Assembly (NCBI GenBank): GCA_002731275.1
Contig: PCBK01000070.1
Span: 62,001 to 126,000 of the forward strand
DNA from: Deltaproteobacteria bacterium
Lineage (GTDB): Bacteria > Myxococcota_C > UBA6777
Length of the DNA stretch: 64,000 nucleotides
Direction: 5' to 3'
Shown: positions 1 to 64,000 of the stretch, in pieces
How the letters are laid out: the number at the start of each line of letters is the position of its first letter
Position numbering within the stretch: the first letter of the stretch is position 1
Notes under the pieces: model-generated
Database searches by the model: none
What the model was told of the DNA's origin: nothing
The model's input: only the letters and a program-made list of their open reading frames with translations
Translations under genes and position numbers: made by a program

Positions 1-487
1 GTCGCGCCCTGTTGGAGGGGATATGAGTAAGTTCTTCGTTCGTTCTATCCCGGTTTATCCGTATTGGTTGTGGTGGGGGCAACGTGTGGAGTATCGCAGC
101 TTTGCGCCGAGCAAGAGGGACAACCTATTCCGATACGCGTTACGTGCGAATGCCTTTGCCTTCGCGTGGCCTTTTGGTCGACGTAAGGTCTCCGTGACGG
201 CTGTGTGGGACAATTCGAGTCCTTTTGTGAAGCCGGGGATTGAGCTTGCCAAAGAGAAACAGTATCAGGCCGCATACGACGCTTGGAAAGATGTGCTCGC
301 GCAGCGCCCTTCATCTTTGCCAGCGTTGCGCAATCTTGCGGTGGTTTGTGAAGTGTTGGGGAAGGAGAAGGAGGCGTTGGCGTTTTACAAGCGCGCCAAC
401 AAGATCAAAAAAGAAGGCTACTACACAGGAAGGCAAAAGAGTTTGCGCTTGCGTTTGCAAAAGCGCGTGTCCTTCAAAGTGAAGTAG
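1..487 (+). CDS. TPR-containing protein, C-terminal part (5' truncated by window)
   Basis: The reading frame is open from base 2, and the only early ATG (position 23) has its GGAGGGG stretch just two bases upstream, too close for a ribosome site, so the true start probably lies before the window. The visible part contains one clear TPR-type helix pair near its end (AKEKQYQAAYDAWKDVLAQ followed by ALRNLAVVCEVLGKEKEALAFYKRANKI). The preceding 70 residues are rich in aromatic and basic residues and end in a VTAVWDNSSP segment that looks like a beta strand. TPR pairs mediate protein-protein contacts; the partner cannot be inferred. The gene converges on trmB with an 11 nt gap. Confidence 0.6.
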   Translation, partial: SRPVGGDMSKFFVRSIPVYPYWLWWGQRVEYRSFAPSKRDNLFRYALRANAFAFAWPFGRRKVSVTAVWDNSSPFVKPGIELAKEKQYQAAYDAWKDVLAQRPSSLPALRNLAVVCEVLGKEKEALAFYKRANKIKKEGYYTGRQKSLRLRLQKRVSFKVK

Positions 488-498
488 TGGGTTGGTGC

Positions 499-1248
499 TC
501 AGGGTTTGAGAACGTAACGAAATTGCCAAAAGGGGATCCCCTCTTGCAAGCAAAATGCTTCTCGCTCTGTGGGGTGATCGTCGGCGAACAGATGATCGAA
601 GGAGGCGTCTGCCTTGATGTAGCGGCCATCTGATTCGAGCAGTTCTTCGATCACATGGCTGTACTCCTCAACATCTGTTTTGATGTGCAGGACGCCATCC
701 GGGAGAAGCTTTTGTTCCATCAAATCGAGGAATGAGGTCGTGAGCAGGCGGCGTTTGATATGACGTCGTTTCCACCATGGATCGGGAAAGAACACGCTGC
801 AACGTCGCAAGCTCTGATCGGCGATCATCGGGGGCATGGATTGGCGGACATCTTCGTAGCAGACGCGGAGGTTGGGGACGTTGTCTCTGGCGATTCGTTT
901 TACGAGTGAGAGGCAAAGATGGCGCCTGATTTCGAAACCTACAAAGTGTGTATCAGGCCGAGATTTAGCTCTGTTGAAGATCGACGCGCCGCCTCCAAAA
1001 CCAACCTCGACTTCGAGGGGGCGGTGGGCGAGAAAAGCCTGCTGCTCTTCCAGTAACTCTGGATCTTCGCAGGTCCGGACGACCTCAGGGACGTCTTCCA
1101 GCTCTATGTAGGGACGCAATCCTCGTCTGGGGTGGGGGACGCGATCGATATCACCACCAAACAGTCCGGCTCCTTCTTTACGTCGGGCTTCTGTCTTGGC
1201 GAGTTTTTCTTCATCAATGACAAACTTTCTACCTTTACCTGTGCGCAT
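499..1248 (-). CDS. trmB: tRNA (guanine-N7-)-methyltransferase TrmB
   Basis: Transfers methyl from SAM to N7 of G46 in the variable loop of tRNA. The SAM-binding motif EVGFGGG lies at residues 81-87, the family signature FFPDPWWKRRH at 153-163, and a KTDVEEYS segment near 195 matches the tRNA/guanine-binding loop of TrmB. Length (249 residues) is normal for the family, with a slightly longer basic N-terminus. The start has AAAGGAA about nine bases upstream. It is divergent from mutM across a 97 nt gap, so the two may share a control region. Confidence 0.95.
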   Translation of the reverse strand: MRTGKGRKFVIDEEKLAKTEARRKEGAGLFGGDIDRVPHPRRGLRPYIELEDVPEVVRTCEDPELLEEQQAFLAHRPLEVEVGFGGGASIFNRAKSRPDTHFVGFEIRRHLCLSLVKRIARDNVPNLRVCYEDVRQSMPPMIADQSLRRCSVFFPDPWWKRRHIKRRLLTTSFLDLMEQKLLPDGVLHIKTDVEEYSHVIEELLESDGRYIKADASFDHLFADDHPTEREAFCLQEGIPFWQFRYVLKP

Positions 1249-1345
1249 GGCGCGAATTCCTTTCTATCCCTGAGTGGGGCAAACGTTGTATTTTGGAGTG
1301 GAGCATACCATATTGTTTCGAAACGATGGATAAAGGAGATAGCCA

Positions 1346-2203
1346 GTGCCTGAATTACCCGAAGTCGAAACTGTCCGTCTGGGCCTTGAGCGGGTCCTTT
1401 TGGGAGAAAAAATAAAGCGCGTCGAGGTCCTGTTAAAGCATTGCTTTCATGGACGTGCGAGCGTGTTAAAAAAGGGCGAAGTGGAATCTCTCACGCGCCG
1501 AGGAAAATTACTTCAGATTCATATGACGAGTGGCTGGTCCATTCTGGTTCATCTTCGGATGACTGGCCAACTGATCTACGTCTCCTCCACGGAAGAACGC
1601 GAGGGAGGAGGGCACCCTGATGATTCACTGATCAACAACCTGCCGAACAAACACACCCGCGTTGTGTTGTCATTGTCGTCGGGAGCGACATTGTACTTCA
1701 ACGATCAGCGTACATTCGGCTCGTTGAAGCTATGGAAAACAGACGCCCTTGATGAAGAACCCTTTTTGGCCAAGTTGGGACCTGAACCTTGGGCCAAAGC
1801 CTTTCACAAGAACTACTTAGGTGACATCCTCGCGAGGCGCAAGAGGTCGACGATCAAAGGGGTCCTGTTGGACCAAGAGGTCGTCGCCGGGCTCGGAAAT
1901 ATCTACGTCGATGAGGCACTGTTTCTCGCGGGAGTCCGACCAAGTCGAAAGGCTGGTGATGTCAAAAAGCGCGAACTCTCGAAGCTGATGAAGACCATCG
2001 TCGAAGTGCTTGAGCGTGGGATCGAGTACGGAGGTGTCTCAGCCCGCGATTATGTCAACGCCGAGGGACTCAAAGGTAAGATGCAGGAACAGCTCTATGT
2101 GTATCGCCGCGAAGGGCAACTTTGCAAACAATGTGAGTCTTTGATCGAGAAGACAAAGGTCGCTGGGCGGGGAACACACTACTGTCCTGGGTGTCAGAAG
2201 TAA
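1346..2203 (+). CDS. mutM: Formamidopyrimidine-DNA glycosylase MutM (Fpg)
   Basis: Base-excision repair glycosylase/AP lyase that removes 8-oxoguanine and formamidopyrimidines. The protein begins with the diagnostic MPELPEVE, whose Pro (after Met removal) and following Glu are the catalytic residues, and ends with the four-cysteine zinc finger (CKQC...CPGC) that inserts into DNA. The start codon is GTG at 1346, preceded by AAAGGAGAT. An insertion around residues 85-105 (STEEREGGGHPDDS) is longer than in the E. coli enzyme. It converges on prkA with a 12 nt gap and no obvious terminator. Confidence 0.96.
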   Translation: MPELPEVETVRLGLERVLLGEKIKRVEVLLKHCFHGRASVLKKGEVESLTRRGKLLQIHMTSGWSILVHLRMTGQLIYVSSTEEREGGGHPDDSLINNLPNKHTRVVLSLSSGATLYFNDQRTFGSLKLWKTDALDEEPFLAKLGPEPWAKAFHKNYLGDILARRKRSTIKGVLLDQEVVAGLGNIYVDEALFLAGVRPSRKAGDVKKRELSKLMKTIVEVLERGIEYGGVSARDYVNAEGLKGKMQEQLYVYRREGQLCKQCESLIEKTKVAGRGTHYCPGCQK

Positions 2204-2215
2204 CGTGGGGGAGAA

Positions 2216-4492
2216 TCAACTCTCGTCGTCGTCATTTGCTTCGTTGCTCTCTTCTTCGACGTAACGTCGACTTGAGAGCAACGCAATCAGCTCGCGGATG
2301 TCGCTCTTCTCGTAGCCAAAATCACTTTCGAGCCGTGCGATGGTCGCGCTGGCGTCTTGTTGTTCGTTCTCGTTGAGGCTTTGTTTGCCATCGACGAGGA
2401 GCACGAGGCAATTACGAGCGATACGTTGTAGCCGCTTGCGTTGTTTGGAGAAGAAGTCCTTTTCGAGTTTGTCGATGTACCCGGAAAAGAGTGTCGAAGT
2501 GTCGATCGCAAGTTCGGGGTTGTCGAGTTTGTAAGCTGCGATTTTTCCGATGAGATCTTCGCGAAACTGTTTGGGACTTTCACTTTCTGTGAGCAACACA
2601 CTTTCAATATTGCTCATGAATGTTTCGTCTGGATCTTCTCGTTTGCGAGTGATCGGGTTGTCGATCTTCTCTTTTTGCAAAAAGGCTTTTACATGTTGGA
2701 CGTAGCGATCGAGCAATGAGTGATATTGGTCTACACCAACGAGTCCGGTCGCAGCACGAAACTCTTTGTCGACGATGTCGAGGTGGACATCACGACAAAT
2801 TTCGATGAAGGACTTGGGATCGTAGTATCCGTCTCTGGGTTCGAGCTGGAGGAACCTGTATACGGAGCGGTCTTCGACGAGTGTTTCGAGCTGATCAAAC
2901 AACGCGAAGGGGGAGAGGGTTTTGTACTTGTCGTTTTGTGCTGCGTGTAAAAGGACAGTCCTGATCTCCCGAGGGGATGCGCCAATACGACCTTCGTAAT
3001 GCATGTCATTTCGGCTCTCGTTGATGATCACGTCGAGTCTCTGGCGGATCTTCTTGGACTGTTCAGCCGAGAAGCGCTGTGGGATCTCGCTGTGGTCGTA
3101 AAGGAGAGCTTTTTCAAGAGGCGTGAATGTGTCGAGGTGGCCACCGATCTCTTCGGGGAGTCTTTTGGCGTTGGGTTTTTTGATCCGCGTGAGGACAGCC
3201 CACAACGCCGCAAGCTCTGTGACGTGAGGTGTGATCGGTTTGGGGATGCTGCTCTCTGCGAGTTGTTTGTCGTAAATGGACTGTTCAGTCGAGTACTGCA
3301 AGAGATAAGGAACGCGAAACAGTTCGATGCGGCTTTTGAAAGAGGTGAACTCGGAGATCTCTTTAAATTGATCGAGATTTTGTTCGTTTGCGTTGCCGAT
3401 CAAGAGGAGGTCAAGGAAGAGGATGACGGGGGTGACGTGCACATGACCCGTTTCACAAGTCCCGAGTAGATATTTGAAGGCTTCGATGGGGCGCTTGAGA
3501 AGGTCGCTGTATTCGATGACCCCACGGTTTGCGTCGACAAGAGGCCCCATCGGTTCAAAGAGGCTGAGGTTGTTGAGCGGTTTGGGGAGCGCCGCGAGTG
3601 AGTGGTCTGCGGTGACTTGTCTGACACCTGCATCGACGTGCATTTGCGGCTCGATGGTCGCGATGCTGCGTCTGTATCTGTAGGACATGTAGAATCGTTC
3701 GACTTGGATGTGTCGTAAGACGTTTGCGTAGTTACCGCCGTAGTGTGCGAGGAGGGTGTCGAAGATCAGTCTGTTGCGGGGGCTGAGATCTCCTGTGCGG
3801 AGGTATTGGCTGAGGGGGTAGTGTTTGGGGAGGCGCTTTTCCTCGTAGAGACGATCAAAGAGCGCGCTTCTTTCGGTGAGTGGGAGGAGTAAAAGGGGGT
3901 GATCTTTAAGTGGGCTGGTGATACGAGCTTCGATCTGGTCCCCTTCGAGATGTGCGTAAGAGGGGAGGTCTTCGACGTGTTTGTCGTCTTGGGAGAACCC
4001 GATTCCAGAGCCCTTGATTTTTTTCTCAGCAGGGAAGATCCAGTTGAATTTGTAAACCGCTCCATCGGGGGTTGCCGAGTATCGCTCCAGCGCGTCGTAG
4101 ATCGCATGGATGAGGGAGCTTTTTCCTGAGCCATTGGGGCCGTGAAGTAACATCAGGCGGGTGACGCGACCTTCTCGGACAAAGTTTCCGAGCATTCGGT
4201 ACAAGGCATTTTGGGCCTCTTCTTGTCCTGCGACCCAAGTGTTTTGTACGTCTGTTTCGTCAACGCCATCGAAGATTTTGAAGCGTGTTAACTCTTTTCC
4301 ATTGACGTTGACTTTATAGGTGCCAAAGGCGTTGAATGTATCTTGGACGTACTGCGCGGTGCTACGGCAGTATTTGGGGGCATCCTGATGTAAGTTGTCG
4401 AGAAACTCGCTATATGAGAGGATGCTTCTGGCACCTTCAAATCTCTTTTTAACAGATTTGGTGATATCTAGGAGGTACTCCTGATTGGACAT
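2216..4492 (-). CDS. prkA: PrkA-type serine protein kinase (AAA+ domain)
   Basis: Member of the PrkA/YeaG family, proteins with an AAA+ module and a C-terminal region with remote kinase similarity, implicated in stress and stationary-phase physiology. Walker A GPNGSGKSS is at residues 118-126, followed by the family-typical long insertion and the LFLDLL/LLIGNANE region around 350. At 758 residues it is about 110 longer than E. coli YeaG, the extra being mostly in an acidic Asp/Glu-rich C-terminus. AAGAGGAAG precedes the start. The usual partners (YeaH/DUF444, SpoVR) are not adjacent; upstream on the same strand is the tandem-repeat/HEAT gene. Confidence 0.9.
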   Translation of the reverse strand: MSNQEYLLDITKSVKKRFEGARSILSYSEFLDNLHQDAPKYCRSTAQYVQDTFNAFGTYKVNVNGKELTRFKIFDGVDETDVQNTWVAGQEEAQNALYRMLGNFVREGRVTRLMLLHGPNGSGKSSLIHAIYDALERYSATPDGAVYKFNWIFPAEKKIKGSGIGFSQDDKHVEDLPSYAHLEGDQIEARITSPLKDHPLLLLPLTERSALFDRLYEEKRLPKHYPLSQYLRTGDLSPRNRLIFDTLLAHYGGNYANVLRHIQVERFYMSYRYRRSIATIEPQMHVDAGVRQVTADHSLAALPKPLNNLSLFEPMGPLVDANRGVIEYSDLLKRPIEAFKYLLGTCETGHVHVTPVILFLDLLLIGNANEQNLDQFKEISEFTSFKSRIELFRVPYLLQYSTEQSIYDKQLAESSIPKPITPHVTELAALWAVLTRIKKPNAKRLPEEIGGHLDTFTPLEKALLYDHSEIPQRFSAEQSKKIRQRLDVIINESRNDMHYEGRIGASPREIRTVLLHAAQNDKYKTLSPFALFDQLETLVEDRSVYRFLQLEPRDGYYDPKSFIEICRDVHLDIVDKEFRAATGLVGVDQYHSLLDRYVQHVKAFLQKEKIDNPITRKREDPDETFMSNIESVLLTESESPKQFREDLIGKIAAYKLDNPELAIDTSTLFSGYIDKLEKDFFSKQRKRLQRIARNCLVLLVDGKQSLNENEQQDASATIARLESDFGYEKSDIRELIALLSSRRYVEEESNEANDDDES

Positions 4493-4586
4493 CGATACTT
4501 CCTCTTGTGTGCTGTGGGGTCGAGCTTACAAGCGACCTGTAGCGCAGTGGATAGGTGTTGTGGCGATCATCGGACGGCTTGTTTTC

Positions 4587-7500
4587 TCAGGGGTCTTCTT
4601 TTCGCCATTGTTTCCATTGTTGGATGGCCTGATTACGTTGTCTTCGTGGACCATTTGGATCAAATCCAAAGTCTTGTTGTGTGAGCTCTTTCAGCTCGAT
4701 CACTGCAGAGTGTTGTAGCTCTAAATTGCGTTGTTGAAGACCTTCGATGAGCCAGTCCACTCGTGTTGTTCTGGAGCCTGTTTTATCCCACCACTTTCGC
4801 CATTTTCGTTGACTGTTTGAGAGATTTTGCTTGGTGATCTCTTGCAACGACTCGAAGGCAAGCTCTGTGATGTAATGATCATCGTGTTTGAGCAAGTTAA
4901 TAAGGCTTGGCACCGTGTCAACATCCCGCAACACTGTGAGGATACGAATCGCTTTGGCGATATGGGGGGATTGTGGTTGTTTGAGAATACTTCGCAGCCA
5001 AGTGACAATCGCGCGGTATTCGTTTGTGTCCTTTGAAAACTGGAGGACGCGACGGCACTCGTTGTAAAGCGATGGGTTTGGATCCATCAGCAAGCGGAAT
5101 ATGTAAGGGAGCAGGCCTGTATGAGGAAGACCAGGTAACATCGACAAGGTCATGATCTGGACGTACGGAGAAGGGTGGTAGAGGAGTGGGGCGAGACCCG
5201 CGACTGTTTCCTCTGGAAATTCTCGTAACAAGCTCCAATACCGACCCTCTGCGGTGATGGAGTATTCCTCAGCGTAGTGTCCTTCATCACGGACGTGGCG
5301 ACGCTCGATGTTGGCTGGAAACTCACTCAAAAGAGCGAGCACTGCACGTGATGGTTCCATACCGCGTAACGCTTCGATCGCTGCATCTTGTGTCTCTTCA
5401 TCGCCTCCGAGCAAGAGCGAAGCATGTTTTTGCGTATACTCGTCGAGTTTGGGGTTCTGTCGAGGGGGTTGGAAGGGCTCTTGGAAGATCCATTCTTTTT
5501 CGACTGTCTCGAGGGTCAGATCTGGAGCCGCAGGCAATTCGCCTGTTGGTGCGTTTGAGATCTCCGAATCCTCATCGATGTCGGTTGCGCTCAAAAACTC
5601 TTCAAGCAGGTCGGTTGTTTGATTGAGTGGTACGTGTTTATCGAGTGGATCGCTGTCCGCAAAGTAGCTGTCCATATAGGCATTTTGGTTGTTTTGTGCC
5701 GTGCTGAGGACCATCGCACCGTCACGTGTGTCCTGACTGCCATACACATGTGCGCCAATGACATCGAAGGTTCGTCTGGTTTGCTTGAACGCCGCGGCTG
5801 GAGGAGGAGGCGGTGCTTTGGCCTTGGCTGGAGCTGAGACCTCTGGTTCTTCTTGGGGAGCAGGCGTGACTTGCGCTGCTTCTGTTGCGTGCTCTTCCGC
5901 CTCGTCGGTCTCTGCTGTTTGTACATCGATATCGATGGATGACAATGCGTCTTCTGGCGAGAATACTTTGATGTCGACCTCTGTCGCTGGCGCAGTGCTC
6001 TCTTCTACTGGTGTGATCATCTTCACAGCGACGACTTCTTCTACAACTGCAGGTTCCTCTACAGCAGCAGGTTCCTCTACAGCTGCGAGTTCTTCTGTTT
6101 GTGAGTTCTCTTCTTCGACAGGGGCGATATCTTGTAACACTGTCTCTGGTATGGCCTCTGAACCAAATGCGGGGGTGGTGCTTTTGGAGGGAGGGGCCAT
6201 GGTGTTGGGGACAGGGGTAGAGGGAGAGGCCACCGCGGGAACACCAAAGGCCGGCGTTCGGGAGCCTTCTGTTTGGTCTCCGGGAGAGCTCATTGCGTCA
6301 AGGGTATCTTGGGAGATGTCGTCGTTTCCGTACAGTCCTACATTTTGTCTGCGGATGACGATGGGCTCTTCTTTCTTCTTCAGTTCGAGCATCTCGGGAT
6401 CTTGGAATTCCAGTTCGTCGATCCCCTCATCATCAGCGCGGTAGTGGCCGGCGAGCTCAGGCTCTTCGATGAACAGTTCATCTTCTGCCTTCTGTTTCGC
6501 AATGATCTCCCTGATGGGAGCGAGCAGTGTATCGAGTGTTGCCCAATCATTTTGTTTGAGCGCCTGGAGGATTTGTTGGATCTCTTCGTCTTCTTCGCGG
6601 ACACCTTTTTTGTAACATCGAATAACGTGCTCAAGAGCACCGGACATGAGCTGGTTGCATCGCATCAGCTGTCCAAATTCTTCGTTGTTGAGCGCCTCTT
6701 CGTTTTGGTGTCCGTAAAGAGCTGCGACCGTCCGACCCTTTAGCTTGACCGGGACAAAGTAAACAACTTTTGGTGCAGGGTAGAAGAGCATAAACAGACA
6801 TTGATCGGCTTTGTAATTGGGGATGGGACCGTAGTAAGGGACCATTGAATCTTGGATGCGTTTAAAGACTGTGTCTGATGTGAGCGAGATCTCAATGCCT
6901 TGAAATGCCTTCTGCAGGTTCTCTTCGGCGATCAATCTGTGACCGACGACTTTTTGTTTGGGGACGAGCAAAAGCGCAGCTTGATCCATCAAACTTGCAC
7001 AAAAGTACATGCCTAACTCAAGAGCACCATCACGTGTCTGTGCTTTGGGTAACAAGAGTGCCAGTTCATCGATGTTAAGGCTCGCGATACCTCTGTCTTC
7101 TTCGACGATTTCTTGGCTTGTTTCTGTGACTGGAGTGGTCTCGGTTTGTTCAGGAGTGTCTGCTTCTGTAGGAGCTTCCTCTACAGTCTCCACTTCCCCG
7201 ACAGTCTCCACTTCTGCTTCAGGAGTTTCTGCTTGCTCTTCTTCAGGAGCGTCAACGGTTTCTGCAGTGACAGCAGGCAGGGAATCTTGTGAAAGAGCGC
7301 CAAGATCACTCGGGCTGAGGGAAAGGTCATCCCCCAGAGATGCAAAGGGGTCGAGCTCATCAAGTAAGGTGGTTGTAAGCGCATCGAGCCCTGTCGGTTT
7401 TGGAGCTTCTTCTTCGGAGGAAGTTTCTTCTGCTTTCACCTCTTCTTCGGAGGAAGCCTCCTCTGCGTTCGCCTCTTCTTCGGAGGAAGTCTCTGGGGCC

Positions 7501-8873
7501 TCGACTGTGTCCTCTTTTTGTCCCTCTGGAGCAGCTTCGATTTGTTCGTGAGCTGTTTCTTCAGCGGCTTCGGCTGTTTCTTCAGCGGCTTCGACTGTTT
7601 CTTCAGCGGCTTCGACTGTTTCTTCTACAGTCTCGACCGTTTCTTCTACAGTCTCGACCGTTTCTTCTGCGGCCTCAATGGGAGCTTCCTCTTTGGCCTC
7701 GATCGTTTCTTCTGTGGATGTGGCCTCTGGAGCTTCAGCTTCCGAAGTCTTTACGGTGTCTTCTACCGTCTTGACAGACTCTTCAGAGGACTCCGTCGCT
7801 TCTTCTGTCTGCTCAGTAGGCTCAACAGTTTCGACAGCCTCTGCGAAGTCGAGAGTGCCGGTCGTATCGGAAACCTCAGCAGCTTCTTCGGTCTGCTCGG
7901 CAGCTTCAACAGTTTCGTTGTCTTCGGTGCGTGCGGCGGAGTCTGTTGTTTCTGTCGCCTCAATAGCCTCAGCAGTCTGCTCTGTTGCCTCGGCAGCTTC
8001 TTCTGTCTGCTCGGCAGTTTCTTCAGCGGTTTCTTCGGTCGCTTCGGTTGTTTCTGCAGCGGCTTCGGTTGTTTCTGCAGCGGCTTCGGCAGTTTCTTCA
8101 GCGGCTTCGGTTGTTTCTGCAGCGGCTTCGGCTGTTTCTTCAGCGGCTTCGGCTGATTCTTCAGCGGCTTCGGCTGTTTCTTCAGTGGCTTCGGTTGTTT
8201 CTTCAGCGGCTTCGGTTGTTTCTTCAGCGGCTTCGGCAGTTTCTTCAGCGGCTTCGGCAGTTTCTTCAGCGGCTTCGGCAGTTTCTTCTGCCTCTGTTTG
8301 CGTTGTCACAGCTTCAGCAGCTTCAACCGTGTCTTCTGTGGATTCGGTAACTTCGGCTGTCTCTTCTGTTGTCTCATCAACAGAGTCTGTGGAGAGAGGC
8401 CATTTCTCGATAAGTGGGAGTAGGGCCTCTGGAGGTTCGATACCGTGGTGTGTTTGCTGAAGTTGTGCGAGGTAGATTTGCGAGACAGGAGTGATGTTGA
8501 AGTCGAGTGAGAGATCTTCTTCGAGCTGACGGAGTTGTTTTTTGGAGATGGGAAGTCCAACAGCGACGTTTAGTTCGTCGTCTTCGAGTTGGTATCCGAG
8601 TATGCGGTTTTTTTCGACGAGTTTTTTGGGGATGGCACGTAGTGCACTGGAAGATGGATTGGTAAGCGCGTCGAGGTCGACTTCATCGTACTTAAGTGCT
8701 TGTGCGAGGTAGGTGTTGACCTGTTGAGGGGTCAGATACCCCTCCTGACAGAGCTCGGCGTCGAGGCTAAGTCCTTGATCTCCTTGTTCTTGTCGTCGTT
8801 CGAAAATCGCATCCATTTCATCTTCAGTAATGATGTCTTCTTGGGTCAGGATTTGAGCGAGCTTGAAGGACAT
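4587..8873 (-). CDS. Large GspE-N-like / acidic tandem-repeat / HEAT-repeat protein
   Basis: Unnamed 1,428-residue protein. Residues 1-140 (MSFKLAQILTQEDIITEDE...) resemble the MshEN/GspE N-terminal domain of type II secretion and pilus ATPases, but no ATPase domain follows. Then comes about 350 residues of acidic Glu/Thr/Ala repeats (EETAEAA unit), a folded segment around 620-790 that could be GAF-like, a second Pro/Glu-rich linker, and a C-terminal block of HEAT-like helical repeats (for example HTGLLPYIFRLLMDPNPSL, TVPSLINLLKHDDHYITELA). The chosen start (8873) has GAGGAG a few bases upstream; an in-frame ATG 39 nt further upstream lacks one. No signal peptide, so probably cytoplasmic. Function unknown; a scaffold for a secretion or motility complex is only a guess. 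Confidence 0.8.
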   Translation of the reverse strand: MSFKLAQILTQEDIITEDEMDAIFERRQEQGDQGLSLDAELCQEGYLTPQQVNTYLAQALKYDEVDLDALTNPSSSALRAIPKKLVEKNRILGYQLEDDELNVAVGLPISKKQLRQLEEDLSLDFNITPVSQIYLAQLQQTHHGIEPPEALLPLIEKWPLSTDSVDETTEETAEVTESTEDTVEAAEAVTTQTEAEETAEAAEETAEAAEETAEAAEETTEAAEETTEATEETAEAAEESAEAAEETAEAAAETTEAAEETAEAAAETTEAAAETTEATEETAEETAEQTEEAAEATEQTAEAIEATETTDSAARTEDNETVEAAEQTEEAAEVSDTTGTLDFAEAVETVEPTEQTEEATESSEESVKTVEDTVKTSEAEAPEATSTEETIEAKEEAPIEAAEETVETVEETVETVEETVEAAEETVEAAEETAEAAEETAHEQIEAAPEGQKEDTVEAPETSSEEEANAEEASSEEEVKAEETSSEEEAPKPTGLDALTTTLLDELDPFASLGDDLSLSPSDLGALSQDSLPAVTAETVDAPEEEQAETPEAEVETVGEVETVEEAPTEADTPEQTETTPVTETSQEIVEEDRGIASLNIDELALLLPKAQTRDGALELGMYFCASLMDQAALLLVPKQKVVGHRLIAEENLQKAFQGIEISLTSDTVFKRIQDSMVPYYGPIPNYKADQCLFMLFYPAPKVVYFVPVKLKGRTVAALYGHQNEEALNNEEFGQLMRCNQLMSGALEHVIRCYKKGVREEDEEIQQILQALKQNDWATLDTLLAPIREIIAKQKAEDELFIEEPELAGHYRADDEGIDELEFQDPEMLELKKKEEPIVIRRQNVGLYGNDDISQDTLDAMSSPGDQTEGSRTPAFGVPAVASPSTPVPNTMAPPSKSTTPAFGSEAIPETVLQDIAPVEEENSQTEELAAVEEPAAVEEPAVVEEVVAVKMITPVEESTAPATEVDIKVFSPEDALSSIDIDVQTAETDEAEEHATEAAQVTPAPQEEPEVSAPAKAKAPPPPPAAAFKQTRRTFDVIGAHVYGSQDTRDGAMVLSTAQNNQNAYMDSYFADSDPLDKHVPLNQTTDLLEEFLSATDIDEDSEISNAPTGELPAAPDLTLETVEKEWIFQEPFQPPRQNPKLDEYTQKHASLLLGGDEETQDAAIEALRGMEPSRAVLALLSEFPANIERRHVRDEGHYAEEYSITAEGRYWSLLREFPEETVAGLAPLLYHPSPYVQIMTLSMLPGLPHTGLLPYIFRLLMDPNPSLYNECRRVLQFSKDTNEYRAIVTWLRSILKQPQSPHIAKAIRILTVLRDVDTVPSLINLLKHDDHYITELAFESLQEITKQNLSNSQRKWRKWWDKTGSRTTRVDWLIEGLQQRNLELQHSAVIELKELTQQDFGFDPNGPRRQRNQAIQQWKQWRKEDP
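8041..8292. repeat. 21-bp tandem repeat array, 12 copies
   Basis: Twelve direct 21-bp copies (plus-strand unit begins GCTTCGG and contains TTTCTTCAGCG or TTTCTGCAGCG) lie head to tail without gaps. On the minus strand each copy encodes a seven-residue EETAEAA-type unit of the large repeat protein, so copy-number change would keep frame. Copies differ by only a few bases. A shorter, more diverged array of the same unit lies at about 7550-7680. Confidence 0.95.
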
Positions 8874-9079
8874 GGGACTCCTCGTTTCTTGATGGATCAG
8901 GGAAAAAATCACATGAGTTACAGTCCGAATGTAATGTTATACGGGGAGACCATGAGAAAAGCAAGAGTCTGTTGATTGGATAATGTCCCCTACACAAGCG
9001 TTTTTTGTAAAGGAAGAGGGGCTGTAGAGATGGGGGAGTGAGAGAGGGGGAAGAGGATGCTTTTTTCTTTGTTACGGAC

Positions 9080-10333
9080 TTACTTATTGACGACAATAGA
9101 GCCCGCGATGCGATCATGGATACCACGGTAATTGCGATCGACGAAGATCCACGTGACGCCGATGAGCGCGAGGAAAAAGAATAACACATGGGCGAGGGAG
9201 CGAGAGACCGACGCGATCCAACTGAGTGGTTGGCCGTTTCTGTCGATAACTCTCAACCCAAAGAGGACCTTCCCAAGTGTCGCTCCGATCAGCTTATGTC
9301 CGAGTGTTGCGTAGATGCTATAGACGACCGCATAGGCGATGAAGAAGAAGAATATGTGAGCAGTGTATCGGCTGATAAATGTCGCGAGAAAGTCGAGACC
9401 TTGCAGGTCTTGTGGGAATGGTTTGCTTCGCGAAGGTCCGAACATGAGTGTCACGAAAAACGCGAGGACAGAGAGCAACCCAAAGTCTATGCATCCAGCA
9501 ACTGCACGGCGCCAGAGAGCTGGAATGCGGGCTTTGGGTGCGAAGACAAAACCATCGCTTAGCTTGGGGCGTGGGAGCGGTGAAGTGGCTGAGGTTTGTT
9601 GTTGTGTTGTTGCGCCAAGCGGGGCAGACATGTTGAAAGCGGCTTCCATTGGCGCTCCTGTCGGGTCTGTTTTATTGTCGATTGAGCCTCCTTCAGCAGC
9701 AGGCATCACCGGTTTCGGAGTTGCGACTGTTTGTGCGGCTGACGGAGCGGGTTGGTTTTGTTGGAGACCGCTCATGATATCTCGGCCTTGTGGGACCGTC
9801 TTCTTTTCGTCGACCTCTGGGATGTGCGGCAAAGCCTGAGGGAGTGACTGGTAAGAAGGGGTTTCTACAGTCTCTGGTGTTGACGCTTGCGGAGGGACGA
9901 CCGCCTGGATGCGGCTGGACGATGTGGAGACGAGCGTCGTCTCGTCGTCGGCATCCTGGTTGGTAGGGAGCCCTGTCCACTCACCACCAACGGACTCTGT
10001 CTCCTGGTAGGAGAGCGGTCGATTAGGCTGGACAACTGTTCTTTTGGGCGTGAACTTTTTGGAGCCACCTTGGATCGTTTCTTCGTCGGGGTTTGTGTGA
10101 AAACGGCTGCTTCTGTTGAGCGTCTGCTCGTCATCATCGACGTCGAAGTCCTGTGGTGTTTGCCCTGCTGGGAGCATCCCAGGGACAGTTGTCTTTTGAG
10201 GGGGCAACGTGTTCTGGTGGTGTTCCATTGTGTGCTCTGTGCTGTTGGTCAGACCACCTTGAAGGGGTGTATGGCAAAGGCTACAGTTGCTTCTGCCTTC
10301 TCTATTTTGGTATCCGCAGCGAGGACAATTCAT
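9080..10333 (-). CDS. RDD family membrane protein with N-terminal zinc ribbon
   Basis: The protein starts with a zinc-ribbon motif (CPRC at residues 3-6, CSLC at 17-20), has a long polar linker rich in Thr, Gln and Pro, and ends with an RDD domain of three to four hydrophobic helices beginning at RRAVAGCIDFGLLSVLAF. RDD domains are integral membrane modules; some act in ion or solute exchange, most are uncharacterised. The start is placed at the ATG directly before CPRC; neither it nor the in-frame ATG at 10408 has a good ribosome site. The linker is repeatedly Asp/Glu-Glu-Thr (DDEQTLN, DEETIQG, DDETTLV), the kind of phospho-threonine docking motif bound by FHA domains; that role is inference. 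Confidence 0.8.
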   Translation of the reverse strand: MNCPRCGYQNREGRSNCSLCHTPLQGGLTNSTEHTMEHHQNTLPPQKTTVPGMLPAGQTPQDFDVDDDEQTLNRSSRFHTNPDEETIQGGSKKFTPKRTVVQPNRPLSYQETESVGGEWTGLPTNQDADDETTLVSTSSSRIQAVVPPQASTPETVETPSYQSLPQALPHIPEVDEKKTVPQGRDIMSGLQQNQPAPSAAQTVATPKPVMPAAEGGSIDNKTDPTGAPMEAAFNMSAPLGATTQQQTSATSPLPRPKLSDGFVFAPKARIPALWRRAVAGCIDFGLLSVLAFFVTLMFGPSRSKPFPQDLQGLDFLATFISRYTAHIFFFFIAYAVVYSIYATLGHKLIGATLGKVLFGLRVIDRNGQPLSWIASVSRSLAHVLFFFLALIGVTWIFVDRNYRGIHDRIAGSIVVNK

Positions 10334-10506
10334 CAAAAATCCCGTGAATTTCTGTGTTGTTTTCTCTCGATGAACGTTGCTCCACCATGGAGCGATTGCT
10401 TCATTCAAGAGGTTCTAACATATCGTGTTTTTTGTGGTCAAGAAATGCATCAACAAAGGCTCTCTATTTGGCTTGGAGGGATTTGTTTTTGATGCATAAG
10501 GATCGT

Positions 10507-11550
10507 TTATGGCACGTTGAGGATGTGTGCTTTGCCTGACAACAAGATGACCTTGATTTTTCTTCCCGAACCGACTCGTCCAAACCACTTTGCGGCACCT
10601 GCGAGTGCTTTGGCGCCGGTCCCATCAGAGCGGACTGTCCAGATGGCGTCTCCTGTGTTGTAAACGATGCGTGCGCCAAACCAGAGGATCTTTCCTGCAG
10701 GTGCAGGGATGAAGTGAGGAGGAAGTCCTGCACCTGGTTGGATTCCACGGTTGGTGACTTGGGTGGGCGCACCACCAGGAAGCAGGACGCGCCACATCGA
10801 TAAAATCCCCGTTTGATTAGAAGAGAAGATCAGCTCTGAGCCATCTGGCCGAAATGATGGGTTACTGATTCCTGATGCCCCTTGTGCAATGGTGCGAGCC
10901 TGTCCACTTCGGACGTCTTGTACGACAAGGGATTGTGCGTCCATAGAGTGTTGCTTGGTGTAGGCGAGCCGCTCCCCTTTGGGATCAAAAGTTGGGTGGA
11001 ATCCTGCTTTGTGTGTGAGCATGCGATAGGGAGGGGCACCATCTTTATTGGAGACATAGAGTTGCCGGTGTTTGGTGATGAGCGCCACGCGACCTGTTTG
11101 TGAGGCGATCTTTGCATTTGTCGCGAGTAAGTTGGGCGCGAGCCGTGTGATCGTCCCTGACTTTTGGAGCCTATACAGTTCATATCCCGAAGCTTGTTCC
11201 GAATCCTGCTTGGGGGGATGCAAGTGTTCTTTTGGGTCTTTTAGGCCAAGTAAACGACTGCCATCAGGGAAAACACCAAACGGGACGGCTTGCTTTTTGA
11301 GATGCTTGGACAGCTTGTGAAGGGCGCGCTTGATCTCTACACGTCTCCAGCGCACGGAGCGTGTTGGAGAACTCTTTGAGATGATGCGGAGAGGTTGTTT
11401 GTTCGTTTGTGTCTTCGCGAGCTGTGTACGTCTGGGAGGAGAGTTTCGGTGTGGTGTACGGGAGCGTACGGGGAGCTGCAAGGAGAGTAAATACCAGCCC
11501 GTACCCATCACAAAAGCGAAGAACGTAAAGATGATCGTTTTTCTCGACAT
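10507..11550 (-). CDS. TolB/PD40-type beta-propeller protein, membrane anchored
   Basis: One N-terminal hydrophobic helix (IIFTFFAFVMGTGWYLLSL, residues 6-24) is followed by a basic linker and several WD40-like PD40 strands such as PTFDPKGERLAYTKQ, PSFRPDGSELIFSSNQTG and IWTVRSDGTGAKAL. This is the repeat of TolB and related periplasmic propellers. The helix is not followed by an obvious cleavage site, so it is probably a signal anchor. The start has an AGAGG site about six bases upstream. No tol-pal genes are adjacent, so it is not TolB itself. Role unknown. Confidence 0.75.
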   Translation of the reverse strand: MSRKTIIFTFFAFVMGTGWYLLSLQLPVRSRTPHRNSPPRRTQLAKTQTNKQPLRIISKSSPTRSVRWRRVEIKRALHKLSKHLKKQAVPFGVFPDGSRLLGLKDPKEHLHPPKQDSEQASGYELYRLQKSGTITRLAPNLLATNAKIASQTGRVALITKHRQLYVSNKDGAPPYRMLTHKAGFHPTFDPKGERLAYTKQHSMDAQSLVVQDVRSGQARTIAQGASGISNPSFRPDGSELIFSSNQTGILSMWRVLLPGGAPTQVTNRGIQPGAGLPPHFIPAPAGKILWFGARIVYNTGDAIWTVRSDGTGAKALAGAAKWFGRVGSGRKIKVILLSGKAHILNVP

Positions 11551-11656
11551 GACAGCCTCTTTCTCTCCTGGAATGTCTATTGAGTATGGGCGAAAGTGTG
11601 CCCATCAAATGTGAACCTTGCGTTGGTTGTGCTCGTGTCGTGGAGAACATACTCAC

Positions 11657-11686
11657 TTGACAGTATTTGTTGGGGTACACTACAAC
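11657..11686 (+). promoter_or_regulatory. Candidate sigma-70 promoter
   Basis: TTGACA (11657-11662), 18-bp spacer, TACAAC (11681-11686). It lies 36 bp upstream of the start of the Cys-rich lipoprotein gene. The -35 box is perfect, the -10 box matches four of six. Confidence 0.45.
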
Positions 11687-11721
11687 GTTTCTATTTGGAT
11701 TGTCGAGTCATAGGGTGTTGT

Positions 11722-12045
11722 ATGCGACAAATTGTGAGTCTTATGTACCGGTTTGGTGTCCTTGGTGGCGTCACGCTCATCTTTGTTTTGATGACGTGGG
11801 GGTTGTACGTGGGTTGTGCGTCTTGTGCAAAAGACTCACAGTGCTCCGGAAATATGCGCTGTGGTCCTGGAGGGTATTGTGTCACACGTTGCCTCGTCGG
11901 TGAATCTGATGCCTGTGTCGACGGCTTCATATGCGATTCGACAGGGCGCAGTTGTGTGAAAGGAACGGCGACGACAGACGCAGGCATTTCGGATACAACA
12001 AGTCAACCCGAGGGGAGTGTTGAAGCTCCTGTTGAGCGAGAGTGA
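11722..12045 (+). CDS. Small Cys-rich lipoprotein
   Basis: About 107 residues from the ATG at 11722. A hydrophobic signal ending in LYVGC gives a lipobox-like cysteine. Right after it come two copies of a four-cysteine module: C-x5-C-x5-C-x5-C (CAKDSQCSGNMRCGPGGYC) and a second with slightly wider spacing (CLVGESDACVDGFIC...C). The tail is Thr/Ser/Glu-rich. The frame extends upstream to 11596 but that stretch lacks a ribosome site and lies over the likely promoter. The Cys module recurs in four other lipoproteins of this window. Function unknown; the methyltransferase gene starts 8 nt downstream. Confidence 0.65.
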   Translation: MRQIVSLMYRFGVLGGVTLIFVLMTWGLYVGCASCAKDSQCSGNMRCGPGGYCVTRCLVGESDACVDGFICDSTGRSCVKGTATTDAGISDTTSQPEGSVEAPVERE

Positions 12046-12053
12046 GGGGGAGC

Positions 12054-12818
12054 ATGTTATACAAAGGTAAAGAATTCAAGATCAATCGTCAGCCTCTAGG
12101 GCTCGGACAGCGCCACTTTTTTGAAGGCGGGGAGACACTCTTCGATCGTGTGGGGCTTGCGCTGTGTGAGTTAAACTATTTTCCCAAAAAAGAGCTCTTT
12201 GAATCACAGGCTTTTGCACGTAAAGCGTTGCGGTTGATCAATCGTCTTGAGAAAGGACCATTGTGGACGCTGTTGGACGTTGGAGGTGGGCACGGTTTGA
12301 CGAGTTTGTTTTTGATGGCGTACGCGAAACCTCACCGGGTTGAGGCTTCTTGGGTGATCGATCCGCTCGTGCCAGCTCGTGGTGAAGAACTCTTTCAGGC
12401 ATTTACGTCCATTGTTCCAAAGGTCAAAGAACGTGTGGTCCGAAAACATCGTTACTTTGCGGAGTGGGTCGAAGATCTTCTTCAGGATGAAGTGTTACGT
12501 GAGCGGAAGTACATTTGGCTTGGGTGTCACGCCTGTGGTGAGCTGAGCGATGCGATTCTCGAGATGGCGTTGTCGAGACGTGAGCCCTTTGTGTTGATGC
12601 CTTGTTGTCCCAACAGACGTCTCTCTCGTTCGTGGCCAAAGCACATTGAGCGGGTGCTTCCTGCGGACGTTGAACCCTTTGGGGATGTTGGTGTTGCGCT
12701 GGATATGATGCGCCTTGGGCGCGCACAAGCCGCACAATACCGCGTGTTGTACCGGGAGATTGAACGCGAGATTACGCCCCACCATCGTCTCCTCATCGGT
12801 CAACCCATGGCGAGGTAG
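12054..12818 (+). CDS. SAM-dependent methyltransferase (METTL25/Methyltransf_32-like)
   Basis: The Rossmann SAM motif LLDVGGGHGLTS is near residue 80. Downstream are GCHACGELSD (about 160) and MPCCPN (about 182), the HACG-SD and CC signatures of the Methyltransf_32 group (METTL25, RRNAD1, TRM13-type). Members act on RNA or protein; the substrate here cannot be told. The start at 12054 follows GAGGGGGA; a GTG twelve bases upstream overlaps the preceding stop and is less likely. Confidence 0.7.
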   Translation: MLYKGKEFKINRQPLGLGQRHFFEGGETLFDRVGLALCELNYFPKKELFESQAFARKALRLINRLEKGPLWTLLDVGGGHGLTSLFLMAYAKPHRVEASWVIDPLVPARGEELFQAFTSIVPKVKERVVRKHRYFAEWVEDLLQDEVLRERKYIWLGCHACGELSDAILEMALSRREPFVLMPCCPNRRLSRSWPKHIERVLPADVEPFGDVGVALDMMRLGRAQAAQYRVLYREIEREITPHHRLLIGQPMAR

Positions 12819-12851
12819 GTCAGCGGGCGTGGGGAAGAGATAGGGGAGGGG

Positions 12852-13586
12852 TTACTTGACGAGTCCGAGGCGAAGTTTCCAGCACATCGTGATCGCTTCG
12901 AGGAAGATCTTCTTGTTCATCTTGGATTGGCCAAATTGACGATCGAGGAAGGTGATGGGGATCTCTTTGACGCGGAATCCTTTTTGGAGGGTGCGCCAGG
13001 TCATCTCGATCTGGAAGGAGTATCCCTCGGATTGGACGCTGTCGAGGTCGATACTTTCGAGGACTTCACGGCGAAAGCATTTGAAGCCACCTGTGACGTC
13101 GTTGACGGGGAGTCCGAGGATGGTGCGTGCGTAGAGGCTGCCACCACGTGAGAGGACTTTGCGCTGAAGGGGCCAGTTGATGGTGCCGCCACCTTTGACG
13201 TAGCGCGAGCCGATGACGAGATCGTTGTCTTTGATGGCGTCAAAAAAGCGCTGCAGTGATTCGGGGCGGTGGGAAAAATCGCTGTCCATTTGTTGGATCA
13301 GCTCGTAACCTTTCTCCAAACCGATCTTAAATCCCGCGATATAGGCGGTTCCAAGTCCGAGCTTGCCGCTACGGTGGAGGACATGTACGCGCTCATCTTC
13401 GGCGGCCTTTTTATCGGCGATGTCGCCTGTTCCATCGGGGGAGTTATCGTCAACGACGAGGATATGTGCGTGAGGTGCATGGCTGTGGATGGCGTCAAAG
13501 AGTTTTGGTAAATTTTCAGCTTCGTTGTATGTGGGCAAGACGATCAACGTGGAGGGGTGTGTCGTGTTGCTTTGTTCTTCTGCCAT
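12852..13586 (-). CDS. Polyprenol-phosphate mannosyltransferase (Dpm1-like GT2)
   Basis: Family GT2 glycosyltransferase. STLIVLPTYNEAENL starts the nucleotide-binding fold, DDNSPDGTGD (about residues 41-50) and QMDSDFSHRPE (about 95-105) are the metal/donor Asp motifs of dolichyl-phosphate mannose synthases, and GGFKCFRREVL plus QFGQSKM complete the Dpm1 signature. No C-terminal membrane helices, as in the short Dpm1 type. Predicted to make polyprenyl-phosphate mannose (or a similar sugar) for glycosylation across the membrane; no acceptor glycosyltransferase is nearby. AAAGGA lies seven bases before the start; 36 nt after the enoyl-CoA hydratase gene. Confidence 0.85.
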   Translation of the reverse strand: MAEEQSNTTHPSTLIVLPTYNEAENLPKLFDAIHSHAPHAHILVVDDNSPDGTGDIADKKAAEDERVHVLHRSGKLGLGTAYIAGFKIGLEKGYELIQQMDSDFSHRPESLQRFFDAIKDNDLVIGSRYVKGGGTINWPLQRKVLSRGGSLYARTILGLPVNDVTGGFKCFRREVLESIDLDSVQSEGYSFQIEMTWRTLQKGFRVKEIPITFLDRQFGQSKMNKKIFLEAITMCWKLRLGLVK

Positions 13587-13622
13587 GAGGAGGTCCTTTC
13601 GTATGTTTTCCTTCCAACAGCC

Positions 13623-14426
13623 TTAGGATTTGCGTGTGGTCGCAGGAAAATTGGGTTTGCGTTTTTCGAGAAAAGCGCTGGTTCCTTCTTTGGGATGATC
13701 GCTTGTGAAGAGCTTGGCGAATGTGCTGATCTCGATCTCACAGCCTTGTTGGAGTGGGAGATCGTGTCCTTCGACCATGGCTTTTTTGGCCACCTCGACA
13801 GCGAGAGAGCTTTGTTTTCGGATCGTCTGTGCTGTTTTATGTGCAGTGGAGAGCAATGCATCGAGTGGGAGGACTTTGTTCGCGAGTCCGATCCGTAGTG
13901 CTTCGTCGGCTTTGATTTTGGCGCCGGTCATCACGAGTTCTCGTGCCATTCCGATGGGGACCTTGCGGCTCATGCGTTGTGTTCCACCAAAGCCAGGGAT
14001 CAGGCCCAGAGAGACTTCGGGGAGTCCAAACACAGCGTTCTCAGAAGCGTAGATAAAGTCACAGGCCAGCGCCAACTCTGTCCCTCCACCGAGCGCGTAT
14101 CCATTGACTGCCGCGATGACAGGTTGTGGAAGCTGCTCGATGGTATTCATCACGTCGTGTCCTTGCTGTGCAAAGGCGCGCGCTTGTTCGAGATCGGCGT
14201 TTGCCATCTCATTGATGTCCGCACCTGCGACAAAAGCCTTCTCCCCGCTACCTGTGAGGATCACGACATCGATCGAGGCATCTTTTTGCGTGGCTTCGAG
14301 GACGCGTTTGCACTCGTTGAGGGTGTCTTTGTTGAGGGCGTTGAGCGCCTTGGGGCGGTTAAATGTGATCTGGCGTACACCGTCGTTGTCTTCTACAAGT
14401 AAGTTCTTCAGGTCTGAAAAGGACAT
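13623..14426 (-). CDS. Enoyl-CoA hydratase/isomerase family protein
   Basis: Crotonase-fold enzyme, 267 residues. The first oxyanion-hole segment is AFVAGADINEM (about 66-76), the second NGYALGGGTELALACDF, followed by LPEVSLGLIPGFGGTQRM. Both catalytic glutamates of true hydratases are present (one in GGTEL, one in LPEVSLG), so hydration of trans-2-enoyl-CoA is the likely reaction. A four-carbon substrate is common for this subgroup but not shown. It sits between gmk and the Dpm1-like gene in a same-strand run; a metabolic link between them is not evident. Confidence 0.88.
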   Translation of the reverse strand: MSFSDLKNLLVEDNDGVRQITFNRPKALNALNKDTLNECKRVLEATQKDASIDVVILTGSGEKAFVAGADINEMANADLEQARAFAQQGHDVMNTIEQLPQPVIAAVNGYALGGGTELALACDFIYASENAVFGLPEVSLGLIPGFGGTQRMSRKVPIGMARELVMTGAKIKADEALRIGLANKVLPLDALLSTAHKTAQTIRKQSSLAVEVAKKAMVEGHDLPLQQGCEIEISTFAKLFTSDHPKEGTSAFLEKRKPNFPATTRKS

Positions 14427-14474
14427 CTTCTTGCTCCATTTCGCGATTCGTGGATCTGTGGGATGAAAACTTCC

Positions 14475-15107
14475 TTAGAGCTCGTCGGGGATCTGTTTGA
14501 TCAGCGCGTCGAGCTCCTTTTGCATATGTGTGCTCTTGAATTGCTCTGCGTGGAGGATCGAGAGCAGTGTCTGAATGGTGTCTTCGAGGACATCGTTAAT
14601 TACGATGTAGTCGAAGTCTTTTGCTGTTGGGATCTCTTTCCGAGCGGTCTTCAGTCGTCTCTGTATACGCTCGGGGCCTTCGGTTCCTCTGTTGATGAGG
14701 CGTTGATGCATGGCGTCCCAAGAAGGGGGCAGCATAAACAAGAGGATCGCCCGTGGTCCAAAGTTTTCGCGTATCGTCCGCGCGCCTTGGACATCGATGT
14801 CGAGGAGGACATGCTTTCCCTCTTCGAGGAGCGCAAGTGTGGTGTCGCGTCCTGTGCCGTAGTAGTGGTCATGTACCTCTGCGTACTCCAGAAATTGCTC
14901 CTCTTGGATCATCGTTTCAAACTGCGCTTTGGGGATAAAGTGATAGTGTTGTCCGTCGAACTCGCCTTCACGGGGGGTGCGTGTTGTGTAGGAGACTGAC
15001 AGCGAAGCCTGCTCATGGCGTCGCAAGATCTCCTGACAGACAGTGGATTTCCCCGTCCCAGAACCTGCTGCGACGACGAGTAGGATACCTTTTTGATGCT
15101 CAGACAT
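14475..15107 (-). CDS. gmk: Guanylate kinase
   Basis: Phosphorylates GMP to GDP. The P-loop reads AAGSGTGKST (residues about 13-22), the GMP-binding segment SYTTRTPREGEFDGQHYHF is intact, and LLDIDVQGARTIRE matches the family. Length 210 is typical. AAAGGAG precedes the start. It follows yicC by 20 nt, the conserved yicC-gmk arrangement seen in many bacteria; rpoZ, often the next gene, is not present. Confidence 0.95.
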   Translation of the reverse strand: MSEHQKGILLVVAAGSGTGKSTVCQEILRRHEQASLSVSYTTRTPREGEFDGQHYHFIPKAQFETMIQEEQFLEYAEVHDHYYGTGRDTTLALLEEGKHVLLDIDVQGARTIRENFGPRAILLFMLPPSWDAMHQRLINRGTEGPERIQRRLKTARKEIPTAKDFDYIVINDVLEDTIQTLLSILHAEQFKSTHMQKELDALIKQIPDEL

Positions 15108-15127
15108 GGTCAGCTCCTTTCTCTTCG

Positions 15128-16030
15128 TTATTCGATGTTTTGGACTTGTTCGCGGATCTTTTCGATCTCTGATTTAAGCGCGATCATCTCGTTTGCGATG
15201 CCCGCGTCCTGGTTTTTTGAACCGATCGTGTTGGCTTCTCGGTTGAGTTCTTGACATAAAAAGTCGAGCTGTCGACCGATAGGGCTGCCTTGTTCGAGTA
15301 AGTTGTGAAATTGTTCGATGTGGCTGCGGCTACGAGTCACCTCCTCTGTGATGTCGTAGCGGTCCGACCAGATCGCGACTTCTTGGTGGAGTCGTTGCTC
15401 ATCGATGCTCTCTGGCAGGGAGAATTTGGCGAGGCGTTCACATAGTTTTTCAAACTGTTTTTGTGGAAGCTCTGGTGTTAGTGATTCGATGGTGTTGAGG
15501 CGTTCGACGATCGCTTTGAGTCGACTTTGGATGTCTTGGTGGAGGTGTTGACCTTCCTGTTTGCGCATCTCGAGGAAAGGGACGAGTGCTTGCCTCATTG
15601 TGTCGAGGAGTGGTTCGCTCCAACTGTCGATGTCTTCTGTCGCGGAGACCTGTGTAATGACCCCTGGCATTTGGAAGATAACCGCAGGGTCGACTTTAGT
15701 GTCTGGTTGTTCGGCTGTTTCGGCGAGCTGTTTGTAGAGCGCGATGTATTGGTTAGCCAGACCCATGTTGATGTCTGGTTGAGTCGGTAGCTCCTGGTTT
15801 TCAGTCGCAAAGCGAAAGAAGAGTTCGACACGACCACGGTTGACGTGGCTTTGGATCTCTCTGCGGATCTTGGGTTCGAGATGGGAGAGCTCCTTTGGCA
15901 TACGGACTTTGACCTCGCAGTATCGATGATTCACGCTTTTGATCTCGACCTGAAGGGGGACATTTTGGATGACGCTGTCTGCGCGTCCAAAGCCTGTCAT
16001 GCTGTGGATAGGGGAGCTTTTTTCGGTCAT
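15128..16030 (-). CDS. yicC: YicC family endoribonuclease
   Basis: The family N-terminal signature SMTGFGRAD and the C-terminal DUF1732 block (IGRQLDFLCQELNREANTI...AGIANEMIALKSEIEKIREQVQNIE) are both present. E. coli YicC is an RNase acting on small RNAs such as RyhB. The start is set at 16030, which has AAGGACACC upstream; an upstream in-frame ATG would overlap the preceding gene. The gene is immediately upstream of gmk. Confidence 0.92.
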   Translation of the reverse strand: MTEKSSPIHSMTGFGRADSVIQNVPLQVEIKSVNHRYCEVKVRMPKELSHLEPKIRREIQSHVNRGRVELFFRFATENQELPTQPDINMGLANQYIALYKQLAETAEQPDTKVDPAVIFQMPGVITQVSATEDIDSWSEPLLDTMRQALVPFLEMRKQEGQHLHQDIQSRLKAIVERLNTIESLTPELPQKQFEKLCERLAKFSLPESIDEQRLHQEVAIWSDRYDITEEVTRSRSHIEQFHNLLEQGSPIGRQLDFLCQELNREANTIGSKNQDAGIANEMIALKSEIEKIREQVQNIE

Positions 16031-16059
16031 AAGGTGTCCTTCTCGTTGTGGGGTTGGGG

Positions 16060-17223
16060 TTACGATGCGTTGACCCACTTACCTTTTTGTTCATCGAATG
16101 TCCAGGGAGTCGTCAATTCGCCAGCTTCGTCGATATGCCATCGTCCGTCGAGGTGTCTGTTGTAGGTCTCGATACCATCTTCGAGCTGTTTTTTATCCCA
16201 GATGCCGGGATTTTGCAATTGTTCTTGTAGCCACTGTTGTTCCAGCCGTAGGGTGCCTTCCAGAAGGTCGTGCAGGCGTTGTTTTTGTGCGCCGAGTTGT
16301 TTCTGCATTTTTTTGAAGATGTTGAGGATGATACCTGGTTGGTGGTCGAGCACCCAGCCAATGCGGATCGTTTTGGCCGATGTTTGTGATGCGTGCGAGA
16401 AGGCGGGGATGCGCCCTGTTACCTTTTTCTCGATCAAGCTGCACAGTCCGATGATTGTGAGGTCGTGACGGCGAAGTAGGGAGAACATATCCTCGTCTTT
16501 TGGTTGGCCGTATCGATTGACAATCACACTGTTCACGCCGGTGAATGCGCCAAAAACGAGCGCTGTGCCTTTTTGACTCCCAGGACTCTCGGCGAGCGTG
16601 TTTGCTCCACGAGGTTTTCCACTGTAGTTGGCGAAGACTGTGCCTGCACCGATGTTTGTGAGATTGGGGAGGCCTTCGAGGAGTTGTTCTTTGCCTTGTG
16701 CGTTGACAATCGGGTACGTAGAGGGGGCAATGAGGGAGAGGTAGGATGCGGTATGTTCGGAGACAAAGCCCTGTCCATTGAGGATCGTTTTGGATATCTC
16801 AGAGCCTAGATTGCAGCCCTCGGCGCTTTTGACAAGGGTGAAGTTTCCGTGACTACGCAGGGTGTTATGTGGGCCGATCTCAGAGTGGAGAATGGTCGCG
16901 CGCGTCGCTGTTGTGTGTGCACCTACGCTTGCATTTTCGACACGCGTTTGGTGAAGTTTTGTGTATGCGCCGATAAACACGGATGTGCCGTTGACCTTCC
17001 AGTGGTTCATTTGGAAGGATTTTCGTTTCCCTGTGTCTTCGATTTGACACTGGATCAGCTCACAGTGAGCGTCAATAATGACAGGTGAATCGGCGGTTCC
17101 ACGAATCACGCACTGGATGAGTTTGCAATGTGGGCCAATCTGGACGTGTTCAAGTACACATTGCTCGACATGGGAGCCTGTAGCGATGGAGACATCTTGG
17201 CGGTCTGCATATGAGGTGTCCAT
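16060..17223 (-). CDS. Left-handed beta-helix (hexapeptide-repeat) protein
   Basis: Residues about 15-260 show imperfect hexapeptide [LIV]G/A-x4 repeats (for example VQIGPHCKLIQCVI, VFIGAYTKLHQTRV, ASVGAHTTATRATI, NIGAGTVFANY), the coil of LbH acyltransferases and GlmU-type nucleotidyltransferases. No nucleotidyltransferase domain precedes it. The C-terminal third (IIGLCSLIEKKVTGRIP...) is helical with no recognised domain. It may bind or modify a sugar nucleotide, but no catalytic His can be assigned. AAAGGACA lies about eight bases upstream of the start. It sits between the cyclase gene (66 nt) and yicC (29 nt). Confidence 0.65.
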   Translation of the reverse strand: MDTSYADRQDVSIATGSHVEQCVLEHVQIGPHCKLIQCVIRGTADSPVIIDAHCELIQCQIEDTGKRKSFQMNHWKVNGTSVFIGAYTKLHQTRVENASVGAHTTATRATILHSEIGPHNTLRSHGNFTLVKSAEGCNLGSEISKTILNGQGFVSEHTASYLSLIAPSTYPIVNAQGKEQLLEGLPNLTNIGAGTVFANYSGKPRGANTLAESPGSQKGTALVFGAFTGVNSVIVNRYGQPKDEDMFSLLRRHDLTIIGLCSLIEKKVTGRIPAFSHASQTSAKTIRIGWVLDHQPGIILNIFKKMQKQLGAQKQRLHDLLEGTLRLEQQWLQEQLQNPGIWDKKQLEDGIETYNRHLDGRWHIDEAGELTTPWTFDEQKGKWVNAS

Positions 17224-17289
17224 GTATATTTGTCCTTTGGTGGTGTGGAACGTCAGTGGTATGGGTTGTGTGTCGAGCGAAGGCAGGTA

Positions 17290-19107
17290 CTAGAGCGAGG
17301 CTTTCAGATTGTGTGTTGAGGTTGGTTCTTCCGTCTCTGGTGAGTTTGTGGAGTGTTCTTTGCTGTAGCCTTCGACGCGATAGATCTTGATGGGGTCTTT
17401 CTTGCCTTTGACTTTGGCGTCTGGGAGCCTTGTAAAGTCGAACATATCACCGAGGTGCTGGCGTGTGGACTCGGAGATGATGACTTCGTTTGCTTTGGCT
17501 TCACTGCAGAGTCGAGAGGCGAGGTTGACGCCGTCACCGATGACGGTAAATTCGAGGCGTTTGGGAGAGCCCATATTTCCTGCGACGACTTCACCTGTGT
17601 TAATACCGATTCCCGTGTAGAAGGGGGGTTTCCCGTCTTCTACACGTTTGACATTAAACCCTTTGAGGATGGCCTGGATTTCGACAGCAGCTTGTACCGC
17701 ATGTAGAGCATCTTCTGGTCGGCTTTGGGGTGTACCCCAGACCGCCATGATAGCATCGCCGATGAACTTGTCCAATGTCCCTTCACGGGCGAAGATGATG
17801 TCCACGAGCAAGTCGAAGTAGGTGTTGAGTTCTTGAATCAACTCTTGTGGATTAAAGCCCTCACTGAGGGAGGTAAATCCCCTGATGTCTGTGAACATCA
17901 TCGTGGCTTCGACCATCTCGCCACCCATGCGGATTTCGAGGTCATCTTGTGTCAGACGTGTCATGACCGCTGGAGAGAGGAACCGCTGCAAGTGTGCGCG
18001 GATAATGGTCTCTTTTTCGATCTTTTTGGCCATGCGGGAGTTGTCTATCGCGTCTCCTGCTTGGGAGGCGACAACGCTCATCAATTGAAGGTCTTTTTCA
18101 GTAAAGACACCGATGGCGTTTTGTGTATCGAGGTGCATGACACCAAGGATCTCGCCATTCGAGCGGGAAATCAATGGAATCGACATCGAGGAGCGGATGC
18201 CTTGCATGATAACGCTCTCTGCGCTGGAGAAGCGTTCATCGATCTTGGCGTCAGAGCTGAGGATAGCGGAGCGCTCTTCAACAACGGCTTGAAGGATTGT
18301 TTTGGAGATGTTGATCTCTTCTTTGCGCGACTCGTCGGGGTAGCGTTCAAGGACACACTTGGGTTCCCAGTTGCCTTCGCCGTCCATCATCAGGATGACA
18401 CCACGATCTGCCTGGATCAGCTTAAAGGTCTCTTCGAGGATTTGATTGAAGAGGACATCTTGATCGAGTTGAAGTCCAATTTTGCGGTTGAGCTCGTGAG
18501 TGATGCGGAGTTTTTCGTAGTCACGTCGCAGGGAATCTGTGTCGCGGATGTCTCGTTCAGGCAAAAAGTCCCTGGCTTCCATCTCGTGGCGGACTTGAGC
18601 GATCTGGGCGCTGAGGTCTTCACCTCCAATGATAGTCACCTGGTGACGCTTACTGTCTTCGGCGCTTTGAAGAGCGCTGTTGATGGTCTCATCTGCTTGT
18701 GCGCCGACAAAGCAGTGAAACTTAACAGTCCCTAGTTGTAGCTCATCGCCGGAGTGGATGGAGGCGTCTGAGATACGTTGTCCGTTGATAAACGTCCCGT
18801 TACGGCTTTGAAGGTCTTCAACGAGGAAATGTCCTCCTTGAAACACAAGCCGTGCGTGGTGTTTGGAGATCATCCGGTCCATGATCTGGATGGTATTGTT
18901 GGGATGGCGTCCGATGGAGTTGGAAGTCCCAAGTGGATATTTTTGCACACTGCCATCCTCCAACTCCATCGTCAGGTAAGCCGATGGTGGCGGAGGAATG
19001 GGGTTTTGAAAATAGCAGTGTGGACAATACACAAAACCAGTATCGTGTTGCTGCGCCGACGGATCGAATTCGAAGATTCCTTGACAATTTTTGCAAGTCA
19101 GTTGCAT
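17290..19107 (-). CDS. Zinc-ribbon / FHA / GAF / class III adenylate-guanylate cyclase
   Basis: Four parts: a zinc ribbon (CKNC...CPHC, residues 5-36), an FHA domain (about 55-130) with NSIGRHPNN, SKHHARL and RNGTFING phospho-Thr-binding motifs, a GAF domain (about 215-375), and a class III cyclase (about 395-590). The two metal-binding aspartates are visible (MFTDIRGFTSL and DKFIGDAIMAVWG), as is the dimer-face signature FTVIGDGVNLASRL, so the cyclase is probably active and makes cAMP. No membrane segment. FHA input suggests control by Ser/Thr kinases such as the one at 29.4 kb; that link is inference. First gene of the run leading to yicC-gmk. Confidence 0.92.
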   Translation of the reverse strand: MQLTCKNCQGIFEFDPSAQQHDTGFVYCPHCYFQNPIPPPPSAYLTMELEDGSVQKYPLGTSNSIGRHPNNTIQIMDRMISKHHARLVFQGGHFLVEDLQSRNGTFINGQRISDASIHSGDELQLGTVKFHCFVGAQADETINSALQSAEDSKRHQVTIIGGEDLSAQIAQVRHEMEARDFLPERDIRDTDSLRRDYEKLRITHELNRKIGLQLDQDVLFNQILEETFKLIQADRGVILMMDGEGNWEPKCVLERYPDESRKEEINISKTILQAVVEERSAILSSDAKIDERFSSAESVIMQGIRSSMSIPLISRSNGEILGVMHLDTQNAIGVFTEKDLQLMSVVASQAGDAIDNSRMAKKIEKETIIRAHLQRFLSPAVMTRLTQDDLEIRMGGEMVEATMMFTDIRGFTSLSEGFNPQELIQELNTYFDLLVDIIFAREGTLDKFIGDAIMAVWGTPQSRPEDALHAVQAAVEIQAILKGFNVKRVEDGKPPFYTGIGINTGEVVAGNMGSPKRLEFTVIGDGVNLASRLCSEAKANEVIISESTRQHLGDMFDFTRLPDAKVKGKKDPIKIYRVEGYSKEHSTNSPETEEPTSTHNLKASL

Positions 19108-19221
19108 GCCGCTGTGCCCTCAGGTTATACATAGCATCCACGTTAACGGACCTATGTTATAGTGTCAAGTGAAGATGTAAAGCTCGTTCGCAAAAAAAAC
19201 GCATATAGAGGAGAAACATAA

Positions 19222-19698
19222 ATGGATTCAAGGACTAGGGGCGGAGGGCGTGCGTCCTCCAAGAGCAACGGTGGGAGTCAGCCTTTGGGACACGTCGCCC
19301 CGCGCCGTCAGCAGGAGCGCTCGCCAAAGGAGGTGTGGTCTTTGCGCATCCGTTTGGTGGTCACGGCGGTATTGGTGGTCACGGCGTTTGCGGCGGCACC
19401 CTTTGTCGCCGTGCGCAGTGTCGATCCTGGTAAGGGTTGGCTCATCATTGAGCCGCTCGTCGGTGCCTTGTATTTTTGGCCACTTGCGCGTGTGTTGATT
19501 CGCTCTTCTACGCTCTTTTGGGGCACATTGCTCTCTCTGATTGCACCTGTCTCCATGACTTGTATCCGGATCTTTGGTTCTCACCGAGATGCGATCGCAG
19601 CGACGGAGTCGAACTTTTCTTATGGAGCGATGATCTTCTTTGGTGTGATGAGCATGGCTGCATACATTTTGTTCCGCAATCCACCACACGGTGAATAG
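19222..19698 (+). CDS. Small integral membrane protein
   Basis: 158 residues. A basic, Gly/Ser/Arg-rich N-terminus of about 45 residues precedes four hydrophobic segments (LVVTAVLVVTAFAAAPFVAV, a short one around PLVGALYFWPLARVL, LFWGTLLSLIAPVSM, YGAMIFFGVMSMAAYILF). No family recognised. GAGGAGAAAC is upstream of the start. It is divergent from the cyclase gene and converges on the lipoprotein gene at 19763. Confidence 0.7.
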   Translation: MDSRTRGGGRASSKSNGGSQPLGHVAPRRQQERSPKEVWSLRIRLVVTAVLVVTAFAAAPFVAVRSVDPGKGWLIIEPLVGALYFWPLARVLIRSSTLFWGTLLSLIAPVSMTCIRIFGSHRDAIAATESNFSYGAMIFFGVMSMAAYILFRNPPHGE

Positions 19699-19762
19699 CG
19701 GACTGATTGGTGTTGATTCGGGGAAATGTATGGGGAGAGGGAGTCGGAGGGGAAGGGGGGGC

Positions 19763-21121
19763 TTATTCTTTGGTTTTGAAGCGAGCAAACGTTTTGAACT
19801 CTTTACCGTTCGCGTCTTTCGCTGTGAGGTTGACCTGGTACCAAGTGTTTGCTTCAAGGGTGGGGAGTGTGATCTCACCTTTTTTCTTGGAGTCGTCGAT
19901 GGTGACGGAGGCGTCTCCTGCAACATCAGCGATGGTCGCGCCATCTGCTTCTGAGCATGGTTTCTCTTCTTTTTGTGAGCCTTTACAGGACTTCACTTCG
20001 ACAGTCACGTCTTCTTTTTTGGTGTCGCCAGTTGTGTAGAACTCGATCTTGGTGTCTGCAGCGATGTTGTTCTCCAAGTAGAGGGGCTTGGTGATAAACG
20101 CGGAGTATTCGAGTGGGTTTGCGACACCAACGATTTTTCCTGCGACGAGGACGCTCTTGGTTCCGTCTGGGTTTTCGTCACAGTCGACGATTGAACAGAT
20201 GTCCATTTCAAATTGCTTCTTCACAAACTCGGGGTCGATGACTGCGGAGAGTCTTGCTTCTTCTACGTTTGTGCTGTCCTCGGTGAAGATACCTGTCAAG
20301 GTGAAGTTGTCGAGGACGACGGAGACGCCAGCGATGGAGAGGATGAAGGTTGTGGGTCCGACGGAGAACCAACGTCCATCAAATTTACCGACGAGGGAGA
20401 TGGAGACAGGTGTCTCAGTATCGACGACATCTTTCCCTTCGTGGGGGCTGCCACCTTCAGGTCCTTTTCCGAGTCCACCGATGAAGATGATGTTTCCTTT
20501 TTTGCCTTCGTCGCGTTTGTGAACATTGACGAGGATGGGGGGAATGCTGTCTTTTTGGCCTTCGAGGAGGGAGCCGAGCAGCTCAGGCGTGAGGATCGAG
20601 TCGATCTTCAGGTTAATTGTGGTGCCTGCTGCTGGCGCGTTTTTGTCTGCGTATGGAGCTTTTGTGGTGTATTCGGCGGTCCCGTTGTACTCTTTGTCGT
20701 CGGGCTTTTGGGATTTGACGGTGACATTGAGTTTGTACTTGACGCCCTGATCGAGGAGGGAGTATGGGCAAACGAGCGCGGTTTTCTTGTCTTTGTCCGT
20801 CTTTGTGTCGTAGCTGAAGCTCGCAGGTGTTGGTGTGGATGCACCATCTGCGATAAACTCTGCCTTGACCAGTTTGCCGGGCTTGATAGACATCTTGATT
20901 GTGATGCAAGTGTCTTTGGGCTCGATCTCAGCACCTGTTGCGGGCTCAAAGGTCAACTCGATGGGACCTTTGGGTTCCTCTTTTTCGGTCATTGTACCGC
21001 CATCTTGGTCGGCTTTTTCCTCAACTTTTTCGTTGGTCGTATTATTGTCACCACATGCTGCGGTCAGTGCGAAGACTCCCGCGATAAACAAAAGTAAAAA
21101 AAGATGCTTGAATGCTCTCAT
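19763..21121 (-). CDS. Secreted lipoprotein with Ig-like (fibronectin-like) domains
   Basis: 452 residues. A signal peptide ends in the lipobox LTAAC, then an acidic tether, then beta-rich segments. The first (GPIELTFEPATGAEIEPKDTCITIKM...) and last (TWYQVNLTAKDANGKEFKTFARFKTK) look like Ig-like domains of bacterial surface proteins; the middle has a conserved-looking Cys pair (CSIVDCDENPDG). Family unassigned. AAGGAGAA precedes the start and a strong promoter lies about 100 bp upstream. Confidence 0.7.
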   Translation of the reverse strand: MRAFKHLFLLLFIAGVFALTAACGDNNTTNEKVEEKADQDGGTMTEKEEPKGPIELTFEPATGAEIEPKDTCITIKMSIKPGKLVKAEFIADGASTPTPASFSYDTKTDKDKKTALVCPYSLLDQGVKYKLNVTVKSQKPDDKEYNGTAEYTTKAPYADKNAPAAGTTINLKIDSILTPELLGSLLEGQKDSIPPILVNVHKRDEGKKGNIIFIGGLGKGPEGGSPHEGKDVVDTETPVSISLVGKFDGRWFSVGPTTFILSIAGVSVVLDNFTLTGIFTEDSTNVEEARLSAVIDPEFVKKQFEMDICSIVDCDENPDGTKSVLVAGKIVGVANPLEYSAFITKPLYLENNIAADTKIEFYTTGDTKKEDVTVEVKSCKGSQKEEKPCSEADGATIADVAGDASVTIDDSKKKGEITLPTLEANTWYQVNLTAKDANGKEFKTFARFKTKE

Positions 21122-21214
21122 GCAGACATTCTCCTTGATTGAGGTCGCCCGGCTGATGCCATGTTCACCTCACGTTATGCCAGAAATTCAGGCTACATAG
21201 AATACGGTGTGCTC

Positions 21215-21242
21215 ATTGTACATGATTGATCTGGCCTGTCAA
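21215..21242 (-). promoter_or_regulatory. Near-consensus sigma-70 promoter
   Basis: On the minus strand TTGACA (21242-21237), 16-bp spacer, TACAAT (21220-21215): a perfect -35 and a five-of-six -10. It points at the lipoprotein gene starting at 21121, giving a 5' leader of roughly 85-90 nt. It is the best promoter match in the window. Confidence 0.65.
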
Positions 21243-21362
21243 GAAGTTGCAAGAGGTTACGTGGCGTAAGCTGTCCCCCATTTTTTGTCCGGAAAATTGA
21301 CGCCTCGGATACTCCTTCGTTATCTTCGCCTGTGTCCCTCAAGGTCAAGACAGGAGTAAGTT

Positions 21363-22178
21363 GTGCCTCATACTCAAGAAGAGATCCTTTTATTTGCGGA
21401 AGACATCGCCAAACAAGCCGGTCGCTTATTGCTCGACAAGCTGCGCGCTGAGCGAACGATCGACACAAAGGACACCGTGACCGATCTGGTGACTGATGCG
21501 GATCGGGCGGCAGAGGCGCTTTTGGTCGATGAGATCGAGCGTCGATTTCCTTCTCACTCGATCCTCGGTGAAGAGGGCACGCGAGCACAGGCCTCGACAA
21601 CGCAAGACGGATATGTTTGGGTCCTCGACCCTCTCGATGGGACTGTTAATTACACTCACCAACTCCCTATGTTCGCAGTGTCTGTCGGCGTTTTGCTCAA
21701 CGGTGCACCTCTCGTGGGCGTTGTTTACCTTCCTGTCCTCGACGAGTGCTTCTGTGCGTCTCGCGGACAGGGCACGACGCTGAATGGACAGCGTGTCCAT
21801 GTCTCCACACGTCCTACGCTTCGACAAAGTGTCCTCGCGACAGGCTTCTCGTACGATAAACATCTCACCCACCAGGACAATGTCTCCAATGTCGGTCGAT
21901 TTATCAAAGAGGTCCGTGGACTTCGCCGTATGGGGTCTGCGAGTATCGATCTCGCTTATGTCTCATGTGGCCGTCTAGATGGGTATTGGGAGGAGAAACT
22001 CAAACCTTGGGATGTGGCTGCTGGTGTGTTGCTTGTGGAAGAAGCTGGCGGTGTTGTGACCAATTATCACAACCGCCCCTTCGAGCTGGATGAAGGTCGT
22101 ATCGTCGCCTCCAATCCGTTGATCCACTCGCCCATGATTGACCAGCTCAAGCCCTATGTACAAGAACACGCTCTGTAG
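21363..22178 (+). CDS. suhB: Inositol monophosphatase family protein
   Basis: 271 residues with all metal-dependent phosphatase motifs: the EEG loop (GEEGTRAQ), the metal/catalytic WVLDPLDGTVNYTHQLPMF, and the C-terminal WDVAAGVLLVEEAGG. Hydrolyses inositol-1-phosphate or a similar sugar phosphate; SuhB homologues can also bind NusG/RNA polymerase. Starts with GTG, preceded by AGGAGTAAG. A symbol beyond the family is tentative. NamZ follows by about 50 nt on the same strand. Confidence 0.88.
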   Translation: MPHTQEEILLFAEDIAKQAGRLLLDKLRAERTIDTKDTVTDLVTDADRAAEALLVDEIERRFPSHSILGEEGTRAQASTTQDGYVWVLDPLDGTVNYTHQLPMFAVSVGVLLNGAPLVGVVYLPVLDECFCASRGQGTTLNGQRVHVSTRPTLRQSVLATGFSYDKHLTHQDNVSNVGRFIKEVRGLRRMGSASIDLAYVSCGRLDGYWEEKLKPWDVAAGVLLVEEAGGVVTNYHNRPFELDEGRIVASNPLIHSPMIDQLKPYVQEHAL

Positions 22179-22229
22179 TCGGATATCGCAAACATTTCGT
22201 TATTGTATCACCAAGCGCCGGAGAAGATA

Positions 22230-23414
22230 ATGGCAGCATACGTCAAAACGGGTCTCGAACGACTGATGAACGAATACCTTGGGGAGCTGAAGGGGCGGAA
22301 AGTCGCGCTTTGTTGCAATCCTACCAGTGTGGATCGTCAACTGCGTCACTCTGTGGAGCTGCTGGCTGAGTCTCCGGAGGTCGATCTTGTCGCGCTATTT
22401 GGACCAGAGCATGGTATTCGCAGTGACGCGCAGGACATGATCAGCGTCGACGATGTCGCGATCGATACGCGCACAGGGCTACCCGTCTACAGTCTGTATG
22501 GCCACGATGAGGCTTCACTTGCGCCGACACAAGAGTCCCTCCAAGGGATCGATGTCATGATCTTTGATATCCAGGATGTCGGCAGTCGCTACTACACCTA
22601 CATCTACACGATGAGTTACTTGATGGAGGCTGCTGCTGAGGCGGGGATCGAGGTCTGGGTCCTCGATCGTCCCAATCCCATCGGTGGACACATGCTCGAA
22701 GGCCCATCGATCGACGAAGGTTTCTTCTCCTTTGTTGGCAAATACCCCATCCCCAACAGACACGGCATGACAGCAGGTGAGCTGGCGCTTTATTTTAATG
22801 ATGTTTTTTCGATCGGGTGCAAACTGAAGGTGATCGAGAATGTCGGCTGGACACGTGAACAATGGTTTGATCAGACTGGACTTCCCTGGGTTTTGCCTTC
22901 GCCAAACATGCCTACGTTGGACACCGCGACAGTCTACCCAGGTGGATGTTTGTATGAAGGGACCAACCTTTCGGAGGCGCGCGGTGCGACACGTCCTTTT
23001 GAGTGGGTCGGCGCACCCTTTTTGGACCCCTTTGCGCTCAAGGAAAAGCTCGATGCATTTGGGTTACCAGGCGTTATTTTTCGTCCCATGTACTTTCGTC
23101 CAACTTTCCACAAATGGGCACATGAGACTTGTGGAGCTGTACAGATCCACGTCACGGAGCGAGACTCCTTTTTGCCTTTTTTGACGGGGGTTGGCATTCT
23201 TCACGCGGCGTATCAACTCGCTCCACAAGATTTTGCATGGCGAACAGAAGTGTACGAGTTTGTTGCCGATCGACTTGCGATTGATCTGCTCTTTGGTAGT
23301 CCTCGTATTCGCGAAGCGATCGAGCAAGGTGTGCCTCTTGATGAGATCGCCTCATCGTGGAAAGACGCAGAAGACACCTTCGCGAAAGCGCGCGCGCCTT
23401 TCTTGCTTTATTGA
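22230..23414 (+). CDS. DUF1343 / NamZ-type exo-beta-N-acetylmuramidase
   Basis: Matches the DUF1343 family, whose characterised member NamZ cleaves non-reducing-end MurNAc during peptidoglycan recycling. Visible family motifs: LCCNPTSVD, LFGPEHGIRSDAQ, DIQDVGSRYYTYIYTM, VLDRPNPIGG, NRHGMTAGELA, and PSPNMPTLDTATVYPG. At 395 residues it has normal length but no visible signal peptide, so it would act in the cytoplasm unless exported another way. ATG at 22230 follows GGAGAAG; the frame extends 27 nt further to a TTG that lacks a site. Confidence 0.88.
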   Translation: MAAYVKTGLERLMNEYLGELKGRKVALCCNPTSVDRQLRHSVELLAESPEVDLVALFGPEHGIRSDAQDMISVDDVAIDTRTGLPVYSLYGHDEASLAPTQESLQGIDVMIFDIQDVGSRYYTYIYTMSYLMEAAAEAGIEVWVLDRPNPIGGHMLEGPSIDEGFFSFVGKYPIPNRHGMTAGELALYFNDVFSIGCKLKVIENVGWTREQWFDQTGLPWVLPSPNMPTLDTATVYPGGCLYEGTNLSEARGATRPFEWVGAPFLDPFALKEKLDAFGLPGVIFRPMYFRPTFHKWAHETCGAVQIHVTERDSFLPFLTGVGILHAAYQLAPQDFAWRTEVYEFVADRLAIDLLFGSPRIREAIEQGVPLDEIASSWKDAEDTFAKARAPFLLY

Positions 23415-23501
23415 CAAAATATACTTGCCAATGTTCCTTATCGTGGTGATGATTAACTTTGGCTTGGAAACACACGTTTTTCTTTCTTGATCGATGTTTT
23501 G

Positions 23502-23530
23502 TTGCGACTGGTCAAGCGCTGTGTTACACT
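23502..23530 (+). promoter_or_regulatory. Candidate promoter upstream of small lipoprotein gene
   Basis: TTGCGA (23502-23507), 17-bp spacer, TACACT (23525-23530). Four of six matches in each box, about 90 bp before the lipoprotein gene at 23621, within an A/T-rich 200-bp gap. Confidence 0.3.
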
Positions 23531-23620
23531 TTGCAATAAATGCGAGACCTTTCAGGTCCGTGTAAAGTCATCCAGGTGAAAGCATCATGATGATTCTATA
23601 TGTAAGGAGATGGCGAGCTT

Positions 23621-24043
23621 ATGAGTTGGCGTACAATATTCGGTGTATGTGTGCTGTTTTTGGGTATCACACTCGCCGGTTGTGGCGAGATTGAAACACA
23701 AATCAGAACTTCGTATCCTCTTGACACAAACGACACAAAAGGACCCTACCAGGTGATGGCTGTTGTCAACGGTGAACCTGGGATGAAGGTTTGGCTTGTT
23801 TACACAACCGACAACTGGAGTGACCCCAACAACATCAAGGTCACTGAAATGGCGAGCAACAATGTCGACGTTTTCCAAGGGAAAATTGATGGACAGGCTG
23901 CCAATACAACGATTTCGTACTATATCCTTGTACAAAGTCCCGCCAACAAAGTGACCACTGATCCTGAGCAGATGACGTCCGATCCTGAAAAACTTGTCCC
24001 TCTTGACAAAGATCTCACCTATCAATTCCGGATTGTCAAATAG
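23621..24043 (+). CDS. Small lipoprotein
   Basis: 140 residues. Signal peptide with lipobox LAGC, followed by one beta-rich domain (GPYQVMAVVNGEPGMKVWLVYTTDNW...ISYYILVQSPANKVTTDPE). The domain looks like a single immunoglobulin-like or carbohydrate-binding-type fold with an unusual number of Asn, Asp and Thr. No family recognised. AAGGAGATGG lies about ten bases before the ATG. Confidence 0.7.
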   Translation: MSWRTIFGVCVLFLGITLAGCGEIETQIRTSYPLDTNDTKGPYQVMAVVNGEPGMKVWLVYTTDNWSDPNNIKVTEMASNNVDVFQGKIDGQAANTTISYYILVQSPANKVTTDPEQMTSDPEKLVPLDKDLTYQFRIVK

Positions 24044-24409
24044 CTTCTTATTTTCCCCACGTTTCCATCCTCTCCAGACAAAAATACAAACAACTTATCT
24101 CTTTTTTTGCCCAAATAGTCTCATCTGAAGCGTCCTAGAGTAAGCACCTTTTTGGCCTCTTTGATTTGGACGTGTCTGTGTCGTCTTCTCGGTGGATGTG
24201 GTCTCTTCCTTTTTGACAGTCTACCCGTAACGAATTCGATACAATTGTGTATAGATAGATGTGCATGTATACTGCATATGTTCATAGATTGTTGAGACGA
24301 TTTGTTTCGATTGTGGGTCCATTCTCCGTGGTGTGGCTGATGTGTTCTCGTTCTCTTACATCGCCATGACAAGGATGATAACGATGTGTTTAAGGTTGGA
24401 GATGTTTTC
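24044..24409. other. 366-bp intergenic region before the MopE-like gene
   Basis: No reading frame with a ribosome site. It is A/T-rich towards its 3' half and contains the promoter candidate at 24245-24273. No terminator hairpin with a T-run was seen after the preceding lipoprotein gene. Confidence 0.5.
24245..24273 (+). promoter_or_regulatory. Candidate promoter of the MopE-like gene
   Basis: TTGTGT (24245-24250), 17-bp spacer, TATACT (24268-24273). The -10 matches five of six; the -35 is weak. It would give a leader of about 130 nt. Confidence 0.35.
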
Positions 24410-26422
24410 ATGAGAAAGCGTATTGCCCGGAGTGTTTTGGGCCTGTTTTTTGTCTCGTGTTTGGTCGTTCTCTCTTTGACTGTCAGCTGCACAGGTGAGT
24501 TGCCTGCGTGTCAAACACACGCCGACTGTGCGAGTGCAAAGTTTGTGTGCAACACAGGCACCGGAAAATGTGTCTCGATTGAAGATTCGGACGGTGGTGT
24601 TGGCAGAGATGGCGTCTCCATTGACGACACTTCTTGTACTGGAAACGCAAAGCGTACTTGCTATGCTGGACCTCCAAATACACGAAATGTCGGGACATGT
24701 CGTATGGGAGAGCAAGTTTGTCTCAATGGGGTTTGGGGGGATTGTGTTGGTCAAAAGCTTCCTGGAAATGAAACATGTAACTCCCTTGATGATGATTGTA
24801 ACGGTCAAATCGATGATGCGGTCGGAGGCTGTTCAGGTGTTTGTGCACCAGGAGAGACAAAGTCCTGTTATCAAGGCTCGACAGGCACCCTTGGAAAGGG
24901 GATCTGCTCTGCTGGTGTCATGACTTGCTCTGCTGCCGGAGCATGGGGGGCTTGTAATGGCCAAACGCTTCCTACCAAAGAGGTCTGTGGTGATGGGAAG
25001 GACAACGATTGTGATGGGGTTGTTGATGACGGATGTACGACGACAGAGTGCAAAGCAGGTGAAGTTCGAAATTGCTACACAGGTCCAGTCGGTACACGTG
25101 GACAGGGGATCTGTAAAGCAGGTGTCCAGACGTGTTTGAGTACTGGAAAATGGTCGGCTGCGTGTGTTGGGCAGGTGCTCCCTGCGACAGAGATCTGTGG
25201 TGATGGACTCGATAATGACTGTGACCGTACCGCCGACGAAGGATGTCCCACGACAGAGTGTAAAGCAGGCGAGATCCGAAACTGCTACACAGGACCAGTC
25301 GGGACACGTGGTCATGGGATCTGTCGGGCAGGTGTGCAAACATGCTTGAGTACTGGCAAGTGGCCGGCTGCATGTACTGGTCAAGTACTCCCTGCGACGG
25401 AGGTTTGCGGTGATGGACTCGACAACGACTGCGACCGCAGCGCTGATGAAGGATGTCCCACGACAGAATGTAAAGCAGGTGAGATCCGAAATTGTTATAC
25501 AGGTCCAGTGGGTACACGTGGTCACGGGATCTGTCGAGCAGGTGTGCAAACATGTTTGAGTACCGGAAAGTGGCCGGCTGCATGCACCGGGCAGGTGCTT
25601 CCCGCGACAGAGATCTGCGACAAGCTCGATAATGACTGTGACCGTACCGTCGATGAGGGTGGTGTTTGTGGAACCAATACGTGTGTCGCTGGCGCGACTC
25701 GGAGCTGTTACACTGGCCCTGCCGGGACGATGAATGTCGGTGTGTGCAAGGCTGGGACACAAAGCTGTACGGCTGCTGGCACATGGGGAGCATGTGCTGG
25801 ACAGGTCGTGCCAACGAGCGAAGTCTGTGATGGCAGGGATAATGATTGCGATACATTTGTCGATGAGGCTTTCCCCGAACAAAACAAAGCGTGTACAACT
25901 GGCAAACCTGGGATCTGTTCAGACGGACTGTATACCTGCAGTGGCGGAAAAGTTGTTTGTTTCCAACTTGCACAACCTCGCGTCGAGATCTGCAATGGAA
26001 AAGACGATGACTGTAACGGAAAAGTCGATGACTCTTCGACGTTAAAGACATTCTACCGAGACAAAGATGGTGACAACTATGGAGATCCTAAAGTCTCCAT
26101 CCAGTCGTGCTTTGCTCCAACTGGATATGTAGGCAATAACCAGGATTGTTATGACAACAATAAAAACGTACATCCTGGACAATTTAACTTCTTCACTGTA
26201 CACCGTGGAGATGGCAGCTTTGATTACGATTGTGATGGGGCTGCGACCAAACGCTTTGCCAAAGTCGGCTCTTGTTTAGGGTGTTCATCCCCCAACTTTG
26301 ATCAAGGCTTTGCTGTGACAGTACCTGCCTGTGGTACAAATGGAAACTGGATCACCTCTTGTCGATTTGATGTTGGAAAATGCTACCCCTTAACTGCCGC
26401 CAAAGCCCAAGAATGTCGCTAG
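24410..26422 (+). CDS. MopE-related Cys/Asp-repeat lipoprotein
   Basis: 670 residues. Signal peptide with a lipobox-like SLTVSC, a C-x5-C-x6-C-x6-C module (CQTHADCASAKFVC...C), then repeated units of about 70 residues, each with a CYTGPxGTRG half and a C-x-[DG]-x-[DN]-DxCD-x3-DE half. Seven of the Asp/Cys motifs are present. This motif defines the putative metal-binding repeat of MopE-related proteins, named after the copper-binding MopE of Methylococcus. Near the end is FYRDKDGDNYGD, a calcium-loop-like motif found in the same families. Start at the ATG preceded by GGAG; an upstream in-frame GTG is less likely. Probably exposed on the cell surface; function unknown. Confidence 0.85.
   Translation: MRKRIARSVLGLFFVSCLVVLSLTVSCTGELPACQTHADCASAKFVCNTGTGKCVSIEDSDGGVGRDGVSIDDTSCTGNAKRTCYAGPPNTRNVGTCRMGEQVCLNGVWGDCVGQKLPGNETCNSLDDDCNGQIDDAVGGCSGVCAPGETKSCYQGSTGTLGKGICSAGVMTCSAAGAWGACNGQTLPTKEVCGDGKDNDCDGVVDDGCTTTECKAGEVRNCYTGPVGTRGQGICKAGVQTCLSTGKWSAACVGQVLPATEICGDGLDNDCDRTADEGCPTTECKAGEIRNCYTGPVGTRGHGICRAGVQTCLSTGKWPAACTGQVLPATEVCGDGLDNDCDRSADEGCPTTECKAGEIRNCYTGPVGTRGHGICRAGVQTCLSTGKWPAACTGQVLPATEICDKLDNDCDRTVDEGGVCGTNTCVAGATRSCYTGPAGTMNVGVCKAGTQSCTAAGTWGACAGQVVPTSEVCDGRDNDCDTFVDEAFPEQNKACTTGKPGICSDGLYTCSGGKVVCFQLAQPRVEICNGKDDDCNGKVDDSSTLKTFYRDKDGDNYGDPKVSIQSCFAPTGYVGNNQDCYDNNKNVHPGQFNFFTVHRGDGSFDYDCDGAATKRFAKVGSCLGCSSPNFDQGFAVTVPACGTNGNWITSCRFDVGKCYPLTAAKAQECR
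25040..25669. repeat. Three 210-bp direct repeats inside the MopE-like gene
   Basis: Copies at 25040-25249, 25250-25459 and 25460-25669, each opening with ACGACAGA. Copies two and three are almost identical in protein (TECKAGEIRNCYTGPVGTRG onward), so the duplication looks recent. The third diverges only at its last Cys/Asp motif. More diverged copies flank the block on both sides. Confidence 0.9.
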
Positions 26423-26718
26423 CCAGCCTTCGCTGGTGTTTACTTCCTGCCTTTTTGTGCCTTCCCTTGCTTACGCACTGTGATCCCCCACAATTCGATC
26501 CGACAGGATATACCTGTACGAGCGTCAATGATTGTTTACCCAGTTATACTTGTGAGAAGCAACGTTGCGTTGTGGTTGTCTCACAAGAAAGTGCCTCCGA
26601 GTCGAATGGAGAAGGAGGGAGGGAGCAGGTTCGTGAGACGTTCCAGGACGCAGGGGAATCGAACCCCGAACCAGGGCGTGAACAAGTCAGTGAGACGCCT
26701 GGGAATGGAAATGAGTAG
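26413..26718 (+). CDS. Small Cys-rich lipoprotein, overlapping the MopE-like gene
   Basis: About 101 residues. The ATG at 26413 overlaps the last ten bases of the MopE-like gene, so translation is probably coupled. A hydrophobic signal ends in LLTHC; soon after follows CTSVNDCLPSYTCEKQRC, a C-x5-C-x5-C-x4-C module. The rest is acidic with a repeated GGREQV/PGREQV-ET phrase. Partner of the MopE-like protein by position; function unknown. Confidence 0.6.
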   Translation: MSLASLRWCLLPAFLCLPLLTHCDPPQFDPTGYTCTSVNDCLPSYTCEKQRCVVVVSQESASESNGEGGREQVRETFQDAGESNPEPGREQVSETPGNGNE

Positions 26719-26771
26719 GTGGATGTTACACGTGGAATGTTGTGGAGCCTTGTAAGAGGATGTTCGAACGT

Positions 26772-27530
26772 ATGAGTTTACATTGTGTGATACGAAAGAC
26801 CACGTTGCTGTTGGTGGTGGTGAGTTGTCTGTTTACAGCGAGCGTTGCAAGTGCTGGAGCTGCTTCCATTGCGATCGCGACAAAGCCCTCCAAGAGCACA
26901 TTCCAGTTGTTTGATCAGAAAGGAACGCTGATCAAAAAGGGGGTGACGCCTTTTGTTGGTAAGCTCCCTGCGGGGATGTACCGTCTGGTTCTTTCGCATC
27001 CACTGTGTCACAAAGAGGCGAGAAGTTTCCGACTTTCATCTGGTGATACAAAAGTCCTCCAGATGGAGCTGATGAAGAAGCAAACGCGGCCTAAAACAGC
27101 TCCCACTTCCCCACATCCTGGCAAGGCCAACGCACATCCACGCAAAACACCACAAAAGATCACACAAAAGGTGCCACAGAGAAAAATACGTGTTCCATGG
27201 CTACCACTTGTCCTCGGTGCAGGGTTTTTGACCGCTGGCGGTGTCTTTTTTGGTGTGTCACAATTACACTTTGCGTGGTCGCGTGATAAAACCCAAACAC
27301 AGAGAGTGGCATACAAGAACTTTACAGACGCACAGAGCTTCCAATCGACCTCGATGTTTTTGTCTTTGGCGGGTGGGGTGGCGTTGGTGATCAGTGGGTT
27401 TTTGTTTTTGAAACAGCCGCCTCCACGGACCAAAGGTCCATCCAATCAATATAAGCGCATTCCGATCATAGGGCGCTATGTTCCGCGTATGCGCGAGAAT
27501 GAACGAACAGAGCTGTTGGGGTCGTGGTGA
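26772..27530 (+). CDS. PEGA-like domain membrane protein
   Basis: A signal peptide (TTLLLVVVSCLFTASVASA) precedes a PEGA-like beta domain (IAIATKPSKSTFQLFDQKG...LPAGMYRLVLSHPLC), a Lys/Pro/His-rich linker and two transmembrane helices (PLVLGAGFLTAGGVFFGV and FLSLAGGVALVISGFLFL). PEGA domains are found in surface proteins and in extracytoplasmic parts of kinases. The start is chosen at 26772 because AAGAGGA sits about eleven bases before it and directly abuts the ATG at 26760; GTG at 26742 is an alternative. It follows the Cys-rich lipoprotein gene by about 50 nt. Confidence 0.6.
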   Translation: MSLHCVIRKTTLLLVVVSCLFTASVASAGAASIAIATKPSKSTFQLFDQKGTLIKKGVTPFVGKLPAGMYRLVLSHPLCHKEARSFRLSSGDTKVLQMELMKKQTRPKTAPTSPHPGKANAHPRKTPQKITQKVPQRKIRVPWLPLVLGAGFLTAGGVFFGVSQLHFAWSRDKTQTQRVAYKNFTDAQSFQSTSMFLSLAGGVALVISGFLFLKQPPPRTKGPSNQYKRIPIIGRYVPRMRENERTELLGSW

Positions 27531-27643
27531 CCGAATAGCGTCAATGGGAATCTTGATATTGGAGCGTTCGTTACGTCGAACAGCATTATCCGTTAAGAGG
27601 CACATCTTTTTTGAGTGTGCCATTCGATGGGAGGAAGAGTTGC

Positions 27644-29371
27644 ATGAGATGGTTTGAGTGTCGAGGCCAGCGATGGAGCGTCATTTGGTTTGTATTGTTT
27701 GGGCTCATGGTGTGTCCCTTGTTTGTCTTTGCCCAAGGTGCCACGACAAAGCCTGTGAAGCCTTCTGTCGCGAAGTCCACAACGTCCCGGCCTGCTCCTG
27801 TCGCAAAGAAGAGAAGTACACCTCCTACCCGTAAGTCTCCAGACGCCAAGGCTCCCGTAAAACGCCGCAGCGTGAAAACCAAAACATCAACCGCAAAGAA
27901 GCCCTCGAAGCAACAAGCCAAGAAGACACAACCAAAACAAGCCAAGAAGAAGTTGTCTGTTGAGCTGAACGCGTTCGCTGACAAATTTCGCAAAGATTAC
28001 TGGGAGAAAGGACCGCTTGTCGCGCTCTTTTTGATCCTCCTGGTGGGTTTTGGTGTGAGCTTGACGCCATGTGTGTATCCAATGATCCCCATCACCATCG
28101 CGGTGATTGGTGCGAGCAATGAGAGCGGACACAAACACAGAGGGAAGGGATTCTTGTTGTCCTTTACGTATGTGCTAGGGATGGCTGTTCCTGCAGTCGT
28201 TTTAGGACTTGTCGTCTCTCAACTCGGAAGCCTACCCTTTGTGATGGGGGGGATCATGAAGAGCAAGATCTTCCTCGTCTTGATCATCGGATTGTTTACC
28301 TTGATGTCGATCAGCATGTTTGGTGCGTTTGAGTTGACGCTCCCAGCGAGTTGGCAAACAAAGCTCGCTGGATTCCAAGGGAGTGGGTTCTCAGGAGTCT
28401 TTATCCTCGGGATGATCGGTATCATTCTCTCAACAGCTTGTTCGGGGCCTGTGATGCTAGGACTGCTCGCGTTTATTGCACAGACCGGCAGTTGGACATT
28501 GGGGATTCTCTTACCCTTTGTGTTTGCGTTGGGAATAGGGATCCCCTTCCTGATATTGGGAAGTGGTGTGGTTGAGGCGCTCCCACGAAGTGGCAAGTGG
28601 ATGCTCGAGATCAAGAAGGTCTTTGGTGTGATCTTGCTCGGGGCGGCGATCTTTTACTCGTATTACCTGTTTCAAAAAATGCTCGTCTGGTATGCGCTTG
28701 GACTTGGCGTCATATTGCTCTCATTCTCCGTCTTTTCCGGGGCCTTTCGTGGATACGAAGAGGGACGTTGGTGGTGGGACCATGTCAAGCAAATCTTTGG
28801 ACTGTTGTGCTTTTTCGCCGGGACATACTTGTTCGTTGGGACACTTTTGACGTCCGGCTTCTTGCTGCCTCCTGTGTCCAAGATCCTCAAAAACAAAGTC
28901 GTCGTAAAGGTGCCTGCGCCAACGGTGATCACGACACACACAAAGGCCGTCGGTGGTGTGCCTGCCAAGCGCGCAGTGAAAAAGGCCGACAAATGTTTGC
29001 CACCTGCTGATTACCCCGCTAACAAGCCATTTTGGATTACCTCCGAGAAAGAGGGCCTTGCTTGCGCCAAGAAGCTCAAGCGACCCGCGATTATCGACTT
29101 TTGGGCGGTGTGGTGTAAGAACTGTAAAGAGTTGGAGCGGACTGCATTTGGTCATCCTGACGTGATCAAGGAGAGCCGTCGATTTGTCATGATCAAAGCT
29201 GAGTATGACAAGGACGAGAAGGAGATGGCGCGCTTCACAAAGCAGTACCGAATCCCTGGTCTGCCGTGGGTTCGCTTCTTTGATAGCAAAGGAAAGATGC
29301 TCCAAAAGCCGTTGATCGTCGGTCTTCTTACACCTCAAAAAGTCTTGAAATTGATGCAACAAGTCAGGTAA
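27644..29371 (+). CDS. DsbD-like thiol:disulfide interchange protein
   Basis: Moves reducing power from the cytoplasm to the periplasm. After a signal-type helix there is a Lys/Pro/Thr-rich tether (residues about 35-105), then the CcdA/DsbD-beta membrane domain with both buried redox cysteines (SLTPCVYP, C143; STACSGPV, C266), a second low-complexity link and a C-terminal thioredoxin-like gamma domain with WCKNC (around 491-494). The normal N-terminal DsbD-alpha domain is missing and replaced by the tether. Start at 27644 has GGAGGAAG upstream. Same strand as the kinase gene 85 nt downstream. Confidence 0.9.
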   Translation: MRWFECRGQRWSVIWFVLFGLMVCPLFVFAQGATTKPVKPSVAKSTTSRPAPVAKKRSTPPTRKSPDAKAPVKRRSVKTKTSTAKKPSKQQAKKTQPKQAKKKLSVELNAFADKFRKDYWEKGPLVALFLILLVGFGVSLTPCVYPMIPITIAVIGASNESGHKHRGKGFLLSFTYVLGMAVPAVVLGLVVSQLGSLPFVMGGIMKSKIFLVLIIGLFTLMSISMFGAFELTLPASWQTKLAGFQGSGFSGVFILGMIGIILSTACSGPVMLGLLAFIAQTGSWTLGILLPFVFALGIGIPFLILGSGVVEALPRSGKWMLEIKKVFGVILLGAAIFYSYYLFQKMLVWYALGLGVILLSFSVFSGAFRGYEEGRWWWDHVKQIFGLLCFFAGTYLFVGTLLTSGFLLPPVSKILKNKVVVKVPAPTVITTHTKAVGGVPAKRAVKKADKCLPPADYPANKPFWITSEKEGLACAKKLKRPAIIDFWAVWCKNCKELERTAFGHPDVIKESRRFVMIKAEYDKDEKEMARFTKQYRIPGLPWVRFFDSKGKMLQKPLIVGLLTPQKVLKLMQQVR

Positions 29372-29455
29372 TCTATCGATGATATGACCGGAGAGTCCCT
29401 TTCTGAATGATCACAAACCCCACAGCTTATGCACGTTGTGATGGGGAGGAGTAAC

Positions 29456-31201
29456 ATGCAAGCGGGCAGCCAGTTGGCTGATGGGCGTTATACGCTTGAA
29501 CAATGTTTGAAGCGTACTGGTATGGCTGAGGTATGGCTTGCGAGCCAGCACGGGGGAGGGGGATTCTCAAAGAAGGTGGTGATCAAGATGATCCACCCCG
29601 ATCTCAACGAAAAAAGTGAAGCTCGTCAACGCTTTCTGGACGAGGCGCGTGTTGCATCTCACATCCATCACAATCACGTCGTGCAAATCTACGATTTTGG
29701 TGAGCAAGATCGACTCCTTTACCTAGCGATGGAATTTATTGATGGCTACGATGTCGAAGGGATCATTACAAAAGCGCTTGCGCTGCAACAGTCGATCCCA
29801 TTGCCTTTTGTATGTCGTCTGATCGCCGATGCTTGCCAAGGGTTGGGGTTTATCCACGAGATGGCCGATGAACAAGGACGTCCGCTCGATCTTGTCCATC
29901 GAGATATCTCTCCACAAAACCTGATGGTCTCGAAGTCTGGAGCGCTCAAAATTATCGACTTTGGGATCGTCAAAGCTCGCCAAAAACGCTCCCGTACGCG
30001 TACTGGTGTCGTTGTCGGAAAATTGCAGTACATGTCCCCCGAACAGCTCTCTTCCGAAGAGCTCGATCGACGCGCCGATATTTACTCGTTGGGGTTGGTC
30101 TTATTTGAGATGTTGACCCTACAACCACGCTTTCGCGGCAACAATATGCTTGAGGTCTTCTACGAAGCGTTCAACGAACCTCCTCCACCCATTGTCGATT
30201 TACGACCTGATTGTCCTCAGGCTCTCGTAGACTGCGTGCACAAAGCCTTGGCCAAGGAGAAGGAGGAGCGATTTTCCAACGCTTACGAAATGCAAGAAGT
30301 CCTTGAGTCCATACTCTTCCAGCTCAAAGCGGCTGTTTCTCCTCGACAAATTGCGACCTTCTTGAAGGTCCACTTTGAGACACCTGAGCCTTCGTTGACA
30401 AATGATGCGACTGTCGTAAGCCCCCTTGGTTATCGACAGGGTGATACCGCTGAGAACGCTCATTCTGAGGTTGAGTTACAGGTCCAATATCACGCCGAAG
30501 AAGATTGGTCTGGGTTGGACGGTTCACTTGATACTGACGAGCATACAAAGGTTCATCCTGGACCCCGGAGACCTCCACCTCCACCAACACACCAAGAGAT
30601 CGCACAGGTCACAGGGCAGAGTCCGTACGCAGCGATTCCGCCAGCGATGCAGCGTACGCGTCAGGAGCATCCTGATGAAACGGTTGTTGGACCGGCTCCA
30701 CAAGGGGAACATTCGCGAGATAATCACAACGCGCTGTATACCGATCTTTCTTATGGAGACGATTCGTTTGACGATATCCCTGCACCTCCCACGATCGCAC
30801 AGCAAGCAGCGTATCCCGATCGTGCTGTAAAGCCACAGCCCCCACCTTTTACAAAAAATAAGCGTAAAAAGAGCCCGCCACCTATCCCCAAAACGCCTCC
30901 ACCTTTTCCAGTGATCGAACGGAAAGCTTCACCTCCTCCGTTCTCCAAGGATACAAAGACTTCACCTCCTCCGTTCTCCAAGGACACAAAGACTTCACCT
31001 CCTCTCCCTGTGAAGAAGATGCCTCAAGCTCCCCCTCAGCCTGTTGCTTCAGCCCCTCTTCTTGCGCCGCCAACCATTGAATCTTCATTGGCCTCTAACG
31101 CACCTGTCGACACTCTCTCTGGCCGTACATCTTTGTTGATCGGCCTTGGGATTGGGGCGTTGATGGCGATGCTATTTTTGTTGTACATCCTCACACAATA
31201 A
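29456..31201 (+). CDS. Membrane-anchored Ser/Thr protein kinase (PknB-like)
   Basis: Eukaryote-like kinase domain in residues about 10-280: VVIKMI holds the ATP-binding Lys, HRDISPQN the catalytic Asp and Asn, DFGIVKA the metal-binding Asp, and GVVVGKLQYMSPEQ the activation segment. HRD followed by ISPQN rather than LKPxN is common in myxobacterial kinases. A Pro/Lys/Thr-rich linker of about 270 residues, with three PPFSKDTK-type repeats, leads to one C-terminal transmembrane helix, so the catalytic domain is cytoplasmic with almost nothing outside. Start at 29456 has GGGAGGAG. The FHA-cyclase at 17.3 kb and DEET-rich RDD protein are plausible but unproven partners. Confidence 0.92.
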   Translation: MQAGSQLADGRYTLEQCLKRTGMAEVWLASQHGGGGFSKKVVIKMIHPDLNEKSEARQRFLDEARVASHIHHNHVVQIYDFGEQDRLLYLAMEFIDGYDVEGIITKALALQQSIPLPFVCRLIADACQGLGFIHEMADEQGRPLDLVHRDISPQNLMVSKSGALKIIDFGIVKARQKRSRTRTGVVVGKLQYMSPEQLSSEELDRRADIYSLGLVLFEMLTLQPRFRGNNMLEVFYEAFNEPPPPIVDLRPDCPQALVDCVHKALAKEKEERFSNAYEMQEVLESILFQLKAAVSPRQIATFLKVHFETPEPSLTNDATVVSPLGYRQGDTAENAHSEVELQVQYHAEEDWSGLDGSLDTDEHTKVHPGPRRPPPPPTHQEIAQVTGQSPYAAIPPAMQRTRQEHPDETVVGPAPQGEHSRDNHNALYTDLSYGDDSFDDIPAPPTIAQQAAYPDRAVKPQPPPFTKNKRKKSPPPIPKTPPPFPVIERKASPPPFSKDTKTSPPPFSKDTKTSPPLPVKKMPQAPPQPVASAPLLAPPTIESSLASNAPVDTLSGRTSLLIGLGIGALMAMLFLLYILTQ

Positions 31202-31212
31202 GGAAAACTTGC

Positions 31213-32916
31213 ATGGAGCATGTCTCTGACTCGACAGTTGAGCGAGCTGGTCGTTGGTTTAAGGGACTTGGTCGCCGCACGCAGCTCGTGCTTGGCCAAG
31301 GAACACCACTTGGTTTGGTCTCGCAAATTTTGGCCGAACATTACGCTGATCGACCAGCTTTTGAGGTCGACGCGAGCTTCCCAGGGTTTGTTGCACGAGA
31401 TGTGTGGACGTATACAGATGTTGAACGAGCTGTTGCTCGTTTGGCTGCGGCATACCAAGACTTTTCGTTTTTTTCGCAGCGTCGGATCCTGATCGCGATT
31501 GGTAACCGCATGGACACGTTGATGCATATCTTTGCGTTGGCTCGTGTGGGCGCCATCCCTGTCCCTATCAACCCTCGCCTGAAACATGAAGAGTTTGAGG
31601 CTGTTGTAAAAGCCAGTCAGGCGACGGGGATCATCGCAGATGGTGATGTGTTTCGGCGTTGGTCGACAAGCGCGGTGATCGAGGAACTGGAGAGGTGTTG
31701 GTCTGGAGCTGACGAAGCGCCAGACGATGATCTTTGTCACGATCTTGTTGGCTGGCTGGAGAGTTATCCTGAAGAGAAACGTGAGACATGTGCCTCATCG
31801 TCATTGACAGACACTGCGTTGTTGCTCGCGACCTCTGGAACGACAGGCCACCCAAAGGCTGCGGCGCTGACGAGCCGAGGTCTGCTCGGCGGGATCGGTT
31901 GGTTGATGGCGTTGCCTGTAGGGCTTCAGTCTGGCCTCCGTGCACAACGCGACGTGATGATGGCTGCGCTACCTCTTACCCATGTCATGGGTCTAAGCAC
32001 TGCGCTTGCGGCATTATGTGCTGGGGTAACGTACGTCCATGTACAGCGCTTCCGAGCCAAGGAGATGCTCGAACGCCTCGTCTCTCGTCGTCCTAACGTT
32101 TTTATCGGTGTACCCACCATGTACGCGGATCTGGAAGCCGAGGGGATCGCGCAAAGAGATGTCTCTTGCGTGCAACTTTGGGTGAGCGCTGCTGACGCGA
32201 TGCCCCCTGACAGGGCGCGACGGTTTCAGTCATATGGTGCCGCTGGCTTGCTTCTTGGCCGCGCTGTGGGACTCGCTGGGTTTGCTGACATCTATGGTAT
32301 GGTCGAACTCTCTGGCCCAATGGCGCTGCGTTGGTATGCTCTGTCTCCTTTTGCGCAAACGCCACTTCCTTCAATCTGCTTTGCATTGCCAGGCTTTGAG
32401 GTGCGCGCTGTTGACGAACATGGGCATGTGCTGGGCTTTGGCAAGCAAGGTGAGCTACAAGTGCGTGGAGGAGGTGTTTTGCGTCGATATGAAGGCGCAC
32501 GTGGTACGGGGCCCGACGAAGATGGGTGGTTTGCGACAGGCGATATTGCGACCGTGTGGGCCGCCGGTTTCTTCTCCATTGAAGGTCGTAGTCGGGATCG
32601 TCTGAAAGTCGGTGGCTTCTCCGTGTTCCCTGCTGAGGTTGAGACAACCCTGCGTAAACATCCGGCTGTGAAAGAGGTTGCGCTTGTTGGGCTCCCCGAT
32701 GAGCGCTTGGGAGACAAACCCGTGGCGTTGGTTGTCCCCGAAGATGAACCATTTCCCTCCGAGGACTTCTTGGCTTGGGCCGCTGAACATATTGCAGGCT
32801 ACCGAAAACCCCATCAGGTCTTTCTTTCCGAGAACATTCCACGTGGAAATCATGGTAAGATCGATCGTCAGGCGGCGACACTCTTGGTACAGGACTTGCT
32901 AGAAAAGATGTCCTGA
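31213..32916 (+). CDS. AMP-forming acyl-CoA synthetase/ligase
   Basis: ANL superfamily enzyme: activates a carboxylate as acyl-AMP and then forms a thioester. Motifs: LLLATSGTTGHPKAAAL (P-loop), IYGMVELSG, GWFATGDIATVW, RSRDRLKVGGFSVFPAEVE and, near the end, PRGNHGKIDR with the adenylation Lys. The length (567 residues) is normal for FadD/4-coumarate ligase types. Substrate unknown. It starts 11 nt after the kinase gene, with AAGGAAA upstream, and is probably co-transcribed with it. Confidence 0.9.
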   Translation: MEHVSDSTVERAGRWFKGLGRRTQLVLGQGTPLGLVSQILAEHYADRPAFEVDASFPGFVARDVWTYTDVERAVARLAAAYQDFSFFSQRRILIAIGNRMDTLMHIFALARVGAIPVPINPRLKHEEFEAVVKASQATGIIADGDVFRRWSTSAVIEELERCWSGADEAPDDDLCHDLVGWLESYPEEKRETCASSSLTDTALLLATSGTTGHPKAAALTSRGLLGGIGWLMALPVGLQSGLRAQRDVMMAALPLTHVMGLSTALAALCAGVTYVHVQRFRAKEMLERLVSRRPNVFIGVPTMYADLEAEGIAQRDVSCVQLWVSAADAMPPDRARRFQSYGAAGLLLGRAVGLAGFADIYGMVELSGPMALRWYALSPFAQTPLPSICFALPGFEVRAVDEHGHVLGFGKQGELQVRGGGVLRRYEGARGTGPDEDGWFATGDIATVWAAGFFSIEGRSRDRLKVGGFSVFPAEVETTLRKHPAVKEVALVGLPDERLGDKPVALVVPEDEPFPSEDFLAWAAEHIAGYRKPHQVFLSENIPRGNHGKIDRQAATLLVQDLLEKMS

Positions 32917-32950
32917 TCAAGGTGAGTTTCGTTGGGCATTGGAGGTTTCT

Positions 32951-33580
32951 ATGCGGAAGTGGATCGTGTTCTCTTTGCTGCTCTTTGGCCTTTGGGGTTG
33001 TTTTGCTTGTGTTCCTCTTGACGTGCGAGCACGAGAGGAGCTCTCTATCACAGTCGATCTCGATGACATTCTCAAAAAAAATGGCGTTGACAAAAACAAA
33101 GTCTTTCCAGGGGGGAAGATCCCCAAGGACTTCAAGCTGAGCATCCCTTTTTGGTATGCGACAACATACGATATTCGCGATAATCAACAAATCAAGAAGT
33201 ACAAAGAGCAGATCAAAGATCTGCGCATCGTGCAGCTGAGTTACAAACTCGATGAGAACTCACTCAGTGTGGAGATCCCAAGTCATGGGCACCAACTACA
33301 GGTGTATTTGAGTGATGTAGACAACAAAAAAGAAGAGCAATTCAAAGAGGTCGGGTTCTTGTACCCGATCCCCGCTGGAAAACCAAACATCGCAGATCGG
33401 CTACAGTTTTTGGAGCAGGGGGAAGAGACCGCGAGGAACTACTTTGAAAAGTTAGCTTTTGAGTTTGCTGTAAAGGGGAAAATTGACTTGGATGGCGCGA
33501 TCAATCAGACCGTTCCCTCTGGGAAGTTAACGATCCGACTCGTGCTCGACGTGGAGTTTATGATCAACCTTGCGCCCTAG
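32951..33580 (+). CDS. Secreted protein of unknown function
   Basis: About 209 residues. A hydrophobic signal ends around LWGCFACVPLDVRA; a lipobox (LWGC) is possible. The mature part is beta-rich and hydrophilic with no recognised family; it contains KVFPGGKIPKDFKLSIPFWYA and a closing stretch of alternating hydrophobic residues (KLTIRLVLDVEFMI) that could be a strand. GGAGG lies directly before the chosen ATG at 32951. Downstream of the acyl-CoA ligase by about 35 nt. Confidence 0.65.
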   Translation: MRKWIVFSLLLFGLWGCFACVPLDVRAREELSITVDLDDILKKNGVDKNKVFPGGKIPKDFKLSIPFWYATTYDIRDNQQIKKYKEQIKDLRIVQLSYKLDENSLSVEIPSHGHQLQVYLSDVDNKKEEQFKEVGFLYPIPAGKPNIADRLQFLEQGEETARNYFEKLAFEFAVKGKIDLDGAINQTVPSGKLTIRLVLDVEFMINLAP

Positions 33581-33948
33581 AGAATTGTCGATGAAGATCA
33601 CGGAAGCTGTTTCTTAAGAAGGTGTGACAAGCCTTATTATGATCAGTTGATCACATAGGGGTCAGATTTCTGAGGGATTTTGAATAAGCCCAGTTTTTGG
33701 TGTGTTGTGTGTGGTTGTTAGGGCGTACTTTGTAAAAGGGGAAGAGGGAGCGAGCTTCGACTGTGAGGATTCGGAATCTTCGGTATGACTGTTGCAAACA
33801 AGGCAAAAGCTCTCAAACGATAGTTTATGTTTCAATGAATGAACATGCGAATAGTACGGCAAGTTTATAGAATACCAAGATAAACAGAAAGCATGTAGGT
33901 GGCTCAGAAATCTGATGCCGTGTCGGAAGGATTTGAAAGGAGAGGTTT
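33581..33948. other. 368-bp intergenic region with dyad-symmetric sites
   Basis: A/T-rich, no coding frame. Holds three dyads: TGATCAGTTGATCA (33640-33653), TCAGATTTCTGA (33662-33673) and TCAGAAATCTGA (33904-33915). The last two are the same TCAGA-WW-TCTGA palindrome, 230 bp apart, and together form a 13-bp inverted repeat. They look like paired operator sites for the gene at 33949. No clear -10/-35 pair was found. Confidence 0.4.
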
Positions 33949-36900
33949 ATGTCTGCGTTGTGGAAGCGTATTGTTTGGATAGGTGCTTTGTTCTCGAGTC
34001 TATCCGTCTTGTGGGCGTGTGGGATCGGTGTGACAGTGTGCAAGAGTGGAAAAGAGTGTGCGATTGGGCAAAGATGTATGGAGGACCGTTGTCAGGTCCC
34101 ACCCATCGAAGGAAACCAAACACCTGTCGCGAGGGCTGGGGCCGATCTTCGGGTGAAGAAGGGCGAGAGGGTGCGTCTGGATGCTTCAACGAGCTCAGAT
34201 GTTGATTTGGATAGCCTCACTTTCTCCTGGGCCTTTGTGGAGAAGCCAAAGGACAGTAAGACCGCCCTTGAAAACGCAAAAAGCGTTCAGGCGAGCTTTA
34301 TCGCAGATGTGCCTGGTAAGTACATCATCCGCCTCACGGTAAAAGATGGTCCTGGCGCCGCTGATGACGATGAAGTGACTGTCATCGTCAATCGTCCTCC
34401 TGTCGCAAACGCAGGTGGAGATCAGCTCGTTTTGCCCGGCGCTGTTGTGACCCTGAAAGGTTCAGACAGTCAGGATCCCGACGACGATCCAATGACGTTC
34501 TCCTGGAGCCTTGAGAAGCGTCCAGTAGGGAGCGTTGCAAAGTTAAACAACGCGGCAGGTGAGATCAGCTCATTCACTGTCGATCAACCAGGTCTGTACA
34601 TCATCCAACTCAAAGTCTCCGATGGTTTTGATGAGACGACAGACTCTCTCCAAGTCCAAGTTGCCGACCCTGCGCAACTCAATCCACAACTACAAGCGCT
34701 CGAACCTTTCCGTGCACCGACGCGCTCTCGTGCTGTGGTCACACTTCATGGACGTGACTTTTTGCAGGGCGCGAAAGTGTACTTTGATGAGAAGAGTCTC
34801 ACTGTCGACTACCGTTCAAGCAAACGCCTCATCGTCTCGCTCGATTTGACCTCTGCCAAGGTGGGTGGGCACCCGATCAAAGTCGAAAACCCTGGCGGAA
34901 AAGAGACGAAAGCGCTCGTGTTCCAGGTTGATGACATCCCTGTCCCGATTTTAACGGCGTTGTCTCCGGCGAAAGGGACGGCTGGACAGACTGCAGATGT
35001 GACCCTCTCTGGGACGGGGTTTGTCGTCGGTGCAAAAGTCTATTTTCGCGATAAAGTCATCCCTTCGACCTACGTCAACACAAATAAAATCACGACAAAG
35101 CTTTCCCTTGTAGGTCTGACTGCAGGCACGTATGAGATCTTTGTCGAGAATGATCCCAGCAAACGCTCGAAGGCGAAACTCTTTGAGGTGCAGGCGCTGC
35201 CGCCAAAGCCACGTATTTACAAGCATATCTTTACGCCCGGAAGTACCATCGGAAGCATTGACAATGTGTACGAGTCTTTGCGCCTGACTTGTTATGGCTT
35301 GACCAAGGATATGCAACTCTTCATCGATGAGAAACCGTACAAGGGCAAGATCGAGATCCAAATTGATAACCCTTCGAATGGTGTCGGGACGATCATTTTG
35401 CGTTCGTTCTCTACAAAAGGATACACCAAGGGTCACAAGTCCTTTCTGATCAAGAATGTAGGCGCAGGACAGGTGGTCGAGAGTCCCGTCTATAGGATCA
35501 GATTTACCAATCCACATGAACCCAGAATGAGCTATCTGCGCTTTGATAACTCAAGTCGTGGTGCGACAGGGCTCGATTACAAAGTGTTGGAGCTTCGAGG
35601 CAGCAACTTTAAGGCAGGCATTGAGGTTTACTTCGATGGAAAGCAGTACACAGGGAAAATAGAGCGCACAGGCACGTCTTCAATCAAAATTCAGCCATAC
35701 AGCACCAAAGGGCTGAAGGAAGGTGCTCACTCCGTTTACCTCCTTAATGTCATCGATGGAAAGAAGTACAAGAGCAACATATACCAATACACATTGCAGG
35801 ATGGTCGTGTGCCGTTGATCCAATCTGTGACGACGTCAAATGGGGCTCTCTTCACCAACCGCACTTACACTTATTTGCGGATCTATGGCTTGTATTTTCA
35901 ACCCGACGCGACAGTGTTGTTTGACGGTGTGCCATATAAAGGAACAGTCCAGATCGATCAGGGAAGACAGATTTTCCTGTATCAATTCTTCACACAATCC
36001 TTTCAGCCTGGTTCACACACTGTCACCGTGCGTAATGTGATTGGCGGAAAGACTTACACGAGTAAGGTGTACACGCTCAATATGAGCGATGGGAGCAAGC
36101 CGAAGATTAAGTACGTGCGCTTCTCTCCAAGCTCCCAACTCTACGAAGGTGAGGTGTACCAAGCGACGATCACTGTGGATAACGCGCTCACAGGAGCAAA
36201 AGTCCTCGTTGATGGTGTCGAATACCCCGGGACTGTGCAGAGCGCGCAGACGGTTATTTTGATCCCTCAATTTAGTACAAAAGGAATGACTGTTGGGACC
36301 CACGTTTTTCAGGTGCGCAATGTGATCAATGGGACATTTTTTGACAGCAATCCCTACCAATTTTCCATTAGACGACGTCAGCCTCCAAGGCTGTACTCTT
36401 TGACACCCGCGACGATTTCGACCAAACAGATCACAACTGTACAGATCCGAGGCTCGTTTTTTTCGGCGACGTCGAAAGTATTTATCGGAACAACAGCGTT
36501 AAAGGCCACTTTTGTGTCTTCCTCAACGTTGAGTATACAAGTCGAGCCTACCGTGATTGGGGAGGGCGTTCATCGTTTGTATGTACAGAATGTTGACGGG
36601 CAAAAGAGCAACGAACTGACACTCTCTGTACTTCCAAATCTTGGACCTTTGTTGTGGGGGATCTCGCCTGCTAGTTTTGTGGTAAGCGGCAATGGGGCGC
36701 TCGGTTCGCAGCAACTCCAGCTGTATGGTTACCAGATCCAAACAGGCGCGCAAGTGTACTTCGGGACACAGTTGATAGGGACGGTTCACTCCCCTTCTTC
36801 TCAAACAACACCGGCAAGGGCCTCCATCAGCACACAGTTTTTTACCAAGACAGAGGTCGCTGCGATCTCCGTGAAAAACCCTGATGGGAAAATCACAAAC

Positions 36901-37743
36901 ACATCTGAACTTTGGATTCAAAAACTCACCAAGCCGGAAGTGTACTCCGTCTCACCCAATGTTATCTCCACGACAGCTACGAATGTTCAGCTGAATTTGT
37001 ACGTCAGAGGAGCGACCACAAGTAGCAAGCTATACGTGGGGAATACGCAAGTGCAAGCGACCTTTACTCCTGTCACATTAAGTGTTTATACAGGGCGTTT
37101 TCGAGCGAATCTCAACCCCTCCACGCTCGCTGTTTCAGGCGATTATATCCCCATTGTGATCGAAAATATAGACGGTTCAAAGAGCCAACCATTTGTTATT
37201 GCGACGACTGCTTCAGCGTTTCGTGTGAGCTATGTGTCTCCCTCACAGATGAATATCGGAGCGACGATCTCGCAGATTACAGTGCGTGGGAGTGGGTTCT
37301 CAAGCGCGGCGGTTGTATACCTCGACGGTCAGGCCGTCCCGACTCTTTACTCTTCGTCTTCCTATCTACGCGTGACGCCAGATCTCGGGAAGCTCAATCC
37401 CGATGTGTACCATTATGTCGAGGTCAGAGATGGTCAGAAGCGGAGCAACACGGGCATTTTCCGGATCAATCGCGGACCATTGGTGCGGAATATCACGCCA
37501 CCTGTGTTGTATGTTGGGGGAAATGGGCTGCTAAAGATGCAATTGCTGTACAGCGTGACAGGAGGGACGCTGGAGATCTTTGGGAAGTCTTTTCCTTTGT
37601 TTGGCTCAAGTGTGGTCAACGTATCTCTCGCGAGCGAATTACTGACCGCGAAGCCGGGGCTGCAAACGTTCCAATTTACCTTCCCTAACGGTCAGAAGAG
37701 CAGCACAGGCGCGATACACATTGCGCCTGCGAAGACGCCTTGA
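33949..37743 (+). CDS. Giant PKD / IPT-TIG repeat lipoprotein
   Basis: 1,264 residues. A signal with lipobox LWAC is followed by a C-x5-C-x5-C-x4-C module (CKSGKECAIGQRCMEDRC), two PKD-type domains (about 55-240; PVARAGADLRVKKGERVRLD and PPVANAGGDQLVLPGAVVTL), then about ten IPT/TIG Ig-like repeats to the C-terminus, each with a phrase like ILTALSPAKGTAGQTADVTL, GTGFVVGAKVYFRDK. Repeats four to seven form a distinct subset with the phrase TKG-x3-GxHSFLIKN. IPT/TIG arrays serve in surface adhesion or polysaccharide contact. AAAGGAGAGG gives a strong start. Converges on the next gene with an 8-nt gap. Confidence 0.85.
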   Translation: MSALWKRIVWIGALFSSLSVLWACGIGVTVCKSGKECAIGQRCMEDRCQVPPIEGNQTPVARAGADLRVKKGERVRLDASTSSDVDLDSLTFSWAFVEKPKDSKTALENAKSVQASFIADVPGKYIIRLTVKDGPGAADDDEVTVIVNRPPVANAGGDQLVLPGAVVTLKGSDSQDPDDDPMTFSWSLEKRPVGSVAKLNNAAGEISSFTVDQPGLYIIQLKVSDGFDETTDSLQVQVADPAQLNPQLQALEPFRAPTRSRAVVTLHGRDFLQGAKVYFDEKSLTVDYRSSKRLIVSLDLTSAKVGGHPIKVENPGGKETKALVFQVDDIPVPILTALSPAKGTAGQTADVTLSGTGFVVGAKVYFRDKVIPSTYVNTNKITTKLSLVGLTAGTYEIFVENDPSKRSKAKLFEVQALPPKPRIYKHIFTPGSTIGSIDNVYESLRLTCYGLTKDMQLFIDEKPYKGKIEIQIDNPSNGVGTIILRSFSTKGYTKGHKSFLIKNVGAGQVVESPVYRIRFTNPHEPRMSYLRFDNSSRGATGLDYKVLELRGSNFKAGIEVYFDGKQYTGKIERTGTSSIKIQPYSTKGLKEGAHSVYLLNVIDGKKYKSNIYQYTLQDGRVPLIQSVTTSNGALFTNRTYTYLRIYGLYFQPDATVLFDGVPYKGTVQIDQGRQIFLYQFFTQSFQPGSHTVTVRNVIGGKTYTSKVYTLNMSDGSKPKIKYVRFSPSSQLYEGEVYQATITVDNALTGAKVLVDGVEYPGTVQSAQTVILIPQFSTKGMTVGTHVFQVRNVINGTFFDSNPYQFSIRRRQPPRLYSLTPATISTKQITTVQIRGSFFSATSKVFIGTTALKATFVSSSTLSIQVEPTVIGEGVHRLYVQNVDGQKSNELTLSVLPNLGPLLWGISPASFVVSGNGALGSQQLQLYGYQIQTGAQVYFGTQLIGTVHSPSSQTTPARASISTQFFTKTEVAAISVKNPDGKITNTSELWIQKLTKPEVYSVSPNVISTTATNVQLNLYVRGATTSSKLYVGNTQVQATFTPVTLSVYTGRFRANLNPSTLAVSGDYIPIVIENIDGSKSQPFVIATTASAFRVSYVSPSQMNIGATISQITVRGSGFSSAAVVYLDGQAVPTLYSSSSYLRVTPDLGKLNPDVYHYVEVRDGQKRSNTGIFRINRGPLVRNITPPVLYVGGNGLLKMQLLYSVTGGTLEIFGKSFPLFGSSVVNVSLASELLTAKPGLQTFQFTFPNGQKSSTGAIHIAPAKTP

Positions 37744-37751
37744 TCGGTGGT

Positions 37752-38264
37752 CTAGCGCTTTGAGAAGGACGTCTTTTTTCGTCTGACGCGAATATATGGA
37801 CGCTCTGCAGAGAGATTGTGGTCTTGGGTGGGGGGGTGTGGGGAGCGTGTGGGGTACTCTTGTGGGAGGGGGGAAGTTGGGAGCGAAGTCTGCATCCCAA
37901 ATCTCCGAAACAGTGTGTCAATGCATTGAGAATAGATCTCTTCTTGTGTGGGTGAGAGTGTCTGTTGACGTCTTGTTGCTTCGAGTGGTAGGAGCTTTTG
38001 CAAGAGAGATTTGCACTCGTGTAACAATGCGACTTGTGCTTCAGGCCAGAGCGGAGAGTGGATGTCGACTTCTTGTGTTTGTGGTGTGTTGTAGGTTGGA
38101 GGGGGTGTCGGTGGGGCGTGGGGTTTCTCTTCTTGAAAGTAATGATCCAAAACGGCTTTGAGCTCTCGCTTTCGCTGTGCCTCTTGTGGAGTAAGAGATG
38201 TGCTGCTTTTAGACAGAGCATCGAGCCTTTGGTATTCTTTCACTAGCCTGATAAGCCGTTCCAT
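37752..38264 (-). CDS. Helical-hairpin protein, paralogue 1 (unknown function)
   Basis: 170 residues, no signal or membrane segment. Residues 10-44 (EYQRLDALSKSSTSLTPQE...LKAVLDHYFQ) predict a helix-turn-helix hairpin, followed by a Pro-rich linker and a second hairpin at about 92-122 (LEATRRQQTLSPTQEEIYSQ...LFRRFG) of the same pattern: RL/RR, a turn at L-[ST]-P-x-[QE]-E, then L-x3-F. The tail is Pro-rich and ends in a basic RVRRKKTSFSKR. AAGGACG lies upstream of the start. Clearly related to the gene at 38547. I recall a similar L-[ST]-x-x-E hairpin upstream of PilZ domains in myxobacterial proteins, but no PilZ domain is present here. Confidence 0.6.
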   Translation of the reverse strand: MERLIRLVKEYQRLDALSKSSTSLTPQEAQRKRELKAVLDHYFQEEKPHAPPTPPPTYNTPQTQEVDIHSPLWPEAQVALLHECKSLLQKLLPLEATRRQQTLSPTQEEIYSQCIDTLFRRFGMQTSLPTSPLPQEYPTRSPHPPTQDHNLSAERPYIRVRRKKTSFSKR

Positions 38265-38308
38265 GGCGCGTCCTTGTTGCCTTAAATATATTGTTGGTAG
38301 TGTGTTGT

Positions 38309-38337
38309 TATATACAGACTTTTTTCACAAAACTCAA
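38309..38337 (-). promoter_or_regulatory. Candidate promoter for the hairpin protein gene
   Basis: On the minus strand TTGAGT (38337-38332), 17-bp spacer, TATATA (38314-38309), about 45 bp before the gene at 38264. Four of six matches in each box. Confidence 0.35.
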
Positions 38338-38546
38338 CAGCTTTTGTACAAGGAGGGGGGATGTAGCTTCTTTCATGAGGGGACCATTTGGGCCGTTGGA
38401 TGAGAAAAAAACGAGAAATGAAACGCGCTTTTCTTCCTTCAATGATTCGATGACTTTCTCATCGAGTGCGCTTGTAGGTGTAATAGTGCGTTGCTTTATC
38501 CTATATGTCCGATTTTGATGTGGTGTGTATTTGGCGAACGAGGCGT

Positions 38547-39275
38547 TTAGTGGTTGGTCGAGAGCTTCTTTTTTGGTTTTTGCTCGGAGTTGTTGGGGGA
38601 CTCATGTGAAGTACCACCGGATGCTGGGAGCTCTAGAGACTCTGGGGGGTGAAAGTACTCATCGGACATCGTATCAACGTCGTATCCTGGAGAGTGTTCT
38701 TGCCATGGAGAGGATGTGTCTTCCTCTACACTCGAATAGGCCGAGACGGAGTCTGTCGATGAGGTGGAGAACTCTGGAGGGAGGTGGAATCCTTGTGTTG
38801 TGCGAAGGGTTTGCTTGAGGTGCGAATCGTTTGGTGGGGATTGACTGTGACGTTGTGCTGCTTCCCATTGTGGAGAGGACTGGTGAGGGGAGATCTGCTG
38901 TTTTGAGAGAGAAGCGAGTGAAGAGGGATACCACGAAAAGACTTCATCCATCAGCTCTGTAAAGCGAGTGTTTTCTGAAGGTGCAAGACCCCTCAGACGT
39001 CTTGATTGTTCGAGGATAAAGAGTTCTTGTAGTGCAAATCTTTGCCGTGGACTTGCCTTTGCCCCCCATGTTGGAGATGGTTCTTTGGATTTTGTATATG
39101 ATTGTGATTGTGGAGGAGTGAGAGGCGCTGGTTTTTCGCCTTGTTGGAAGTGCCGATCCAATGTGTCTCTAAGATCCTTGTATCGGAAGTCTTCGTGTTT
39201 ATTGAGCCTCCCATTGAGCTTTCGCTTCTCTTCAAGTCTTCGGTATTCGTTTAACATTTCAAGAAGCTTTCTCAT
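38547..39275 (-). CDS. Helical-hairpin protein, paralogue 2 (unknown function)
   Basis: 242 residues, no signal peptide. Residues 10-44 (EYRRLEEKRKLNGRLNKHE...LRDTLDRHFQ) align without gaps to the same residues of the neighbouring paralogue, and a second hairpin (LEQSRRLRGLAPSENTRFTELMDEVFSWY) matches its second one. After that the sequence is a Ser/Pro/Gln/His-rich low-complexity tail with acidic patches, unrelated to the paralogue's tail, and it ends in a basic KPKKKLSTNH. AAGGAGATGG gives a good start. The two genes are 282 bp apart in tandem, with a separate promoter candidate between them. Confidence 0.6.
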   Translation of the reverse strand: MRKLLEMLNEYRRLEEKRKLNGRLNKHEDFRYKDLRDTLDRHFQQGEKPAPLTPPQSQSYTKSKEPSPTWGAKASPRQRFALQELFILEQSRRLRGLAPSENTRFTELMDEVFSWYPSSLASLSKQQISPHQSSPQWEAAQRHSQSPPNDSHLKQTLRTTQGFHLPPEFSTSSTDSVSAYSSVEEDTSSPWQEHSPGYDVDTMSDEYFHPPESLELPASGGTSHESPNNSEQKPKKKLSTNH

Positions 39276-39864
39276 GCCATCTCCTTAGCATATACCAGAT
39301 CCATGTATGGTGTTGTCCTTTGTGTTCCTTCACTTGGACAGTCGTGACAGGTGCAGTCGTTCCTAAAAGCACAAAATATGCCACCTACAAGAGAATGCTC
39401 TTTTCCCTTGAAATCCCCTTTGTACGTAAATGGTTGGGGGAAGGTTGCGGGCGCTTTTTGTGACATTGTACTCTATGAGGTGTTGTATTCAGTCACGGAT
39501 CGCGGACTTTTCGAGTCATCGATCGATGACCCGACACCATACAGAAATGTGTCCCTAGATCAAGGTGTATTTTTTGTGCCTTTTGGATTCGTACATATTT
39601 TGTACAGGCTGGACAGGGGGTGTGTCAATCTTGGACAGCCTCTGAGACACGATGGTGTCGGTATATGCTGGGATACGTTTTCTTTTCGCAGGTTTTCATT
39701 TGATGGACGTTGTTGGCATGAATTGTGTTGTAGGGGGGAGAGTGTGATTCAAAGGGTGTGAGGCGTTTTTTGAGTCATTTGTCATCAATGTGAGGCTCGC
39801 AGTGGTGTATGTTTCGATGTTTTGTACAATCTCCTTTTTGTTGTCTGCGAGCCTCACATTTTTT
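39276..39864. other. 589-bp region without a supported gene
   Basis: A 136-codon frame (39351-39761, plus) exists but has no ribosome site and an unlikely composition (many Cys, Phe, Arg), so it is not annotated. Contains the long inverted repeat at 39787-39860. The rest shows nothing I can name. Confidence 0.5.
39787..39860. repeat. Perfect 16-bp inverted repeat, T-run on plus strand
   Basis: AATGTGAGGCTCGCAG (39787-39802) and CTGCGAGCCTCACATT (39845-39860) are exact reverse complements around a 42-nt loop, followed by TTTTTT (39859-39864). It lies next to the stop of the helicase gene (39865). For plus-strand RNA it would make an intrinsic-terminator-like hairpin, but no plus-strand gene upstream is supported; the loop is also long for a terminator. 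Confidence 0.7.
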
Positions 39865-42354
39865 TCACAGCAGGGGGGCTATTTTTTTGATCCCAATATC
39901 CCCAAAATCAACAGTTAATCTGACATGGTGGTTGATCTCTGTGACTTCGATGATTTTTCCTTGCCCAAAGGTTGGGTGCTCAAACGAAGATCCCGGTGTG
40001 TATGGAGGTTCTTCTGGAAGCGGTGGAGTCTCAGCGCTGCTTGGAGTGGGTTGTGTTGTGGCGGTGTCTGGTGGGTGAATGACGAACATGTCGAGGTCGG
40101 GGTAATCTTCATCAGTGGAGGTGGAGGAGGTCGAGGAGAAGATCTCCCAAAGCTCAGCGTGCTCGGGATTGAGACCGAGCTGTTGTGTCAGTTCGCGTTG
40201 TTGTGCGGCGTCAAAGAGCATTTGGACTTGTTTGGCGACCCATGCTTTTTGCGCGTCAGGGGCGTCCCACCAGAAGGTGAGGTATCGTTCGAGGTTGAGA
40301 TGTTGTGCGTATTGTGCGAGGGCGAGGGCGTCTTGTGTTGTCCAATCTTCGGGAGTGCGATGAAGGGCTATCTGGACTTTATCGACAGCTTGCAAAATCT
40401 CTTCGTGGTTTGCTTCTTTTAAAAATCTTGATATTTCGGTTGTTTGGTGTGTGTAGAGGTGCAACTCTTTCTTGGCGCGTGTAAGGGCGACATAGAAGAG
40501 ACGTCTTTCCTCTTCGAGGTTCTCGATATTGCCACTAAATGGGATAATGCCTTCGTTGCAGTCGGGGATCAAGACGATTGGCCATTCGAGTCCTTTGGCG
40601 CGGAAGGTGGTCATGATCGAGAGCATGTCTTGTCGTTGTCTCGGGCTCTTTTGTGCGTTGTGTTTCTTGAAGGAGATGTGCTCGATATGTTCGAGCAGGT
40701 CTGCACATGTTCCTTTCTCTTTGGCGTACTCGATAAATGCGAGGACGTTTTGTACGCGTCCCTCTCCTGTCTCTGGAAATCCACTTGATTTACGTAGGTA
40801 TCGGTTGTACCGAAGCTCATCTTCGAGTTGTTCGAGGACCCAACTCGCTTTGCGCGTAAGGTAGACGGAGGAGAGCCACTGGATGACCGCCGCGAGATCA
40901 TCCATTCTGTGAGCGACACGGGAGCTCGCGTCCATCCCCCCAAGTCGCAGTGAGCGGGTGATGGTGCAGTTTTCTTGGAACACACGCATGATGACATTAT
41001 CTGCAATCTCGGCTGATATATAGCGGCTTGGTCGGTTGTACACGCGACGCCATACCCTCCTGAGTGTGGAGATGTCTTCATCGTCGAGTGGTTGTCTGCT
41101 GTCGAGTTTGTTGTTGATCTTGGCGATCTGAAGGTAGTACAGCAAGACCTGTATTTCGGGTCGTTGGTAAAAAGGGGGGTTTCCGATGACTTTGTAGGGG
41201 AGCTGTTTGTCGATCAGGAGCTGTTCGATTTGTGGTGTTTGGGCGTAAAAGCGTACGAGGATCGAGATATCTTTGAGAGGCATGCCTCTCTTGTGAATCT
41301 TTTGGATCTCATCGACAAGCTCGGCAGCCATGTGCAGTGAGTCATCGCAAGTGTGCAGATATGTTTTTCCCGAAAATCCTTTGGTCAGGCTGAGCTGCTT
41401 GGGTTCTCGTTGGCTGTTGTGTTGGATCACTCTGTTGGCAAGGACGAGGTGGGAGGCTTTGCTGCGGAAATTGTCTCGGATGATATATTTTTGTGCGTTG
41501 TATCGTCGTTGGAAGCCAAGGATAAATTGTGGGGTGGCGCCGCGCCATTCGTAGATCGTTTGGTCATCGTCACCGATCACCATGAAGTTGCGATGACCTT
41601 GTGTGAGTAAATCGAGGATCTCTGATTGTGCGAGGTTGATGTCCTGGAACTCGTCGACGACGATGCTATGGTATTGGCCTTGAAAATCAGCGAGCAGCTC
41701 GGGAAAGCGACAGAGCAACTCCCAACCTGTCATCAACATATCGTCGAACGTGATCTGTTTTTGTTGGATACGTACAGTCTCAAACAGTCGGTAGAAGTCG
41801 AGATACCAACCGAGGGCAGAAGGTGCTTCGGCCTGTTGCGCGATCCCCTGGTATTGGACGGGGAGTTGGAGTTGTTCGAGATCTGCGTAGCGAAGGTTTC
41901 CTTTGCACGCGCCGACATAGCTCAGAAAATCTTCTCGGTCGAGGTTGTCGAGTTCTCGGATATAGGTTGTTTTTCGCCTGCGAGCCTCACGGATCGTCGC
42001 GTTGAGGATCATGTTGGCTTTGTTTTCGATGTTGTTTGGAGCTGCGTCGGAGAGGCCGAGCATTCCACGCGAGCAAGCTTGGCGCACGACTTGGAAACCA
42101 AGGGCATGGAGGGTTGATGTGCGTACACGTTCGCAGTGAGACCAGTTGCGCAAAAGATGCTTGATGTCGTTGACTGCGGCTTTACTAAAAGAGGTCGCGA
42201 GGATTTTGTGGGCGGGAAAAACCTTCTCTCTCACCAGTCGTTCGATACGGTGGACCATTGCGGTCGTTTTTCCTGAACCTGCGACGGCAAACACCAGGGC
42301 TGGACCGTAGTCATGGGAGACGATAGATTGTTGTTCATCTGTGAGTTGGAGCAT
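39865..42354 (-). CDS. UvrD/PcrA-type DNA helicase (superfamily 1)
   Basis: 829 residues from the ATG at 42354 (MLQLTDEQQSIV). Helicase motifs: AGSGKTTAM (I), DEFQDINLAQ (II), GDDDQTIYEWRGA (III), TTFRAKGLEWPIVLIPD (V) and ERRLFYVALTRAKKELH (VI). Unwinds DNA 3'-to-5' in repair or replication restart. The C-terminus carries an acidic, Pro/Thr-rich linker and a compact domain (FEHPTFGQGKIIEVTEIN...GIKKIAPLL) that resembles the Tudor-like tail of PcrA, which contacts RNA polymerase. No ribosome site is visible at 42354; the frame extends 64 codons upstream, but that part looks non-coding. Confidence 0.85.
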   Translation of the reverse strand: MLQLTDEQQSIVSHDYGPALVFAVAGSGKTTAMVHRIERLVREKVFPAHKILATSFSKAAVNDIKHLLRNWSHCERVRTSTLHALGFQVVRQACSRGMLGLSDAAPNNIENKANMILNATIREARRRKTTYIRELDNLDREDFLSYVGACKGNLRYADLEQLQLPVQYQGIAQQAEAPSALGWYLDFYRLFETVRIQQKQITFDDMLMTGWELLCRFPELLADFQGQYHSIVVDEFQDINLAQSEILDLLTQGHRNFMVIGDDDQTIYEWRGATPQFILGFQRRYNAQKYIIRDNFRSKASHLVLANRVIQHNSQREPKQLSLTKGFSGKTYLHTCDDSLHMAAELVDEIQKIHKRGMPLKDISILVRFYAQTPQIEQLLIDKQLPYKVIGNPPFYQRPEIQVLLYYLQIAKINNKLDSRQPLDDEDISTLRRVWRRVYNRPSRYISAEIADNVIMRVFQENCTITRSLRLGGMDASSRVAHRMDDLAAVIQWLSSVYLTRKASWVLEQLEDELRYNRYLRKSSGFPETGEGRVQNVLAFIEYAKEKGTCADLLEHIEHISFKKHNAQKSPRQRQDMLSIMTTFRAKGLEWPIVLIPDCNEGIIPFSGNIENLEEERRLFYVALTRAKKELHLYTHQTTEISRFLKEANHEEILQAVDKVQIALHRTPEDWTTQDALALAQYAQHLNLERYLTFWWDAPDAQKAWVAKQVQMLFDAAQQRELTQQLGLNPEHAELWEIFSSTSSTSTDEDYPDLDMFVIHPPDTATTQPTPSSAETPPLPEEPPYTPGSSFEHPTFGQGKIIEVTEINHHVRLTVDFGDIGIKKIAPLL

Positions 42355-42557
42355 GCTTATACTACTCGTATCTGGATGGTCGGAGTGACCGCCTTTATTC
42401 AATGTTTGGATAGATAGAAGATGTGGCCTGTCGGCGTATTGGCAAGGACGAATCGTATTCGTCTGGGATTTTGTTTGCCCTTTTGGTATCTTCTCCGTAG
42501 GGAGAACTCTCTCAATCATACGCAAAAATGTTCGCGTTTCAAGCACAATTCGGCCTT

Positions 42558-42604
42558 GACAGGGACACGCAAAAGATGATGCACTGTGGCCCTGTCGGTT
42601 TTTG
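42558..42604 (+). promoter_or_regulatory. Leader hairpin between helicase and ridA genes
   Basis: GACAGGG (42558-42564) pairs with CCCTGTC (42590-42596), extendable by two G-U pairs, and is followed by GGTTTTTG. It resembles a small attenuator or terminator on the plus strand upstream of the RidA gene. The 25-nt loop is long, so this is tentative. Confidence 0.3.
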
Positions 42605-42640
42605 ATACAGTTTGTCGGTGATGTTTACAAGGAGAGATTG

Positions 42641-43111
42641 ATGCATCTCATCGAAAAAAAACTCGAAGAACTCGGAATTTCACTCCCTGAGCCTGCTGCT
42701 GCTGTTGCCAATTATGTGCCTTTTCAACGTGTTGGTGAGATCGTCTATGTCTCGGGACAATTGCCTTTCGGTCCGGATGGTTTGATGTTCCCTGGGATGG
42801 TCCCTTCGACGATCTCCATCGAGGAGGCAAGGCAAGCAGCACGTCAATGTGGTGTCCAACTCCTCGCGCAGGCAAAAGCCGCCTGTGAAGGTGACTGGGA
42901 ACGGCTTGTTCGGTGTGTGAAGATTGGTGGTTTTGTGCAGGCTGAGGCTAGCTTTACACAACATCCCCAGATCATCAACGGTGTCTCTGATTTGATGGTC
43001 GAAGTGCTTGGAGATGCAGGAAGACATGCGCGTTTTGCTGTGGGGGCTTCCTCGCTTCCTCTTGGCGCCTGTGTCGAGATCGAAGCGATCTTTCATATCT
43101 TGCCAGCTTGA
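42641..43111 (+). CDS. RidA/YjgF family protein
   Basis: 156 residues. RidA proteins hydrolyse reactive enamine/imine intermediates from PLP enzymes. The family signature is visible: VYVSGQLPFGPDG, a long helix with RLVRCVKIGGFV, and RFAVGASSLPLGACVEIEAIF, with the active-site Arg in the HARFAVG region and the Glu near the end. It belongs to the longer YjgF-like group rather than the classical 128-residue RidA. ATG at 42641 follows AAGGAGAG. The emfourin-like gene starts 61 nt downstream. Confidence 0.9.
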   Translation: MHLIEKKLEELGISLPEPAAAVANYVPFQRVGEIVYVSGQLPFGPDGLMFPGMVPSTISIEEARQAARQCGVQLLAQAKAACEGDWERLVRCVKIGGFVQAEASFTQHPQIINGVSDLMVEVLGDAGRHARFAVGASSLPLGACVEIEAIFHILPA

Positions 43112-43172
43112 GGATAAGGCCACTTTTTGTTTTGTACTGCGGGGCACTCTGTCTCCGCGAAAGGTCTTTTTC

Positions 43173-43496
43173 ATGAAGATTACCATTGAGACTGAGGGAG
43201 GATTCGCCGGTCTTGCACCACCTCCCTTGACTGTACACCAACCCTCCGAGGAGATCGCACAAAAGATCCAACAACTCGAAGAGGGAATTGTCGCTCAAAA
43301 GGCTCACCTCGACGCTGACGCAGAGGGACCATCCTTGATGGCCGATGGGATGATGTACACCATCACCATCGCAGATGGTGAGCGTACCACGACCTACCAG
43401 GTCGATGAAGGTCAATGCCCCTCCAAACTGCTCGAAATTCTCGACGAGATCAGAGAATATATCCTCGAACAACCCCAATCTTCCCCTTCCTCGTAA
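43173..43496 (+). CDS. Emfourin-like (protealysin inhibitor family) protein
   Basis: 107 residues. MKITIETEGGFAGLA at the start and YTITIADGERTTTYQVDEG with PSKLLEILDEIREYI near the end match the emfourin fold, small proteinaceous inhibitors of M4 metalloproteases (protealysin). Emfourin genes normally sit beside their protease gene, but no M4 protease is in this window. No signal peptide. AAAGG precedes the ATG. Same strand as the RidA gene, so possibly co-transcribed. Confidence 0.6.
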   Translation: MKITIETEGGFAGLAPPPLTVHQPSEEIAQKIQQLEEGIVAQKAHLDADAEGPSLMADGMMYTITIADGERTTTYQVDEGQCPSKLLEILDEIREYILEQPQSSPSS

Positions 43497-43869
43497 GACT
43501 TCTCTTGCAGCGTTGATTTTTTACAACACGAATATGCTGAAGTCCTTTTCGCTCTCTACAGGAGAGGGTGTGTTCTTGCGTGTGTTGTATTCTTTATTCT
43601 TCAATTTGATCATGTTGAGATCGAGAATGTGAACGCATCTAGTTTTGATGTTTATATCCATCATTTATTGTTTGTGGATCGTTTGTTTGAAAAGTTTTTG
43701 TAAATGGTTGCCTGTCTGAATTTTTCGGTGTTTTGATTGTCTTGATATGTTTGGTTTTTGTTGTTCATAGTTGACATTGTTGCGAGGCGTTTTTAGCGTT
43801 TTGTACATCCTGTTCTGTGTTGAATTTTTTATTCATTCTGCATGAAGATGTTTTGGAGGATTGTCGATT
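43497..43869. other. 373-bp intergenic region before the DUF4397 gene
   Basis: A/T-rich, no coding frame. An 8-bp inverted repeat, TACAACAC (43522-43529) and GTGTTGTA (43582-43589), is followed by TTCTTTATTCTTC and may end the RidA/emfourin transcript. TTGACA (43771-43776) with TAGCGT 17 bp further is a weak promoter candidate for the lipoprotein gene. Confidence 0.35.
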
Positions 43870-45939
43870 ATGAACAACAAATATACTCTTTGGAAAAAAC
43901 TGCCGCAGATGTCTTTGTGGGCATTTGTACTGATCGCATCTCTGTTTTTCGCTGCTTGTTCTGGAGGAGAAGGAACTGGAGACGGTGGGACAACACCTGA
44001 TGGAGAAACTGGCGAAAAGGTCTCTCAAAAGGTCGGATACCTTCGTGTCTCTCATATGTCATATGATGCACCTGCTGTTGATATTTCAGTCGATGGGACA
44101 GTCGTCGTCGAAGGTTTGAAGTACGGTGAGTCGTCGGCTTTTCTCGAAGTCCCCATGGGCGAGCGTACTTTGCTCATTACACCTGCCGGGAAGACGGACA
44201 AGCTGTATGAAGACAAAGCGGATGTCTCCGAAGGTGCACGTTTGACCGTCATGGCATATGACAAAGCTGAGTCTTTGAAGGTGAAAGTGCTCAGTGGACC
44301 TGCTGAGCAAATGGCGGACAAAGCGCTTGTGCGTTTTGTGCATGCTTCACCTGATGCACCAAAAGTCGATATCAAAGCAGGTGATCCTGAGAGCACTGCG
44401 ATCTTTGGTGGTGCTTCCTTTGGTGATGTTACTGAATACAAAGCTGTTGATGAAGCCGAGTACGAGTTTGTCGTGACGGCAGCTGGCGATACAAAAGCTG
44501 TGATCTCTTTTGAGAAAGCCAAACTCGAAAAAGGAAAACGCTACACGGTCTTTGCACGTGGTACGTTTGACGCACAAGACAGTGTCGACTTCGGTGTACG
44601 CGTGTTCGTCGACAATGACGAAGGCAAAACGTTCCTCGATCTCAAAGCGAAGACACCTGCGCCTGCAGAGATGTCTAAGGTCCGCGTTTTCCACATGAGC
44701 TACGATGCTCCCAATGTCGATGTCTCTGTCGATGGGAACGTCGCGATCAGCGACCTCGGGTTTGGAATGAGTTCTGGTTATGCTGAGCTGCCTTCTGGTG
44801 AACGTGCTGTGAAGGTGACACCAACAGGAAAGACTGAGCCTGTCGTGATTGACGCCAAGCTCAATCTCGAAGCCAAAAAAGATTACAGTGTCTTCGCCAT
44901 CGGAGCGCTCAAAGATATCAAGCCGCTTGTTGTCGTGGATGAGCGAGCCCCTGCTGCTGGCAAAGCCAAGATCAGACTCGTGCACGCCGCGCCTGATGCG
45001 CCTGCTGTCGATGTCAAAGCCGGTGATCCAACTGCGAGTGCGGCGATTGGCAACATTGCCTTCGGAAAAGCTTCTGACTATATCGAGCTTGATCCTGGCG
45101 AGTATAGCTTCGTTGTCACAGCAGCAGGTGATACAAAGGCGGTCGTGACTTTCGAGAAGGTGAAGCTGGAGGCGGACAAGATTTATACTGCCGTCGCACA
45201 TGGAACACTGGATGGACAGGATTCCTATGACTTTGGTGTACGTGTCTTCGTCGACAACGAAGAAGGAAAAACATTTCTCGATCTCAAAGCGGTGGCTGAG
45301 ACCAAGAAAGTCAGCGTTCGCGTCATCCATACGAGTCACGATGCTCCCAATGTCGATGTCTCTGTCGATGGAAGCGTCGCAATCGGTGACCTTGGGTATG
45401 GAACATCATCTGGTTACGCGATGTTGCCTGTCGGAGAGCGTGTTGTGAAGGTGACCCCAACAGGAAAAACCGAGCCTGTTGTCATCGACGCCAAGCTCAC
45501 CCTCGAAGAAGGCAAAGAGTATACCGTTCTCGCTGTTGGTGAGTTGAGCAGCATTGCACCTGTCGTCGTTGAAGACGAACGTGCCCCAAGCGCTGACAAA
45601 GTGAAGATCCGCTTTGTTCATGCATCTCCTGACGCGCCAGCTGTCGACATTAAAGTCGCTGACCCCGCGTCGAATGCTGTCTTTGCCAATGCAAAGTTTA
45701 AAGACGCGACCAAATACATCGAAGTTGACGAAGGTGAGTATGAGTTCGTTGTGACCGCTGCTGGCGATACAAAAACTGTGATCTCTTTCGACAAGATCAA
45801 GCTGGAAAAAGGCAAGGTCTACACCGTCGTCGCACACGGAACACTCGACGCAAATGACAACTACAATTTCGGTGTACGCGCATTTATCGACAATGGTGAT
45901 GGGAAGACATATGCGGACTTGAACGCCAAGTCCAACTAG
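43870..45939 (+). CDS. Lipoprotein with six DUF4397 domains
   Basis: 689 residues. Lipobox FFAAC, a Gly/Thr-rich tether, then six DUF4397 domains arranged as three alternating A-B pairs: A opens with VRVxHxSxDAPNVDVSVDG, B with VRFVHASPDAPxVDIKxxD and contains EYEFVVTAAGDTK. Each pair is about 207 residues (about 620 bp). DUF4397 is a beta-sandwich domain found in bacterial surface proteins; no enzyme activity is known. The pairs are so alike that they must come from recent tandem duplication. The start follows GGAGGA. Ends shortly before a strong terminator. Confidence 0.9.
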   Translation: MNNKYTLWKKLPQMSLWAFVLIASLFFAACSGGEGTGDGGTTPDGETGEKVSQKVGYLRVSHMSYDAPAVDISVDGTVVVEGLKYGESSAFLEVPMGERTLLITPAGKTDKLYEDKADVSEGARLTVMAYDKAESLKVKVLSGPAEQMADKALVRFVHASPDAPKVDIKAGDPESTAIFGGASFGDVTEYKAVDEAEYEFVVTAAGDTKAVISFEKAKLEKGKRYTVFARGTFDAQDSVDFGVRVFVDNDEGKTFLDLKAKTPAPAEMSKVRVFHMSYDAPNVDVSVDGNVAISDLGFGMSSGYAELPSGERAVKVTPTGKTEPVVIDAKLNLEAKKDYSVFAIGALKDIKPLVVVDERAPAAGKAKIRLVHAAPDAPAVDVKAGDPTASAAIGNIAFGKASDYIELDPGEYSFVVTAAGDTKAVVTFEKVKLEADKIYTAVAHGTLDGQDSYDFGVRVFVDNEEGKTFLDLKAVAETKKVSVRVIHTSHDAPNVDVSVDGSVAIGDLGYGTSSGYAMLPVGERVVKVTPTGKTEPVVIDAKLTLEEGKEYTVLAVGELSSIAPVVVEDERAPSADKVKIRFVHASPDAPAVDIKVADPASNAVFANAKFKDATKYIEVDEGEYEFVVTAAGDTKTVISFDKIKLEKGKVYTVVAHGTLDANDNYNFGVRAFIDNGDGKTYADLNAKSN

Positions 45940-45958
45940 TCTTTACTTGGTACTGACT

Positions 45959-45994
45959 AAAAAGCCCGCGCATGTTCAATGCGCGGGCTTTTTT
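45959..45994. terminator. Bidirectional Rho-independent terminator
   Basis: AAAGCCCGCGCAT (45961-45973), loop GTTCA, ATGCGCGGGCTTT (45979-45991), flanked by A-runs upstream and T-runs downstream. It works on both strands and separates the convergent DUF4397 and thioesterase genes. Confidence 0.95.
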
Positions 45995-46017
45995 GATCTG
46001 TATAGCTTCTGCACTCA

Positions 46018-46428
46018 TCAGGTGATGAGAGCTTGTAAGCCTTCGTAGATGTGCTCAGGGACACGGACGAGTTTGTTCTCTTTATTGACACAGACGAGCT
46101 CAAGTCGACCGTAGACAAGAAGGCGTTGGTGTTGGCTGTGAACGGCCGACTGATGGAAGACGACGCGGTAGGGACTTTCGAGCAGGATGTCTGTGTTGAT
46201 GTGTAGGATGTCGCCGTGAGAGGCGGGTTCTTTGTATGTGATATCGACTTTATAGACGACAAACCCTACGCCTTGCTCTCTGTATAAATCGACGAGCGCG
46301 TCAACACCAAGCAGGTGCTCTCGTGCGCGTTCAAAGTACTTGAGATAGTTGGCGTGGTAAACTGCGCCTGTAAAGTCAGTGTCTTCGTAGTAGATTTGGA
46401 CATCGAGGGTGTGATGAGGGGAAGACAT
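46018..46428 (-). CDS. YbgC/4-hydroxybenzoyl-CoA-type acyl-CoA thioesterase
   Basis: 136 residues, hot-dog fold. YYEDTDFTGAVYHANYLKYFERAREHLL contains the Tyr/Asp active-site motif (DTDxxGxVYHANYLxYxExAR) typical of the YbgC group. YbgC hydrolyses short acyl-CoAs and often sits with the Tol-Pal genes; here it stands alone. The ATG at 46428 follows GGAGTG. The substrate is not evident. Confidence 0.9.
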   Translation of the reverse strand: MSSPHHTLDVQIYYEDTDFTGAVYHANYLKYFERAREHLLGVDALVDLYREQGVGFVVYKVDITYKEPASHGDILHINTDILLESPYRVVFHQSAVHSQHQRLLVYGRLELVCVNKENKLVRVPEHIYEGLQALIT

Positions 46429-46613
46429 ATACACTCCATCTGCGTGGGGGTCTTGGGTACATTGTGAGGAGTGATATCATGTTGCGCACTGTTTTGGAAG
46501 GGTGTTGGGAGGGGCTGGTTTGATCTTTTTCCCACAGGCTGGTAAGTTTCTGTTGCGATTGGATTGTGTCACCTTCATATCACCCCGAAGAAGAGGGGGA
46601 CAGGAGGATGCTT

Positions 46614-47633
46614 ATGCGGATTTTGGTGACAGGTGCGACCGGTTTTTTGGGTGGCGCTCTTGCACGCCGGCTTCAAGATATGGGTCACGAGGTGACTGGA
46701 CTTGGACGAAATGCTGTCGTCGGTGCCCAACTCGAAGAAGATGGAATCACATTTGTACAGGCTGATCTGGCCGATGCACATGCGATGATGCGCGCATGTC
46801 AAGGACAAGATGTTGTCTTTCACTCCGGTGCAAAGTCCGAACTATGGGGGACGATGCGCGAGTTTTATACTGCCAATGTTGTCGGTACAGAGAATATCGT
46901 CGCTGGGTGTCTGCGCCACCATGTTGAGCGCTTGATCCACGTCTCCACACCGGGCATCTATTTTACTGGCGAAGATCGACTCGATATCCGCGAGTGGGAA
47001 CCGCTCCCCAAAAAGCAAGCGAACGCGTATACCCAAACAAAATTATGGGCCGAAGGTGTTGTTGATCGGGCTGTTCGAGAAGGTTTACCAGCCATCATCC
47101 TTCGACCACGTGGGATCGTTGGGGCTGGTGATACTTCTATCCTTCCACGTGTACTCAAGGCTGCCGACTCCGGACGACTTCGCAAAATTGGTAAAGGCCG
47201 GAACATCGCTGACTTTACACACGTCGAAAACGTAGTTGACGCGCTGCTGTTGTGTCTGGAAGCGCCCAAAGAGACCTTCGGGCAAAAATACAACATTACA
47301 AACGGTGAACCTGTCGTTTTATGGGATATTTTATCGACCTTCTGTGGTTGGATGGGATACACACTACCTCCCGGAAGGGTCCCCTTCTCCATCGCGTGGA
47401 ATATTGCGTACGCGATGGAGTGGAAGAGCAAGCTCGTACAGGCAAAAGAAGAGCCTTTTTTGACACGCTATGGTGTTGGGCTGTTGGCGAAAAGTATGAC
47501 GTTGAATATCCAGGCTGCACGTGAGGAGTTGGGGTACACACCCCGGTACGATTCTTGGGACGCAGCGAGAGACTTTGTCGACTGGTGGCGTGCCCAACAC
47601 ACCATCGCAACGACCGAGAAGGCTGCAGCATGA
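46614..47633 (+). CDS. NAD(P)-dependent epimerase/dehydratase (SDR; OleD/3beta-HSD-like)
   Basis: Extended short-chain dehydrogenase, about 339 residues. MRILVTGATGFLGGALARRL is the NAD(P)-binding start, and YTQTKLWAEG the YxxxK catalytic pair. Other family marks: SKSELWGTM, HVSTPGIY and RPRGIVGAGDTSI, as in 3beta-hydroxysteroid dehydrogenase/OleD-like enzymes. AGGAGG precedes the ATG by six bases. Its stop overlaps the start of the KAS III gene (ATGA), so the two are translationally coupled and probably act in one pathway. Confidence 0.85.
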   Translation: MRILVTGATGFLGGALARRLQDMGHEVTGLGRNAVVGAQLEEDGITFVQADLADAHAMMRACQGQDVVFHSGAKSELWGTMREFYTANVVGTENIVAGCLRHHVERLIHVSTPGIYFTGEDRLDIREWEPLPKKQANAYTQTKLWAEGVVDRAVREGLPAIILRPRGIVGAGDTSILPRVLKAADSGRLRKIGKGRNIADFTHVENVVDALLLCLEAPKETFGQKYNITNGEPVVLWDILSTFCGWMGYTLPPGRVPFSIAWNIAYAMEWKSKLVQAKEEPFLTRYGVGLLAKSMTLNIQAAREELGYTPRYDSWDAARDFVDWWRAQHTIATTEKAAA

Positions 47634-48628
47634 CACAAGTATTTCCTGTCAAGATCTTGGGCATTGGCACAGCGGAACCCCGTCGCATCGTGACAAACGA
47701 TGAGTTAGAGGCGCTATGTGGACTTTCTGAGGGGTGGATTTGGCGCAAGAATGGTGTACGTGAGCGGCGTTGGATCGAAGAGGGCGAGACCAACTCCTCT
47801 CTTGGTGCGGCTGCTTCACTGCAGGCGCTCGACGACGCGGGGCTTCAGTGGGAAGATATCGATCTCATCGTGAACGCTTCTGGAACATCCGAACAGTTCA
47901 TTCCAGATGGTGCTCCTCTGATCCAGCGCGAGCTTGGACTTGGTACGTCTGGTATTCCTTGTATGTCCATCCACACGACATGTTTGAGCTTTCTCTTTGC
48001 CATGCAGGTGTGCACGGGGTTATTGGAGACAGGACTCTATCAACGTATCCTCGTCGTGACCGCTGAGATCAGCTCCGTTGGGATGAATTTTCAGCAACCA
48101 CAGAGCAGTACACTCTTTGGGGATGCTGCGACGGCTGTGATTTTTGGACAGACACCAGAGGGAGAATCCTCTGTGATCGAGGCCATGCGTTTTGAGACGT
48201 ATGGTGAGGGTGCACCTCACACTGAGGTCCGTGGGGGAGGGTGTCGTCGCCACCCAAATGATGAACGCACAACACCTGAGGACAACTTATTCCACATGGA
48301 CGGACCTGCTGTCCTCGGTATGGCCGCGCAGTATGCCGGTCCGTTTTTGGAGCGTTTGCGTCCTGGACTGACGCAGGGCTTAGGGGATGTCGATATCGTC
48401 GTCCCTCACCAAGCGAGTAAGGTCGCGCTCCAGGTTCTCGAACACTTCCATTGGCCGGCGTCGCAGATCATGAAGACACTTGAGACCAGAGGAAATTGTA
48501 TCGCAGCGTCCATTCCGTTAACTTTGATAGAGAGTATCCGCGATGGCAAGCTCAAGCGCGGTCAGCGTTGTCTTGCTGTCGGGACAGGCGCGGGGTTATC
48601 CCTTGGTGGCGTGATGTTTGTGTATTGA
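47630..48628 (+). CDS. 3-oxoacyl-ACP synthase III-like (FabH/OleA family)
   Basis: 333 residues, thiolase fold. The Cys-His-Asn triad is visible: C118 in SIHTTCLSF, H260 in VVPHQAS, N289 in RGNCIAASIP. Such enzymes join two acyl chains or start fatty-acid synthesis. The residues around the Cys and the coupled SDR gene make OleA (non-decarboxylative head-to-head condensation) or a secondary-metabolite KAS III more likely than housekeeping FabH. No ACP or other fab genes are adjacent. Confidence 0.85.
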   Translation: MTQVFPVKILGIGTAEPRRIVTNDELEALCGLSEGWIWRKNGVRERRWIEEGETNSSLGAAASLQALDDAGLQWEDIDLIVNASGTSEQFIPDGAPLIQRELGLGTSGIPCMSIHTTCLSFLFAMQVCTGLLETGLYQRILVVTAEISSVGMNFQQPQSSTLFGDAATAVIFGQTPEGESSVIEAMRFETYGEGAPHTEVRGGGCRRHPNDERTTPEDNLFHMDGPAVLGMAAQYAGPFLERLRPGLTQGLGDVDIVVPHQASKVALQVLEHFHWPASQIMKTLETRGNCIAASIPLTLIESIRDGKLKRGQRCLAVGTGAGLSLGGVMFVY

Positions 48629-48649
48629 GTCTTCTCTTTGAGGGAATGT

Positions 48650-49024
48650 CTATTGGGTGAGTCGGGGGAGGATGAGCCCGTAAAAGATCTCCTGTTCGTT
48701 TTCGTAACTCCAGCCTAGATGAGTGTGGCACTGTTTGCACACCTCGATCTGCCAAAAAAATCCACGAAACCAACTGAATTCAGCTGAAGGCATGTCTACA
48801 GGTCGTAGCCCAACTGCGTTCCGAAAGCAGCCGATTTGAAACGCAAAGCCTTCGGGGTTCATGAAGTTGTGTACGTGTTTGCCTTCCACTTCGATGCGTT
48901 GGTGTGATGTGGTGATCGTATGTGCGCAGTGTGCGCAACGAATGGTGTGCTCAGGAGTCTCCTCTGAGTGAGTCTTTGGCCGTTCGAGTAGATCGGTCGT
49001 ATTGTTCGGGGAGTTTTTGCTCAT
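48650..49024 (-). CDS. Cereblon-type CULT domain protein
   Basis: 124 residues. The domain fits the CULT fold (cereblon domain that binds thalidomide and similar ligands): C30-x2-C33 and C96-x2-C99 are the zinc-binding cysteines, and W85, W91 and W105 (SWFRGFFW and LGWSYE) are the three Trp of the binding cage. FMNPEGFAFQI and FYGLILPRL also match the cereblon pattern. CULT domains occur in few bacteria (for example Magnetospirillum). An N-terminal Ser/Thr-rich extension of about 27 residues precedes it; no DDB1-binding part. The ATG overlaps the stop of the upstream gene by four bases (ATGA). Ligand and role unknown. Confidence 0.85.
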   Translation of the reverse strand: MSKNSPNNTTDLLERPKTHSEETPEHTIRCAHCAHTITTSHQRIEVEGKHVHNFMNPEGFAFQIGCFRNAVGLRPVDMPSAEFSWFRGFFWQIEVCKQCHTHLGWSYENEQEIFYGLILPRLTQ

Positions 49025-49692
49025 GGGTTCGCGAGGTGTTCGTTGAAGGTCAGACCTTCCTCTTTGCCGTGTGGGGTGAGGCTCCAGTGCTGATTTTCGT
49101 ATTGGACCCAACCTTTCTCTTGCGCGAAGGAGATTGCGCGTTGGAAAGCCTCTGGGATGGATTCGTTGTGTGCGATCAACATCGCGCGCAGCATTTTTCC
49201 GGCTTTCTCTGGAATAGGAGAGGCTGGGAGCGCTTTCTCCATCAGGGTCGGCTCGGGGAGCTGGCTGGCTTGCTGGAGTGCCTTGCAGATCTTGACAGCG
49301 TCGTAGACAGCTTGCACGTCAGAACTGTCGATGCGTCCTCTCTCCGGCGCATATTCAAGCTCAAGCCACTGCTTTCCTTTGTCTGTGATCTGGTAGGTGG
49401 TTTTGGATTGCTCTTCAATGTAGGCGGAGGTCTTTGCGTGCTGAAAGAGATTCCTGAATCGTTTCTCGATCACACGTTGTTCTCGTCTGTACTTGAAACG
49501 TAGGAAAAAATTCAGCAAAAATTTGAGCCAAAAAGGGTAGTGAGCAGGCAACTGCTCTTTCATTTTTTGTTTGACGACTCGAAAGGAGGGACCGCCGAGT
49601 GTCTCCAACATCCACTCTTTGGATTTGGCTTCGCCTGCTTTATCGAGCTCTTCGAGGACGATCGCGAGGAAGTCGAAGTCTTTGCTATGCAT
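49021..49692 (-). CDS. Putative tandem winged-helix protein, coupled to CULT gene
   Basis: About 223 residues. Two segments end with winged-helix-type wing phrases: TTYQITDKGKQWLELEY (near 110) and HWSLTPHGKEEGLTF (near the C-terminus), which suggests two winged-helix DNA- or protein-binding domains. The stretch FWLKFLLNFFLRF is hydrophobic enough to consider one amphipathic or membrane-associated helix. ATG at 49692 has GGAG at ideal distance; the ATG at 49698 is too close. Its stop overlaps the CULT gene start. Function unknown; a ligand-responsive regulator pairing with the CULT protein is speculation. Confidence 0.6.
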   Translation of the reverse strand: MHSKDFDFLAIVLEELDKAGEAKSKEWMLETLGGPSFRVVKQKMKEQLPAHYPFWLKFLLNFFLRFKYRREQRVIEKRFRNLFQHAKTSAYIEEQSKTTYQITDKGKQWLELEYAPERGRIDSSDVQAVYDAVKICKALQQASQLPEPTLMEKALPASPIPEKAGKMLRAMLIAHNESIPEAFQRAISFAQEKGWVQYENQHWSLTPHGKEEGLTFNEHLANP

Positions 49693-49785
49693 CCACATTC
49701 TCCACTCATGTACGGTTTGAAAACACTACGATCTATTTTGGGGAGGCGACGTCTTGTGGTCAAGCATCTTTTGCCCTAGTGGGCT

Positions 49786-50961
49786 TCAAGCCATCTTGAG
49801 GACGATCTTTGCATCGGGAGTTCCGAGGTGCTCTGCGATGTCTTTGGCTTCACGAAGAACCGCCGCTTTGTGAGCGCGTGTGTTCCAACCGGAGAGCAGC
49901 GTGAGCTGGAGCGTGAATGTCTTTTTTGTAGATTTGTGCTTCCAAGTCGCGACAATTCGGCCTCGTGCAAGAACCACAGCGGAGACTCGTGCGGCTTTTC
50001 CCCAGATCTGTTTGCGTTCGTCTTGTTGTGGGACCGCCCAATTTTTGTCAGCGTGCCCCATCAACATCGAGTCATACGACGGGAGTAGGCGGACAGGCCA
50101 CTTCTTTGCGCTCTTTGGGGGGAGCTCGCAGAGTGTCTCGACATCCTCTCGGCATAACCACAAGTCCGAACGTTCACCGCAGCTTACAGAGAGCAAGGCG
50201 TCTTGTTCGTGTAGGCGAGCCATCCACGTCTTGACCTCTTTGATACGGGTGCCAAAAAAGTGTGCGATGTCTTTGATGGTCGCTGGTCCATATGTGCTGA
50301 GATAGCGCTTGGCCAAGGATGCTGCAGCCTCGACTGGATCTGTTTGCGAAGGCCACGCCAGCGAAGGAAGCCAATGTTCGCGGTATGCGTAGGCTTGTTC
50401 GCTACCTTGTTTGAAGACAGTACAGACATCTCCCTTTGCTGAGAGTTGCCAGATCAACCTTCCTGCCGCAAAGTGTGTGGGGGTTTTGTTTGCTTTTTCC
50501 GCAACTGGCGCAACCTTGTCGTGTAGTGTTTGTGAGACGACGTGATAGAGGTCTTTACGTGTGAAGGGGGTATCAAGTGACGCGATATACTCGCGGGCAC
50601 GTTGGAGATCATCTTCATCCGCCATCCCGCCCCGGCGTCCGGAGTAAACCCACTCACTACGTGCGGCGGCGATCAGGGGCCAATCTTGTGCGTCGTACAA
50701 GTGGACGGTGTCACGTTGTCCCCACGTTCGGATGAGTGTTCGCTCTTGCCACAAGGCTGTTTTGAGTGCTTCTGCGGTGGGACGATTGGCTGTGCGTTGA
50801 CTGAGCGCTTTGAGGGCTGGAGCTTCGAGCTGTGCCTGACCGCCGAGGAGGGAGGAGGCTGCAGCTTCAGGAGTCGCTGCACCACGACCTGCGAGCCCTC
50901 CACGTAAGGCTCGGAAATACAAGACCTGTTCTTCTGTGACGTCGAGCTGCTCTGTTGACAT
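49786..50961 (-). CDS. Winged-helix (HTH_42 / AlkZ superfamily) protein
   Basis: 391 residues. The pattern RTWGQRDTVHLYDAQDW and the C-terminal RLLPSYDSMLMGH match the HTH_42 family, which includes AlkZ and AlkX, DNA glycosylases that unhook alkyl-guanine crosslinks. Here the catalytic Gln-x-Gln of AlkZ is not clear: TWGQRD has only one Gln. So it may be a DNA-binding relative. The gene is between the TlpA-like gene (20 nt) and the winged-helix gene (93 nt), all on the minus strand. Confidence 0.75.
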   Translation of the reverse strand: MSTEQLDVTEEQVLYFRALRGGLAGRGAATPEAAASSLLGGQAQLEAPALKALSQRTANRPTAEALKTALWQERTLIRTWGQRDTVHLYDAQDWPLIAAARSEWVYSGRRGGMADEDDLQRAREYIASLDTPFTRKDLYHVVSQTLHDKVAPVAEKANKTPTHFAAGRLIWQLSAKGDVCTVFKQGSEQAYAYREHWLPSLAWPSQTDPVEAAASLAKRYLSTYGPATIKDIAHFFGTRIKEVKTWMARLHEQDALLSVSCGERSDLWLCREDVETLCELPPKSAKKWPVRLLPSYDSMLMGHADKNWAVPQQDERKQIWGKAARVSAVVLARGRIVATWKHKSTKKTFTLQLTLLSGWNTRAHKAAVLREAKDIAEHLGTPDAKIVLKMA

Positions 50962-50981
50962 GGTGTGTCCTTTTGTCTGGC

Positions 50982-51743
50982 CTATGGAGCTGGTTTAAAC
51001 CATCGGTAGAGGTTGATCCAGACACCTCGCCACCAAAAGCCGATGGGAGATAAGAATCCCGAATCTTTTGAGACGACACGGCCCTTTTGGTCGAGGAAGT
51101 ATGTCGTAGGGAAGCGGTCGATCTTGTATTGACTGCTGATCCTCTGATTTCCGATGAGGACAGGGTAGTTGAGTTGTTTTTCCTTGTAGAGCTGATCGAT
51201 TTTTTTGCGCCGGTGTCCGTCGACAACGACCGTCAAAAACACAGGATCTTTTTTGTAGTAGGGGCTGATCCACTTCATGGTGGGCATGTTCATCTTGCAA
51301 ACAGAGCACCATGTCGTCCAAAAGTGAAGGATGACTCGCTTGCCCTTGAATTGGGAGAGTGTGACACGTTTGCCGTTGATATCGACCAGTGTAAAGTTCG
51401 GTGCCTTTTTTCCGATCGGTAACATCTTGAGGGTTTGGTAGGTCGTAATGCCCAAATAAAGCCCAAGCAAGAGTCCTGCCTGCCAGAGAAAGGAGCGTAC
51501 TTTTTGTCCCCAAGTTCGTTTGACTTCACCTTCTTCATTGGACGAAGTTTTTTCTTCGGATGGAGCCTCTTCTTCGCTCTTTGTTGTCTTGGTATCCTCC
51601 TCTTGTTGGGCTTGTTGGGAGGGTTTGGACTCTTTCTCTTGCTTGGATGGGGTTGCGGGTTCTTCTTTTGTGGTCTCTTTTTTGGGTGAAGTGCTTGTTT
51701 TACGTGAAGGGGGTGTTTTCTTTTTGCGTTTTTTTTTGCCCAT
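50982..51743 (-). CDS. TlpA-like thioredoxin with Lys/Glu-rich cytoplasmic tail
   Basis: 253 residues. Residues 1-78 are a charged Lys/Glu/Ser/Thr-rich tail, 84-101 a transmembrane helix, and the rest a thioredoxin-like domain with WCSVC (C146, C149) and the cis-Pro segment RFPTTYFLD. The topology (basic end inside) puts the thioredoxin domain in the periplasm, as in TlpA/ResA, where it reduces disulfides. The DsbD-like protein at 27.6 kb could supply the electrons. It starts 29 nt after the SMUG1-like gene. Confidence 0.85.
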   Translation of the reverse strand: MGKKKRKKKTPPSRKTSTSPKKETTKEEPATPSKQEKESKPSQQAQQEEDTKTTKSEEEAPSEEKTSSNEEGEVKRTWGQKVRSFLWQAGLLLGLYLGITTYQTLKMLPIGKKAPNFTLVDINGKRVTLSQFKGKRVILHFWTTWCSVCKMNMPTMKWISPYYKKDPVFLTVVVDGHRRKKIDQLYKEKQLNYPVLIGNQRISSQYKIDRFPTTYFLDQKGRVVSKDSGFLSPIGFWWRGVWINLYRWFKPAP

Positions 51744-51772
51744 CTTTGTCTCCGAGTCGTGTGTGGATGGTG

Positions 51773-52495
51773 TTAGATCGAGAAGCCTGCTTGCTCCATC
51801 GCGTCTTCAGCTTTGCCAGACCAGTTGTGTTGTGCTTGAGGGCTCGCTGGGCTTGGGTGCAGCACACGCTGAATGGTCACATCCAATCCTTTGAGGGCAT
51901 GACGCGCACGAGACTCGACAAACGCTCCTACCGGGAAAACGTATGTTGGTTTCAGGTATAAGACGGTGTCGCGAAGGGCTTTGTCGCAATGAGGGAAGAG
52001 TTCCTGTTTTTTGGCTTTCGGTAGCTTGTCTGGTGTGCGGTTTCGGCCACTCTCTTCCATGAAGGAGAGCGGGCAATAGCAAGTGACAAAGAAGCGAGAG
52101 AAGAATTGCGTCGGAGTCTCAAAGCGCTCCTTGGCCCAGCCCCACAGGCGAGCGCCGCTGACCTCTTTTCGTTTGCAGTCGAATCCTTCGATGGGTCTCT
52201 TCGGATGCTCAATCGGGGGTTTCTCGATCGTCCCTGAGACACCTAGCCAATCTCTGATCAACGGCACATGGCCAAACGGTACACCTGTCTGTGCCATTCC
52301 CCACGGGCCTGGGTTCATCCCGATCAGGAGGGCCTCTCTTGGTGTTTGTGTGCCGTACATGTCGAGGTAGTTGGCGTGGGCTTCCCAGGTGTACATCACC
52401 GAGTTGTAGACGTGGGTAATGGGCGCGTCAAATGAGATCGTATCGACGGCATCTGCGAGTTCTCGACTGATGTCGATCAGGTTCTTGGTGGACAT
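51773..52495 (-). CDS. SMUG1-type uracil-DNA glycosylase
   Basis: 240 residues. GMNPGPWGMAQTGVPFG (59-75), EHPKRPIEGFDC, EVSGARLWGW and VLHPSPASPQA correspond motif by motif to animal SMUG1. The family removes uracil and 5-hydroxymethyluracil from single- and double-stranded DNA. GMNPGP is the catalytic-water loop and HPSP the DNA-intercalating loop. SMUG1 is mostly eukaryotic; a limited number of bacteria have it. It lies between the MnmC-like methyltransferase and the TlpA-like gene. Confidence 0.92.
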   Translation of the reverse strand: MSTKNLIDISRELADAVDTISFDAPITHVYNSVMYTWEAHANYLDMYGTQTPREALLIGMNPGPWGMAQTGVPFGHVPLIRDWLGVSGTIEKPPIEHPKRPIEGFDCKRKEVSGARLWGWAKERFETPTQFFSRFFVTCYCPLSFMEESGRNRTPDKLPKAKKQELFPHCDKALRDTVLYLKPTYVFPVGAFVESRARHALKGLDVTIQRVLHPSPASPQAQHNWSGKAEDAMEQAGFSI

Positions 52496-52503
52496 ACTGG
52501 CCT

Positions 52504-53274
52504 CTATGTGTCTTGTGCTTGTCCCTTGGCGAGGTAGCGTTCTCGTGAGAGCTGCTTGTAACCTTGTAAGGTGTCTGGATCAGGAGAGGCGAGGGTAATC
52601 TCTCGCTTCTTACCGGGGCCATCGGTGCTCGCGATATGGTAGCCAGCCTGCACCATCGCGATGCGGACATGGCTCGCGGCGCTGTATGTCGCCAAAATGC
52701 CGTGTGGTGCGATCGCGTTGAACGACCATGTAAAGCAGGGTGTAGACCATGACTCCGGGTTGACTTTGGGGCCAAATGGGTCGTGGTAGACGGCGTCTGC
52801 TTGTAGCGCAGTGACATCGATGTCTTCCCAAGCGCCGATGTGCAACGTGATGTGTTGTGAGCCGTCTTCTGAAACGATCTCCACGGAAGAGGCGTCGGGA
52901 GTATTGTGTGCCTTTTCAAGAAGAGACATCAACAACGCGATATGACTCTCCTCGAAACCTTGCGTTTCGTACGCCAACTCTCTGATGTGTTTTGCTGTCA
53001 CTGGATTCCAGTCGACAGTATGGTAGCGTAGTTGTCCACTGGTCGACTGTTCTTTGTGGGTCTTCAGCGTCTGAAGCAGGTTCATCCCACCACCAAGTCC
53101 CAACTCCAAAACCGTCCATGAAGACGTTCTTTGTGGTAGTCGGGTTCCATTGACAAAGACATGTGTCGATTCTGTAGAGGCGCCGTGGGTGGAGCGATAA
53201 TGTGCGTTGAGGGTTGGATCGAAGAGCGTGACTGAGCCATCGTCTGTTTTGAATGTTTGGATTTTTGAAGACAT
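52504..53274 (-). CDS. MnmC/MnmD-like methyltransferase (DUF752)
   Basis: 256 residues. Family motifs: TLFDPTLNAHYRSTHGA, STHVFVNGTRLPQ, VLELGLGGGMNLLQTL (SAM-binding) and YHDPFGPKVNPESWS. MnmC methylates nm5s2U in the wobble position of some tRNAs; single-domain versions (MnmD) exist without the FAD domain, which is absent here. The ATG at 53274 avoids overlap with the preceding gene; the frame extends to a TTG at 53334. Precedes the SMUG1-like gene by 8 nt. Confidence 0.85.
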   Translation of the reverse strand: MSSKIQTFKTDDGSVTLFDPTLNAHYRSTHGASTESTHVFVNGTRLPQRTSSWTVLELGLGGGMNLLQTLKTHKEQSTSGQLRYHTVDWNPVTAKHIRELAYETQGFEESHIALLMSLLEKAHNTPDASSVEIVSEDGSQHITLHIGAWEDIDVTALQADAVYHDPFGPKVNPESWSTPCFTWSFNAIAPHGILATYSAASHVRIAMVQAGYHIASTDGPGKKREITLASPDPDTLQGYKQLSRERYLAKGQAQDT

Positions 53275-53290
53275 GAGAGTAACCGGCGAG

Positions 53291-53791
53291 TTAGTGGGTT
53301 TGGAAGAGCGTTTGGGATGTGATGGGTGTTCCAAGTACAGAAGGTGTTGGTGAAACGGTTTGTTTGATGTTGGGCTCTTTGGCCGGCGCGTGAGCGACGA
53401 TCATGATCGCACCTACGATCATCGTCGCGGCGCCTATTCCACCGACGATATAGCCTACTGGTACGAGGATATTTCCCGCATCATCGAAGCTTTTGACCTC
53501 AGTCGCGTCGATGTCTTTTCCTTGTTCTGCTTGGCTGACGAGTTGGTCTCTGCGGACGATACTTGCGTATCCGAGTGCAAGTGAGACAAAGCCCGCACCG
53601 AGAAGCACGCCACCAACGGCTTCAAGAGTCCAACCAACAGAGGATGTTGGGGGACGTTGTGGTGCGCTTGCAGCCGATGTCGTCTGAATGATCGTCGTCG
53701 GTAACGCTGTCTGTGCTGACGCTTGAGGACTGTATACAAGCGACCAACCCACGAGCAAGGCGAGCGTCCATGTGAAGGGGCGAAGAAGCAT
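53291..53791 (-). CDS. Small membrane protein of unknown function
   Basis: 166 residues. Signal peptide (FTWTLALLVGWSLVYSPQASA), a Ser/Thr/Pro-rich stretch, and two hydrophobic helices (LEAVGGVLLGAGFVSLALGYA and ILVPVGYIVGGIGAATMIVGAIMIV), the layout of many myxobacterial envelope proteins of unknown role. ATG at 53791 follows GAGAGGAAA. Between the Cys-rich lipoprotein gene and the MnmC-like gene. Confidence 0.65.
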   Translation of the reverse strand: MLLRPFTWTLALLVGWSLVYSPQASAQTALPTTIIQTTSAASAPQRPPTSSVGWTLEAVGGVLLGAGFVSLALGYASIVRRDQLVSQAEQGKDIDATEVKSFDDAGNILVPVGYIVGGIGAATMIVGAIMIVAHAPAKEPNIKQTVSPTPSVLGTPITSQTLFQTH

Positions 53792-53811
53792 CTCTATTTC
53801 CTCTCTCTGTA

Positions 53812-54345
53812 TTAGGGGGCCTGACATTGGGAGGCGCAAATCGAATTGGGGCAGCATGTCGTCTTCATCGGACAGTCTGTGTCAGCACTGCATGAACCAC
53901 ACACCTTAAACGTCCCAACGTTTGGGACATTCATCTCCATACATGTTTGTCCAGGGCAGCAATCCGTGTCGACTGTACACTGTCCAAAGGCGTCGAGGTT
54001 CCCTTTACACTGTTGGGCAGGCTCTGGGGTCGGCTCTGTCGCTGTATTTTCTGTCTTTGGTGTATCTATTGTGCCTTGTGTATCTGGCACGACAGGTTCA
54101 GGTCTGGGTTCGGGCTTTGGTTCCGCCTTTGGCTCGCTACCTGCGTCTGTTTCGTCTGTTTCGTCACCGCTCACAGGGCGTCTTTCACCGCCACACAGTT
54201 CATTTTTGCATGAGAGATTGTCCCAACAATCGGAATCACTCGTACACTTGAGGCCAAGGGAGGACTTGAGTGGTTCGACACAAGAGACAGGAGACAGTGA
54301 GAGCAATACGAGGCCAAAAAAGCCGTAGAAAAGAAGGCGTTTCAC
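53812..54345 (-). CDS. Cys-rich lipoprotein with tethered C-terminal Cys modules
   Basis: 177 residues, start GTG. Signal with lipobox-like SPVSC, then CTSDSDCWDNLSCKNELC (C-x5-C-x5-C-x4-C), a Pro/Glu/Thr-rich tether with PEPRPEP repeats, and a C-terminal Cys-rich segment holding two more copies of the module: CTVDTDCCPGQTC and CSADTDCPMKTTCC. Altogether 16 or more cysteines, expected to form disulfides outside the cytoplasm. Family unnamed. Confidence 0.7.
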   Translation of the reverse strand: MKRLLFYGFFGLVLLSLSPVSCVEPLKSSLGLKCTSDSDCWDNLSCKNELCGGERRPVSGDETDETDAGSEPKAEPKPEPRPEPVVPDTQGTIDTPKTENTATEPTPEPAQQCKGNLDAFGQCTVDTDCCPGQTCMEMNVPNVGTFKVCGSCSADTDCPMKTTCCPNSICASQCQAP

Positions 54346-54486
54346 AGGATGATCCCCTTACATATGAAGGATACAACGAACACAAGAGCTACCTGCATGA
54401 TAGTGCCTGATCCTCATTTGGCAAGGTGGGAGGCAAAGATTCCCATCGTGATGTTGCGTGTTGGTCTTTGCTTGTGGGGGTTTCTT

Positions 54487-56223
54487 TCAGTGGAGAAAGA
54501 GAGGTTGTTCGAGGTCGTCTTGCCAGCGGTCGAGGAGCTGTTTATGGAGGATGCGATCCTGTGTTTGTCTGATCGCATGTACAATTTGTTGTAAAGATGG
54601 GAGGAGCGTCGTTGGGAGGTCAGAGGGGGGAGAGCGTAGGATGCCATCTATTCGATTCCAACGCCTCTCTAGTTTGTGGAGCATGGACTCATGTTGGAAC
54701 TCTTCAGTGTGGGAGAGTATCCAATGCTCAATGCTTGTGGGGAGTTGTTGTGCGACACAGAGCATATCATCCACGACCTCTTGGAGGTGGTGCTCGTTTT
54801 GGAGAAGTTGTTGTGTACATCGATCGAGGAGTGTGAGTGTAAGCTTTGTGTCGAGTGTGTGTGGGATGTTCAGTTTTTGTAGGGTGAGGTGGGCCTCAAG
54901 TCGTATACGCTCTTGTGGGTGCCATTGGGCTTGCTTGAGCAGCGTGATGTGGAGCGCTGGGGGTGTTTTCCATCTGCCTTGTGCACGGATCGCCATCCAC
55001 TGGAGGGTTGGATCTTCGTGTTGGAAAAAGGGCGTCAAATGGGCTTCACAGCCAGTTGTTCCGTGTCGCATGAGCGCTTCGAGTGCTCGAACGTGTAGCG
55101 CCGGAAACGCGAGATAAGGGATAATAAATTGTTCGATATCTAGCTCGACGTGGGTCATTTGGGAGAGCACACGCAGCGCAAATTTTTGCTTCGCGATGTT
55201 GTTGGATGAGAGGAACACTTGGAGTGATGGAAGTGCGTCTTCTCCGATGCTCGCGAGCGTTTGTGAGATGTCTTTTTCGAGCCAAGGGTGGTTGTGCTGA
55301 GAGGTGAGCAGAGGGATCGCTGGTGTTGCGATGGGGCCGAGTCGTCTCAGCGCTCGGAGGACTTTTTCGTGAAGTGGACCCTCTTGCTGAAGTGGTTGAA
55401 TGAGTGAGAGCAGTGGAGGGATCGCGTCTTCTGTCCCGAGATACCCAAGGGCATCGACCGCATGTTCGCGGACCCATGAGAGCTGAATCCCTTCATCGAA
55501 ATGAGTGGAGTCTTCGTCGAAAAATTGCAGGAGTTTGTGACAGGCCTCTTGTTTGTCTTTGTCGTTAAGGCCGATACGCAAGAGTGAGTGGGCGATGTCG
55601 ACCCAAAACGTCATACTCGCTGAATAGTCGAGGTGTTCGATCAGATGTGGGATCGCCGGTTGTGCGTGAATGTTGAGTTGGCCGAGCGCGATCGCGGCTT
55701 TTTTCTTCAGCGCGTGGACACCAAATTGAAGCGCTTGGATGAGGATTTGGACGCTCTCTGGTGAGCGGATTTGCCCGAGGGCTTCGGCGGCCATCGTGCT
55801 GACACGGATCTTGGGATCGCGGATCGCTTTTCGAAGCGATGCGAGAGCTGGTAGCGCCTGTTCGCCGAGCTGACCAAGTGCATATGCGGCACATTGTCGG
55901 ACCCACGCGCTGCGATCGCGAAGAGAGCTGTTGAGGACCTCGATCACTGACTTCGTCGAAGGTTGGAGGTCACCTAACGAGCGCGCAACTTCACCGCGTA
56001 CACGATCGTTTGGATCTTGTAAGGCTTCGATGAGTGGGGGGATCGCTTGTGGATCACCCAGTCGACCCAGTAACCGCGCAGCATGACGACGTTTTTCGAT
56101 CTGCTCTGATCGCAACGCGCGAAGCAAATCCTCAAACGCTTCTTCTGTATCTCCTCGACTCGACCATAGCGTCTCTAACGCGCTTTTTTTGTCTCTCGCG
56201 GAATGGAACATCAAGTGCCTCAT
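54487..56223 (-). CDS. HEAT-repeat (PBS-lyase type) protein
   Basis: 578 residues, no signal. From residue 35 on it is almost all HEAT-like repeats of 30-38 residues, such as LGRLGDPQAIPPLIEALQDPNDRVRGEVARSLGDL and YLGTEDAIPPLLSLIQPL. These form an alpha-solenoid used for protein binding. The C-terminal 150 residues diverge and contain a Leu/Gln/His-rich helical stretch. AAAAGGAA precedes the ATG. Distinct from the HEAT tail of the 4.6-8.9 kb protein. First gene of the minus-strand run towards the CULT gene. Partner unknown. Confidence 0.8.
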   Translation of the reverse strand: MRHLMFHSARDKKSALETLWSSRGDTEEAFEDLLRALRSEQIEKRRHAARLLGRLGDPQAIPPLIEALQDPNDRVRGEVARSLGDLQPSTKSVIEVLNSSLRDRSAWVRQCAAYALGQLGEQALPALASLRKAIRDPKIRVSTMAAEALGQIRSPESVQILIQALQFGVHALKKKAAIALGQLNIHAQPAIPHLIEHLDYSASMTFWVDIAHSLLRIGLNDKDKQEACHKLLQFFDEDSTHFDEGIQLSWVREHAVDALGYLGTEDAIPPLLSLIQPLQQEGPLHEKVLRALRRLGPIATPAIPLLTSQHNHPWLEKDISQTLASIGEDALPSLQVFLSSNNIAKQKFALRVLSQMTHVELDIEQFIIPYLAFPALHVRALEALMRHGTTGCEAHLTPFFQHEDPTLQWMAIRAQGRWKTPPALHITLLKQAQWHPQERIRLEAHLTLQKLNIPHTLDTKLTLTLLDRCTQQLLQNEHHLQEVVDDMLCVAQQLPTSIEHWILSHTEEFQHESMLHKLERRWNRIDGILRSPPSDLPTTLLPSLQQIVHAIRQTQDRILHKQLLDRWQDDLEQPLFLH

Positions 56224-56659
56224 ATTTCCTTTTGCTGTCTCTATACAGAGCCAATGTATCTGACCTCCGGGTCCTTGTAAAATTATTGGCAGACGTTGAA
56301 ATCGTGAGCGATGTCAGTTGGCTATGCCTTTTTTTGACGTGCATTGTGCTCAGCGCTGAGATTCTTGTTGTCCGATTGTCCCGATCTGATCTGTGAGGGA
56401 AAGGGTTTTTCCAACGGCGCAGACGGGCAAGAGCTCGCCGATCTGCTGCGATCGTTGAATCTTCCGTTTGACATTCACGTCAATATTCAGAAAATGTCGC
56501 TCTTATTGTCGGGGATAGGGTCTACCTGTCCCCAAGTGAACACGAGCTATTCGTGTTTGTTGTTGATTTTTAGAGTATATGGTGCGGTGGCTATCAAAAG
56601 AAGCTCATCTTGCCCTTCGGCAGGGTGGGGAAGCCAGGCGTCATAAGGAGCAAGTGTTC
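56224..56659 (+). other. 436-bp region with structured argG leader
   Basis: No gene. It includes a perfect 12-bp palindrome CTCAGCGCTGAG (56349-56360), the dyad TTGAC-N6-GTCAA (around 56470) and two strong hairpins at 56511-56533 and 56539-56557, listed separately. The HEAT gene is transcribed away from it, argG into it. Confidence 0.5.
56511..56557 (+). promoter_or_regulatory. Tandem hairpins in the argG leader (possible attenuator)
   Basis: Hairpin 1: GGGGATAGG (56511-56519) with CCTGTCCCC (56525-56533), one G-U pair, loop of 5. Hairpin 2: AACACGA (56539-56545) with TCGTGTT (56551-56557), loop of 5, followed by a U-rich stretch TGTTGTTGATTTTT. The second resembles an intrinsic terminator. 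It lies about 100 nt before argG. Confidence 0.4.
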
Positions 56660-57886
56660 ATGCAAAAAGATACTGTTGTCCTCGCATATTCCGGTGGACT
56701 CGATACAAGTTGTATTCTCAAGTGGTTGAAGCTCAAAGGTTACCGTGTGCTGGCGTACGTCGCTGATGTTGGACAACGCGAAGACTTTGAACAAGTCCGC
56801 GAAAACGCGATCAAGACAGGCGCGGACGGTGTCTTCATCGAAGATCTCAAGCGGGAGTTTGTCACTGATTATATCTTCCCTGCTGTGTGTGGTAACGCTG
56901 TCTATGAGGGACGCTATTTGCTCGGGACTTCCCTCGCGCGACCGATCATCGCCAAGCGTCAGATCGAGATCGCACAGAGAGAAGGAGCGAAGTTTGTTTC
57001 CCACGGCGCGACAGGCAAAGGAAACGATCAAGTCCGCTTTGAGCTCGCGTATCTCGCACTCGACCCCGACATCGAGATCATCTCCCCTTGGAAAGATCGC
57101 GAGTTTCTCGATACATTTAAAGGACGTCCCGAGCTGATTCAGTTCTGCCAAACACATAACATCGATATCCCCACTTCCCCCAAAAAACTCTTTAGCATGG
57201 ACGAAAACCTCTTCCACAAGAGTTATGAGTCCGGCCCCCTCGAAGACCCCATGACGCCTCCCGAGAAAGATATGTTCACCGTCACGGTCGATCCGATGGA
57301 CGCGCCTGATGAGAAGACAGTGATCGAATTGGAGTTTAAAGATGGTGTGCCTGTACGTGTGACGAACATTAACGACAACACCGAACGCACTGATCCTCTT
57401 GAGCTGTTTTTGTATCTCAACGAGATCGCTTGTGCCAATGGTGTGGGTCGTATTGACATCGTTGAGAACCGCTTTATCGGGATCAAGTCTCGCGGCGTAT
57501 ATGAGACGCCAGGGGGAACCCTGTTACACGCGGCGCATCGAGATATTGAGGCGATCGCGATGGACAAAGAAGTTCTTCGTCTCCGTGATATGCTCGCTCC
57601 CAAACTCGCTGAGATCATTTACAACGGTTTCTGGTTTAGCCCAGAGATGGACTTTTTGATGGCTGCGATCAAAAAGAGCCAAGAGTTGATCGACGGCAAA
57701 GTTCGCCTCTCTGTCTACAAAGGGAATGTCCAGACAATCGGTCGTTGGTCGCCAAGCTCTCTGTACAACCAAGATCTGGCGAGTATGGATATCGAAGGTG
57801 GTTTCAACCAGGAAGACTCCACAGGATTTATCCGTATCAACGCGCTGCGCCTTCGTGCACACCGTGCGATCATCGAGCGCTCCTGA
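56660..57886 (+). CDS. argG: Argininosuccinate synthase
   Basis: Joins citrulline and aspartate with ATP in arginine synthesis. [16 protein letters not shown] near the N-terminus is the ATP pyrophosphatase P-loop; [16 protein letters not shown] is the second signature. Length (408 residues) matches the short-type family. The ATG at 56660 follows AAGGAGC; an in-frame start 81 nt upstream has no site. argH is not adjacent. A structured leader precedes it. Confidence 0.97.
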
Positions 57887-57900
57887 GATCGAGTTGTCAC

Positions 57901-58527
57901 CTATTTGTCGCCTTGGGTGTATGTGGGGAGGGGGAGACTCGCTGAGATCGCGACTTGTGGGGAAAATGAAAAGGGTCGCTGGACAAATAGTTTCGCGCCT
58001 AATCCGCCTTGAATCCCCAACCAGATCAGTCCAATTTTCCAACTGACGCCACTCTCCAGTTGAAGCGCAAATTGCTCCTCAAAGGGCATCAGCACGCGAA
58101 AATGACATGGTGCCGCGAGACCAATAAAGAATCGGAACGCGTTGTTTTGGAAGGCAACCCTTAGTGAGGGAGACAACATAATCGCGAGGGCGGGAGAAAG
58201 TGTTTGTAACAATAAACCCGCAGCCAACGTCGACTCCAGCGCCCATCCCTTCGTACCTCCTGCCAACCTGAAAAATCTTCCGAATGTCCAGGAGACAGCA
58301 CTCACTGTCGCGAGCTCTGTCCCCGTCGCGAGATAGATGTCCGTGTTGACGCCAAATTGTTTGGCATTCCAATAACCAAGTGAGATCTGAGGGACCCCAA
58401 CCGACAGGTGGACGCCCTTCTGTGGTCGTGCGGATGTGCGGAGCGTAAGTGCGGCGACTTGGGTATTGGGGAGCAGCAAGATGAAGAGGGCAACAAGGGA
58501 GCGGAGGCTTTTGGGAGCGTTCTTCAT
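57901..58527 (-). CDS. Secreted or outer-membrane protein of unknown function
   Basis: 208 residues. A signal peptide (SLVALFILLLPNTQVAA) precedes alternating polar/hydrophobic segments, with Gly and aromatic residues, that suggest beta strands, possibly a small barrel (for example VHLSVGVPQISLGYWNA, FSFSPQVAISASLPLPTY). No family recognised. AAGGAG lies eight bases before the ATG. Its start overlaps the stop of the hydrolase gene by four bases, so the two are coupled. Confidence 0.65.
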   Translation of the reverse strand: MKNAPKSLRSLVALFILLLPNTQVAALTLRTSARPQKGVHLSVGVPQISLGYWNAKQFGVNTDIYLATGTELATVSAVSWTFGRFFRLAGGTKGWALESTLAAGLLLQTLSPALAIMLSPSLRVAFQNNAFRFFIGLAAPCHFRVLMPFEEQFALQLESGVSWKIGLIWLGIQGGLGAKLFVQRPFSFSPQVAISASLPLPTYTQGDK

Positions 58528-59444
58528 TGGACAGCTCCTTTTGTCCAGGATGAGATGCCTTTAAAGGCCCCTCGTTCGATCAATTTTTGTGCTGCGCTAT
58601 CGTTTTTGAGCACCATATCAAGCCATGAGTCGATGACGTGTTGTGCATGAGTGCGACTTTGCGCGAGGTCTTTTGCGGCGGGTCCGTCTGTCGCGAGTTC
58701 GCTTGCGCTCGCGTTATCAGTCCAGTCAAAGTGGTTCATGTCGTCGATGACTGCGTAGTATCCTTCTCCTTTAAACTGCTGAAAACCTTCGAGGACACGC
58801 GCAGGTGTTGAGCGTTCGTCGTGTTGTCCTGTCAAAGAGAGCACAGAGCGGGTGGCTTCGATCTCGATGGGGTCACTGCTTGCGGGCCATGCGCCGAGGA
58901 GGCAAAGTCCCTTTATCTCCTTGCGTACCATCCAGTCTGTTACCGAAGTCACACCACCAAGTGAGTGCCCCATCACTGCGACAGGTTGGCTTGTATCATG
59001 TGCGCCGTATAGCGGGCTTTGTCTGTTCGATGTACGTTTTCGAAAGTCATCAAGAGCAAACAAGGAGTTGTCACTTTGTGCCAGCGCAAGGTCGGCGAGA
59101 TGAGAGCTCATAAGGACGACGTATCCTCTGCTCGCGATGTGTTGCGCGAGCCAACGATAACGCACCGCACGGACCAACCCGCCATGAATAAACAACACCA
59201 CCGGGTAGGGGGCTTTGGTTCGATCCAATTCTCCCTGCGCATCGGAGGGGTAGAGCACATCCACTTGGGCTCCTTCAGTGATGCGCGCTTGGAACATCCA
59301 TCGCCGCATCGAGACTCCATAAGGACCGCGTGCGCCTTCTACCCCTGTTTGCTGGGCTGCCGGCGAGAGCAAAAGCTCCGGCGCACCTCCACACGCTGAC
59401 AATACGAACAATGCGGAAAAACATATGAGAAACCAGATCTTCAA
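58524..59444 (-). CDS. Alpha/beta-hydrolase lipoprotein
   Basis: 306 residues, TTG start with AAGGTGAGG upstream. Signal with lipobox LSAC. The fold begins at YPVVLFIHGGLV; the nucleophile Ser is in GHSLGG (about 160), a likely acid Asp in LTGQHDERSTP and the His in DDMNHFDWTD. It resembles the PAF-acetylhydrolase / PET-hydrolase-type esterase group in layout (HGG oxyanion region, GHSLGG). Lipid-anchored in the envelope, so the substrate is probably an extracytoplasmic ester. Confidence 0.85.
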   Translation of the reverse strand: MKIWFLICFSALFVLSACGGAPELLLSPAAQQTGVEGARGPYGVSMRRWMFQARITEGAQVDVLYPSDAQGELDRTKAPYPVVLFIHGGLVRAVRYRWLAQHIASRGYVVLMSSHLADLALAQSDNSLFALDDFRKRTSNRQSPLYGAHDTSQPVAVMGHSLGGVTSVTDWMVRKEIKGLCLLGAWPASSDPIEIEATRSVLSLTGQHDERSTPARVLEGFQQFKGEGYYAVIDDMNHFDWTDNASASELATDGPAAKDLAQSRTHAQHVIDSWLDMVLKNDSAAQKLIERGAFKGISSWTKGAVQ

Positions 59445-59605
59445 CGTAACCTCACCTTTGAAAAAGAAATTGTGGTTTGGGGATGTGGCTCATTGGAACA
59501 CAATATAGTTCGAGACATCCCAAATGGAAGTTCCTCGCACATATCTTTGTCATGTGGTAGGAAAGGGGAGCTGTTTGAACACGTCCTATAGGGAGATTGT
59601 ATTTG

Positions 59606-60718
59606 ATGAAAGCTGAATGGTTGGCTCGTTGGGAAGGGAGACTGAGACCTGTTCTGATGAAGGGACCGCGAGCCTGGGTGATCCGGCAGTACTCACATGG
59701 TAGAGCGTCTTTTCTCAAGCGAATGCTCAACGACAAAGTATCACCTGTTGATGTTCCCAGAGAAGCAGCCCGAACGCTTTGGGGGATTCATTTTCGCTCA
59801 CCGTTGATGAACGCTGCGGGGATGTTTAAAAATGCCGAAGGATACCAGATGGTCGCAGCACAAGGCGCTGGTGGTTATCTGTTAGGTACGACGACCGCAC
59901 GGCCACGCCAAGGAAACGAGAGAGAAAAGATTCGTCATCCTTTTGCACCATATCCTCGTTCGGGGAGCGCTTCCAACTGGTTGGGTTTGCCCAACGAAGG
60001 CCACCTGGCTGTCGCGAAGAGAGTGGCGTCCTTCGAAAAGGTCGATGGTTGTCCTATCGGCGCGAGTCTGATGACAGATCCAGGTCTCGATGAACAGGAG
60101 GCGCTTGAAGGACTTGTCGAGGGGTTACGTGCATATGAAGATGCAGGTGTCGATTTCTTGGAGATCAATGAGAGTTGTCCCAATGCTGGCCATGCTCACG
60201 ATATCGGTGAAGGACTCGCACGACGTCTGGCGTATCTTCAGGAGCATTTTCTGGACAAACGCAGACGCCGACTTCCTGTGATTGTGAAGTTCTCCAACGA
60301 CACTGCGAGTGAATCGTTGCCTTCCATCCTCGACTTGTTACTCTCGCTCGGTTTTGATGGGGTGAATGTTGGCAACACTTCGACCCAATACAAAAAGCAT
60401 CTGGACGCGATCGCGCCGTCTGAACAAGCACTTTACAATTTCTTTTGCGAGACATTTGGTGGAGGCGTGAGTGGTCGACCATTGAAGAAAACTTCTTTGT
60501 CACTAGCGTCGACCTGTATGAACTACCTCAAAGAGAAGCCATCTGAACGTGAGTTTCACGTGATACGGACTGGAGGTGTCGAGGGCGTCGAAGATGTCAA
60601 GGCTTCTGAGGAGCATCGCATTGCCTTGAATCAGTGGTATACCGGATATTTTGAGTCTTTTTCGCGGGACGGACACCAACTGTATGCCAGATTGTATGAG
60701 AGACTGTACACAAAGTAG
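59606..60718 (+). CDS. Dihydroorotate dehydrogenase-like flavoprotein
   Basis: 370 residues. MNAAGMFKNAEG, FLEINESCPNAG, VIVKFSND and GVNVGNTSTQY correspond to the FMN- and orotate-binding segments of dihydroorotate dehydrogenases. The catalytic base position reads SCPN, a Cys as in class 1 enzymes, whereas the overall layout with a hydrophobic N-terminus is like class 2. The C-terminal FMN-phosphate region (VIRTGGVEGVEDVKAS) deviates from the usual GGI pattern, so the substrate may differ. No pyr genes nearby. Start at the ATG nine bases after GGGAGA. Confidence 0.75.
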   Translation: MKAEWLARWEGRLRPVLMKGPRAWVIRQYSHGRASFLKRMLNDKVSPVDVPREAARTLWGIHFRSPLMNAAGMFKNAEGYQMVAAQGAGGYLLGTTTARPRQGNEREKIRHPFAPYPRSGSASNWLGLPNEGHLAVAKRVASFEKVDGCPIGASLMTDPGLDEQEALEGLVEGLRAYEDAGVDFLEINESCPNAGHAHDIGEGLARRLAYLQEHFLDKRRRRLPVIVKFSNDTASESLPSILDLLLSLGFDGVNVGNTSTQYKKHLDAIAPSEQALYNFFCETFGGGVSGRPLKKTSLSLASTCMNYLKEKPSEREFHVIRTGGVEGVEDVKASEEHRIALNQWYTGYFESFSRDGHQLYARLYERLYTK

Positions 60719-60966
60719 CGGAGCGATACGTCTCATGCTGAGGGCTGTTCCACCTGGAATATCGCTATGATTCCTTTGTAAAAAACGCCTGCCCGAAGTC
60801 TCCTATACCGTTTTGGGTCTTTCCATACGACGTATCGTGGTATATAACACTGGATGTTTTAAACAAATACACAAGCATTTCCAATGCAGTCATCCTGCAA
60901 TGTGTTGCAAGAGGTGACATGATAAATGGTAATCCTCACATGTCATTCCAGAGGAGTAGTTGACTC
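60719..60966. other. 248-bp region before the coiled-coil gene, with a short upstream ORF
   Basis: Contains TTTCCA / TATAAC (60820-60825 and 60843-60848, 17-bp spacer) as a weak promoter candidate, and a 14-codon ORF (60919-60963) preceded by AGAGG that ends three bases before the next ATG. TGACATG (60915-60921) and CATGTCA (60939-60945) form an inverted repeat across the short ORF start. Confidence 0.35.
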
Positions 60967-63900
60967 ATGAGTTCATCGAAGGATCCTAAGAACACCCCAG
61001 AGGCCGAAGAGAAGAAGAAGAACGATCCACTAGGAGATGATTTTCTTTCTTCTAGCTTGGATGATATCTTTAATGACCTGGAGGGCGGTCTCGGTTCTGG
61101 AAAAGGCGGTCTCTCAGCCTCAACAGGAAATTCATCCCAGAAAGATGCTTCGACACCGGTCGATTTGGGAGCCGAAACACAAAAGGCACCAACCCCGAAA
61201 CTCTCCAAAACAGCCTCACAGACATCTTTGCCTTCTGTGCCTAAAACACCTGCTCCTACAAAGAAGACAACGAAGAGAACAACCTCTTCGATACTTCCGG
61301 CGATACCCAAAACACCTGCTCCCCCCACGCTCGTAAAAAAAGAAGCGAGTACACCCGCTGCACCCGTGGTGAAAACAACTGCACCTGAGAAGAAAGAGCC
61401 CGCAAAAGTCACGACACCTGCTGTAAAAGAATCCACAAAACCTGCGACTCCAGCGACAAAGGAACCAGCAAAAGTCACGGCATCTGAGAAGAAAGAGCCT
61501 GCAAAACCTGCTGCTCCCGCGAAGGCTGAGACAAAAAAGGAACCAACGCTCAGTGTGGCGGCTGCGAGTGAGACTGCACCTACGATCCCTGATGTCCCCG
61601 CGTTGACGGTTCCAGTCGTGAATGTTGAGCTGCCCGAAGAGAATAAACCTTCGAAGGTAGAGGCCAAACCTCCCAAAGCAGAAGCCTCTGAACCACCAAA
61701 GGTGATGGGAAAAGAGGATAAAAAGGAGAAGACCTTCGACGCTGTCGCTCCGACTGTCGAGTACAGTCCTGATGAACGACTGATCGAAAAAATGGCCACA
61801 CTCCCACCTGAGCCGAAAGATAAAGTCGAGTCTCCCAAAACAGCAAAGGCTCCGGAAAAGAAAGTCGACTCCTCGAAGGCTCCAGAAAAGAAAGTTGAGC
61901 CTCCAAAAGCTCCAGAAAAGAAAGTTGAGTCTCCCAAAACAGCAAAGGCTCCAGAAAAGAAAGTCGAGAACAAGCCTGCTGCTCCAGTGAAAAAGGCCGA
62001 TGAGAAGCCTGTTGTGCCGGTTGCAAAGGCCGATGAAAAGTCTGCAACGCCAGCGAAGAAGGCCGATGAAAAGCCTGCAACGCCAGTGAAGAAGGCTGAC
62101 GAAAAGCCTGCTCCAACGGCTGAGAAAGCGGTTGCTCCTGCAAAAGAAGAGGCACCTAAGAAGGCCGCAGACAAAAAAGCAGCGCCTCCCAAAGCAGCTG
62201 AAAAAACAACATCGGTTCCCAAGCCCGAAGCGTCACCGGAGACAAAGGCGAAGAAAGTTGAGCCAGTGGCTCCAAAAAAGGAGACCATGACGCCACTTCC
62301 TGTGTCGGCATCTGTCCCTGGACCGCCACGTCCTGGTCCACTCAAGCCGTCTCAACCTGTTGCGAAAGCTGCTCCTGAGCAAGTTCCTCCACCAGCTTCT
62401 GGTGGAAGTCCTGTTAAAAGCGCGATGATCTTTGGGGCGGTCTTCTTTGTGGGGTTGTTTGTCGCAAAGGCGACGGCACCTTCGTATGATGCGACACCTC
62501 TTCAAAGTCGCATTCAGCGTCTTGAAAGGGGACAAGAGTCCTATAAGCAAACTGTGGACAAGACCAAACAACAGCTTCAAAGCGATAAAGTCGACAAAGG
62601 CACGTTCTCATCATTACAAAAGAGAGTATCAAGTCTCACCGTTCAGCTTAAGCGTCTCCAAGGGGAAAACAAAGCCCAGGACAAGCAGTTGGTGACGCAG
62701 TCCGCGAAGCTGCGTTCTTTGCGCAAAGCTTTGCAAGCTGAGAAGGCCCTCGCAAACAATCAGCGAAAACAACTACGTCTTGCGCTTGGGAAAGATATCA
62801 ACGCTTTGCGCGCTTCTGCCAGCAAGCTCCGAAAGATGGATACTTCTCACGACGCGGCTTTGGCGCTCCTCACAAAGAAACATGGAGCGCTGCTTGGAAA
62901 GGTCGGCTTGTTGAGTGGCGGGTTGAAACGCACCAACTCTTCGACAAACAATCGCTTTGCGAAGTTACAACGTGCACGTGCGCTCAGGATGCAAAAGCTC
63001 CGTAGCGAATTTGGTCGTGTCCACAAAGGACTCGCTGGACTCTCCAAACATGCGAAGAAGACAGACAACTCAATCAAGATGATCCGATTGACTGGAGACA
63101 AGCGCAGCCAAGAGATCGCAGGGCTCAAGGGTGTGACCGGAAAACACACGACACATTTGCTCCAAGCTGACAAGAAGATCGCGACACTGTTTGGTGGTTT
63201 GAAAGGACTCGGAGGACGTCTCGGAGAGACCAACAAAGAGGTTCGAAAAATCAGCGCAGGGAATGTCACCCATGACTGGATGTTGAAGAGGGTGGTTGCG
63301 CAATTGAGCCCGCTCACCAAAAGCATGAAAGCTCTCAAAGCAGATCAAAAAAAGGTCGTCGCAACGTTCTCTAACCTCGAAACGAAAGTGAAGGCTGATA
63401 GTTGGGTGTTGACACGTGTCGCCTCCTCACTTCCAAAGCTCGCTGCTGCGGTCAAACGCTTTCAAAAGAACGAAGGTAAACGTGACGCTGATGTACGTAA
63501 GTTGAGCGCTTCATTGCCCAAAGTTGAGCAACAAGTGCAACAATTGCAGCGAAGTTACTTCTCTATGTCGAAAGGTGTGAAGCAGTTCTCCGGACGTACG
63601 AGGAAGTTGCTTGTGTACGTCGTCAAGAAGCTACGTGTGTTTGGTGGTGCGTTGCAGAGTACCAAAAAGGGAATACAGACTGCTAAGCAAACAAGTCTCA
63701 CCAACCGACGAGCGTTGCGCTTGATGGCCCGGAGTCTTGCCGAGGCGAGAAAAGCAACTGCTGCAGCAAAAGTGCAAGACGCAGCTTTGCAAAAGCGTTT
63801 TGTCGCCTTGGCTGCGACGTTGGAGAAAACACAAACTTCTTTGAAGGTGCTAGGCACTCATCAAAAAGCGCTTGTACGTCTCCAAGCTCGCGCTGCACAT

Positions 63901-64000
63901 CTGCGAAAGGGGCTTGGGTTGGCGATGAAAGCAAACACCTTGCTCGCAAAAGCATCCAAACAACAAACTGAAAAGTTCGCTGCGTTGTCCAAAGAGTTGA
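60967..64000 (+). CDS. Very long coiled-coil membrane protein, Lys/Pro/Ala-rich (3' truncated by window)
   Basis: Open from the ATG at 60967 to the window end (more than 1,011 residues, no stop). GAGGAG lies ten bases upstream. The first 480 residues are acidic at the start, then a Lys/Pro/Ala-rich low-complexity region with APEKKVE and ADEKPA repeats (about residues 300-390). A single transmembrane helix (MIFGAVFFVGLFVAKAT, about 487-503) follows, and all the rest predicts long helical coiled-coil with many Lys, Gln, Leu, Ser and short Gly-rich breaks. The charge rule puts the repeat part in the cytoplasm and the coiled-coil in the periplasm. Function unknown; an envelope-spanning structural protein is possible. 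Confidence 0.8.
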   Translation, partial: MSSSKDPKNTPEAEEKKKNDPLGDDFLSSSLDDIFNDLEGGLGSGKGGLSASTGNSSQKDASTPVDLGAETQKAPTPKLSKTASQTSLPSVPKTPAPTKKTTKRTTSSILPAIPKTPAPPTLVKKEASTPAAPVVKTTAPEKKEPAKVTTPAVKESTKPATPATKEPAKVTASEKKEPAKPAAPAKAETKKEPTLSVAAASETAPTIPDVPALTVPVVNVELPEENKPSKVEAKPPKAEASEPPKVMGKEDKKEKTFDAVAPTVEYSPDERLIEKMATLPPEPKDKVESPKTAKAPEKKVDSSKAPEKKVEPPKAPEKKVESPKTAKAPEKKVENKPAAPVKKADEKPVVPVAKADEKSATPAKKADEKPATPVKKADEKPAPTAEKAVAPAKEEAPKKAADKKAAPPKAAEKTTSVPKPEASPETKAKKVEPVAPKKETMTPLPVSASVPGPPRPGPLKPSQPVAKAAPEQVPPPASGGSPVKSAMIFGAVFFVGLFVAKATAPSYDATPLQSRIQRLERGQESYKQTVDKTKQQLQSDKVDKGTFSSLQKRVSSLTVQLKRLQGENKAQDKQLVTQSAKLRSLRKALQAEKALANNQRKQLRLALGKDINALRASASKLRKMDTSHDAALALLTKKHGALLGKVGLLSGGLKRTNSSTNNRFAKLQRARALRMQKLRSEFGRVHKGLAGLSKHAKKTDNSIKMIRLTGDKRSQEIAGLKGVTGKHTTHLLQADKKIATLFGGLKGLGGRLGETNKEVRKISAGNVTHDWMLKRVVAQLSPLTKSMKALKADQKKVVATFSNLETKVKADSWVLTRVASSLPKLAAAVKRFQKNEGKRDADVRKLSASLPKVEQQVQQLQRSYFSMSKGVKQFSGRTRKLLVYVVKKLRVFGGALQSTKKGIQTAKQTSLTNRRALRLMARSLAEARKATAAAKVQDAALQKRFVALAATLEKTQTSLKVLGTHQKALVRLQARAAHLRKGLGLAMKANTLLAKASKQQTEKFAALSKEL

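Follow-up and report, generated by a model that had tools for sequence, protein, structure and literature searches.

A bacterial single-domain CULT protein with a predicted cereblon-type aromatic cage and its gene neighbourhood

The CULT gene and the adjoining genes

The window, a stretch of 64,000 nucleotides from contig PCBK01000070.1 of a Deltaproteobacteria bacterium, contains a short gene on the minus strand that encodes a CULT domain protein. Directly upstream, four further genes are located on the same strand. The features of this region are listed below. The residues are compared with those of MsCI4 (cereblon isoform 4, MGR_0879, of Magnetospirillum gryphiswaldense; PDB 4V2Y and 4V31).

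48650..49024, minus strand: CULT gene, ORF of 124 amino acids with an ATG start
48926..48937, minus strand: first zinc CxxC pair, C30-C33, read off the translation and kept in 74 of 74 aligned sequences
48728..48739, minus strand: second zinc CxxC pair, C96-C99, likewise read off the translation and kept in 74 of 74
48710..48772, minus strand: cage segment W85 to W105 (W85, W91 and W105, then Y107), aligned with W79, W85, W99 and Y101 of MsCI4 (PMC4287342)
49021..49698, minus strand: ORF of 225 amino acids with two weak winged-helix-like matches (ORF and Pfam analysis), candidate co-transcribed partner of the CULT gene
49786..50961, minus strand: AlkZ-like DNA glycosylase (PF06224, 165 bits), 87 bp upstream of the 225-residue ORF
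50982..51743, minus strand: thioredoxin/TlpA-like protein (AhpC-TSA)
51773..52495, minus strand: SMUG1 uracil-DNA glycosylase (E 8.6e-83 to SMUG1 of Geobacter metallireducens)

The CULT domain comprises residues 27 (approximately) to 124 of the protein, and residues 1 to 26 form a tail that was mostly of low confidence in an AlphaFold model. A first-pass annotation had given positions for seven residues, namely the four cysteines of the zinc motifs and the three tryptophans of the cage. The translation has all seven at exactly these positions, and the phrase that had been noted as SWFxGxxW reads SWFRGFFW. The G+C content of the gene is 50.7%, that of the window 51.3%, and the composition therefore gave no signal of a foreign origin.

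The genes for SMUG1, the TlpA-like protein, the AlkZ-like glycosylase, the winged-helix-like protein and the CULT protein follow each other with gaps of 29, 20, 87 and -4 bp. The negative value reflects an ATGA overlap, in which the TGA of the 225-residue ORF shares letters with the ATG of the CULT gene, an arrangement that makes translational coupling of the two likely. No sequence relatives of the 225-residue ORF were found in the PDB, and no homologues were found near other CULT genes. Its single-sequence model had a pLDDT of 45.

Several genes were observed at lower coordinates of the window. A relative of the OleD-like 2-alkyl-3-oxoalkanoate reductases is encoded at 46566-47633 on the plus strand, followed by a FabH-like ketosynthase III gene, also on the plus strand, that extends to 48628. 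A thioesterase-like gene lies nearby on the minus strand (46018-46434), and the region 46018-48628 may represent an olefin or lipid synthesis cluster. A probable lipoprotein of 692 amino acids with six DUF4397 matches is encoded at 43861-45939 on the plus strand.

Family assignment and predicted fold

In a sequence search of the PDB the best match was MsCI4, with an E value of 2.1e-25 and 44% identity. Cereblons followed, with a best E value of 6e-12 and values around 1e-9 for most human cereblon chains, and every match up to an E value of 1 was either cereblon or MsCI4. The sole notable Pfam match was Yippee-Mis18 (PF03226; 22.6 bits, E 1.2e-4), which is below the curated cut-off of 26.6 bits; the further Pfam matches were weaker and of the zinc-ribbon type. 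NCBIfam yielded nothing above a cut-off, and neither the Pfam nor the NCBIfam matches of the protein included a family that bears the name of CULT or cereblon. On the basis of the Pfam match the protein might be an ordinary Yippee/Mis18-type protein or belong to another beta-tent group (MsrB, GFA). Yippee/Mis18 proteins are akin to CULT domains in the beta-tent fold and in the zinc motif (PMC4287342). However, their score stayed under the cut-off while the CULT relatives scored far higher, and the structural comparisons also argued against this assignment, which we consider extremely improbable.

For these comparisons an AlphaFold model was used that had been built from 14 bacterial relatives. 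Its overall pLDDT was 86.8, and most blocks of the CULT domain exceeded 90. Foldseek matched it to thalidomide-bound MsCI4 with an E value of 4.5e-11. With VIA-align the model superposed on MsCI4 chains with a Z score of 19.6 and an rmsd of 0.8 Å over 99 residues (0.8-0.9 Å for ligand-bound MsCI4). Human cereblon ranked after MsCI4, with a Z score of 18.0 and an rmsd of 1.2 Å over 100 residues. The two structures that had been proposed for comparison in the first-pass annotation both matched. From the superposition on the ligand-bound structures and from the aligned residues it follows that W85, W91 and W105 are predicted to form a cage.

Taken together, sequence similarity, two CxxC pairs, three tryptophans with an accompanying aromatic residue, the CULT variant of the beta-tent fold and a protein that consists of CULT only were all found, as in the bacterial CULT family. 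The cereblon-type identity that had been proposed is backed by tests at the levels of sequence, structure and single residues, far beyond chance, and the ORF is a member of the CULT family and not a plain Yippee protein. The two outcomes that had been named as contrary to this identity, a Yippee assignment or three tryptophans without a cage, did not come about, because the PDB and structural searches put MsCI4 and cereblon first and the cage residues align.

MsCI4 has the same single-domain architecture as the protein of the window, and the two are alike in the zinc CxxC pairs, the three cage tryptophans and the tyrosine. They differ in phylum and gene context, in the presence of F89 in place of Y83 of MsCI4 in the alignment, and in the loop past residue 108, which is two residues shorter in the protein of the window. 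The identity to human cereblon is only 28%, and F83 stands at a position that we take to be occupied by a histidine in the human protein. The fold is the same, as are the three cage tryptophans (PMC4287342). Neither the LON domain nor the DDB1-binding region of cereblon is present in the 124 residues, in which residues 27 to 124 are all CULT.

The absence of these parts had been correctly noted before. The surprise implied in that remark was overstated, because a single domain is the norm for bacterial CULT proteins. They were published in 2015, mainly from delta-proteobacteria (PMC4287342), and structures of bacterial single-domain CULT proteins with thalidomide and deoxyuridine have already been solved. 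The gene of the window adds another member, of ordinary architecture, to a family that has already been described. It is via the CULT pocket that thalidomide-type drugs work, as do most clinical protein degraders. The window appears to encode a small, complete bacterial version of this thalidomide-binding pocket of human cereblon, and the protein belongs to a known and fairly widespread bacterial family.

Distribution, conservation and gene partners

A scan of genome contigs revealed 13 CULT loci. A profile search detected CULT in 31 of 377 genomes of Myxococcota (the phylum of locus L011) and in 39 of 395 genomes of Thermodesulfobacteriota (the phylum of L002). The domain had been called rare in bacteria, which is only partly right, as 8-10% of the sampled genomes of these two phyla have it. 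In the phylum of the window one of the five genomes examined contained CULT, namely the genome of the window itself. No match was found in phage records, plasmids and viral contigs. In the literature the single-domain proteins are mainly delta-proteobacterial (PMC4287342); the distribution found here widens this picture and agrees with it. One contig (L004) is labelled Stygiobacter (Ignavibacteriota), its CULT gene and neighbours are near those of Magnetospirillum, and it is probably mis-binned.

The four cysteines, the three tryptophans, N56, F86, G104 and F114 were unchanged in all 74 aligned bacterial CULT sequences, and position 107 was always tyrosine or phenylalanine. These sequences had been gathered with a profile, so that intact motifs are over-represented and the invariance is somewhat overstated. 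A tree of the CULT sequences gave the sequence of the window no firm place. Thirteen putative CULT fusions in long frames were inspected by eye, and none was credible; the extensions looked like arginine-rich or otherwise featureless read-through of G+C-rich DNA.

No conserved partner of the CULT gene was found in 82 neighbourhoods. Neither an all-against-all BLAST within about 5 kb of 74 loci nor a Pfam tally of 129 genes adjoining CULT revealed a partner that recurs in more than a handful of cases. The larger clusters of neighbours were broad families or lineage-specific synteny, e.g., in Magnetospirillum. The lack of a fixed partner, together with a cage that is invariant in some 80 bacterial CULT genes, suggests a general ligand that is common to many cells. 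Single loci pointed to candidate pathways, i.e., the window and locus L095 with AlkZ-like genes, and loci L133 and L134 with LonB-like genes.

L095 is a distant CULT locus from Myxococcota (2006-3717). Its AlkZ-like gene (PF06224, 223 bits) has a likely ATG at 2524 that overlaps the stop codon of CULT by ATGA. It was the only other case of a CULT-AlkZ neighbourhood, and a two-sequence AlkZ-like profile that was run over the 82 CULT loci revealed no further case beyond these two. The probability of one chance AlkZ neighbour among about 80 loci is perhaps 5-15%, a guess that assumes a small number of AlkZ-like genes per genome. As such a neighbour is probably not improbable, we treat the link as a lead, not as a result.

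In L133 (4902-8225) and L134 (4914-7904), the CULT domains of which are 59% identical, CULT is followed by a LonB-like protease gene on the same strand and then by a small conserved ORF. In L129 (4824-6167) an arginyl-tRNA-protein transferase gene (ATE_N/ATE_C) follows the CULT frame directly, with no gap. These neighbours weakly favour a link to proteolysis, as weakly as the AlkZ-like genes favour a link to repair. None of the AlkZ-like and LonB-like adjacencies clearly exceeds chance.

Candidate ligands and pathways

In our reading the protein is a soluble, single-domain relative of MsCI4, with a structural zinc held by the two CxxC pairs. The aromatic cage of W85, W91 and W105, with Y107 at the rim, would accept a five- or six-membered cyclic imide (glutarimide, aspartimide or a uracil ring), and loops would become ordered upon ligand binding. 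The protein has neither a known catalytic residue nor an effector domain, and it is therefore probably a receptor or an adaptor. Soluble reception of cyclic-imide groups is the most likely function. Ligand binding is predicted from the homology to MsCI4 and the identical cage residues. The assignment to CULT, the predicted fold and a receptor mechanism based on the cage, taken as one claim, are very probably correct.

For MsCI4 it has been reported that selective recognition is confined to the glutarimide or uracil ring and that ligand binding folds a third of the domain (PMC4449219). CULT domains are known to bind thalidomide-type drugs, uracil, uridine and deoxyuridine. For MsCI4, binding of uracil and uridine has been published (PMC4287342), and deoxyuridine is present in structure 4V31. 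Human cereblon reads C-terminal cyclic imides that arise when the protein backbone is cleaved or through the action of PCMT1 (PMC11974815). Our first guess for the natural ligand is the cyclic-imide C-terminus of damaged proteins; it is held loosely, with a chance a little short of even. Uracil or uridine is ranked second, as a rather unlikely guess. Two points count against damaged protein ends. The SMUG1 and AlkZ-like neighbours point to DNA repair and not to protein damage, and no bacterial effector of a CULT-bound protein is known to us.

One alternative is a function in proteolysis. In this case CULT would read a damaged C-terminus and pass the protein to a Lon-type protease, as a bacterial counterpart of the pairing of CULT and LON in cereblon. 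The LonB-like gene next downstream in L133 and L134 and the transferase gene in L129 would fit, as would the LON domain of cereblon (PMC4287342). However, there is no Lon-CULT pairing in the window, L133, L134 and L132 form one clade so that the LonB adjacency may be a single event, and three of 82 loci can be chance. Furthermore, the Lon part of cereblon is a LON substrate-binding domain and not a protease. Altogether, a role as a proteolysis adaptor is decidedly unlikely.

The other alternative concerns the ligand and the pathway, not the family. CULT might bind uracil, either free after its release by SMUG1 or within DNA, and, together with the winged-helix-like protein, regulate or recruit the SMUG1 and AlkZ-like glycosylases of the upstream genes. 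The same-strand run from SMUG1 to CULT, the overlap with an AlkZ-like gene in L095 and the uracil, uridine and deoxyuridine ligands of MsCI4 are consistent with this proposal. In contrast, AlkZ-like genes are near CULT in only two of the 82 loci and SMUG1 in one, and among nine CULT genomes of the order of L095 the AlkZ pairing was found in L095 alone. Also the comparison with two relatives (G001 and G002) argued against it. Both have SMUG1 at 53% identity and no CULT, and beside SMUG1 no homologues of the other tested genes of the window were detectable in the stretches fetched. In addition, the two promoter-like matches were at the chance level, and co-transcription of the genes is putative. 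Such a uracil or DNA damage sensor is thus improbable, and the more specific version, a uracil or imide sensor inside a base-excision repair operon of SMUG1, the AlkZ-like glycosylase, a winged-helix regulator and CULT, has a slim chance.

The neighbourhood in the window is intriguing and unproven. If true, a sensor in a repair operon would be the first physiological pathway for a bacterial CULT protein, and it would strengthen a suggestion in the literature, according to which the natural ligand may be uracil that originates from damaged DNA.
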